Shown here: positions 1 to 40,825 of the stretch, piece by piece
Position numbering within the stretch: the first letter of the stretch is position 1
Layout: every line of letters starts with the position of its first letter
Origin: Pseudomonadota bacterium
GTDB taxonomy: Bacteria; Pseudomonadota; Gammaproteobacteria; Pseudomonadales; Moraxellaceae
Direction of reading: 5' to 3'
DNA: 40,825 nt
NCBI GenBank assembly: GCA_021781515.1
Contig: JAJXWR010000012.1
Coordinates: 1-40,825 of the forward strand
Notes under the pieces: generated by a model
Database searches by the model: none
What the model saw: the letters and a program-made list of their open reading frames with translations, nothing else
Told to the model about the DNA's origin: nothing
Translations under genes and position numbers: made by a program

Positions 1-1
1 A

Positions 2-283
2 CGGCCGCATGGCGAAAAAAATCATGACAAAATTCTCTTGCGCATCGGCCGCCTTAAAGAAAAAAGTCATGGAGTCAGTCAGCATTACACCGTTGATCTG
101 ATTGTTGATAATGAAAGTAAAAATGTTACTGTGCTAAAATGGATCAAGACATTACGCCCAGACACTCGGGCGACTCGCCCAGGTGTTTATTGCCTGCGTA
201 CCAATGAACTATCATGGGATGAAGCGTTTTTTCTCTTGCTATTGGCAGCCTGTCAGAAAACGCTTGTTTTCCGACAGAGCTAA
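2..283 (+). pseudogene. IS1634-like (IS4 superfamily) transposase fragment, cut by the window edge
   Basis: An open frame runs in from the left edge and stops at 283. The visible protein has the block IGRLKEK near its start, then PGVYCLRTNELSWDE, which resembles the C-terminal half of IS1634-family DDE transposases (typically IGRLKERYP..., then YLLRTN with a following LW..Y motif). After WDE the resemblance ends abruptly: the expected LWRTY and Glu-containing region is replaced by a leucine-rich stretch and a stop. The catalytic C-terminal part is therefore missing and this is a remnant. The family call rests on remembered motifs rather than an alignment. An alternative is another IS4-superfamily subgroup. 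Confidence 0.6.
250..277. repeat. Near-perfect hairpin at the end of the transposase fragment
   Basis: CTGTC (250-254) pairs with GACAG (273-277) and GAAAAC (256-261) pairs with GTTTTC (266-271). The two arms are separated by one A/C mismatch and a GCTT loop. No T-run follows, so it is not a standard terminator. It may be an insertion sequence end or a repeat that interrupted the transposase frame. Confidence 0.5.
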
Positions 284-307
284 CGTACTTTCTCAGTCTT
301 GTAGATT

Positions 308-341
308 TGCATTCAATGACATACAATGAATGCATTGAATG
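308..341. promoter_or_regulatory. Probable autoregulatory operator of the toxin-antitoxin pair
   Basis: Inverted repeats lie just upstream of the antitoxin start: TGCATTCA (308-315) against TGAATGCA (327-334), and an overlapping palindrome AATGCATT (329-336). Ribbon-helix-helix antitoxins of the FitA type bind such repeats together with their toxin and repress their own promoter. The repeats are seen directly; binding is inferred. Confidence 0.5.
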
Positions 342-360
342 TATTTTACTGGGTGATGCT

Positions 361-615
361 ATGGCCATGCTAACAGTACGTAATTTGCCTGATGATGTAC
401 ACCGTGCATTGCGGGTGCGAGCCGCTCAACATGGGCGCAGCACTGAGGCCGAAGTCCGCGAGATTCTGGCAATTGCAGTCAAGCCAGAAATGCGCATTCG
501 CCTGGGTGAAGCCCTCGCAGCATTAGGTCGCAAGGTCGGCCTTACGAATGAGGATTTCGAGGTCTTCGAGCAAGTGAGAGACAAGACGCTGGCCGAGCCG
601 CTGAGGTTCGAATGA
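361..615 (+). CDS. FitA/VapB-type ribbon-helix-helix antitoxin
   Basis: This 84-residue protein begins MAMLTVRNLPDD, the short N-terminal beta strand of Arc/FitA-like ribbon-helix-helix DNA-binding proteins. The helix block with GRSTEAEVREIL is very characteristic of FitA-type antitoxins. The C-terminal third, rich in Glu and Phe, should wrap the toxin. An upstream in-frame TTG at 307 would lengthen the protein through the palindromic operator, so ATG 361 (or 367) is the better start. Its stop overlaps the toxin start as ATGA (612-615), showing translational coupling. It is expected to neutralise the downstream PIN ribonuclease and repress the operon. No frameshift or missing core motif is seen, so the pair is probably functional although it sits among transposon debris. 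Confidence 0.88.
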   Translation: MAMLTVRNLPDDVHRALRVRAAQHGRSTEAEVREILAIAVKPEMRIRLGEALAALGRKVGLTNEDFEVFEQVRDKTLAEPLRFE

Positions 616-1073
616 TCGTTCTCGATACCAACGTCGTTTCCGAGGCGATGAAACCCGAGCCGCACTCGGCTGTACGGGCTTGGCTGAACGATCAAGCAGC
701 CGAAACGCTGTATCTTACGAGTGTAACATTAGCTGAACTGCTGTTTGGCATCGGGGCACTGCCGTTCGGCAAGCGCAAGGATATGTTGGCACAGGCCCTT
801 GATGGTCTGATGGGTCTGTTCAGGGATCGGGTGCTTCCATTCGACACCGATGCAGCCCGTCGTTACGCCGAACTGGCCGTGACGGCCAAGGTCGCCGGGC
901 GAGGATTTCCAACACCGGACGGTTACATTGCTGCGATCGCAGCCTCTCGGGGGTTCATCGTGGCATCACGCGATTCGGCTCACTATGAGGCCGCTAACAT
1001 CACTGTCATTAATCCGTGGGAAGCAAACGCATGTACAGCCGAGTACGTTAATAGTGCAGGCACGGTTCTGTGA
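612..1073 (+). CDS. FitB/VapC-type PIN-domain ribonuclease toxin
   Basis: A 153-residue PIN-domain protein. The four acidic metal-binding positions of VapC/FitB nucleases are visible: Asp5 in LDTNVVSE, Glu42 in LAELLFG, Asp103 in TPDGYIAAIA and Asp121 in ASRD. Members of this family are Mg-dependent endoribonucleases that cleave tRNA or rRNA and stop growth when the labile antitoxin is lost. The ATG overlaps the antitoxin stop by four bases. The usual family end, near NPWEA, is followed by about 17 extra residues, which suggests the original stop was lost or the junction with foreign sequence changed the tail. All core residues are present, so activity is plausible. Confidence 0.9.
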   Translation: MIVLDTNVVSEAMKPEPHSAVRAWLNDQAAETLYLTSVTLAELLFGIGALPFGKRKDMLAQALDGLMGLFRDRVLPFDTDAARRYAELAVTAKVAGRGFPTPDGYIAAIAASRGFIVASRDSAHYEAANITVINPWEANACTAEYVNSAGTVL

Positions 1074-1099
1074 GCGGTCTGGTGGTCAATTGGCGGTAG

Positions 1100-1185
1100 T
1101 TGTTTGGTAGGCAGATGCTCAGTTACCTGTATCCAGCCCCATAAGAACTGTGCATGCGACTGTCACCGCATACCATTAAGTTTTT
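1100..1185 (-). other. Possible group II intron remnant
   Basis: Read on the minus strand, this stretch contains TATGCGGTGACAGTCGCATG followed by a GTTCTTA element. It resembles the conserved hairpin of bacterial group II introns (GTGCGGTGAAAGTCGCA followed by a CGGTTCT element). The five-base stem ATGCG/CGCAT (1154-1158 with 1167-1171) around an eight-base loop is visible. No reverse transcriptase gene is nearby, so only a scrap would remain. The call rests on remembered motif similarity and is tentative. Nothing else is recognised between 1074 and 1247. Confidence 0.35.
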
Positions 1186-1247
1186 CAAAGGTACTTTTTC
1201 TATCCGGCTTTACTTTTCCTTATCATTAGGCGTAATAAAATAGACTT

Positions 1248-1460
1248 TTATAAGTTATTTGGTGAGATGATATAATTCCATTCCCCATGAAAATCCTCTC
1301 GAACCAAACGGATGGATGCAAACTCTTCATTGGTTGTGACCTTAATGCCCTTTGGGCAGGGTGTTACATCCAGTTGTGCCTGTACTTTTAAACCTTTCTG
1401 GGTAGTTGTGGTCGCAATCAGCTTAACGATGACCTCGTGGCTCACTCCCTCTACGCCCAA
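1248..1460 (-). pseudogene. C-terminal remnant of an ISAzo13-type (Rhodopirellula DDE) transposase
   Basis: The frame encodes about 70 residues with SHEVIVKLIATTTT, then LKVQAQLD, then GIKVT and finally FHGEWNYIISP. This series matches the C-terminal end of ISAzo13-family transposases (Pfam Rhodopirellula DDE domain), which end in an FHG-W-N-Y-T-I motif. Everything upstream of the SHEVI block is absent: the same frame meets a stop about 12 codons upstream, and no other frame continues the family sequence. It is therefore a 3' fragment pointing away from the dcw cluster. It shows that this interval has taken up at least two different insertion sequences. Confidence 0.72.
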
Positions 1461-1735
1461 TGGTAGGGTTGTGTACGCTAATCAGCAGATTTTGATGGGT
1501 ATCAATGCAGAGATTTGTGCAGGCATGGTTGCTATGGATCAGTGGGAGGAGTTTGTCCCTATAAGTGGTGGGTTTTTTTATAACCAAAAATTATCCAATC
1601 ATAAGAACATGAATTAACATGTTATCATAACCTATTGTTTTTTATTGATATAGGCATTCGTGTTCTTTCGTGCAATGTGTTTCAATTTATTGTTTTCTAA
1701 CATGAAAATTATCATATAACTTTTTTATGTTCTGA
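1461..1735. other. AT-rich intergenic stretch with no recognisable gene
   Basis: No credible coding frame is seen on either strand. The sequence is clearly more AT-rich than its surroundings. It contains small inverted repeats such as AACATG (1606-1611) with CATGTT (1618-1623). It may be transposon debris or an upstream promoter element region for the dcw promoter. Confidence 0.5.
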
Positions 1736-1764
1736 TTGACGCTTCCAACAACTAGTTCTATAGT
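1736..1764 (+). promoter_or_regulatory. Sigma70-type promoter of the dcw cluster (Pmra)
   Basis: TTGACG (1736-1741) and TATAGT (1759-1764) are separated by exactly 17 bases, an almost consensus sigma70 promoter. The expected start of transcription, near 1771, falls just before the MraZ repeats. This is the arrangement described for the mra promoter of enterobacteria, where MraZ represses its own cluster. Confidence 0.8.
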
Positions 1765-1774
1765 TTGCGCACCG

Positions 1775-1819
1775 GTGGGGAAATGTGGCGCAATGTGGGA
1801 AAAACTGGTTTCAGTGGGG
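1775..1819 (+). promoter_or_regulatory. MraZ operator: GTGGG-like repeats every 10 bp
   Basis: Five G-rich pentamers are seen: GTGGG at 1775, GTGGC at 1785, GTGGG at 1795, CTGGT at 1805 and a final TGGGG at 1815. Each is spaced by one helical turn. MraZ family proteins bind TGGG repeats separated by five bases between the promoter and mraZ. The array spans the presumed 5' leader and ends 10 bases before the mraZ start, so bound MraZ rings should block transcription. The last repeat may also serve as the ribosome binding site of mraZ. Confidence 0.85.
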
Positions 1820-1829
1820 TGATTCTGAC

Positions 1830-2285
1830 GTGTTTCGTGGTTTCGACAGTCTTAATATGGATTCGAAGGGCCGGTTGGCGCTTCCGGGTCGTTATCATGA
1901 GCGGGTCGAAGAGCGCTGTCAGGGTCGGTTTGTGGTGACGGTTGATTTGCATGAGGCGTGTCTGGTGATTTATCCGTTGCCGGAATGGGAGTTGATTGAG
2001 AAGGCGTTTAATGCCTTGCCGGGTTCGGACAAGACCTTGGCGTTGTTGCGGCGGCGCATTGTGGGGTATGCCACAGAGATTCAGATGGACAATTCCGGGC
2101 GGTTGTTGATCAGCCCGGAACTGCGGGAATTTGCGGCATTAGAGAAAGAAGTGGTGTTGGCAGGTCAGGGAAAAAAATGTGAATTATGGAACCGTAGTGC
2201 CTGGGAGGCAATCAATGCCAAGGCATTGTCGGCTGATTTTTCTTCGGCGCAATTGGCGCAGGCTATCGATTCTCTGGCGTTGTGA
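1830..2285 (+). CDS. mraZ: MraZ, transcriptional regulator of the dcw cluster
   Basis: A 151-residue protein with two AbrB-like/SpoVT beta-barrel repeats carrying the family signature DSKGRL near the N-terminus and DNSGRLLI in the second half. A frame upstream is open from 1785, but MraZ proteins begin MFRG, so GTG 1830 is chosen. TGGGG lies about ten bases upstream. The protein forms a ring that binds the repeats at 1775-1819 and represses the cluster, in which it is the first gene. Its stop overlaps the rsmH start. Length and motifs match the family, with no oddities. Confidence 0.95.
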   Translation: MFRGFDSLNMDSKGRLALPGRYHERVEERCQGRFVVTVDLHEACLVIYPLPEWELIEKAFNALPGSDKTLALLRRRIVGYATEIQMDNSGRLLISPELREFAALEKEVVLAGQGKKCELWNRSAWEAINAKALSADFSSAQLAQAIDSLAL

Positions 2286-3223
2286 TGACGGATTTACATG
2301 AAACGGTGCTGGCGGAGGCAACGGTGTCGGCGTTGGTGTCGAACCGGGAAGGGCTGTATGTGGATGCCACGTTTGGTCGTGGCGGTCACAGTCGGCGTTT
2401 GTTGCAGGTGTTGGGAAGTTCCGCGCAACTGCTGGTGATCGACCGGGATCAGCGAGCGATAGCGGTTGCTGAGGCCTTGGCGTTGCGGGATCGTCGGGTG
2501 GTGGTGCGTCAGGGGAGTTTTAGTGAATTAGGGCAGTGGCTGACCCTTTCTGGATGGATGGGTCAGGTCAGCGGGGTGCTGATGGATTTAGGGGTGTCGT
2601 CACCGCAGCTGGATGCAGCGGAACGAGGATTCAGCTTTCAGGCAGACGGGCCACTGGATATGCGGATGGATCAGGATCAGGCAGTAAGTGCACAAACGGT
2701 TCTGGCTGAGATGGATGAAAAATCGCTGGCAGAACTGTTTGTGACGTATGGGGAAGAGCGTTACGCTCGGCGTATTGCTCGGGCATTGGTGGAGGCCAGA
2801 AAAAAAGAACCGTTGCTCAGAACGCTGCAGGTAGCGAATCTTATTGCGCGTGCGCATCCTTCCTGGGAACGGCATAAGCATCCGGCAACCCGGTGTTTTC
2901 AGGCGTTGCGTCTTTATGTCAATCGAGAACTGGAAGAATTACAGCAGGTGCTGCCGATGGCGCAGAACGCCTTATGTTCAGGCGGTCGGTTGGCGGTCAT
3001 CAGTTTTCACTCGCTGGAAGACCGTATCGTCAAGCAGTTTTTTCGGCAGGGGGTCGCCCCGGTGCAGGATCGACACGCCATGTGGAATCCTCAGGCACAG
3101 GCGCTACGCCCTGTTTTTTCTTATGTGATCAAGCGAATGGAACCTTCTGCCGAAGAAGTGCAGCGTAATCCCCGATCTCGTTCAGCACACCTGCGGGTGG
3201 TTGAACGACTGGCCGTAGGCTGA
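2285..3223 (+). CDS. rsmH: RsmH (MraW), 16S rRNA m4C1402 methyltransferase
   Basis: A 312-residue class I methyltransferase that N4-methylates C1402 of 16S rRNA using SAM. The SAM-binding loop DATFGRGGHS lies at residues 27-36, followed by the inserted helical domain (LFVTYGEERYARRIARAL) and the family block FQALRLYVNREL. The C-terminal block ISFHSLEDRIVKQFF is diagnostic. ATG 2285 overlaps the mraZ stop by one base; GTG 2282 is an alternative start adding one residue. It sits second in the cluster, as in most bacteria. Confidence 0.95.
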   Translation: MTDLHETVLAEATVSALVSNREGLYVDATFGRGGHSRRLLQVLGSSAQLLVIDRDQRAIAVAEALALRDRRVVVRQGSFSELGQWLTLSGWMGQVSGVLMDLGVSSPQLDAAERGFSFQADGPLDMRMDQDQAVSAQTVLAEMDEKSLAELFVTYGEERYARRIARALVEARKKEPLLRTLQVANLIARAHPSWERHKHPATRCFQALRLYVNRELEELQQVLPMAQNALCSGGRLAVISFHSLEDRIVKQFFRQGVAPVQDRHAMWNPQAQALRPVFSYVIKRMEPSAEEVQRNPRSRSAHLRVVERLAVG

Positions 3224-3234
3224 GGGGGTATTGT

Positions 3235-3618
3235 ATGTGGCAGGCGATTTGGCAGGTAAAACGCAGTGCGGCTGTTCGCAAGTCGTCCAGGGACAGGCAG
3301 ACGTCTCCGGGGAACCGGCGGATGTTACAGACGGAACTCTTGCTGCAACCCCGCAGTGATCTGCAAATGCTGGTGCTGGTGGTGATCATGCTGATCCTGA
3401 GTAGTATTGCCATGGCCTACAGTACGTTCAGAACCCGCAGTTATCTGGCGCAGTTGCAGGCGCTGGAGACCCGGCGGGATAAAATGCAGGTGGAATGGAC
3501 GCAACTGTTACTGGAAGAACAGGCATGGGGGTCGTTTGCCCGGATTGGGATGGTGGCCGAGCGGCAACTGCAGATGGTTAATCCTGCACCTACAGCCATT
3601 GTCATGGTGCGGCCATGA
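3235..3618 (+). CDS. ftsL: FtsL, divisome membrane protein
   Basis: A 127-residue single-pass protein: a basic cytoplasmic N-terminus of about 40 residues, a transmembrane helix at about residues 44-63, then a leucine-zipper-like periplasmic coiled coil (residues ~70-110). FtsL forms the FtsQ-FtsL-FtsB complex that activates FtsW-FtsI. The sequence is poorly conserved, and the call leans on topology, length and position between rsmH and ftsI. The start lies 11 bases after rsmH. The stop overlaps the ftsI start as ATGA. Confidence 0.9.
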   Translation: MWQAIWQVKRSAAVRKSSRDRQTSPGNRRMLQTELLLQPRSDLQMLVLVVIMLILSSIAMAYSTFRTRSYLAQLQALETRRDKMQVEWTQLLLEEQAWGSFARIGMVAERQLQMVNPAPTAIVMVRP

Positions 3619-5354
3619 GTCAGACTGTCAAAAAACGCCGGCAGGTCAGTGTCAGGGCACCGTTGAAACTACGTTTCATGACGGTGGTGGTCATCATTAC
3701 CGGGTTGTTGGGGGTGATGTGGGCCAGAGCTGCCTATCTTATATTGTGGGATCATGATTTTCTGTTGCGTCAGGGGGATGTTCGTTCGATTCACTGGCAG
3801 GTGGTGCAGGCCAGTCGGGGAATTATTCGTGATCGCAATGGCGATGCGCTGGCGGTGAGTACCCCAGTGACGTCGTTGTGGGTGAATCCCCGGCAAATGG
3901 ATACTGATCCGGACGTGGTCCGGCAATTGGCCAAAATGAGTGGTGTGGATGCCAACGAGTTGCAGCAGCGGTTGCAGAAATCGGCCCATCGGGAATTTAT
4001 GTATGTGCGGCGTGATCTGGATCCGGCGGCAGCGGCGCAGATTTTAAGTCTGGGTTTTCCGGGATTGTATGGTCAGACGGAATACATGCGTTATTACCCG
4101 GAGGGTGACCCTTTCGCACAGTTGCTGGGGTTCACTAATCTGGATGGCCGTGGAGCCGATGGCATTGAACTGGCCTATGACCGCTGGCTGTCAGGAACCA
4201 ATGGATTGCGCAAGGTGATGACTGACCTGCATGGTCGGATGATTCAGGACATGGCGTTGTTGCATCAGGCTGTCCCGGGTCATGATTTATATCTGAGTAT
4301 AGATAGTCGGGCGCAGTACCTGTTGTACCGGGAATTGGCGGCGCAGGTGCAGGCGCAGTCAGCCCGGGCAGGGGCGGCGGTGGCGCTGGATGTGCAGACG
4401 GGTGAAGTGCTGGCCATTGCCAATGTCCCTTCCTACAACCCCAATAACCGCAGCCACGTGAGTATGGAGGCCATGCGTAACCGGGCGGTTGTCGATATGC
4501 TGGAACCTGGGTCCACCATGAAACCGTTTACCATTGCGGCAGGACTGGAGAGTGGTCTGTTCACTCCGGCCAGTATTTTTGATACTCGTCCTGGGAGTTT
4601 TCGTGTAGGTAACCATATCATTCATGACGATGAAGACAATGGCATTATCGACATGACGACGATTCTGACGAAATCCAGCAATATCGGAGCCTCAAAAATT
4701 GCGCTGGCGTTACCCATACCGGCGTTACCAGAGATGTTTCGGCGTTTTGGCTTTGGGGGTACAACGCACAGTGGGTTTCCTGGGGAAAGTACAGGAAAAC
4801 TGCCGAATCAATCGTTATGGAAACCCATTGGTCTGGCGCATATGGCTTTTGGTTATGGAGAAACTGTCACCGTCTTGCAACTGGCGCGGGCTTATGCGGC
4901 GTTGGCTGATGGGGGCGTGTTGCATCCGGTCAGTTTTCTCAGGCAGCAGGGAGTCGTTCCGGGTACCCGGATTATCAGTCAGACGGTGGACTCTGAAATT
5001 ATTCCGATGCTGGAAACGGTGGTGAGTTCCGCAGGAACGGCACAACAGGCAGCGGTTCCGGGATATCGGGTGGCAGGCAAAACGGGAACCGTGCATAAAG
5101 TGGTGGCCGGGCATTATAGTGCCAACCAGTACCGGGCCTTGTTTGTTGGCATGGCTCCCGCATCACACCCGCGATTTGTACTGGCGGTGGTGATTGATAC
5201 ACCGACCAAAGCCGCTTACTACGGCGGTCTGGTGTCGGCCCCAGTATTTTCCCGGGCGATGAGTGAGTTGTTACGTCTGATGAATGTAGCGCCAGACCAC
5301 AGCAGTGAACATCTGGCAACGCAGCCGGTGCCACTGGTACGGAGGGCAGGTTGA
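3615..5354 (+). CDS. ftsI: FtsI (PBP3), septal peptidoglycan transpeptidase
   Basis: A 579-residue class B penicillin-binding protein. A transmembrane anchor lies near residues 22-43, then the N-terminal pedestal domain beginning SRGIIRDRNGDALA (68-80), then the transpeptidase domain. The three active-site motifs are intact: S300-T-M-K303 with the acylated serine, S354-S-N356, and K489-T-G-T492. It cross-links septal peptidoglycan with its glycosyltransferase partner FtsW, encoded in the same cluster. The start overlaps ftsL as ATGA. Beta-lactams of the PBP3 class would be expected to target it. Confidence 0.97.
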   Translation: MSQTVKKRRQVSVRAPLKLRFMTVVVIITGLLGVMWARAAYLILWDHDFLLRQGDVRSIHWQVVQASRGIIRDRNGDALAVSTPVTSLWVNPRQMDTDPDVVRQLAKMSGVDANELQQRLQKSAHREFMYVRRDLDPAAAAQILSLGFPGLYGQTEYMRYYPEGDPFAQLLGFTNLDGRGADGIELAYDRWLSGTNGLRKVMTDLHGRMIQDMALLHQAVPGHDLYLSIDSRAQYLLYRELAAQVQAQSARAGAAVALDVQTGEVLAIANVPSYNPNNRSHVSMEAMRNRAVVDMLEPGSTMKPFTIAAGLESGLFTPASIFDTRPGSFRVGNHIIHDDEDNGIIDMTTILTKSSNIGASKIALALPIPALPEMFRRFGFGGTTHSGFPGESTGKLPNQSLWKPIGLAHMAFGYGETVTVLQLARAYAALADGGVLHPVSFLRQQGVVPGTRIISQTVDSEIIPMLETVVSSAGTAQQAAVPGYRVAGKTGTVHKVVAGHYSANQYRALFVGMAPASHPRFVLAVVIDTPTKAAYYGGLVSAPVFSRAMSELLRLMNVAPDHSSEHLATQPVPLVRRAG

Positions 5355-6850
5355 TGCGCTTGGATGCCTTGTTGAAACCAGAAGCGGGTGACCCTGAAAG
5401 CACCCTGAAAACAAATGCAGGTCTGGAGATTGCCGGACTCTGTATGGACAGCCGGCAGATGCAGCCCGGCGATCTGTTTATCGCCGTTGCTGGTGGGCAG
5501 CAGCATGGGTTGACCTATGCGGAGCAGGCCATTGCACAGGGCGCAGTGGCGGTTCTGGTGGATGCAGCGGTGGGTGAAGCCGCCGCAAAGCAGGTAGAAG
5601 CATTGTCCAAAGGCGTGGTTCCCGTTATCCGTTGTCCAAATTTGCAACGGCGCTTGCCCGCACTGGCGGCCGCATTTTACGGCCATCCGGCAGAGCGGAT
5701 GCAGGTCATGGCAGTGACCGGTACCAATGGAAAAACCAGTACTGCCCACTGGATGGCGCAAGCCTGGCACCTGTTGGGTAAAAAGGCAGGGGTATTGGGG
5801 ACCTTGGGTAATGGGCCGTGGGAGCAATTGTATCCCTCTACCCATACCACCCTCGACGCCGTGGCCATACAACGGGTGCTACGGGAAATGGCTGATGCCG
5901 GGGTCAGTCATCTCGCTATGGAAGCCAGTTCGCATGGACTGGTGCAACAACGTATGCAGGAAATACCGGTAGACTGGGCAGTGTTTACCAATCTGAGCCA
6001 TGATCATCTGGATTATCACGGCACGATGCAGGCCTATGTCGAAGCCAAGGCCTTGTTGTTTTCCCGGCCGCATCTCAAGGCGGCTGTACTGAATCTGGAC
6101 GATCCCGCTGCTGCCGTAATGCGTCAGGCGCTGGATCCTGCAGTACAAGTCGTCGGCTATGGCCAGTCGGCAACGGCAACGTTGCGGCTGCTGAATGTCA
6201 CACCCCGGCGGCAAGGCATGCAGTTGCTTCTGGACAGTCCCTGGGGCCGGGGGGAAGTGAGCACTCAAGTGCTGGGCCGGTTCAATGCGTATAACCTTAT
6301 GGCCGTCTTGTCCTGTCTGTTGGTGCAGGGGATTTCCTGGAGCTCCGCCCTGGCGCTGGCAGCACAGTTGCAGCCGGTACAGGGTAGAATGCAGACACTG
6401 CGACGGCCAAATGCCCCCCTGGTGGTGGTGGACTATGCCCATACGCCAGATGCGCTGGAAAAAGTGTTGCTGGAACTGCGGCATAGTGCGGCAGGGCGTT
6501 TGATCTGTGTGGTGGGTTGCGGTGGCAACCGGGATACCAGTAAACGGCCCGTCATGGGGCGACTGGCCAGTGGCCTGGCAGATCTGTGCTGGTTGACTGC
6601 CGATAATCCGCGGCATGAATCGCCGCTGGATATTGTGCAGCAGATGATGACGGACCTGCAGCGGCCAGTGCATGTCCAACTGGATCGGGCAACGGCGATT
6701 GCCGAAGCCATTGCAGCCGCTGCGGTCAATGATACAGTGCTGATTGCGGGTAAAGGGCATGAGACGTATCAGGAAATCGCCGGTGTGCGTTATCCCTTTG
6801 ATGATGTGGCGATTGCTACGACTTGTCTAGAGGCCAGAGCATGCGGTTGA
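5354..6850 (+). CDS. murE: MurE, UDP-MurNAc-L-Ala-D-Glu:meso-DAP ligase
   Basis: A 498-residue Mur ligase. The ATP-binding loop GTNGKT is at 123-128, the carbamylated lysine is K232 in YVEAKALLF, and the substrate motif D417-N-P-R420 identifies meso-diaminopimelate, not lysine, as the amino acid added. This implies Gram-negative type peptidoglycan. ATG 5354 overlaps the ftsI stop by one base and is preceded by GGAGG at a good distance, so it is preferred over TTG 5351. The end overlaps murF by ten bases. Confidence 0.96.
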   Translation: MRLDALLKPEAGDPESTLKTNAGLEIAGLCMDSRQMQPGDLFIAVAGGQQHGLTYAEQAIAQGAVAVLVDAAVGEAAAKQVEALSKGVVPVIRCPNLQRRLPALAAAFYGHPAERMQVMAVTGTNGKTSTAHWMAQAWHLLGKKAGVLGTLGNGPWEQLYPSTHTTLDAVAIQRVLREMADAGVSHLAMEASSHGLVQQRMQEIPVDWAVFTNLSHDHLDYHGTMQAYVEAKALLFSRPHLKAAVLNLDDPAAAVMRQALDPAVQVVGYGQSATATLRLLNVTPRRQGMQLLLDSPWGRGEVSTQVLGRFNAYNLMAVLSCLLVQGISWSSALALAAQLQPVQGRMQTLRRPNAPLVVVDYAHTPDALEKVLLELRHSAAGRLICVVGCGGNRDTSKRPVMGRLASGLADLCWLTADNPRHESPLDIVQQMMTDLQRPVHVQLDRATAIAEAIAAAAVNDTVLIAGKGHETYQEIAGVRYPFDDVAIATTCLEARACG

Positions 6851-8256
6851 GTCAGGTGGTTGCCCAGGTGGGCGGAGAATTAGCGGGTGATGCCGGATTC
6901 GTTGGGGTGTCGACGGATTCGCGTACCTTGCAGGCGGGTGAATGGTTTGTCGCCTTGCGGGGGGAACGGTATGACGGGCACGATCATGTCGCTGTGGCGC
7001 TGGAAAAAGGGGCCAGTGCGTTGATTGTGGAGCGTCTTTTCCCCGGTGTCCCGGTAGCACAGTGGGTGGTGGCTGACAGTCTGCAGGCCTTGCAGGCACT
7101 GGCCGTGTACTGGCGTCAGCAGTGCAGTGGCGTACGGCGTTTTGCGCTGACCGGGAGTTCCGGTAAGACGACCACAAAAGAAATGCTGGCCAGTATGTTG
7201 GCAACGCAGGGGGCAACGCATGCCACCCGGGGGAATCTGAATAACCAGATCGGTGTGCCGTTAACCGTGTTGCAGATGCGTCCGGAACACCGTTTCGGGG
7301 TGTTTGAGCTGGGGGCCAGTCATGCCGGTGAAATTACTGAGATTGCCCGGCTGATTGCGCCTGAGTGTGTGGCGATTACCAATGTGGGATCGGCACATCT
7401 GGAAGGTTTTGGCAGCCGGGAAGGCATTGCTCGGGCCAAGGCGGAAATATATGCAGCGGTGCAACCGGGGGGGAGAGCAGTGCTGAACCGGGATGATGAG
7501 TTTTATCCCTGGTGCAGGCAACAGGCGGCGCATTTGCACACGGTCAGTGTCTCGTTGCAGGATCCGGCGGCGGAGGTGAGTGTGCGTGGCATGCAGGCGG
7601 ATGCCTCTGGCTGTTACCGGTTTGAACCACTGATTGAGGGCAAGATCTTCCCTTGGGTGCAATTGCCAATAATGGGAAAACACAATGTATTGAATGCGTG
7701 CATGGCGCTGGCGATGGCCTGGTATGAACCCGGACTGGATCCGCTCGGCCTGTTGCAGGGACTGGCGCTGATGCCGGGGATTCCTGGACGCATGCACCGG
7801 GAAACCTTTGGGAAAATGACGCTGATTGATGACACTTACAATGCGAATCCAGCGTCTGTACGTTCTGCCATTGACGTATTGGCGGCGCAGCAAGGGAAAA
7901 AAATCCTGGTGCTTGGGGATATGGCTGAACTGGGCGAGGGTGTCAGGGAAGAACATCGGGGCGTGGGGGAGTGGGCGGCAATGAAGAAAATTGATGCGTT
8001 GTATGTGGTGGGCGATTATGCACAGTGGGTGGCAGAAGGTTTTGCTAACGGAGCAGCTAGTGGAGCAAAAGTACTGCCCGACAAGCAGCAGTTGCTGGCA
8101 GAACTGCATACAGAACTGCAGGGAGTGGTGAGCATCCTGGTCAAAGGTTCCAGAAGTAGTCAGATGGAGGACATTGTGCAGGGATTGAGTGTGCAGGGAT
8201 TAAGACAGACGACCGGTCAACCGGTACGGGCACCGGAGGATGGTAGCGCATGCTGA
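6841..8256 (+). CDS. murF: MurF, UDP-MurNAc-tripeptide:D-Ala-D-Ala ligase
   Basis: A 471-residue ligase that adds the D-Ala-D-Ala dipeptide (made by the Ddl encoded downstream) to the UDP-MurNAc tripeptide. The N-terminal domain has the STDSRT block, the ATP loop [11 protein letters not shown] starts near residue 104, and the middle and C-terminal domains carry GKHNVLNA and DDTYNANP. The frame is open from 6823, but ATG 6841 matches the family start and follows an AGAGG-like site; it overlaps the end of murE. The 3' end overlaps mraY by seven bases. Confidence 0.96.
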
Positions 8257-9335
8257 CCTGGATTGCCGAGTTACTGGCACATCACTACAGTGGATTTCAG
8301 GTTGTGCATTATCTGACCATGCGCGCCATTTTGAGTGTCCTGACGGCGGTGACCATTGCGTTGTTGATTGGTCCGTCAATGATTGACAAATTACGCCAGA
8401 TGAAAATAGGTCAGGCGGTTCGGCATGACGGACCGCAGACGCATCTGGTGAAATCCGGGACGCCGACGATGGGCGGTGCCCTGATTCTGGTGGCTATTTT
8501 TGTCAGTACCTTGCTTTGGGCGGACCTGGCCAACCCCTACATCTGGATTTGTCTGGCGGTCATGGGGGTGTTTGGTGCGGTTGGCTGGGTGGATGACTAC
8601 CGCAAGGTGGTTGAACGTAATCCCCGGGGGCTGCCGGCCCGCTGGAAATATTTCTGGCAATCCTGTGGCGGGGTACTGGCCGCCGTGGTGCTTTATTGGC
8701 TGGCGCAAACCACCGAAGAGCAATCGTTGTTGATTCCGATGTTCAAACAGGCCTATCTGCCCTTGGGCGCCGGTGGATTTATGCTCTTGACCTATCTGGT
8801 GATTGTTGGGGCCAGCAATGCCGTCAACTTGACGGATGGGCTGGATGGGTTGGCCATTATGCCGACTGTGATGGTGGCTTCCGCATTGACGGTGTTTGCC
8901 TATCTGAGTGGCAACCATCGTTTTGCAGAATATCTGCATATTCCCTACGTGGCGAGGGCGGGGGAACTGGTGGTCATTACGTCTAGCATGATTGGTGCCG
9001 GGCTGGGTTTTTTATGGTTCAACGCCTATCCCGCTCAGGTGTTTATGGGGGATGTAGGAGCGCTGGCGTTGGGGGCTTTGCTGGGCGTCATTGCGGTGAT
9101 TGTGCGTCAGGAAATCGTCCTGTTTATCATGGGCGGGGTGTTTGTGATGGAAACGGTGTCTGTCATGCTGCAGGTCGGTTCATTCAAACTGACCGGGCGG
9201 CGCATATTCCGAATGGCACCGATTCATCATCATTTTGAATTGAAAGGCTGGCCTGAAACCAAAGTGGTGGTTCGATTCTGGATCATCAGTCTGGTGCTGG
9301 TTCTGGTGGGTTTGTCCACCTTGAAAGTACGGTAA
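8250..9335 (+). CDS. mraY: MraY, phospho-MurNAc-pentapeptide translocase (lipid I synthase)
   Basis: A 361-residue polytopic membrane enzyme with about ten helices. Family motifs are intact: SGTPTMGG early, [19 protein letters not shown] with the catalytic aspartate pair, [10 protein letters not shown] and the cytoplasmic histidine loop [12 protein letters not shown]. It transfers phospho-MurNAc-pentapeptide to undecaprenyl phosphate, giving lipid I, the substrate of MurG. Length equals the enterobacterial enzyme. An unusually long gap of 81 bases follows before murD. Confidence 0.97.
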
Positions 9336-9372
9336 CGAGACGGTAACGCCACTGTCGCTGAGTGTAACTCAG
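9330..9372 (+). repeat. Short direct repeats and a small hairpin in the mraY-murD gap
   Basis: CGGTAACG occurs at 9330-9337 (spanning the mraY stop) and again at 9341-9348. The five-base stem CTGAG (9358-9362) / CTCAG (9368-9372) follows. This is the largest intergenic gap inside the cluster. No T-run is present, so termination is not suggested; a role in mRNA processing or translation is possible. Confidence 0.4.
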
Positions 9373-9416
9373 GAAGGTGGCAACGGCGTGAGTTGATCGA
9401 GAGGAGAGAGGCAGCG

Positions 9417-10769
9417 GTGGTTCAATCAACCATTTTACGATCTGGTAGCCTGGCGGTGCTGGGGTTGGGTACGACGGGTTTATCCTGTGTGCGCTATCTG
9501 CGGCAGCAGGGTTATGCAGTGACCGTGTTTGATACCCGCACCTGCCCACCTGAGGCCGAACGTTGTCGTCAGGAATTCCCGGAGGTGCAGATCATTCTTG
9601 GGGAATTGAAGGCAGAGGCATTGCAGTGTTTTGATGAACTGGTTGTCAGCCCAGGCTTGTCGATCCAGGAGAACCCGCTGGCCGCCTTAAAGGCCGCCGG
9701 TCATTCGATCATTGGTGATATAGAACTGTTTGTCCGGCAAGCGCAGGCTCCCATTGTGGCCATTACCGGTTCCAATGCCAAAAGTACAGTGACCACACTG
9801 CTGGGAGAAATGGCCGCTGAGGCTGGGGTGCGTGTGGCGGTGGGGGGTAATCTGGGGTTGCCGGCGTTGGAATTGCTGGCACCTGCTGTCGAACTTTATG
9901 TGCTGGAACTGTCAAGTTTTCAGCTGGAAACGACGCATGCGCTGCAGGCTAAAGTGGCGACGATACTGAATATCAGTGAAGATCATCTGGATCGCTATAC
10001 CTCCATGCAGGCCTATCATCAGACCAAACAGCGTATTTATCGCAATGCCCACAGTGCCGTCTATAACCGTAAGGACCCGTTGACTGCCCCCTTGTTGCCT
10101 GCACAAGTGCCAGTGCAGAGTTTTGCCAGTGATGTCCCGTCATTAGGCCAGTGGGGAATCGGGACAGAGGCAGGTCAGCAGTGGTTGATGCACGGGCGGG
10201 ATAAAATCCTGGCGGTGTCGCAACTGCGCATCAAGGGCCAGCACAATGCGCTGAATGCCTTGGCGGCTCTGGCCATTGGTACCCTGGCCGGTTTGCCACT
10301 GGCAGCCATGCAGACGACACTTAAAAAATTTGCCGGACTGGAACATCGCTGCCAGGAGGTACGGACGCTGGAAGCGGTGACCTATTACGATGATTCCAAG
10401 GGAACCAATGTAGGTGCGACAGTGGCGGCTATTGCCGGGCTGGCCGCAGCGGGGCATTCGGGGATTGTCATTATCTTGGGGGGTATCGGCAAGGGACAGG
10501 ATTTTGCGCCACTGACTGAACCCATCCGCCAGCATGGACGTGCGGTGGTGTTAATGGGGGTGGATGCCCCGCTCATCGCTGCCGTGTTACCGGCCGAAGT
10601 CCCGGTGTACTGGATGTCGGGTATGCAGAAAGCTGTGCAGTGTGCGCAGCAGCAGGCGCGGCCTGGAGATGCGGTGCTGCTCTCACCGGCCTGTAGTAGT
10701 TTTGATATGTTTAAGGATTATCATGATCGGGGTCGGCAGTTTGTTCAGGCGGTCGAGGCGTTGAGATGA
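9417..10769 (+). CDS. murD: MurD, UDP-MurNAc-L-Ala:D-glutamate ligase
   Basis: A 450-residue Mur ligase adding D-glutamate to UDP-MurNAc-L-Ala. The N-terminal Rossmann-like segment LAVLGLGTTGLS and the block ISEDHLDRY are clear. The ATP loop reads GSNAKST, with Ala where the enterobacterial enzyme has Gly; I believe the same variant occurs in other gammaproteobacterial MurD proteins. GTG 9417 is chosen because the purine-rich GAGGAGAGAGG (9400-9411) lies just upstream; the frame is open from TTG 9393. The stop overlaps the ftsW start as ATGA. Confidence 0.95.
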   Translation: MVQSTILRSGSLAVLGLGTTGLSCVRYLRQQGYAVTVFDTRTCPPEAERCRQEFPEVQIILGELKAEALQCFDELVVSPGLSIQENPLAALKAAGHSIIGDIELFVRQAQAPIVAITGSNAKSTVTTLLGEMAAEAGVRVAVGGNLGLPALELLAPAVELYVLELSSFQLETTHALQAKVATILNISEDHLDRYTSMQAYHQTKQRIYRNAHSAVYNRKDPLTAPLLPAQVPVQSFASDVPSLGQWGIGTEAGQQWLMHGRDKILAVSQLRIKGQHNALNALAALAIGTLAGLPLAAMQTTLKKFAGLEHRCQEVRTLEAVTYYDDSKGTNVGATVAAIAGLAAAGHSGIVIILGGIGKGQDFAPLTEPIRQHGRAVVLMGVDAPLIAAVLPAEVPVYWMSGMQKAVQCAQQQARPGDAVLLSPACSSFDMFKDYHDRGRQFVQAVEALR

Positions 10770-11908
10770 AAGCATTCCTGCTGCCACAACACCGCCCTGA
10801 TCCGGGTGCCTTGCTGATTTTTGCTACGGGCACGTTGTTGTGTTTAGGTCTGGTTATGGTCGCCTCGGCATCAATGGATGTGGCGCAAGCGCAATTTGCC
10901 AATCCGTTTTATTTTTTTCAACGGCACCTGGTGTATGTCTGCATCGGCTTGCTAGTGGCTTTCCTGGTCTGGCAATTGCCCTTGGCGATGCTGGAACGTC
11001 TGAGTATTCATGCGCTGATGCTGAGTTTGCTGTGCCTGGTACTGGTGCTGGTGCCCCATGTGGGGCGGCGGATCAATGGCAGTATTCGCTGGCTGGGGAT
11101 CGGGCCGTTGACCGTTCAGCCTTCAGAACTGGCCAAACTGGCTTCGGTACTTTATTTGAGTGGTTACCTTGTCCGGCGTCAGGACGAAATTCGTGAGACC
11201 TGGTCTGGATTGATTAAAGCGTTGATGGTGCTGGGGGTGGCGGGATTCCTGCTCATGATGGAACCGGATTTTGGTGCGACCATTGTCATTATGTTGACCG
11301 CTGCGGGGATGCTGTGGCTGGCAGGGACGGGAAGAAAGCAGACCGTGGCCAGTGGCTTGTTCCTGATGGGGGCTGGGGTGATTCTGGCGTTTTCCAGAAG
11401 TTACCGGGTACAACGCATGATTGCCTATATTCATCCATGGGATCATCCTTTTGATCAGGGTTATCAGCTGACTCAGTCATTGATTGCCTTTGGCCGTGGT
11501 GGCTGGACGGGACTGGGACTGGGGAACAGTGTACAAAAACTGTTTTATTTGCCCGAAGCCCACACTGATTTTGTGTTTGCCGTATTTGCCGAAGAATTTG
11601 GCTTGGTGGGCGTCACTCTGGTGGTGCTGGTATTTCTGACACTGGTGCTCAGTGGATTGTATATAGGATATGCCGCTGAAAAAAAAGGGCAACTGTTTGG
11701 AGCTTATCTGGCGTACGGCCTGTCCGTGCTGATTGGGGTGCAAACGGCCATGAATTTAGGGGTGACGGCCGGTGCCTTGCCAACCAAGGGGTTGACGTTG
11801 CCGCTGGTGAGTTATGGGGGCAGTAGTTTACTGGTGGAACTGGTAATGATGGCATTGATTCTGCGGGTTCATCGGGAAACACAGACACAACCCGGTAAAA
11901 GCACATGA
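10766..11908 (+). CDS. ftsW: FtsW, septal peptidoglycan glycosyltransferase (SEDS family)
   Basis: A 380-residue integral membrane protein with about ten predicted helices. SEDS signatures are present: RRINGSIRWL, EPDFGATIVI, and FVFAVFAEEFGLVG near the loop associated with activity. The C-terminal PTKGLTLPLVSYGGSS is diagnostic. It polymerises lipid II at the septum together with FtsI. Its position between murD and murG favours FtsW over the elongation paralogue RodA. Both ends overlap neighbours by four bases. Confidence 0.96.
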   Translation: MKAFLLPQHRPDPGALLIFATGTLLCLGLVMVASASMDVAQAQFANPFYFFQRHLVYVCIGLLVAFLVWQLPLAMLERLSIHALMLSLLCLVLVLVPHVGRRINGSIRWLGIGPLTVQPSELAKLASVLYLSGYLVRRQDEIRETWSGLIKALMVLGVAGFLLMMEPDFGATIVIMLTAAGMLWLAGTGRKQTVASGLFLMGAGVILAFSRSYRVQRMIAYIHPWDHPFDQGYQLTQSLIAFGRGGWTGLGLGNSVQKLFYLPEAHTDFVFAVFAEEFGLVGVTLVVLVFLTLVLSGLYIGYAAEKKGQLFGAYLAYGLSVLIGVQTAMNLGVTAGALPTKGLTLPLVSYGGSSLLVELVMMALILRVHRETQTQPGKST

Positions 11909-12975
11909 AGCAGAAAACGGTGATGGTATTGGCAGGTGGGACGGGTGGCCATGTATTCCCGGCATTGGCGGTGGCGGAGGTTTGGCGGCAACAGGGGTTG
12001 AATGTGGAATGGATTGGTACGGCACACGGTATTGAAAACCGGGTAGTGCCTCCACAGGGGATAGTGTTGCATCGTCTGGCAGTGCGCGGCCTGCGTGGAC
12101 GCAGTAAATTGTCGCTGCTGCTCGGGCTGGTGCCGGTGTTCAAGGCCTGGTGGAATGCGCTGCAACTGATGCGTCGGGTAGATGTGGTTCTGGCGTTGGG
12201 GATGGGGGGCTATGTCACGGGTCCTGCCGGTATAGCAGCACGCATGGTGGGTAAACCGTTGGTGCTGCACGAACAGAATGCGGTGGCTGGATTAAGCAAT
12301 CGCTGGCTGGCCCCCTGGGCCACCTTGGTGCTTACCGGATTTCCCGGCGTGTTTAAAGACCGGCCACAGCAGCGAACGGTTGGCAATCCTGTACGGGTTT
12401 CTTTGCAACGACGTCCGGCAGAGCCACTGCGCAAGGAAAACACAATTGCTTTGCTGGTGTTGGGTGGCAGTCAGGGTGCTGACGCCTTAAACCGGCGGTT
12501 ACCAGTGATTTTGCGGGAGTTTGCCACAGAACTGCAAGGCGTGGAATTGCAGATCAGGCATCAATGTGGAGAAAAGCATCTGTCATCGACGCAGGTGGCT
12601 TATCAGGCGTTTAACGCTCAGGTAGAGGTCGAGGCTTTTATTGACGATATGGCGCAGGCCTATGCCGCCGCAGACCTGGTGATCTGTCGGGCTGGGGCAT
12701 TGACGGTGGCTGAACTGGCGGCTGCCGGAAAAGCGAGTATTTTGGTGCCATTTCCATTTGCGGTCGATGATCATCAAACACGCAATGCTGAGTACCTGGT
12801 GCAGGCCGGAGCGGCCTTTTTGTGTCCGCAAGAGGAGATGGAGCAACGTCTGCCGCAGTATCTGGCGCAGTTGTGTGTGGCAGAATTTCGGCAGGTGATG
12901 GCGGAACGTGCCTATGCACTGGCCATGCCGCAGGCCGCCCGGGTGATTGCCCAACTTTGTCTGGAGTTGATCTGA
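11905..12975 (+). CDS. murG: MurG, lipid II synthase (GlcNAc transferase)
   Basis: A 356-residue GT28 glycosyltransferase at the inner face of the membrane. The N-terminal glycine-rich loop [11 protein letters not shown] (residues 10-20), the acceptor-domain block [12 protein letters not shown] and the C-terminal donor-site block [16 protein letters not shown] followed by [10 protein letters not shown] are all seen. It adds GlcNAc from UDP-GlcNAc to lipid I. The start overlaps ftsW as ATGA, and the last base of its stop is the first base of murC. Confidence 0.96.
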
Positions 12976-14432
12976 TGGCTACGCTGAGCAGTGTACCAGG
13001 TGCGCTAAAAATGGATATTCCGGAAATGCGGCGTATTCGCCGGATTCATTTTATTGGCATCGGTGGTGCCGGTATGTGTGGCATTGCCGAAGTGTTGTTG
13101 AATCAGGGGTATCAGATCAGTGGCTCTGATCTGCGTGCCAGTGAAGTGACCCAGCGTCTGCATCAGCTCGGTGCGCGGGTGTATATCGGCCATGCAGCGG
13201 GGCAGGTGCAAGGGGCGGACGTGGTAGTTGTCTCCAGTGCGATTGACGAGCATAATCCGGAAATTCGTCAGGCCCGGGTAAATCGTACCCCAGTGGTGCG
13301 CCGCGCAGAAATGCTGGCAGAACTGATGCGGTTTCGCCATGGCATTGCGGTCGCAGGGGCGCATGGTAAAACCACGACGACCTCACTGATTGCCTCGGTG
13401 CTGGCGGAAGCCGGCTGTGATCCCACGTATGTGATTGGCGGACTGTTGAACGGGGCTGGTTCGAACGCCCGGTTGGGTGCCAGCAGGTATCTGGTGGCGG
13501 AGGCGGATGAAAGCGATGCCTCGTTTTTACATCTGCAACCGATGCTCAGCGTTGTTACTAATATTGATGCGGACCATATGGAGACCTATGGTGGCGATTT
13601 CGCCGTACTAAAACGTACCTATCTGGAATTCCTGCACAATTTACCTTTTTATGGGCTGGCGGTACTTTGTCTGGATGATCCGGTCGTCCGTTCTGTGCTG
13701 CCGGAGGTGGCGCGCCCCTTTGTGACCTATGGAACGGGTGCAGACGCCGACTATCAGGCGCAGCAGATCGAGTTTTACGGTTTAAGTTCACGCTTTATGG
13801 TTCGACGTCCGGCACCGTTGCCGGTCTTGTCAATCGAGCTTAATTTGCCCGGACAACATAATGTGTTGAATGCACTGGCAGCTATTGCGGTGGCCAGTGA
13901 GGAAGGCGTGGAAGAAGCGGCTATTGGGCGGGCACTGGCCAGTTTTGCCGGGGTCGGCCGTCGGTTTTCCATCTTGGCCAAGGTGGCGGCCACGCCTGAA
14001 GAACTGGTGCTGGTGGATGATTATGGGCACCATCCGCGGGAGGTAGAGGCGACGCTGGCGGCGGCGCGCCAGGGTTTTGCCGGGCGGCGAATAGTGATGC
14101 TGTTTCAACCGCATCGCTTTAGTCGTACCCGGGATCTGTATGACGATTTTGTCAGGGTGCTGGCGCAGGTGGATGTGTTGTTGTTGCTGGATGTGTATCC
14201 GGCCGGTGAAAAACCGGTGCCGGGTGCGGATTCCCGTTCGCTGGCCCGGAGTTTGCGGGCGCGGGGCTGTGAGCCGGTGTATGTGGAAGATCCGGCGCAG
14301 TTGAAGACAATTTTGCCGGAACTGTTGCAGGCCGGGGATGTGCTGATTGCCCAAGGGGCGGGCAACGTCGGACAGATTGCCCGGGAACTGGCACAACATC
14401 AACTTTACTGGAATGGGCAGGAGGCGGATTGA
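12975..14432 (+). CDS. murC: MurC, UDP-MurNAc:L-alanine ligase
   Basis: A 485-residue Mur ligase catalysing the first amino acid addition. The N-terminal [17 protein letters not shown] block (residues ~25-41), the ATP loop GAHGKTTTT (128-136), DADHMETYG and the late [10 protein letters not shown] are classical. The frame is open far upstream inside murG, but ATG 12975 overlaps the murG stop by one base, giving a normal length. In most gammaproteobacteria murB follows; here ddl follows directly. Confidence 0.96.
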
Positions 14433-15349
14433 TGAATAGCAATCCTGGGGGACGCTTTGGTAAAGTGGCGGTTCTTTTTGGAGGGAACTCTGCAGAACGG
14501 CCGATTTCATTACAGAGTGGCCGGGCGGTGCTGGAGGCGCTGCTGGACAGCGGCGTGGATGCTTATGCCTGGGATCCGGCGGAACAGGCACTGGAACAGT
14601 TAAGGGCCTGTGATCGGGCATTTATTGCTTTGCATGGACGCGGTGGGGAAGACGGGTGTATTCAGGGGGCGCTGGAACTGCTGCATATTCCCTACACGGG
14701 TAGCGGTGTCATGGCCTCGGCCATTGGTATGGACAAGATGCGTACCAAGCAGATCTGGCAGAGCCAGGGGCTGCCTACACCACAATACCGTCAGTTGTTG
14801 CCAGGATTTGCGGTAGAACCGTTGGTCGCAGCCTTGGGATTGCCACTGATGATCAAACCGGCGCATGAAGGATCGAGTCTGGGAATGAGCCGGGTCGATC
14901 AGCAGGATGCCCTGGCGGAGGCTTACGCCAAAGCGGCAGATCTAGATGCATTGGTGATTGCGGAGCAATTCATTCAGGGCCAGGAATTTACGGTGCCGGT
15001 GCTGGGCGAACGTGCGCTGCCGGTGATCCGTCTGGAAACCAGTCACCGGTTCTACGATTTCGCCGCAAAATATCAGGCGACCGATACCCACTATGTCATT
15101 CCCTCCGGATTGACGCCCGTTGAGGAATCCCGGTTACAGGCACTGGCGCTGGCGGCCTTTGTCGCTGTTGGGGCGGAAGGCTGGGGGCGCATTGATGTGA
15201 TGCAGGATACAGCGGGAACTTTCTGGTTGCTTGAGATCAATACGGTGCCCGGAATGACCGATCATTCCCTGGTGCCGATGGCTGCCAAAGCCGCTGGCTT
15301 GAGTTTTGCGGATCTTTGTCTGAACATTCTGGAGCAGACCCTGTCATGA
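14432..15349 (+). CDS. ddl: D-alanine:D-alanine ligase (DdlB type)
   Basis: A 305-residue ATP-grasp enzyme producing the D-Ala-D-Ala used by MurF. Seen motifs: FGGNSAERPIS near the start, HGRGGEDGCIQG, YTGSGVMASAIGMDK, the ATP-grasp loop KPAHEGSSLGM, and EINTVPGMTDHSLVP with the metal-binding Glu and Asn. ATG 14432 shares one base with the murC stop and has GGAGG upstream; TTG 14429 is a less likely start. The stop overlaps ftsQ as ATGA. Confidence 0.95.
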   Translation: MNSNPGGRFGKVAVLFGGNSAERPISLQSGRAVLEALLDSGVDAYAWDPAEQALEQLRACDRAFIALHGRGGEDGCIQGALELLHIPYTGSGVMASAIGMDKMRTKQIWQSQGLPTPQYRQLLPGFAVEPLVAALGLPLMIKPAHEGSSLGMSRVDQQDALAEAYAKAADLDALVIAEQFIQGQEFTVPVLGERALPVIRLETSHRFYDFAAKYQATDTHYVIPSGLTPVEESRLQALALAAFVAVGAEGWGRIDVMQDTAGTFWLLEINTVPGMTDHSLVPMAAKAAGLSFADLCLNILEQTLS

Positions 15350-16110
15350 ATACTGTGGCAGGCGTACGTCAGCAGACGCAGGTGCAATGGTCGTGGGCTG
15401 GAATTGGCCGCAAGGCGCTGGATAGCCTGTATGCCTTGTTGTGGGTCGGTTTTATTGTAGTGTGTCTGCGTGTGGCCGCATCGACGGGTGTTGGCCCCAT
15501 GGTGCAACGGATTGAAGTGACCGGCGCTTTCCGTTATTTGCGTCCACAGGAAGTGGCGTCCGGGTTGATTCAGGTGGCCCGCGGGCCATTGATGGGTGTC
15601 AATCTGGAGTATTTGCGTCAGGTGGCACTGTCGGTACCCTGGGTGGAGCAGGCGCGGGTATCGCGGGTATGGCCGGATCGGATTCAGGTGTTGTTGTTTG
15701 AACGGCAACCGGTGGCACGCTGGAAAGAGCACAGCTACCTCAGTTCACATGGAGAGGTGTTTACGCCGGGTGTTTTCATGGACATTCAGGGGCTGCCTGC
15801 CCTGGCAGGTCCGGACGGAGAGGCGTCTTATGTAAGGCAGCAGTATCTGTCGATCGCTGCCTTGTTGCGTCCCATGAATCTGCATATCAGTATGTTGCGC
15901 CTGACCGAGCGGATGTCCTGGGAGATCACGCTGGATCAGGGGGTAATGATCAAGGTGGATAATCAGGACACACTCGCAAAAATGCAACGTTTTGCAGTGT
16001 TATATCAGCGTGAGTTGAATGGACAGATGGATCGGATTATTAGCGTTGATCTGCGTTACCACAATGGCGTTGCCATTGCCTGGAAACCGGAACTGACGCA
16101 CAGACAGTAG
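15346..16110 (+). CDS. ftsQ: FtsQ, divisome assembly protein
   Basis: A 254-residue bitopic protein: cytoplasmic N-terminus, one transmembrane helix near residues 29-45, a POTRA domain (~54-122, with VPWVEQARVSRVWPDRIQV and ERQPVARW) and a beta domain ending NGVAIAWKP. It recruits FtsL and FtsB. The frame is open from 15316, but ATG 15346 overlaps the ddl stop in the cluster's usual manner. The gene is followed by a 28-base gap before ftsA. Confidence 0.94.
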   Translation: MNTVAGVRQQTQVQWSWAGIGRKALDSLYALLWVGFIVVCLRVAASTGVGPMVQRIEVTGAFRYLRPQEVASGLIQVARGPLMGVNLEYLRQVALSVPWVEQARVSRVWPDRIQVLLFERQPVARWKEHSYLSSHGEVFTPGVFMDIQGLPALAGPDGEASYVRQQYLSIAALLRPMNLHISMLRLTERMSWEITLDQGVMIKVDNQDTLAKMQRFAVLYQRELNGQMDRIISVDLRYHNGVAIAWKPELTHRQ

Positions 16111-16138
16111 GTTAATCATTGATGGAGACTAAAACAAA

Positions 16139-17422
16139 ATGGGGAGTCTGACAAAGTTTCCCGGCCGTAATGCCCGTGATACTTCGGCACAACCGATGAT
16201 CGCTGCACTGGATATCGGAACGTCCAAGGTGGTCGCTATTGTGGCGCGGGTTCTGGACGATCTGAGTCTGGAAATTCTGGGAGTGGGTAAACGACCCTCG
16301 CTGGGCATGAAACGCGGTGCCGTTACGCATATTGAGCAGACCATGCAGGCGATCAGTGGTGCGGTGCATGAGGCGGAACTGATGGCGGATTGCCGTGTGC
16401 ATTCGGTCTATGTGGGTATTGCCGGCAGTCATGTCGGAGGACGTAATGCCTCTGCCGTGGTGGCCACCCGAGAGGCGGAAGTCAGTGAACAGGACATGGA
16501 ACGGGTGCTGGAGGCTGCTAAAAGTGGTTCACTGCCTGCCGATCACCGGATTTTGCATATCCTTCCCCAGGAATTTCTGGTGGATGACCAGAAAGATGTG
16601 CGCTACCCCATCGGCATGTCGGGTCAGCGGCTTGAAGGACATATCCATGTCATTTCCTGTGCCAGTAATGCCTTTATCAATTTGGAAAAATGCGTAGAAG
16701 GCTGCGGATTGCAGGTAGATAAAATCATTCTGGAGCAGTTGGCCTCTGGGCAATCGGTATTGACCGAAGATGAACGGGAACTGGGTGTCTGTGTGGTGGA
16801 TATTGGTGCCGGGACGACGGACATTGCCGTGTTTATCGGGGGGGCAATCCGGTATACCGCCACCATTCCGATTGCCGGAGATCAGGTGACCAATGATATT
16901 GCCATGGCCCTGCGCACTCCGACACCCAGTGCCAATGAACTGAAAATCAAGTACGCCGCTGCACTGGCGCAGATGGTGACCCAGGATCAGGAAATTGAAG
17001 TATCGGGGATGGGCGACCGGGCCAGCCGCCGCTTGTCGCGGCAGACACTGGCCGAAGTGGTTGAGCCCCGCTACGAGGAACTTTTTTCCTTCGTGCTGGC
17101 CGAACTGGAACGGGTAGAGATGCTGCATCGATTGCCAGCAGGGATTGTACTGACCGGGGGGTCGTCGTGTATCGAAGGAGCGGTGCAATTGGCAGAGTCA
17201 ATTTTTCATGTGCCGGTGCGGGTGGGTATGCCGATCAGCCTGAAATTGCGGGGTGTGGTCGATGTATTGCGCAGCCCGGAATATGCCACGGGGGTGGGCT
17301 TATTGATGTGTGGACAGCAAGAATTACAGGGACAGGGGTTGGGAAGTATTCAGGTGCGTCGCCCGGAAGATAATGATGGGGTGTTGGGGAAAGTACGCGC
17401 ATGGTTTGCGCGCAATTTTTGA
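16139..17422 (+). CDS. ftsA: FtsA, actin-like membrane tether of FtsZ
   Basis: A 427-residue actin-fold ATPase. The phosphate-1 loop ALDIGTSKVVAIV lies near residue 22, the 1C subdomain follows with LGMKRGAVTHI, and the second phosphate loop VVDIGAGTTDIAVF is intact. The C-terminus LGKVRAWFARNF is the amphipathic membrane-targeting helix. It links FtsZ filaments to the membrane and to late division proteins. The ribosome site is GGAG near 16125. A terminator-like hairpin lies inside its last codons. Confidence 0.96.
   Translation: MGSLTKFPGRNARDTSAQPMIAALDIGTSKVVAIVARVLDDLSLEILGVGKRPSLGMKRGAVTHIEQTMQAISGAVHEAELMADCRVHSVYVGIAGSHVGGRNASAVVATREAEVSEQDMERVLEAAKSGSLPADHRILHILPQEFLVDDQKDVRYPIGMSGQRLEGHIHVISCASNAFINLEKCVEGCGLQVDKIILEQLASGQSVLTEDERELGVCVVDIGAGTTDIAVFIGGAIRYTATIPIAGDQVTNDIAMALRTPTPSANELKIKYAAALAQMVTQDQEIEVSGMGDRASRRLSRQTLAEVVEPRYEELFSFVLAELERVEMLHRLPAGIVLTGGSSCIEGAVQLAESIFHVPVRVGMPISLKLRGVVDVLRSPEYATGVGLLMCGQQELQGQGLGSIQVRRPEDNDGVLGKVRAWFARNF
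17396..17420 (+). terminator. Possible attenuator hairpin at the ftsA 3' end
   Basis: CGCGCA (17396-17401) pairs perfectly with TGCGCG (17407-17412) around a five-base loop. Then come CAA and five Ts (17416-17420), just before the ftsA stop. It resembles a weak intrinsic terminator that would trim read-through into ftsZ. The structure is seen; the function is inferred. Confidence 0.4.
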
Positions 17423-17461
17423 ACGACCGGTTTTTTTATTTTGCATCAGGAGAGAGTGATA

Positions 17462-18676
17462 ATGAGTAACGTATTTGAATTGGCTGCGGATGTAATACCC
17501 GAACATAATAATGCGGTCATCAAGGTGGTTGGGGTCGGTGGTGGTGGTACGAATGCAGTGCAGCATATGGTCAACAGTCAACTGCCAGGGGTTGATTTCA
17601 TCTGTGCCAATACGGACAGTCAGGCCTTGCAAAAAATGACCGCTCCGGTACGTCTGCAACTGGGAAAAACCGTCACTAAGGGGTTAGGGGCAGGAGCCAA
17701 TGCAGAGATTGGCCGACAGGCAGCCATTGAGGATCGGGACACTATCCGTGCGGTGCTTGAAGGCGCTGACATGGTGTTTATTACCGCTGGTATGGGTGGC
17801 GGAACCGGCACCGGCGGTGCGCCGGTGGTCGCCGAAATCGCCCGGGAAATGGGAATATTGACGGTAGGCGTGGTCACCAAACCATTTCGCTTTGAAGGCA
17901 ACAAGCGTATGGAAGCCGCAGAATCCGGGATTAAGGCCTTGGCTGAAAAAGTCGATTCATTGATTATCATTCCTAACAACCGGTTGTTGGAAGTATTGGG
18001 TAAGGTAACTCTGGTAGAAGCCTTTGCCGCTGCCAATAACGTCCTGCTCGGCGCTGTACGTGGTATTGCCGATGTCATTTTGCGGCATGGCTTGATCAAT
18101 GTCGATTTTGCGGATGTGCGTACAGTGATGTCAGAACGGGGCATGGCACTGATGGGAACCGGGACTGCGGTCGGTGAAGACCGTGCACGCATGGCGACGG
18201 AACTGGCAATCTCCAGTCCCTTGCTGGATAACGTCTGCCTGCAGGGGGCTCGGGGGGTGCTGGTTTCCATTGCCGCCAATTCTGATCTGGGCATTGACGA
18301 ATACCATACCGTGGGCAGTATCGTCAGCGATCTGGCGCATGAAGATGCGGTTGTAAAAATTGGTACCATTCTTGATAGTTCTATGGGTGATGAAATTTTG
18401 GTGACCGTAGTGGCCACGGGGTTGAGTGAAACGGCCGCCAAAGGGGCTCAGGCACATATCTCCCAGCCGACACTGGTGCCGCCCATGATGGCAGCTGCCG
18501 TTGCCAGCGGCATGCGACAGGGCGCAGCCGTTCCCGATTATACGCATTTTGATGCACCGGCCATCGGACGGCGTCCGGCCGGCGGTGTGCGCAATGCAAC
18601 AGCGGCACAGCCAAAACGTAACAAAGAAGTAAATTATATGGAAATCCCGGCTTTTCTGCGGCGACAGGCGGATTGA
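17462..18676 (+). CDS. ftsZ: FtsZ, tubulin-like division GTPase
   Basis: A 404-residue GTPase forming the Z ring. GGGGTNA begins at residue 26, the tubulin signature GGGTGTG lies at 112-118, and the synergy-loop block NVDFADVRTVM is present. After a variable linker the protein ends with EIPAFLRRQAD, the conserved peptide bound by FtsA and ZipA. ATG 17462 follows AGGAGAGAG; the frame opens at 17441 but lacks a site there. It is the last dcw gene here; no lpxC follows and the next gene is convergent. Confidence 0.97.
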   Translation: MSNVFELAADVIPEHNNAVIKVVGVGGGGTNAVQHMVNSQLPGVDFICANTDSQALQKMTAPVRLQLGKTVTKGLGAGANAEIGRQAAIEDRDTIRAVLEGADMVFITAGMGGGTGTGGAPVVAEIAREMGILTVGVVTKPFRFEGNKRMEAAESGIKALAEKVDSLIIIPNNRLLEVLGKVTLVEAFAAANNVLLGAVRGIADVILRHGLINVDFADVRTVMSERGMALMGTGTAVGEDRARMATELAISSPLLDNVCLQGARGVLVSIAANSDLGIDEYHTVGSIVSDLAHEDAVVKIGTILDSSMGDEILVTVVATGLSETAAKGAQAHISQPTLVPPMMAAAVASGMRQGAAVPDYTHFDAPAIGRRPAGGVRNATAAQPKRNKEVNYMEIPAFLRRQAD

Positions 18677-18798
18677 TAAATACCCAGTGGTCGTAATGTA
18701 TGCGGTAGGTCGATGGAATTTTTTGGGTTTGGCAAAGGATAGGCACCGTCTCTGGGGCGGCAGTTCAAGGCTGATCACAGAGAATGTAGATACATCTG

Positions 18799-18825
18799 CA
18801 ATCACCACGCAAGGCGTGGTGATTG
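18799..18825. terminator. Perfect 12-bp hairpin between ftsZ and the island
   Basis: CAATCACCACGC (18799-18810) and GCGTGGTGATTG (18814-18825) are exact reverse complements around a three-base loop. The sequence following on the plus side is only GATTT, so it would be a poor rho-independent terminator. Its placement between converging genes suits a bidirectional transcription barrier or a REP-like element. Nothing else is recognised in 18677-18930. Confidence 0.55.
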
Positions 18826-18930
18826 GATTTGGCCGGGTCTCTACTCAGACACGGGGTCAATCAATCTTGCCATGAAAAACATCAGGCTCACATGCCCAGA
18901 ACAATCACCCGACGGATCCATATTTAGAAT

Positions 18931-18976
18931 TTAGAACGGAACCTCAGTTAGAACGGAACCTCAGTTAGAACCTCAG
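18931..18976. repeat. Tandem 17-bp direct repeats at the island's downstream edge
   Basis: TTAGAACGGAACCTCAG occurs at 18931-18947 and again, identically, at 18948-18964. A shortened third copy, TTAGAACCTCAG, lies at 18965-18976 and overlaps the stop codon of the AlbA_2 gene. Such repeats can mark an integration or recombination point. No matching copy was noticed at the other side of the island near 22790-23280. Confidence 0.75.
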
Positions 18977-20136
18977 GATGCCGCCACACGGGGTCGCAGA
19001 ACGATGGCCTTGAACAGATTGCCAGCTCGGTCGTCGATAAGTTCTATAGACGGCCAGGCCCGCAGGGCACGCAGCAGGCCGCTACCCAGTCCGCGATAGG
19101 GTAACAGCTTGGCGGCAAAGGAGGCCAGGATGGGATTGCGCATATTGGAGTTGCCGGACTTGATGTTTTCGATGCTCAGGTTGTTGGGCAGGTGACCTGG
19201 GCTGACAATTTCGATGCGATTAGCATACAGCAGCACGCGAACGGGGGCGCTGATGAAATAGTCGCGGTGGATTAATGCATTGGCAATCAGTTCTTCCCAG
19301 ACGAGGCGGGGGATTTCGGATTGTCCCAGGGAATTGAAACCTTGCGCACCCTGCGGTGCGCGGGTGTTTGCGACGATAAACCCCATCGTCTGCTGGAAAA
19401 CATCGGCCAGTTTGCCGGTGATGTCGCGGCTATCAAGGTAGCGATCATCTTCGATCTGAGTGCCGACAAAGGCAACCGCCTTGACGATGAAGGCAGGGAG
19501 CGCATAGTGAGGTGCCTTTGCGAACAGCAGGCTACCCGCCACATTAAGTTGCCCCTGGTGCATCAGGTTCATGTTAGTCAACAACTGCGGCAGTGGTAGG
19601 CTGTGTTGGGAGAGCGGTTCGTCGAATTGCTGCTTGAAGAAGGCTTCGAAATAGGGTAGGTCTACATCGCCTGCACTTAAGCTGGCTACGGGTGTTGCAT
19701 CGGCGTGCACCACACCTGCCTGCTGAAACAGGCGTTGGATTTCCTCGCGCGAAGTAGCGCGCCGTTTGTCCGAACTGCTTTTCACCCAGATGCTGCCATT
19801 TTTGTCCATGTAGGGTTTGTTGACCCCTTCCGGAATGGAAACTACTATCACGGTGCCGTTTGGATGTGGCACGTTCTCTGTGAGTGGGTTCACAGCGGGT
19901 CGCACGTTCTGGGAGGCACTGTTTGAAAGCAGCTGATTCAAGCGGTCGATGTCTGCGCCGGACAATCCAAGTACTGAACCATTGTTCTGTACGCCGATGA
20001 AAATCTTTCCGCCGGCGGTGTTACTGAAAGCGACAATCTCCGCCGCCAGCGCATCCGCATTGCTAAAGTTCTCCTTAAACTGATGGCGGCTGTCCTCGCC
20101 TCGGCTGAGTAGGTCGATCAGATCTGTGGTTTCCAT
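18973..20136 (-). CDS. AlbA_2/GHKL-type ATP-binding protein, partner of the TrlF-like ATPase
   Basis: A 387-residue protein. The N-terminal AlbA_2 (Schlafen/AAA_4-like) domain is recognisable at residues ~8-135, with HQFKENF, IVAFSNTAGGKIFIGV and the later SSSDKRRATSREEIQRLF. The C-terminal half has a GHKL-like (HATPase_c_4) block: EELIANALIHRDY (281-293) with its conserved Asn286, then RIEIVSPGHLP. These proteins are often annotated as transcriptional regulators or RNA-binding proteins, but the real role is usually unknown. Its ATG lies inside the end of the upstream ATPase gene (19-base overlap), preceded by AAAGAGG, so the two are made together. A role as nucleic-acid sensor or effector of a defence module is an inference. 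Confidence 0.8.
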   Translation of the reverse strand: METTDLIDLLSRGEDSRHQFKENFSNADALAAEIVAFSNTAGGKIFIGVQNNGSVLGLSGADIDRLNQLLSNSASQNVRPAVNPLTENVPHPNGTVIVVSIPEGVNKPYMDKNGSIWVKSSSDKRRATSREEIQRLFQQAGVVHADATPVASLSAGDVDLPYFEAFFKQQFDEPLSQHSLPLPQLLTNMNLMHQGQLNVAGSLLFAKAPHYALPAFIVKAVAFVGTQIEDDRYLDSRDITGKLADVFQQTMGFIVANTRAPQGAQGFNSLGQSEIPRLVWEELIANALIHRDYFISAPVRVLLYANRIEIVSPGHLPNNLSIENIKSGNSNMRNPILASFAAKLLPYRGLGSGLLRALRAWPSIELIDDRAGNLFKAIVLRPRVAAS

Positions 20137-22793
20137 AGATTATAAACCTCTTTGCGACGGTTGAAGGCTTCCTGGCCCCCTTCCATGATGTTGATGATGG
20201 CGTCCTGCACCTGGTGAGCGTCGATGCTGCCGTGCTGTACTGAGACTTTTTCGTCCCGGTATTGGCAAGCGTGCACCTGTTCAGCATCACCCAACACCGG
20301 AAAATTGGCGTTGTGGGTGGCGAAGATAAACTGGGAGTGCGGTTTCATCTCGCGCAGAAGTTTGATTACATCGTCGTAGATGGTCTGGTTGTCCAGATCG
20401 TCTTCCGGTTGGTCGATGATGATCACGTCGTTCTGGCGTTGGCTGAGCACGTACAACAGCAGCGCCGAAGCCCGCTGCCCGAGGGAGTGATGTTTCAACT
20501 CCTTGCCGCGATAACGGATAACGAAACGGTTGGGCACCTGCCAGGTAACGAGCTCAACCAGGTTTTCCATGAAGGTCTTCTCGAAGACCTCGGGGGTGCT
20601 GCAGACCTTGGCCAACGCCCCCGGTAGTGCGCAAAACAGTTCGCCGAAGTCGGCGTAATCCTCCATGACTGCTCGCAGGGTGGTCTCGCGGATGTTGCTG
20701 CCCTTGAAGATCTGTTGCATGAAGTGGATGGCCGTTTCCTTTTCGCCTTTAAAGTCGGCTTCGATCTGCAAGGCGGTGTGGCCGGTGTTCACCCGATCGA
20801 GTTCGGCCTTGATGGTGTTGAATTCGTCCAGCCAGAGTACGTTGAGCTTGTTGATTTCGGCAAACAAGGCGTCGCGGATGCTGATTTGCTGCGAGGCTTG
20901 TCTGGTCAGCGCCTCCAGCATTTGCTCCGCCTTGATTTTACGCTGTTGCTGGGCCAAGAAGTCGTCCGGATGGATGGCAGTCATGCCGGTTTGCTTAAGT
21001 TCCTGAGCCAGTTGCCGCTCGACTTGTGCGAATTCTTCCTGAAGGTTATTGCTTGCAGCTTCAAACTCGTTCTGTTTGTTCTTGAGGCGATCAGCAATGG
21101 TGTGCGCTTCTTGTTCGATCTGCTTGAGTTGCTCGACCTTGGCAATGAGGTGCGAAAACTCGGTAGAGTTCGCCGAAAAGAATTCCGGATTCTGCTTGGA
21201 CACGTAGCTTGTAGTGTTACGTAGCTCGTCCTCGTGTTCAGCGATCAATTGCCCCAAGGCGAGGATGAATTGGTCTGCCCGCTCCTTCATGCGCACAAGC
21301 GCTGCGGCATCCTGCTGGAAGCCGAGACGCTTCTGCAGCTTGTCGGCGACACCGTACTCTTCAAACTTTTTCAGCCGGAAGTGAGCATCGGTCAGTTGGG
21401 TCTCATAGTCGCGTTTGAGTTCGGCGGTATTGCTGAGTTTGAGCCAGCGCTGAGTGGCTTCGCGTACGTGCTGACGTTGAGCTTCGATGTTGTTGCGCAA
21501 CGCACGGAGATTCTCGCCAACCAGCTTTTCCACCAGATCGGTCTCAAAACCTTCGCCGGTACTGGAGAGATCTTTCTGTCCGAAGTAGATTGGACGACGT
21601 AGTACGGTTTCCCGGATCGACACGCCGGGCTGCAACTGGCCGACCAAGTAAACGTTCGGTGCTTCGCGAAAGATGCGGGAGATGGTGAATTCCTGTCCGT
21701 ACACATCGCAGGCTGTCAGCGTCACCTTGCCACCGCTGCCGAGTGTGTGGCGAATCAATTCATCCTTGTAAAGGGTGTCCTGTGCTTTTTCGCCACGAGG
21801 AATGTCGAGGGCGTAGCGCACCGCCTCCAGGATGGACGACTTGCCGCTGCCACGGATGCCGATTAGCGTGTTGAGTTCGGGAGAGAAATGCAGCGTCTGT
21901 CCGCCGAGTATCCCTCCATCGAAGTGGATGCTACGAATGTGCGATGCTTGATGCCTAGGCGGTGCTGTGGATATTCGCACAGTGGGATCCCTTAAGGCAA
22001 ATTTCACCGCTTGGAAGGATAATTCGCCCAATTTGAGGTAGCAAGATTTACCTTGGCCGATATCCTCTATGCACTGAGGCTCGCTGCCTTCGAGTTCGGC
22101 GGGGTGCCAGTCTTGGAAAGACTGCTTGATGTTAGCTTGGCAGGGTTTGTTTTTTTCATGCCGCTTGTTGTAAGTGCTAACTTTTTGGAAGCCAAGCGTG
22201 CGGCGACGGAAGCATTCGTTTTGACCGGGTTCGTAAAGACGTTCACTGCCTGGTTCGTACCAAAGCCCATTAGGCGTTTCGACATCAGCAAAGACGAGGA
22301 AGAATTCCCGGTGGTAGTTTTCCAGCTTCTTGATAGTGTCCAGTAGTGAATGCGATGAGCGACCGTTCTCCTGCTCATACTGTGCAGGGGGCTTTCCTTC
22401 AAAAGCAACATGCAAAAACGGGTTTATATGGTCTTGCCCATCGGCCAACCAATCCTCAGAAAAAACAACCAGGGTGTGGATGCAATGCTCATCATGATTG
22501 GCCGACAACTCGACGCCCGGCAGCAGTGCAATTCCCTTATTTTGGGCTGCCTTGCGTAGCGCCTTGAATTCATTGAAGTCGAAATTGTTGTGATTGGTGA
22601 TGATGCCAAGTCGGATGCCTGCCTTCTCCAACGCATCCACATAGTGGCTGTAGTAGAAGTTGTCATCGCCGGTGTACTTGAATTCGCAGTCTGCTCGGGT
22701 GTGCAGATGAAAATCTGCGCGTACCCACTGTGCTCCTCCTGTGAAGACAGTGGATCGATCCTCTGACTGCTGTGGTGGCAGACTTTCCATCAT
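20118..22793 (-). CDS. TrlF-type protein: PHP-like domain fused to an SMC/Rad50-like ATPase
   Basis: An 891-residue protein. Residues ~24-175 form a PHP-type metallohydrolase domain: H29-L-H31 in DFHLHTR, TNHNN (66-70), PGVE with Glu95, and His106. The usual TDH reads TNH and the expected fourth histidine appears as FAD, so the site is partly altered. The ATPase head has Walker A G312-IRGSGKS, a long coiled-coil middle (~430-690), then signature-like HSLGQRAS (769-776), Walker B VIIIDQPEDD with Asp794, and His827 in FATHN. This resembles the TrlF family and other SMC-like anti-phage ATPases. ATG 22793 follows GAGGATCA; ATG 22790 is equally possible. Together with the downstream gene it forms a two-gene operon in an island. 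Function is unproven. Confidence 0.85.
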   Translation of the reverse strand: MMESLPPQQSEDRSTVFTGGAQWVRADFHLHTRADCEFKYTGDDNFYYSHYVDALEKAGIRLGIITNHNNFDFNEFKALRKAAQNKGIALLPGVELSANHDEHCIHTLVVFSEDWLADGQDHINPFLHVAFEGKPPAQYEQENGRSSHSLLDTIKKLENYHREFFLVFADVETPNGLWYEPGSERLYEPGQNECFRRRTLGFQKVSTYNKRHEKNKPCQANIKQSFQDWHPAELEGSEPQCIEDIGQGKSCYLKLGELSFQAVKFALRDPTVRISTAPPRHQASHIRSIHFDGGILGGQTLHFSPELNTLIGIRGSGKSSILEAVRYALDIPRGEKAQDTLYKDELIRHTLGSGGKVTLTACDVYGQEFTISRIFREAPNVYLVGQLQPGVSIRETVLRRPIYFGQKDLSSTGEGFETDLVEKLVGENLRALRNNIEAQRQHVREATQRWLKLSNTAELKRDYETQLTDAHFRLKKFEEYGVADKLQKRLGFQQDAAALVRMKERADQFILALGQLIAEHEDELRNTTSYVSKQNPEFFSANSTEFSHLIAKVEQLKQIEQEAHTIADRLKNKQNEFEAASNNLQEEFAQVERQLAQELKQTGMTAIHPDDFLAQQQRKIKAEQMLEALTRQASQQISIRDALFAEINKLNVLWLDEFNTIKAELDRVNTGHTALQIEADFKGEKETAIHFMQQIFKGSNIRETTLRAVMEDYADFGELFCALPGALAKVCSTPEVFEKTFMENLVELVTWQVPNRFVIRYRGKELKHHSLGQRASALLLYVLSQRQNDVIIIDQPEDDLDNQTIYDDVIKLLREMKPHSQFIFATHNANFPVLGDAEQVHACQYRDEKVSVQHGSIDAHQVQDAIINIMEGGQEAFNRRKEVYNLWKPQI

Positions 22794-23167
22794 TGATCCT
22801 CTTCAGTTGCTGACGCAGAGGGATCCCGAATCAGGTTGTGCTCAAACTCCGCCAGCGCCGCAAACACAGGGAAGATCAGCTTCCCGACTGTGTTAGTGGT
22901 TGCGATTTTATCGGTGATCCTCTCAAAACTAAAACCAATTCACTTATGCTTAAGACCGACATCGGTGTGTACAAGATCCCGCAGACCATGTCCGAGCCAC
23001 ACCACCTCTACATCACAACGTAGGGCACCGGTTCGCTACGCCTTGCGATAGTGGCCAGGTTTCAGTTGAACAGCCGTTTTGTCGCTCGATAACAGGTGCT
23101 GATCTTCGCATTGCCGCAGGTTCTGGTTATTTGTCGACCAGCGAGCATAGCCGATCCGTTAATTCAT
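22790..23167 (-). pseudogene. Broken serine recombinase (resolvase/invertase) gene
   Basis: Read on the minus strand, the frame gives RIGYARWSTNNQNL, the catalytic start of serine resolvases (normally IGYARVSTxDQNL, with Ser at the WST position). Next comes EVVWLGHGLRDLVH, resembling the LVVWKLDRLGRSLRHL block, then GFSFERITDKIATT and KLIFPVFAALAEFEHNLIR. In-frame stops interrupt it at codon 3, near the middle and before GFSFE, and a segment after the N-terminus appears lost. The family sequence stops at LIR; 11 unrelated residues (starting DPSAS) then lead to a stop that overlaps the start of the TrlF-like gene. The C-terminal DNA-binding domain is missing. It probably marks the recombination event that brought in the island. 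Confidence 0.82.
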
Positions 23168-23278
23168 TGCTGAACGTTAAAAACCAGATGCAAATTTTAA
23201 CAGATTGGTGCGCTTTTGGTAGTGATTGCGCAGGGATGTTGGACATTCAGAAAACGTCCGATTGATGGGGTGAGAAAC

Positions 23279-24025
23279 TCAGAGGGGATCTCCGTCACAG
23301 AGATCACCAAATTCTGCCTGCAACAGACTTAAACAGACCAGAGGCGCAGTTTCTGTGCGTAAAATTCTGGGGCCCAGTCCTATTGCTCGGTAGTCATGCT
23401 GCAATGCCGCCTGTTCTTCCTGGGCACTGAATCCCCCTTCGGGCCCCACCAAGAGTGTAAATCCTGCGGAAGTGGGCGCAGTCAGGGAGCGCAGTCCCAA
23501 GCGGGCAGTAGGGCTCAGCAGTAATTTCTGGGTGGATGTGGCATGTTGTTGCTGCAGAAACGTCGGAAAAGCGACGGGAGCATCTACTGTGGGTATTCGG
23601 GTTCGACCGCACTGTTCGCAGGCACTGATAACGATATGGTGCCAGTGCTGGATTTTACGTTCGAGCCGCTCCTGTTCACGTAGTTTTACCTCGCAACGTT
23701 CGCTGAACAGCAAGCTGATTCGTTGTACACCCAGTTCAGTGGCTTTCTGGAGCGACCAGTCCAGCCGATCGCCTTTACTCAGTACGACGGCCAGATGCAG
23801 GGATAGTGCGGATTCAGTGGCAGCGACAGCGGAATTTTCGATCTGGACACGAGCCGTATGCCGCTGCATGTCTACCAGGCGGGCACTATAGTTCAATCCG
23901 TCTCCATTAAAAAGAGTCAGGAGTTCGCCTAGCCGTGCCCTGAGTACCTGGGCATGTTGCCGTGCAGTGTCTGGTAGTTCCAGGGTCATGGGAACGGATA
24001 AGGGGAGTGGGCAATAGAAACGCAT
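23279..24025 (-). CDS. rsmE: RsmE, 16S rRNA m3U1498 methyltransferase
   Basis: A 248-residue SPOUT-class enzyme. The N-terminal PUA-like part (MRFYCPLPL..., HAQVLRARLGE) is followed by the knot domain with KGDRLDWSLQKATELGVQRI, LLVGPEGGFSAQEE and LGPRILRTETAPL, the SAM-binding trefoil knot. It N3-methylates U1498 of 16S rRNA. The frame opens at 24139, but the family start MRFY at 24025 is chosen, 22 bases after bioA. It is the last gene of the ahcY-metF-bioA-rsmE operon. It consumes SAM and releases SAH, the riboswitch ligand. Confidence 0.94.
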   Translation of the reverse strand: MRFYCPLPLSVPMTLELPDTARQHAQVLRARLGELLTLFNGDGLNYSARLVDMQRHTARVQIENSAVAATESALSLHLAVVLSKGDRLDWSLQKATELGVQRISLLFSERCEVKLREQERLERKIQHWHHIVISACEQCGRTRIPTVDAPVAFPTFLQQQHATSTQKLLLSPTARLGLRSLTAPTSAGFTLLVGPEGGFSAQEEQAALQHDYRAIGLGPRILRTETAPLVCLSLLQAEFGDLCDGDPL

Positions 24026-24047
24026 GCTGGGCTCGGTTTTTTGAAAT

Positions 24048-25433
24048 TCAGGGCAAGGCTGATGGGTAAACGGTCGGGTGATCAGGGAGTCTGGCGGGTT
24101 CGCGAGCAGTTTCTTCCAGTGCTTCTGCCAGCACATCAAACATAAAGGCGATTTCCTGGGACTGGATAATATAAGGGGGCATCAGGTAAACCCTGTTCCC
24201 GATAGGACGGATGAGCAGTCCGCGTCGCAGGGCGGCCTGATGCAGTTGTAAACCGCGACGTTCGCTGGGATGGAAGTCTTGCCCACTGGCATCGCACAGA
24301 TCAAACGCCAGAATCATGCCGGTTTGCCGCAGGTGTTTAAGGTACTGTGAGGGCAGCCGTTGTGCACCTCTGCCTAGTTCCAGGCTGAGATTACGATTGT
24401 TATGCACAATAGCTTCATCGGTAAATATTTTCAGGGAGGCCAAGGCCACGGCAGCCGCCAAGGCATTGCCGGTATAGCTGTGCGAGTGCATGAAGCCCTT
24501 CATGGTGGCATAAGGGCCATAGAAGGTCTGGTAAATGGTTTCAGTCGTCAGGACCACCGACATCGGCAGGTAGCCTGCGGTCAGTGCCTTGGACAGGCAG
24601 AGAAAGTCAGGGCGAATGGCGGCCTGTTCGCAGGCAAAAAAAGTGCCGGTTCGGCCAAAGCCTGTGGCAATTTCATCGGCGATCAGATGCACCTGATAGT
24701 GGTCGCAGGCCTGACGCAATTGCTGCAGATAGACCGGATGATACATCCGCATCCCGGCGGCACCTTGCACCAGTGGTTCAACGATGACGGCAGCGATGTG
24801 TTCATGTTGCTCACTCAGTAATTGCTGCATGTATTGAAACTGCTGCAGGCTGTGATGTTCCCAGGCGGAGGCTGGAAGTGCACTGCAGTCGGGCGAGGCG
24901 ACACGTAAAGGCGCACGCAGTAGCGGTGCATAGGTGTGACTGAACAGGGGAATATCCGTTACACTCAAGGCACCCAGGGTTTCTCCGTGGTAACTGTTTT
25001 CCAGAGCCACAAACTGGTTTTTTTGCGGGTTACCCCGGTTTAACCAGCTGTGCATACTCATTTTCAGGGCAACTTCTATCGCCGCAGAGCCATTGTCGGC
25101 ATAAAAACAACGGTTCAGCCCGGGTGGGGCACGTTCCAGCAGTTGCTCACTCAGTTCAATGATCGGTCGATGGGTAAATCCAGCCAGCATGATATGCGCC
25201 ATTGAATCGGCCTGCGTGGTCAAGGCGGCATTGAGCAGGGGGTGGTTGTGTCCAAAAATATTCACCCACCAGGAACTGATCGCATCCAGATAGCGTTTTC
25301 CCGAGAAATCGAAGAGCCAGACACCCTTGGCTTTTTCAATTGGAATGATCGGAAATTGTTCATGATCCTGCATTTGTGTACAAGGGTGCCAGAGATGTTG
25401 CCAGTCTCTTTGCAACCAGGCGCTATTGTTCAC
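24048..25433 (-). CDS. bioA: BioA, adenosylmethionine-8-amino-7-oxononanoate aminotransferase
   Basis: A 461-residue class III PLP aminotransferase of biotin synthesis. It converts KAPA to DAPA using SAM as amino donor. WHPCTQM near residue 15 and SSWWVNIFGHNHP (53-65) are BioA signatures. Asp253 in IADEIATGFGRTG and Lys282 in LCLSKALTAGYLP are the cofactor residues. It starts with GTG 25433, overlapping the metF stop by four bases (GTGA). Finding a SAM-using transaminase inside an SAH-riboswitch operon is notable; no other biotin genes are in the window. A C-terminal tail of about 20 Pro-rich residues looks dispensable. Confidence 0.95.
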   Translation of the reverse strand: MNNSAWLQRDWQHLWHPCTQMQDHEQFPIIPIEKAKGVWLFDFSGKRYLDAISSWWVNIFGHNHPLLNAALTTQADSMAHIMLAGFTHRPIIELSEQLLERAPPGLNRCFYADNGSAAIEVALKMSMHSWLNRGNPQKNQFVALENSYHGETLGALSVTDIPLFSHTYAPLLRAPLRVASPDCSALPASAWEHHSLQQFQYMQQLLSEQHEHIAAVIVEPLVQGAAGMRMYHPVYLQQLRQACDHYQVHLIADEIATGFGRTGTFFACEQAAIRPDFLCLSKALTAGYLPMSVVLTTETIYQTFYGPYATMKGFMHSHSYTGNALAAAVALASLKIFTDEAIVHNNRNLSLELGRGAQRLPSQYLKHLRQTGMILAFDLCDASGQDFHPSERRGLQLHQAALRRGLLIRPIGNRVYLMPPYIIQSQEIAFMFDVLAEALEETAREPARLPDHPTVYPSALP

Positions 25434-26263
25434 TGGGGTTGAACCCCCAGGTGCTGTAACAGGGAGGCGGTCGGCTGAAACAGATTCATCGTATAAAAAT
25501 GCAAGGCGGGTGCCCCTTGCTGCAGTAGTTGTTCGCAGAGACGACCGACGACCTCTTCACCCAGTCGGCGGATTGATTCCTGATCATCGGCATAGGCCGC
25601 TAACTGACGCCGCAACCAGCGCGGAATTTCAGCCCCGCATGAATCAGAAAAACGCAGCAGGTTGCTGGCATTGGTGATGGGCATAATACCAGGGATAATT
25701 GGTACGTTGCAGCCATGCCGCTGCAACTGTTCACAAAAATTCCAGTAGGCATCCGCATTGTAAAAATACTGGGTAATGGCACTGTGGGCACCGGCCTGGA
25801 CTTTAAGGATAAAATGCTGTAAATCAGTGAATGCATTTTCTGCCTGCGGATGCACTTCCGGGTAAGCCGCCACTTCAATATGGAAGTCTTCCTGGAACTC
25901 GCTACGAATAAATTTTACCAGATCAACGGCGTAGGGGAGTTCGCCCAGTCCGACTTGACCAGAAGGCAAATCACCGCGTAAAGCAATCAGACGTTTTATG
26001 CCCAGTTGCTGATAGTGTTGCAGCAGCCGTCGCAGGGACTCCCGTGTGTCGCCAATGCACGATAAATGCGGTGCGACCGGAACGGATCCCTGTAATTGGG
26101 TTACTACCTGCAGTGTGCGGTGACGTGTAGTGCCACCGGCACCGTAGGTCACTGAACAATAATCGGGCATGAAGCGGCTGAAATTGAGGTGGGTGGTGTG
26201 CAGACGCCCCACCCCCTCTTCGGTTTTTGGAGGAAAATACTCCAGAGAAAATGGGACACGCAT
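25430..26263 (-). CDS. metF: MetF, 5,10-methylenetetrahydrofolate reductase
   Basis: A 277-residue FAD-dependent reductase making 5-methyltetrahydrofolate for methionine synthase. The start MRVPFSLEYFPPKTEEG contains the EFFPPK-type motif with the catalytic Glu, followed by SVTYGAGGTTRHRT, ALRGDLP and the flavin-site block near AYPEVHPQAE. Length suits the short bacterial class. It lies 21 bases after ahcY, and its stop overlaps the bioA start, so it is part of the same transcript. It provides the methyl group that turns the homocysteine released by AhcY into methionine. Confidence 0.95.
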   Translation of the reverse strand: MRVPFSLEYFPPKTEEGVGRLHTTHLNFSRFMPDYCSVTYGAGGTTRHRTLQVVTQLQGSVPVAPHLSCIGDTRESLRRLLQHYQQLGIKRLIALRGDLPSGQVGLGELPYAVDLVKFIRSEFQEDFHIEVAAYPEVHPQAENAFTDLQHFILKVQAGAHSAITQYFYNADAYWNFCEQLQRHGCNVPIIPGIMPITNASNLLRFSDSCGAEIPRWLRRQLAAYADDQESIRRLGEEVVGRLCEQLLQQGAPALHFYTMNLFQPTASLLQHLGVQPQ

Positions 26264-26284
26264 TACTGTTGATTCCGTGGTGTT

Positions 26285-27661
26285 TCAGTATTTGTAGGTG
26301 TCGGGCTTGAAGGGGCCTTCCACGGGCACACCCAGATACTCGGCCTGTTCTTCGGTGAGTCGGGTTAATACTCCACCAAACCCCAGAACCATGGCGGCTG
26401 CGACCTCTTCGTCCAGTTTTTTCGGCAGTACACTGACACTCAGCTGTGATTTTTTCTGGGAGTCCGTGGCATCGGCAAATTTTTGCTGAAAAAGATGCAG
26501 TTGTGCCAGTACCTGATTGGCAAATGACCCATCCATGATGCGTGAAGGATGGCCCGTGGCATTGCCCAGATTGACCAGGCGTCCTTCCGATAACAGAATC
26601 AGGTAATCACCGGACTGCTCTGACCGGTAGATTTTATGAACCTGTGGTTTGATTTCTTCCCAGCGCCAGGAATCACGCAGGTACGCCGTATCAATTTCTG
26701 TATCAAAGTGCCCAATATTGCATACCACGGCACCGGGTTTTAACTGACGTAACATGGCGGCATCACACACCCGGGTATTACCGGTGGTGGTAACGAGTAA
26801 ATCGGTTTGAGCAAGCAGGGGCTGGTTAATATCGGCATCACGACCCGTAGTAATGCCATTATGGTACGGGGAGACGACTTCATAGCCGTCCATACAGGCC
26901 TGCATGGCACAGATCGGATCAATCTCGCTGATGCGCACAATCATGCCTTCCTGGCGTAGCGACTGCGCCGATCCCTTGCCCACATCACCATAACCGATGA
27001 CCAGTGCCCGGCGTCCCGCCAGCAGCATGTCCGTGCCGCGCTTGATCGCATCATTCAAAGAGTGGCGGCAGCCGTATTTATTATCGTTTTTACTCTTGGT
27101 CACCGAGTCGTTGACATTGATGGCCGGAACCCGCAACGTACCCGCACTGAGCATCTGATGCAGTCGGGCGACGCCGGTGGTGGTTTCTTCAGTGATGCCA
27201 TGAATAGCGGCAAGCATCTCCGGGTACTTTTCGTGAATACGCTGCGTCAGGTCGCCGCCATCGTCCAGGATCATGTTGGCCGCCCAGGGCTGGCCGTCTT
27301 TGATAATCGTCTGGTCAATGCACCACCAGAATTCTTCCTCTGTTTCGCCTTTCCAGGCAAATACCGGAATGCCTGCCTGTGCGATGGCTGCGGCAGCATG
27401 ATCCTGCGTGGAAAAAATATTACAGGAGGACCAGCGGACATCGGCACCCAGTTCGATCAAGGTTTCGATAAGCACAGCGGTCTGAATGGTCATGTGGATG
27501 CAGCCGAGAATATGCGCACCTTCCAGGGGCCGCAGGGCTTTATAGCGCTGGCGCAGTCCCATAAGTGCCGGCATTTCTGCTTCAGCCAGGGTGATTTCCC
27601 GCCGGCCAAAATTCGCCAGCTGGATATCGGCCACCTTGTAATCTTTAAATGCTGTTGTCAC
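26285..27661 (-). CDS. ahcY: AhcY, S-adenosylhomocysteine hydrolase
   Basis: A 458-residue NAD-dependent enzyme splitting SAH into adenosine and homocysteine. Seen motifs: [13 protein letters not shown] (56-68), [15 protein letters not shown] (78-92), [16 protein letters not shown] with Lys189, the NAD loop GYGDVGKG (223-230) and the C-terminal KPDTYKY, whose Lys and Tyr close the neighbouring subunit's NAD site. The frame opens at 27745, but GTG 27661 is preferred: it follows GGAGGGAAAG and gives the family start [11 protein letters not shown]. An SAH riboswitch lies about 105 bases upstream, so transcription or translation should rise when SAH accumulates. Confidence 0.96.
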
Positions 27662-27766
27662 TGCCTTTCCCTCCAGGAACGGGTTGAGTTGCTGAATTGC
27701 CTTGTAATATCGTGCTAATCCTGCGGCAGGGAGGAAAACAGACAACGCCCGCCATCCGCAAGGGTA

Positions 27767-27833
27767 GCGAGCGCAGTTAAGGCAGTGATGCCACTGAGCC
27801 TGGCGGATAAACCGTTGCAGCGCTCCTCAGTTC
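27767..27833 (-). ncRNA. S-adenosylhomocysteine (SAH) riboswitch
   Basis: On the minus strand the leader of ahcY reads GAGGAGCGCTGC, then CCGCCAGGCTCAG, then AACTGCGCTCGC. These are the three conserved blocks of the SAH riboswitch. GAGC-type bases pair with the second block, and GAGCGC pairs with GCGCTC of the third block in the pseudoknot. This aptamer class is known upstream of ahcY, often with metF, in beta- and gammaproteobacteria, and it activates expression on binding SAH. The expression platform probably lies in 27662-27766, which I could not resolve. Confidence 0.92.
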
Positions 27834-27884
27834 CCTTATTTTACTGTTTTTTGCAGATTATGCCAGTAGCTAGTGCGGCGGTGC

Positions 27885-28787
27885 TTACTGCCGGTGTTGC
27901 CGGCTTAAGTTCCAGCCAAATTCAACACCAGCAAACAACTGACTGCAAGTATGTTGTGGGTATTGGGCATTGCCGTTTCCTAGGGTGGCACTATTGCCCC
28001 GGCGATAAAAATAATCGGACAACACCCCAACTTCCAGTCCCTTATAGACCCGAATGTCATAAGCGGCGCTAATGTCAAAGCCCCAGTCAAAACCGGAATA
28101 GATCGGTGTTGAAAAATTGGAGTTGGTTACTTGGCGAAAGATGGGCAGATCGAGAACGCCCCGCAGACGCCAGCGCTGAATGTTGTCGGCCAAGCCACCG
28201 CTTTCCCAGGCGGCACCGACCGAGGCGGAGAAAGTATCATTACGTTCATTGACCATGGAGTTACTGGCATTGATCAGTGAGGGGTAATTGGTGGTGGACA
28301 GGGATCGTTGCGCATTCAGCGCCAGGTAGGTTAATCCACCCACCATTCGCAGATTAGGGGTGTATTTATATTGCAGCAAGGCCCGGATCGAACTGACATC
28401 CATCATGAAGCTGTCCGTTTGTACCAGAGTGCCGCTACCAATGCTGCCATTTCCCGAGGAACCAGGCAAAGGGAGGGTACGGGTGGAATTCCATTGTTCA
28501 TTGCTGAGCGTGTTCACCAGACTGCTGGCGGTGTCCAGGGAGAAATCCATCTGGTTGTTGACGGAAAACAGGCCACCGCTTTCAAAGGCCAGATTACGGG
28601 CATTTGCTTGGGATTTGAACAGGCTGGAATGTTCAGAGTAACTTAGTGCCTGCATGCCGATCACCGCATAAGAATAACCGTCGAAATGATCGTCAGCCAG
28701 CGCTGTTCCGGTTATGCTCACCCACCAGATAACAACAATACTCAGGAATACCGCAGTACGTCGACGAGTAACCAGCATTTTAGCCAT
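27885..28787 (-). CDS. Outer membrane beta-barrel protein of unknown function
   Basis: A 300-residue protein with an N-terminal signal peptide: basic MAKMLVTRRR, a hydrophobic stretch, then cleavage probably after TALA. The mature part has alternating aromatic/hydrophobic strands, for example IRALLQYKYTPNLRMVGGLTYLALNAQ and SAAYDIRVYKGLEVGVLSDYFYRR, and ends in a strand (LFAGVEFGWNL), as barrels do. I do not recognise the family; putative MtrB-like or transporter-type barrels are possible. The start has GGAGA upstream. It is a separate transcription unit that ends about 50 bases before the ahcY leader on the same strand. Confidence 0.7.
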   Translation of the reverse strand: MAKMLVTRRRTAVFLSIVVIWWVSITGTALADDHFDGYSYAVIGMQALSYSEHSSLFKSQANARNLAFESGGLFSVNNQMDFSLDTASSLVNTLSNEQWNSTRTLPLPGSSGNGSIGSGTLVQTDSFMMDVSSIRALLQYKYTPNLRMVGGLTYLALNAQRSLSTTNYPSLINASNSMVNERNDTFSASVGAAWESGGLADNIQRWRLRGVLDLPIFRQVTNSNFSTPIYSGFDWGFDISAAYDIRVYKGLEVGVLSDYFYRRGNSATLGNGNAQYPQHTCSQLFAGVEFGWNLSRQHRQ

Positions 28788-28812
28788 AGTCTATCTCCAG
28801 TTCGGTTTCTAA

Positions 28813-28835
28813 AACTGCCACTAAATTTAGCAGTT
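28813..28835. promoter_or_regulatory. Palindromic operator-like site between divergent genes
   Basis: AACTGC (28813-28818) and GCAGTT (28830-28835) flank an AT-rich core containing the perfect palindrome CTAAATTTAG (28821-28830). It lies 26 bases upstream of the barrel-protein start, in the divergent intergenic region, which fits a dimeric repressor or activator site. No known regulator consensus is assigned. Confidence 0.4.
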
Positions 28836-28910
28836 AAAGAGAAATATGAAATGAATTTTAGAAGAACAGGAGGTTTTCGAGCGAATAAGTAGTCAGCATG
28901 CGCAGTCTCT

Positions 28911-28919
28911 TGCTAGAAT
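28911..28919 (+). promoter_or_regulatory. Extended -10 promoter for the epimerase operon
   Basis: TG (28911-28912), one base, then TAGAAT (28914-28919) forms an extended -10 element. No good -35 hexamer is seen 17 bases upstream. Transcription would start near 28926, about 19 bases before the epimerase ATG, with AGAGGA as ribosome site. Confidence 0.45.
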
Positions 28920-28944
28920 AGGCGATTTTACAGAGGATCTGCAC

Positions 28945-29949
28945 ATGATTGTTCTGGTGACAGGGGTGGCTGGTTTTATCGGAGCAGAGGTGGCACTGCG
29001 CCTGCTTTCCCGAGGGGATACGGTCATCGGCCTGGACAATCTCAATGATTTTTATGATCCGGCACTGAAGCGCGCCAGACTCGCACGGCTGCAGCATCCG
29101 GATTTTCAGTTTCATCCGCTTGATCTTGTGGATGCCCCGGCTTTACGCTCGCTGTTTGTTGAACATCGCATCCAGCGGGTAGTCCATCTGGCGGCACAGG
29201 CGGGGGTGCGTTATTCCCTGGAAAATCCGGAGGCTTATGTGCAGAGCAACCTGGTCGGCTTTTTAAATGTTCTTGAATGTTGTCGACAGCAAGCGATTGA
29301 GCATCTGGTCTATGCCTCCAGCAGTTCGGTGTATGGGGCCAATACCCGGATGCCTTATTCGACCCGGGATGCGGTGGATCACCCGCTGTCTCTCTATGCG
29401 GCCAGCAAGAAAGCCAATGAGTTGATGGCGCATTCCTACAGTCATCTCTACCGGTTGCCCATGACGGGGTTGCGGTTTTTTACGGTTTATGGTCCATGGG
29501 GACGTCCGGATATGGCGATGTTTCGCTTTACCCGCGCCATTTTAGCGGGGGAGCCGCTGCAGGTCTTCAATCATGGGCAGCACCGTCGGGATTTTACGTA
29601 TATTGACGATATTGTTGAAGGGGTGCTGCGGGTTCTGGACCATTCGGCGGTTGCCGATCCGGCATGGAGCAGTGTGCAGCCGGTTCCGGATGCCTCAAGC
29701 GCCCCCTGGCGGGTTTACAATATTGGCAATCACCAGCCGGTACCGCTGCTGGATTATATCCAGTGCATCGAACGTTCAACCGGCAAAAAGGCGCAGTTGC
29801 AACTGATGCCGATGCAGCCTGGTGATGTTCCGGATACTTTCGCCGATTGTCAGCCGCTCAAAGCCGATTTTGGCTATGAGCCACAAACGCCGATCGCCGA
29901 AGGGGTCGAGCGTTTTGTGCAGTGGTACCGGGACTATTACCAGTGTTAG
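28945..29949 (+). CDS. UDP-glucuronate 4-epimerase-like SDR enzyme
   Basis: A 334-residue extended short-chain dehydrogenase/reductase. The NAD loop TGVAGFIGAEVA starts near residue 6, then HLAAQAGVRYSLENP, the SSSSVYG block, the catalytic YAASK, RFFTVYGPWGRPDMA and HRRDFTYIDDIVEG. The GVRYS...NP and PWGRPDMA blocks are typical of UDP-glucuronate 4-epimerases (CapI/LpsL type), rather than GalE. It would make UDP-galacturonate from UDP-glucuronate, whose producer Ugd is encoded two genes downstream. A UDP-GlcNAc epimerase function is less likely. The pgi gene follows immediately. Confidence 0.85.
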   Translation: MIVLVTGVAGFIGAEVALRLLSRGDTVIGLDNLNDFYDPALKRARLARLQHPDFQFHPLDLVDAPALRSLFVEHRIQRVVHLAAQAGVRYSLENPEAYVQSNLVGFLNVLECCRQQAIEHLVYASSSSVYGANTRMPYSTRDAVDHPLSLYAASKKANELMAHSYSHLYRLPMTGLRFFTVYGPWGRPDMAMFRFTRAILAGEPLQVFNHGQHRRDFTYIDDIVEGVLRVLDHSAVADPAWSSVQPVPDASSAPWRVYNIGNHQPVPLLDYIQCIERSTGKKAQLQLMPMQPGDVPDTFADCQPLKADFGYEPQTPIAEGVERFVQWYRDYYQC

Positions 29950-29967
29950 ATGGCAAGGATGGTTTTG

Positions 29968-31605
29968 ATGAATTTTGTTACTGATGTTTCGGGGATGACT
30001 GCGGCGGATACACTTTATGCCAGATTAACTCAAGTCCGGCAGCAGATGCAGCAAGTGGATCTGTCTGCTGTCATGCGCCAGGCGGATCGTCCGCAAGAGT
30101 GCACGCAGCGTCTGGGTCCGCTGTATTATGATTTTACCAGGCAGTATGTCCATGCCGAGGCCTTGGCGTTACTGCGCGCTTATGCCCGGGCCCGGGGGCT
30201 GCCACAGTGGTTGCGGCGCATAAGCGGCGGGGAACTGGTGAATGGTTCGGAGCAGCGGCCGGCTCAGCATATGGCGCTGCGTGATCTGCAAGCCTGTCTT
30301 CCGGATGAGGCGGCTACGTTGATAGCCACAAGGCAGCGTGAACGTATGTGGCAGCTGTTGCGGAATCTGCGGGATGGAACGGTCTGTGGTGCCCGGGGGC
30401 AGCGCTTTGATACCCTGGTGAACATTGGTGTAGGGGGGTCACACCTCGGGGCAGCGATGGCAGTGCATGCGTCGCAGTCTTTTGCGACAGAGTGTTTCGC
30501 CGTGCATTTTATCAGCCATCTGGATGGACTGGCACTGCAGGCCTTATTGCCCCGACTGAATGTGGACCGGACGCTGTTTCTGATCAGTTCTAAAACGTTT
30601 AGCACCCTGGACACACTGGAAAACACCCAGACTGCCATGGCGTATATGCGTTGTCAGGGGTATGCGGAAGCGGAAATACGTCGGCATTTTCTGGGGATTT
30701 CGGCGTCTCTAGAAGCGATGCACGCTTTCGGCATTCCTGCGGATCTGCAACTGGAATTCATGCCGAGTATCGGTGGACGCTTTTCCATGGCGTCGACGAT
30801 CGGCTTGCCGTTGGCGGCACGTATTGGCGAGGATGGGTTTATGCGTTTTCTTGCCGGGATGCAAATGGTGGATGTGCATGTGTTGCAGGAGGTGGAGCAC
30901 AGTATACCGGCGACAATGGCTTTACTGGAATGGTGGAGTAGCCTGTTCTGGAATACGGAGGCTTTTGTCGCCTTGCCGTACCACCAGCATCTGGCGTTGT
31001 TTCCTGAGTATCTGATGCAACTGCAGATGGAAAGTCTGGGTAAAGGCTGCGATCTGCAGGGGCATGCCCTGCTTCACAGTGGATTGATGGTGTTCGGTGG
31101 CGTGGGTACTGAGGCGCAGCATTCTTTCATGCAACTGTTGCATCAGGGGACGCATGCCGTGCAGACAGATTTCATCATGTATGCCTTGATGCCACAAACC
31201 AGTGTCAGACAGCGTGACTGTACCTTGGCCAATGCCTTGGCGCAAGGCGTGGCCTTAGCTCGTGGCTATCCCGAGGACCAGGCGGCGCTGGATTTTCCAG
31301 GCGAGTTACCGACGCAGTTGCGGGCGCGGGTACATCCGGGGAATCGCCCCAGTTCGACATTGTTATGGTCGGCATTGACACCAGAGACCTTAGGCATGCT
31401 GGTTGCGTTGTATGAACATAAAACCATACTGTTGGCGGGCCTTTTGGGTGTCAATCCCTTCGATCAGATGGGGGTGGAGCTGGGCAAGCGCCTGGCCAGA
31501 TCGTTGCTTGAACCCCTGAGTGGGTGTAGTACTGAAGGGCTGGATGCATCGACAGCGGCCTTGATCAAGGCCGTGCATGCACTGCGTGCAGAAAGCAGCG
31601 AATAG
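29968..31605 (+). CDS. pgi: Divergent glucose-6-phosphate isomerase
   Basis: A 545-residue phosphoglucose isomerase family protein. Family blocks are present: VNIGVGGSHLGAAMA, SSKTFSTLDTLENT, the sugar-phosphate motif SIGGRFSM, GVGTEAQHSFMQLLHQGT and the C-terminal DQMGVELGKRLA with Lys507. Two usual catalytic positions look different: where typical enzymes have GEPGTNGQH, this has GGVGTEAQH (Gly378 in place of the base Glu), and Pro409 stands where the ring-opening His is expected. Start choice: ATG 29968 has AAGGA eight bases upstream; ATG 29950 directly abuts the epimerase stop but lacks a site. Co-transcribed with sugar-nucleotide genes, it would link fructose-6-P and glucose-6-P. Confidence 0.85.
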   Translation: MNFVTDVSGMTAADTLYARLTQVRQQMQQVDLSAVMRQADRPQECTQRLGPLYYDFTRQYVHAEALALLRAYARARGLPQWLRRISGGELVNGSEQRPAQHMALRDLQACLPDEAATLIATRQRERMWQLLRNLRDGTVCGARGQRFDTLVNIGVGGSHLGAAMAVHASQSFATECFAVHFISHLDGLALQALLPRLNVDRTLFLISSKTFSTLDTLENTQTAMAYMRCQGYAEAEIRRHFLGISASLEAMHAFGIPADLQLEFMPSIGGRFSMASTIGLPLAARIGEDGFMRFLAGMQMVDVHVLQEVEHSIPATMALLEWWSSLFWNTEAFVALPYHQHLALFPEYLMQLQMESLGKGCDLQGHALLHSGLMVFGGVGTEAQHSFMQLLHQGTHAVQTDFIMYALMPQTSVRQRDCTLANALAQGVALARGYPEDQAALDFPGELPTQLRARVHPGNRPSSTLLWSALTPETLGMLVALYEHKTILLAGLLGVNPFDQMGVELGKRLARSLLEPLSGCSTEGLDASTAALIKAVHALRAESSE

Positions 31606-31627
31606 AATCAGTCAGGGGTGTGGTTAG

Positions 31628-32956
31628 ATGAAACTGGTCATGGTTGGTTCAGGGTATGTGGGATTGGTGACGGGATGTTGTTTTGCCGAAATGGGCAACG
31701 AGGTCGTTGGGGTCGATGTGGATGCGGTGCGGGTGAACGCTCTGCGTGCTGGTGAATGTCCGATTTATGAACCGGGTCTTGAAGCGATCCTACGCTCTAA
31801 TCTGGAGGCGGGACGCCTGAAATTTTCCACAAACCTGGCAGAGGCGCTGCCGGGTGCCGAGGTGGTTTTTATTGCGGTGGGGACACCGCCTTCGGAGGAT
31901 GGCTCAGCGGATTTGCGTTATGTGCTTGACGTGGCTGAGCAACTGGGTCAGTGGTTGACGCATTCGCTGGTGGTGGTTGACAAATCGACGGTTCCGGTCG
32001 GCACCGCTGATCGGGTGGCAGCCTGTATACATGCGGGATTACAAACCCGGGGGCTGGATTTTCAGGTGGACGTGGCGAGTAATCCGGAATTTCTTAAAGA
32101 GGGGGCGGCGGTTGACGATTTTATGCGCCCGGACCGGATCATTGTCGGGACAGAGAGCCCTTATACCCGGACAGTAATGACCGAGTTGTATCGACCATTC
32201 ATGCGTAGTCACGAGAAACTGATGTTTATGCGTCCACGGGATGCAGAACTGACCAAATATGCGGCCAATGCCCTGCTGGCCACGAAAATTTCATTTATCA
32301 ATGAAATGGCTTTGCTGGCGGAAGCACTGGGGGTGGATATTGAGCAGGTGCGTTTAGGGATCGGAGCGGATCAGCGTATTGGTTATCATTTCATTTACCC
32401 AGGGTGCGGCTATGGGGGATCGTGTTTTCCCAAAGACGTTCAGGCACTTATCCGTATGGGCCAGGATCAGCAACTGCAACCGCTGTTGCTGGAAGCGGTG
32501 GAAGAACGTAACCGGCGGCAGAAATCCCGTATTTTTGCCAAACTGCAAACCCACTTGGGCGAGAATCTTCAGACCAAGGTCATTGCGTTATGGGGATTGG
32601 CGTTCAAACCAGGAACGGATGATTTACGCGAGGCACCGGCCAGTCAGTTGATTGCGCAATTGCTTCAGGCCGGGGCGCAGATCCGGGCGCACGATCCCGT
32701 GGCCATGGCGCATTCACAAAAAGAGTGGGCAACGGCCGTGCAGTCGGGTCAGATACACTATGGTGCAGATCCGTACCAGATATTGCAAGGTGCCGATGCC
32801 TTGGTGCTGGTGACCGAATGGAAACCGTACCGTCAGCCGGATTTTCAGCGTATCCGGGCGCTGTTGCGTACACCGCTGGTGATCGACGGACGTAATCAGT
32901 ATGTACCAGAGCGGGTGCGACAGGCGGGCTTGATCTACAGTGGTATAGGGCGTTAG
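31628..32956 (+). CDS. ugd: UDP-glucose 6-dehydrogenase
   Basis: A 442-residue NAD-dependent dehydrogenase oxidising UDP-glucose to UDP-glucuronate. The N-terminal dinucleotide loop GSGYVGLVTG, CPIYEPGLE, VDKSTVPVGT, SNPEFLKEGAAV, the central-domain Lys/Asn block TKYAANALLATKISFINE and the catalytic Cys266 in GGSCFPKD are intact, and the C-terminal domain has WGLAFKPGTDDLREAP. It supplies UDP-glucuronate for the epimerase at 28945. AGGGGTG precedes the ATG. It sits 22 bases after pgi, so it is probably in the same operon. Confidence 0.95.
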   Translation: MKLVMVGSGYVGLVTGCCFAEMGNEVVGVDVDAVRVNALRAGECPIYEPGLEAILRSNLEAGRLKFSTNLAEALPGAEVVFIAVGTPPSEDGSADLRYVLDVAEQLGQWLTHSLVVVDKSTVPVGTADRVAACIHAGLQTRGLDFQVDVASNPEFLKEGAAVDDFMRPDRIIVGTESPYTRTVMTELYRPFMRSHEKLMFMRPRDAELTKYAANALLATKISFINEMALLAEALGVDIEQVRLGIGADQRIGYHFIYPGCGYGGSCFPKDVQALIRMGQDQQLQPLLLEAVEERNRRQKSRIFAKLQTHLGENLQTKVIALWGLAFKPGTDDLREAPASQLIAQLLQAGAQIRAHDPVAMAHSQKEWATAVQSGQIHYGADPYQILQGADALVLVTEWKPYRQPDFQRIRALLRTPLVIDGRNQYVPERVRQAGLIYSGIGR

Positions 32957-32980
32957 CAGGCAACAGGAGCGTAAGGCGGT

Positions 32981-34462
32981 ATGCAGGCATTATTGGCGAT
33001 CGATCAGGGGACCACGAGTACACGGGCGATTATTTTTGGGGCCCAGGGGCACAAGCTGGGTCAGGCGCAAAAAGAACTGGAGCAACATTTTCCGGATGAC
33101 GGATGGGTGGAACATGATGCCTGGCAAATCTGGGAGGATACCCTGCAGGTCTGTCGCAAGGCATTGACCGATGCCCGATTGAGCGCACAGGACATTGCGG
33201 CTATCGGCATTACCAACCAGCGGGAAACGACCGTGCTCTGGGACCGGAAAACCGGTCAGCCATTGCACCGGGCGATCGTCTGGCAGGATCGCCGGACTGC
33301 AGCACGTTGCGCGCAGTTGCGTACCGAGGGATGGGAGACCAGAGTCCAGGAAAAAACCGGCTTATTGCTGGATCCTTATTTTTCAGCCACCAAGCTGGAA
33401 TGGCTGCTCGACCATGTTCCTGGTGCCAGAGTGCGGGCCGAACGGGGAGAACTGGCCTTTGGCACCATTGATTGCTGGTTGTTGTGGGGGCTGACGGGAG
33501 GGAAAGTGCATGCGACCGATGCAACCAATGCGTCAAGAACACTGCTGTTCAATATCGACCAGCAGTGCTGGGATGAAGAACTGCTGCAACTGTTCCGGAT
33601 TCCTGCCGCCTTGCTGCCCTCGGTACGTGATAGCAGTTATGCCTTTGGCATGACCGAGGCTTCCGTCCTCGGGGCTTCAGTATTTATTGGCGGGGTGGCC
33701 GGCGACCAGCAGGCGGCGCTCGTGGGTCAGGCCTGTTTTGAGCCGGGAATGGTGAAAAGCACTTATGGTACCGGGTGTTTCATGATGAAAAATACCGGTA
33801 CACAGCGTGTCCAGTCGCGAAACCGCTTGTTGTCAACCGTGGCCTATCGGTTACAGGGTAAAGTGACCTATGCTCTGGAAGGCAGTATATTTGTGGCAGG
33901 AGCGGCGGTGCAATGGTTAAGGGATGGGTTGCGGCTGATTGACAAAGCCAGTGACACCGAGGGAATTGCCCGCTCTACCGGGGAAGCCCGTGGAGTCTAT
34001 CTGGTGCCTGCCTTTACCGGTTTGGGGGCTCCTTACTGGGATCCGCATGCCCGAGGTGCGATTCTTGGGCTGACCCGGGATACGGGCATTGGGGAAATTG
34101 TTATTGCGGGTTTGCAGTCAGTGGGGTTTCAGAGTCGGGATCTGGTGGAAGCCATGCAGCGGGATGGTTCCGAAGCGTTTACGACACTGCGGGTGGATGG
34201 GGGGATGGTAGTGAACAACTGGTTGACCCAGGCACTCGCTGATCTGACGGGTGTGCCGGTCGATCGGCCGACGATTACTGAAACGACGGCATTGGGTGCG
34301 GCTTATCTGGCAGGATTGGCACGCGGCCTCTATGCTTCTCCCGGAGCGATTGCCAGTCTGTGGCAATGTGACCGGCATTTTCAGCCGCAGATGCCTGTGG
34401 CACGGCGAGAGGAACTTTATGCCGGCTGGAAGGATGCCGTGCGCCGGGTCGCTTCGTCATGA
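32981..34462 (+). CDS. glpK: Glycerol kinase
   Basis: A 493-residue FGGY-family kinase phosphorylating glycerol to glycerol-3-phosphate. The start [16 protein letters not shown] holds the ATP phosphate loop and is followed by [13 protein letters not shown] and the glycerol-site segment [24 protein letters not shown] and [19 protein letters not shown] are the conserved adenosine-side motifs. Length is normal. It lies 24 bases after ugd. No glycerol facilitator or glpD is in the window, so it may serve phospholipid supply or be a passenger in this operon. Confidence 0.95.
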
Positions 34463-34485
34463 TTTAAGGGCTGAGTGGAGAACTG

Positions 34486-35073
34486 GTGGTGAAAGGGGTG
34501 GGGGCAGGGGTGAGGGCAGTGGCGATCGCCATACTGGCGATGTGGGTGCAGTGGGCGGTAGCGGAGGAACCGGAATCGTTTTATGCGGCCGGTGCGCTGG
34601 ATTTTATGCACATCAATAACCGGTCGACCGTACCGTCGACCGTCTCTAGCCCGTCGGCCGGGGCGTTTCTGTTGGGATATCACTGGACGCCTTATCTGGG
34701 GATGGAAACAGAGGGGCTGATGGGGTTGGGACAGGCACAAAGTCAGGTGTGCCAGGGGGGCAACTGCACTTCGGCGCAAGTCTCGCTGCAAAGTGAAGGG
34801 GCCGCCTACATGCGTCTGGAGTGGCCGATCGGACGATTCCAGCCTTATATGCGGGTTGGGGCCGCCGTTACCCGCTTACAGACGGCGCTCAGTGCGACAC
34901 AGGCTTTAAATCAGTCAGAACGTTCTGCGGCCATTGGTGCCGGGATAGGCTTGCATCTGGATGCAAAACGTCAGATCTATCTTGATGTTCAGCACCTGAA
35001 AGCGCACGGAGCCAGTGTGGATATCATGGGCTTGGGTTATATGCAACGCTTTGGATTTTCAGGCAGATACTGA
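34486..35073 (+). CDS. Small outer membrane beta-barrel protein (OmpA-barrel-like)
   Basis: A 195-residue protein with an N-terminal signal sequence ending in AVAEE-like residues (cleavage about residue 26). The mature part has repeating amphipathic strands such as GAFLLGYHWTPYLGMETEG, RFQPYMRVGAAVTRLQTAL and SAAIGAGIGLHLD, and ends with an aromatic strand (MQRFGFSGRY). This pattern fits the eight-stranded OmpA/Opa-like barrel superfamily. Two cysteines near residues 86-91 could form a loop disulphide. The start is GTG 34486 or 34489, with GGAG upstream. The substrate or role cannot be told from sequence. Confidence 0.7.
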   Translation: MVKGVGAGVRAVAIAILAMWVQWAVAEEPESFYAAGALDFMHINNRSTVPSTVSSPSAGAFLLGYHWTPYLGMETEGLMGLGQAQSQVCQGGNCTSAQVSLQSEGAAYMRLEWPIGRFQPYMRVGAAVTRLQTALSATQALNQSERSAAIGAGIGLHLDAKRQIYLDVQHLKAHGASVDIMGLGYMQRFGFSGRY

Positions 35074-35116
35074 CCGGCCGGAACCGGGGCACTCGTCGAT
35101 GTTCGTCAGTTAAAAG

Positions 35117-35145
35117 TTGCACTCCAGGACGTTGGCTTCTACCAT
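35117..35145 (+). promoter_or_regulatory. Sigma70-like promoter of the signalling operon
   Basis: TTGCAC (35117-35122) and TACCAT (35140-35145) are separated by exactly 17 bases in the 141-base gap before the histidine kinase gene. A transcript would start near 35152. Confidence 0.5.
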
Positions 35146-35214
35146 TCTCTTACCCTGCTTCAACCTCAATATTGTGAGGACAGTGCCTGTGCATTGATTA
35201 CCGGAACCTTGAAA

Positions 35215-38200
35215 ATGTCTGAGCATGCCGACGCCCGTACCTATCAGCCGGCACCGTTGCCAGCCGATGAGGAAGCACGCCTTCTTGATCTGCAACAGTC
35301 GGGACTGCTGGATTCGCCGGCAGAGATCCTGTTTGATAATATTACGGTGTTGGCCGCCCAATTGCTTGATATGCCGATGGCATTTATTTCGCTCGTGGAT
35401 CGACATCGCCAGTGGTTTAAAAGTGCGGTCGGACTGGAGGCCAGTGAAACTCCCCGCGATGTGGCCTTTTGTGCACATGCCATCTTGGGCTCGCAACTTT
35501 TTGTGGTGGAGCAGGCACTGGAGGATCAGCGGTTTGCCGGTAATCCCTTGGTGCAGGGGGAGCCAAATATCCGTTTTTATGCAGGAATGCCTTTACGTTC
35601 CGCACGTGGCTATGCGCTGGGTACGCTGTGTGTTCTGGATCGACAGCCCCGGCAGCTTGATGAGCGGCAATGCCAGGTGTTCTATCGGCTGGCGAATATG
35701 TGCGAAGCACTGATTGCTGACCGGCGGCGGCGCATAACGATGGACGCCGAACTTAAACGTTCGGGAGAGGTATTGAATGCATTACCTAAGGCCTTGTTCT
35801 GGATTGATCGGGACAGCCTGCAACCGGAACCGCTCAATACGACAGCACACACGTGGCTCAGGCAGCTTGAACTGCACACGCCTCTGCAGTTGCCGGTGTG
35901 GCCGGACCGATTGTTGATCAGCTGGTTACTGCGCAACGAATCGGCACCACAGAATATGACCTCGGTGCTGGCATGGCTACAACAACAACCGTGTACCTTA
36001 ACCTTACCCTGGTTAACGGAGGCACGGGTCATGGTTGATGTGCAATTGCAGGTCATTGCCTCAGGCGATTATCTGCTGTCGGTTGACAGAAAACAGACGC
36101 TGGATGTCACCAGGTTACGGGAAAGCAGTGCCGTCAGCCCGGAGCAATTGATGCGGGTTGCAGAACTGGGGGTGTGGCAATTTAATCTGCAGACGCAAAA
36201 ACTGAGCATCAATCCGGTCTGGTTACAGATGAAAGGCTTTGCGCCATTGTCGGGTGTGGAAGTACCGGTCGAAGAATGGCGTCAACGAGTACACCCGGAG
36301 GATCTGCAGCGTGCTGATGCTTTGCGGGACACCTTGCGCGAAGGCGTCAATGGGTCGTATATGCTGAGTTTTCGGGTGCAGCATGCAGATGGGCATTGGG
36401 TGTGGCTTCAGTCGCGCGGCGAAGTGCTGCAATGGAACAATCAGGGGGCACCGGCACTGATGCGGGGAGTTCATGCCGATGTCAGTTCACTCAAGACCTT
36501 AGAAAATAAAAGTTTTCATCAACAGCAACTGTTGAATGCGGTATTTCGGGCATCGATTCAGGTGTCGATCATTGCAACGGATTTACAGGGCGTGATTACC
36601 TTGTTCAGTGCCGGTGCCGAACGTTTGCTGGGCTATTCGGCGGAAGAGGTGATTGGCCTGCAGACGCCGGTTATTTATCATGACATTGATGAAGTCCGGG
36701 GGTGTGCCGAAGAACTCTCGGTGCGGCTGGGACGGCTGATCGAAGGGTTTGAAGTCTTTGTGACGCTGGCGCTGAGTGCCGAGCCGGATCGACTTTGGGT
36801 GTACATTACCCGTACAGGACAACGATTGATCGTGCGGTTGTCATTGGCGGCACTGTATGATCAGGAGGGTCAGATCAGTGGTTATCTGGGCGTGGCCGTG
36901 GATTTGAGTGATCAGGTACGGGCGGAACAGCGGGCACTGGTGCACGAGCAACGCATGTTGCAGTCCTTTCGCTCGGCCGCGCACGGCATTGGCATGGTTG
37001 GGCTGGACGGACACTGGCTGGAAGTCAATGATGCGCTGTGCAACATGCTGGGGTATAGCCGCACCCAGTTGTTGCAATGCGATGTGCTGAGTCTGACGCA
37101 TCCGGAAGATCAGGAATTTTTGTTATACCCGGCGACTACTGAACGTACGGCGAAAGAATCCTATCAACAACAAAAACGTTATTTGCGGGCGGATGGCAGT
37201 ACCATGCGCGGTCTGATGTCAGTGGCAGCGCTTTATGATGAGCAAGGGGATGCCTCCGGTTATGTGGTGCAGATTCAGGACATTACGCAGCAGTACCAGG
37301 CAGAACAGGAATTACAGGCACGTGCAGAGTTTCAGCGACAACTGATTGCTCAGGTGGCCAATGCCATTGTCAGTATCAGTACCCAAGGCCAGATTCTCAG
37401 TTTTAACCGGGCGGCTGAGCAGTTGTTTGGTTACGATCAGACCGAGGCCATTGGTCAAAATGTCGAGATATTGATGCCGGAGTCCTATCGGTTACGCCAT
37501 GCGGCCTATCTACGGGCGAATCAGGGCCAGGCGGTGGCGCAGGTCATTGGACGGCGTCGGGAACTGACGGCCTTGCACCGGGATGGGCATGAATTTCCGG
37601 TGGAAATTATCGTCTCGCAGATTGCTATTCGCAATGAAGTGTCGTTTATAGCGGTGATTCGGGACCTGACCGAACAAAAGCAGGTCGAACGTATGACCAA
37701 TGAAATCATCTCGACGATCAGTCATGAATTACGCACACCGCTAACCTCGATCATGGGGGGACTGGGACTGATTTTGGGCGGTGTGATGGGTGAGGTGCCA
37801 GGGGAGCAGAAAGGTCTGCTGGAAATGGCGCAGCAAAACGGCAATCGGCTGAATTTGTTGATTAATGATTTGCTCGACATTGAAAAACTGGTGGCTGGCC
37901 GGATGGAGTTCAATTTAGAGTGGCTGGATGTGTCGATGCTGATTCAGGAGGCACTGGACAGTCATGCCGGCTATGCATTAAAACATAGCGTCGTGTTGCA
38001 AAGCCGGTTGCATATACCGGGGCTGCAGATCTATGTAGACCGTTTGCGTTTCGGACAGGTGATGGCTAATCTGTTGTCTAATGCCATTAAATTTTCTCCG
38101 GTACAGCAAACGGTCGAAGTGCATGGGGACTGTGTTGCAGAGCAGTTGCGTCTTAGCGTCATGGATCGGGGGCCGGGGGTGCCGGCACATTTCCGGCATC

Positions 38201-38385
38201 GGCTTTTTGAAAAATTTGCGCAGGCGGATGCCGGGGATACCCGGTTACGCGGAGGTACGGGGCTGGGACTGGCTATTTCACGGGAACTGGTTCGACACAT
38301 GAAAGGGTCGATCGGTTATGAGGACCGTTCCGGCGGTGGCGGTTGTTTCTGGGTAAATTTTATGGTCAGAAACAAGGCAAATTGA
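35215..38385 (+). CDS. Cytoplasmic GAF-multi-PAS sensor histidine kinase
   Basis: A 1056-residue hybrid-free sensor kinase without clear membrane segments. Domain order: a GAF domain (~35-170, with AVGLEASETPRDVAFCAHAI), a poorly conserved region (~185-300), four PAS domains (~310-425, 435-565, 582-695, 705-820), HisKA with the phosphorylated His837 in STISHELRTPLTS, and a HATPase domain with N-box NLLSNAIKFSP, DRGPGVP and GGTGLGLA (1013-1020). The last PAS carries GQNVEILMPESYRLRH, very like the heme PAS of FixL. TTG 35194 is a possible earlier start; ATG 35215 is chosen. It is followed at 18 bases by a receiver and then an Hpt/GGDEF gene, its likely partners. Confidence 0.92.
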   Translation: MSEHADARTYQPAPLPADEEARLLDLQQSGLLDSPAEILFDNITVLAAQLLDMPMAFISLVDRHRQWFKSAVGLEASETPRDVAFCAHAILGSQLFVVEQALEDQRFAGNPLVQGEPNIRFYAGMPLRSARGYALGTLCVLDRQPRQLDERQCQVFYRLANMCEALIADRRRRITMDAELKRSGEVLNALPKALFWIDRDSLQPEPLNTTAHTWLRQLELHTPLQLPVWPDRLLISWLLRNESAPQNMTSVLAWLQQQPCTLTLPWLTEARVMVDVQLQVIASGDYLLSVDRKQTLDVTRLRESSAVSPEQLMRVAELGVWQFNLQTQKLSINPVWLQMKGFAPLSGVEVPVEEWRQRVHPEDLQRADALRDTLREGVNGSYMLSFRVQHADGHWVWLQSRGEVLQWNNQGAPALMRGVHADVSSLKTLENKSFHQQQLLNAVFRASIQVSIIATDLQGVITLFSAGAERLLGYSAEEVIGLQTPVIYHDIDEVRGCAEELSVRLGRLIEGFEVFVTLALSAEPDRLWVYITRTGQRLIVRLSLAALYDQEGQISGYLGVAVDLSDQVRAEQRALVHEQRMLQSFRSAAHGIGMVGLDGHWLEVNDALCNMLGYSRTQLLQCDVLSLTHPEDQEFLLYPATTERTAKESYQQQKRYLRADGSTMRGLMSVAALYDEQGDASGYVVQIQDITQQYQAEQELQARAEFQRQLIAQVANAIVSISTQGQILSFNRAAEQLFGYDQTEAIGQNVEILMPESYRLRHAAYLRANQGQAVAQVIGRRRELTALHRDGHEFPVEIIVSQIAIRNEVSFIAVIRDLTEQKQVERMTNEIISTISHELRTPLTSIMGGLGLILGGVMGEVPGEQKGLLEMAQQNGNRLNLLINDLLDIEKLVAGRMEFNLEWLDVSMLIQEALDSHAGYALKHSVVLQSRLHIPGLQIYVDRLRFGQVMANLLSNAIKFSPVQQTVEVHGDCVAEQLRLSVMDRGPGVPAHFRHRLFEKFAQADAGDTRLRGGTGLGLAISRELVRHMKGSIGYEDRSGGGGCFWVNFMVRNKAN

Positions 38386-38403
38386 TGACAGGAAGTGAAT
38401 ATC

Positions 38404-38808
38404 ATGGGCTCAGATACAGGACCTGAACTCAGGCGGGTGTTGCATGTGGATGATGACGATTCTATCCGTGGCGTTGCCCGGCTGACTCTGGAGAAAGTAG
38501 GGGGATTTGAAGTATGCAGTTGCGCGACGGGACAGGAAGCACTGACCCGGGCGGCCGGGTTTCAGCCACAGCTGATTTTGCTGGATGTGATGATGCCTGA
38601 TATGGACGGCCCTGCCACATTGCATGCTTTAAGATCCTTGTTGAACCTGAGTAAGGTGCCGGTATTGTTCATGACGGCCAAGGTGTTGCCGGCGGAACAG
38701 CAACGATTGATTGAACTGGGGGCGTTCGGGGTGATAATCAAACCGTTTGACCCCATGCAGTTGCCGCAACAGATTCTAGGTTTGTGGAGGCGTTATCATG
38801 GTTGCTGA
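38404..38808 (+). CDS. Stand-alone receiver (CheY-like) response regulator
   Basis: A 134-residue single receiver domain with no output domain. The acidic cluster VDDDD (15-19), phosphoacceptor Asp61 in LILLDVMMPDMDGP, Thr91 in MTAK and Lys113 in IIKPFD are all present. GTG 38395 is possible, but ATG 38404 has AGGAAG at normal spacing. It lies between the kinase and the Hpt/GGDEF protein and overlaps the latter by 11 bases. It probably shuttles phosphate from the kinase to the Hpt domain, as in Sln1-like relays; that is inference. Confidence 0.92.
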   Translation: MGSDTGPELRRVLHVDDDDSIRGVARLTLEKVGGFEVCSCATGQEALTRAAGFQPQLILLDVMMPDMDGPATLHALRSLLNLSKVPVLFMTAKVLPAEQQRLIELGAFGVIIKPFDPMQLPQQILGLWRRYHGC

Positions 38809-40495
38809 ACCAAATATGGATTTTCAGGAACAACTGAAAAAACTCACCACTGAATTTGCTGTCCGGTTGCAGCAGGATTTGCAACGGTTGAAAACACTGG
38901 TGCAGCAGGGGGAGGAGGTGAAAAACGCAGTGCTGATGCACTTGCATAAATTATCAGGTTCAGCCTTGACCTTTGGTTTTACTGAAATTGGCGAACAGTT
39001 ACGCCGCATCGAACGGGCACTTCAGGACGGCAGCATGGAGTGGGTGCGTTGCCGGGAGGCTGTACTGGCGGTCGAATTCACTCAGGCAGAGGACACTGCC
39101 GTTGCCGTTCCCAAGAGTGTGGAACACTGGCAGCAACATCAGCAGCAGGTGAAGAGTGAGGAGGTTGATGCGGCCGGGGTGACACTGCGACGGGAACAGG
39201 ATGAAGAAAAGTCGCCGCCGCCGCTTTTTAAAATCAGTCGGCCACGTCTGGGTTTTCTGATTCAGGACACCTTTAATTTCAGCGGATTACTGGCACAGTT
39301 GCAGGCATATAATTATGATGTGGTCTCGCTGTGGAGTGTGGCGGAATTACTGACGCAACAGCGGCTGAGCGCTTTTGACGTTGTGATGCTGGCGGTGCCT
39401 GCCAATGACCGGGACGGCAGCCGAATGTTGGCCACACTGGATGAGTTGAAAGCAGCGGGCCTGCGTGTGCCGGTCATGGTGTGCAGTCCTTTCCAGAGTT
39501 TCGCCATCAAACTGCAAGCCTTGCGTGCGGGCGTGGTGGCCTATTTTGACCAGGCGGTCACCGTCAGCAGTCTGGATATACGTATTCACCGCTTATTGGA
39601 AGAGGAACAGAAATTTTCACCGAATGTATTGTTGATTGATGATGACGAAAGCATTCTGGAACATTACCGACTGACCCTGGAATCCTCAGGGTTACGGGTT
39701 CGTGTATTGGCCTATCCGGCCGAGGTATTGACGGTGCTGCGTGAATTTAAACCCGATGTCATCGTTCTCGATCTGAACATGCCCTCTTGCCGTGGCGATG
39801 AAGTGGCGGCCATTATTCGCCTCGAAGATACCTGGCTGCATTCGCCGATTATCTATCTGTCCTCGGAAACCAATCAACAACGGCAAATCGCCGCCCAGAC
39901 CTTGGCAGGTGATGAGTTTCTCACCAAGCCGGTGCCTGTGGATATTCTGGTGGCGACGATCTGGGCCCGGGCCCGTCGTTCCCGGCAACTGGCCCAGATG
40001 TTAACCCGTGATGGATTGACCGGATTGTTGACTCACTCAGAAATCAAGGATCGTCTAGATCAGGAACTGGTGCGGGTGCAGCGTAGTCAGGTGCAGTTCT
40101 GTCTGGCCATGCTGGATATCGATTTCTTTAAAAAAGTGAATGACAATTACGGCCATCTGGTGGGAGATGGAGTGATTCGTCACCTGGCGGGCTTGCTGAA
40201 AGGCCGGTTACGCCGCAGTGACCTGATTGGTCGTTATGGTGGGGAAGAATTTCTGTTGATCTTGCCGGACTGTGATCTGGAACAGGCCGGTAAGATCGTC
40301 GATGAATTAAGAAAAGGTTTTGCAGAATTGCCTATGTCGACGGCCATTCAGGGTTTTTATTGCACTTTTAGTGCGGGAGTCAGCTGTAGCAACCAAGTGA
40401 GCGATGCAATGGGCGATACGCTGATCATGCTGGCGGATGAAGCCTTGTATCAGGCGAAATCGCAGGGACGCAATCAGGTGGTGCTGGCTTCTTGA
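38798..40495 (+). CDS. Hpt / degenerate receiver / receiver / GGDEF diguanylate cyclase
   Basis: A 565-residue protein. An Hpt-like domain (~10-95) contains HKLSGSALTFGF with candidate phosphohistidine His50. A Gln-rich linker follows. Residues ~148-268 look like a receiver fold that lost its phosphoacceptor (Ala199 where Asp is expected in DVVMLAVP). A normal receiver follows (~275-395) with DDDE, Asp325 and Lys377. The GGDEF domain ends with the active motif GGEEF (481-485) and an intact inhibitory RxxD site (Arg472-Asp475). It should synthesise cyclic di-GMP under phosphorelay control. ATG 38798 overlaps the receiver gene. Its last 22 bases overlap the convergent GT9 gene. Confidence 0.93.
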   Translation: MVAEPNMDFQEQLKKLTTEFAVRLQQDLQRLKTLVQQGEEVKNAVLMHLHKLSGSALTFGFTEIGEQLRRIERALQDGSMEWVRCREAVLAVEFTQAEDTAVAVPKSVEHWQQHQQQVKSEEVDAAGVTLRREQDEEKSPPPLFKISRPRLGFLIQDTFNFSGLLAQLQAYNYDVVSLWSVAELLTQQRLSAFDVVMLAVPANDRDGSRMLATLDELKAAGLRVPVMVCSPFQSFAIKLQALRAGVVAYFDQAVTVSSLDIRIHRLLEEEQKFSPNVLLIDDDESILEHYRLTLESSGLRVRVLAYPAEVLTVLREFKPDVIVLDLNMPSCRGDEVAAIIRLEDTWLHSPIIYLSSETNQQRQIAAQTLAGDEFLTKPVPVDILVATIWARARRSRQLAQMLTRDGLTGLLTHSEIKDRLDQELVRVQRSQVQFCLAMLDIDFFKKVNDNYGHLVGDGVIRHLAGLLKGRLRRSDLIGRYGGEEFLLILPDCDLEQAGKIVDELRKGFAELPMSTAIQGFYCTFSAGVSCSNQVSDAMGDTLIMLADEALYQAKSQGRNQVVLAS

Positions 40496-40825
40496 AGGAG
40501 CGTCAACGCAGCCTGAATGACCTGATCCACCTCCAGGTGCTGCATACAGCGGGCCTCGGGGCACTGGCCGGGGGCATGACCGATAAAGCGTTCGCAGCGA
40601 CGAATCCAGGGGATTTGCCGTTGAAAATTGCTCGTCTGATCCCGGCAGGCAATGGGTTGACTCAGTGCCTGGTAAGGGGAGTGACTCCAGAATCGTCCTG
40701 CACCGCAGAGCAATGCCGAGCCTGGGCCAAACAGACAGAGTGTGGGAGTCATGGTGATTCGTCCAAGATGGGCAACGCCAGTGTCTGGAGACACGAGTAA
40801 TCGGGCGTTTTCTATGAGTCTCCAC
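40474..40825 (-). CDS. GT9 family (heptosyltransferase-like) glycosyltransferase, 3' part only
   Basis: The frame enters from the right edge and ends at 40474; about 116 C-terminal residues are visible. ENARLLVSPDTGVAHLGRI is the donor-binding motif of ADP-heptose:LPS heptosyltransferases (usually SxDTGxxHlAaA), and LCLFGPGS is the next conserved loop. The cysteine-containing segment near the end (CRDQTSNFQRQIPW...CPEARCMQHL) resembles the tail of this family. It would transfer a heptose or similar sugar to the LPS inner core. The exact member (WaaC, WaaF or WaaQ) cannot be told from this part. Confidence 0.85.
   Translation of the reverse strand, partial: WRLIENARLLVSPDTGVAHLGRITMTPTLCLFGPGSALLCGAGRFWSHSPYQALSQPIACRDQTSNFQRQIPWIRRCERFIGHAPGQCPEARCMQHLEVDQVIQAALTLLQEASTT

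Follow-up and report, generated by a model that had tools for sequence, protein, structure and literature searches.

The segment from position 1775 to position 1808 of the window (the whole 40,825-nucleotide stretch of Moraxellaceae DNA analyzed here, i.e., positions 1 to 40,825 of the forward strand of contig JAJXWR010000012.1 in assembly GCA_021781515.1) is very probably the autoregulatory MraZ operator of the dcw cluster, as predicted from its sequence. A first-pass annotation had proposed such an operator together with a sigma-70-type promoter, and this proposal is well supported: a phased triple of GTG units precedes nearly all mraZ genes surveyed, and array and gene are absent together within the window's family. 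We regard this joint presence and absence as strong comparative evidence that the predicted element is an MraZ operator. Arrays of this kind were known beforehand, and the one in the window is an ordinary MraZ operator; what the survey settles is the reading of one dcw promoter. The features of the region are listed in Table 1.

Table 1. Promoter, array, and genes at the start of the dcw cluster (positions in the window)
Feature	Position	Strand	Details
Promoter	1736..1764	+	-35 TTGACG 1736-1741, N17, -10 TATAGT 1759-1764
Predicted MraZ unit 1, GTGGGGAAAT	1775..1784	+	Core GTGGGG; 4.1 bits
Predicted MraZ unit 2, GTGGCGCAAT	1785..1794	+	Core GTGGCG; 8.6 bits
Predicted MraZ unit 3, GTGGGAAAAA	1795..1804	+	Core GTGGGA; 12.1 bits
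Degenerate unit 4, CTGGTTTCA	1805..1813	+	CTGGTT; 4.5 bits
Block called repeat 5, most likely Shine-Dalgarno region (GTGGGGTGATT)	1814..1824	+	16S pairing
mraZ	1830..2285	+	GTG start; MraZ, 151 aa; PF02381, 1e-29; start MFRG conserved
rsmH (mraW)	2282..3223	+	Listed ORF span; next dcw cluster gene

Upstream of mraZ, the window carries at least three GTG(G) units with a 10-bp period (the spacing between units 1, 2, and 3 is exactly 10 bp), and the array lies between the -10 element and the mraZ start codon, over or just past the inferred transcription start. The unit matrix came from 120 loci that do not belong to the window's family. With this matrix, the array's two overlapping triples scored 24.8 and 25.1, while the next best triple on either strand of the 40.8 kb reached 9.7. 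The pattern GTGG-N6-GTGG-N6-GTGG has a single exact match in the window; a version with two mismatches gave 8 matches window-wide versus 9.2 expected, which is chance level. The five repeats in helical phase that had been claimed for this array were not found, as there are three clear units and one degenerate unit, unit 4 is followed by a GTGGGG at a step of 9 bp (1814), and the position that would be in phase for a fifth unit (1815, TGGGGT) scores -6.9 bits, compared to 7.3 bits for the off-phase position 1814. Thus, the repeat positions 1775, 1785, 1795, and 1805 of the first-pass annotation stand, but the last repeat-like block begins at 1814 and not at the in-phase 1815. Judging by its score and by the GTG or NTGG present at its place in some other loci, unit 4 may plausibly be a weak MraZ contact.

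The mraZ frame adjoining the array is intact, and its product matches PF02381 with 102.8 bits (cutoff, 23) and has MraZ relatives with solved structures; the sequences DSKGR and DNSGR in this protein fit the DXXXR motif of MraZ. The GTG at 1785, which would yield the longest ORF, was rejected as the mraZ start, the conserved start being the MFRG encoded from 1830. The ATG of rsmH at 2285 shares one base with the mraZ stop codon; the name rsmH follows the E. coli gene order. Farther upstream of mraZ, at 364 to 1073, the window encodes a FitA-like ribbon-helix-helix protein and a PIN-domain protein, likely a toxin-antitoxin module. The place of this pair is occupied by rnpB in three relatives (L006, L010, and L011), and the rnpB gene of the window's own genome sits on another contig (C20). 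Elsewhere in the window, an SAH riboswitch (RF01057; 49.8 bits) was found on the minus strand at 27762 to 27834, just before an ORF (26285 to 27745) that we take to encode an adenosylhomocysteinase and that is followed by an apparently MetF-like ORF.

Loci for the survey of mraZ upstream regions came from relatives of the window (MraZ match in 33 of 58 genomes), a species collection (23 loci), a search of class genomes (100 of 114 matched; of these 100, 88 were retrieved as loci, 2 were already in the set, and 10 were left out), and E. coli K-12, and three further genomes from the relatives' search were added. Copies (L031 to L035 and L037), loci with the gene cut by a contig end (L015 and L049), and loci lacking an MraZ profile match (L052 and L053) were dropped; once copies and truncated genes were gone, the profile located 136 MraZ genes. 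Upstream of 132 of these 136 genes, but not of the other 4, lies a phased triple whose score exceeds the 99th percentile for mononucleotide shuffles, a count based on a matrix trained on the same loci, a flaw from which the matrix with the window's family left out is free. With the window left out, GTG was found at offsets -10, 0, +10, and +20 in 58, 127, 121, and 114 of 131 loci, respectively, the last three offsets being the places of units 1, 2, and 3 of the window. At +30, the place of unit 4, 22 of 127 other loci show GTG and 31 show NTGG. Farther downstream, the corresponding numbers are 0 and 3 of 118 at +39 and 2 and 7 of 115 at +40, and GTG occurs in 9 of 113 loci at +41 and in 5 of 80 at +50 (again with the window left out). 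A reduced set of 116 loci without identical upstream regions, from which the window's family, four Flavobacteria-type loci, and one paralogue were left out, gave the same picture (GTG in 0 of 103 loci at +39 and 2 of 100 at +40).

The number of in-phase units among the 132 loci was 3 in 41, 4 in 70, 5 in 17, and 6 in 4 by a relaxed count, and 3 in 55, 4 in 67, and 5 in 10 by a strict count. Since both counts show loci with four and with five in-phase units, neither number is remarkable; three to four phased units are the rule across the survey. Exceeding the usual three repeats would be nothing new, as four in-phase units form the commonest class in the survey and four repeats have been published for Burkholderia cenocepacia (see below). 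Comparing repeat number in relatives, as had been proposed, did reveal five in-phase units elsewhere (10 of 132 loci by the strict count) but not in the window. Locus L017 carries the five-unit in-phase array GTGTCGAAAT GTGGTTAATT GTGGGTATTT GTGGGTCAAA GTGGCTAGCA, and the five-repeat question would be better studied there than on the window. A candidate compensation between extra units upstream and extra units downstream was dropped, because an anticorrelation of this kind necessarily arises when the best triple serves as the reference.

An MraZ match was absent in 11 of the 16 genera sampled from the window's family (one of these 11 being represented only by a 68% complete genome). The anchor rsmH was matched in all 41 genomes; 30 loci were returned (11 genomes gave none) and 29 were used, with L160 left out because its contig starts inside mraZ. 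The presence or absence of mraZ was called by profile at these loci (for genomes G171 and G173, this refers to the locus only). All 13 loci with mraZ contained the array (triple scores of 21.7 to 31.2, 505 to 527 nt before rsmH), and none of the 16 loci without mraZ did, the best triple over the 700 nt scanned scoring at most 7.1. That highest value, in L183, exceeds the threshold of 4.2 (which was set for 250-nt stretches), yet there is no GTG array at this locus. Four of the 16 mraZ-less loci (L171, L173, L174, and L175) keep the same promoter, TTGACG-N17-TATAGTTT, which conforms to TTGAC-N18-TATAnT, 135 to 151 nt before rsmH, without an array; rnpB lies near the dcw promoter in these four, and L006, L010, and L011 likewise have it ahead of mraZ. 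In short, operator and mraZ go together, and the promoter can stay without either. Among the loci examined, the family thus provides a clean natural experiment, with the operator only where mraZ exists, although joint absence does not amount to many independent events, since a single deletion may have removed both the gene and its operator.

On the basis of its pairing potential, the G-rich block at 1814 is most likely a Shine-Dalgarno sequence and not a fifth MraZ unit. The best window for pairing with the standard 16S tail is GGGGTGATT at 1816 to 1824, with -12.2 kcal/mol, and ends 5 nt before the start codon. The corresponding best windows are GGAGTGATT in L003 (at nearly the same distance), AAGGGAGAT in L004, CAAGGAGAG in L005, and AAGGGGTGA in E. 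coli; in L002, L010, and L011, the best window is at another place, which means that not all relatives show a strong ribosome site. The in-phase fifth position scored negatively in all 11 family loci scored, including the window (-3.3 to -23.1; L006 was too short for scoring). The earlier observation that the last repeat lies at the ribosome-site position is correct insofar as the block overlaps the best Shine-Dalgarno match, but not insofar as the block was called an MraZ repeat.

We consider it distinctly improbable that the GTGGGG at 1814 is a fifth functional MraZ contact that covers the ribosome site and adds a further, even translational, block. The block does score well as a unit, with only 0.07% of window positions equaling its value, and the occurrence of GTG at +41 and of NTGG at +40 is somewhat above that at most off-phase places; in L007 and L010, a GTGG lies out of phase close to the start codon. 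Moreover, a 9-bp step is not forbidden, since Mycoplasma gallisepticum MraZ bound an HsdC site with a GTG spacing different by 1 nt in vitro (PMC5282649). These points are outweighed by the near absence of GTG at +39 and +40 and by the negative in-phase scores across the family, and a translational block would additionally involve binding of MraZ to RNA, for which there is no evidence. The 5' leader folds no better than shuffled sequences (z = +1.2), and no RNA structure was found at the ribosome site. Neither the offsets, the 16S pairing, the unit scores, nor the folding lends comparative support to a translational autoregulator resembling ribosomal proteins, and the idea that MraZ blocks translation of its own gene is left without support, the G-rich block being explained by 16S pairing.

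The TTGACG-N17-TATAGT promoter noted earlier before mraZ was borne out, with 10 of 12 consensus matches. By itself, this match is weak evidence, because a sequence at 1247 to 1276 ties with it at 10 of 12 and the region from 1100 to 2300 holds 5 promoter-like matches versus 2.3 expected from shuffles. What counts is conservation and not match score: TTGACG and CTATA-T are kept in the 12 family loci. Transcription would be expected to start at about 1770 to 1773. Upstream of the promoter, at 1578 to 1720, lies a module that is conserved in, and particular to, the window's family. A TATAAC box is found 14 to 16 nt 5' of the -35 element in 10 of 12 family loci, and TATAWC occurs upstream of the -35 element in 9 of 11 family loci versus 0 of 88 others. 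IHF-like matches to YAAN4TTGWWW lie at about -54 and about -109 from the -35 element in 7 and 9 of 11 family loci versus 0 and 2 of 88 others, respectively, and a TTATAACYAAAAATT-like sequence is situated farther upstream.

The survey further shows that the -10 element and the array often have a unit in common. An array unit directly follows TATA in 76 of 132 loci (with CATA and AATA counted as TATA), and its GTG overlaps the final two positions of the -10 hexamer. When units are counted from there, 53 of these 76 arrays have 4 units, 12 have 5, 2 have 6, and 9 have fewer than 4. The other 56 loci, to which the window and 9 further members of the 12 family loci belong, lack this coupling; within the family, L006 and L007 keep it. 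A literature search, with Eraso 2014 and Fisunov 2016 outside its range, yielded no paper that we recognized as describing the coupling; we do not claim that it is unreported. Tentatively, and with more doubt than confidence, we offer a joint reading. The common gammaproteobacterial operator would have four units, the first built into the -10 element (TATA/GTG), with some bases read by both sigma factor and MraZ. In the window's lineage, the array would have shifted 1 to 3 bp out of the -10 register; the shared unit would have been lost and a weak fourth unit retained on the downstream side, and the upstream module, with its TATAAC box and its pair of IHF-like sites spaced about 54 bp, would have been gained. 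Repression there might now act just downstream of the start instead of by occluding the -10 element.

Returning to the predicted operator, a ring-shaped MraZ oligomer would contact successive GTG(G) units, which, recurring once per helical turn, would line up on one side of the helix for roughly three to four turns, with three strong units, a weak fourth, and the 1814 block left as the probable Shine-Dalgarno sequence. MraZ would thereby sit over the transcription start and the initially transcribed region of the sigma-70-type promoter and, when bound, would change, most likely lower, transcription initiation of mraZ-rsmH-ftsL-ftsI and the genes that follow. For the window's operator, we infer MraZ binding, the ring form, the start site, and the sign of regulation alike. 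A protein bound over a transcription start usually blocks it, and the position of the array between the -10 element and the start codon, over the expected transcription start, argues against the opposite possibility that bound MraZ activates the dcw cluster, which we think unlikely. In published accounts, MraZ is described as a repressor in M. genitalium and, by citation, in E. coli, whereas deletion of mraZ in Neisseria elongata lowered dcw expression (mraW to murF) and overexpression of mraZ raised that of the first seven genes; since the latter data oppose the former, the sign may differ between hosts.

A G-quadruplex downstream of PmraZ has been reported in Staphylococcus aureus, and the G tracts of the window might be thought to act in the same way. 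This seems hardly credible for the window, as 1775 to 1819 contains just three runs of at least three G's, with long gaps between them, and as the conserved feature is GTG at a 10-bp period, in an array that is gone where mraZ is gone. Other strong MraZ targets did not emerge from the window's own genome, though weaker sites may be present; there, the strict triple pattern gave 9 matches versus 8 in a reversed control. Seven strict matches were scored (two overlapping registers of a TTGTG repeat were left out), with the mraZ site at 24.8 and the other six at 5.0 to 11.5; three of these six, at two places, are located in acyl-carrier-protein-like frames.

Finally, the window can be set beside three known systems. 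The E. coli K-12 MraZ operator (Pmra) was reportedly described by Eraso et al. in 2014. Like the window, this locus (L156 in our survey) has its array before mraZ, with three units, GTGGGAAATT GTGGGGCAAA GTGGGAATAA, followed by the ribosome site GGGGTGAGG; unlike it, the window has a recognizable weak unit 4, and its unit 1 lies at -55 from the start codon instead of -44. The E. coli mraZ leader is given as 38 nt, which places the E. coli transcription start inside unit 1. The Mollicutes MraZ site, cited as (AAAGTGKN3)3 in PMC5282649, shares with the window's array a GTG core and a 10-bp period and is bound by an octamer; in the window, unit 1 is without flanking A's and unit 4 without the GTG core, and the hosts are distant. 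In B. cenocepacia, the PmraBc promoter has four GTG repeats (7 nt plus a 3-nt spacer) to which MraZ binds in an electrophoretic mobility shift assay (PMC7761207). As in the window, these GTG repeats follow a 10-bp period downstream of the -10 element and over the start site; they differ in that four repeats are described there, against three strong units and one weak unit in the window.
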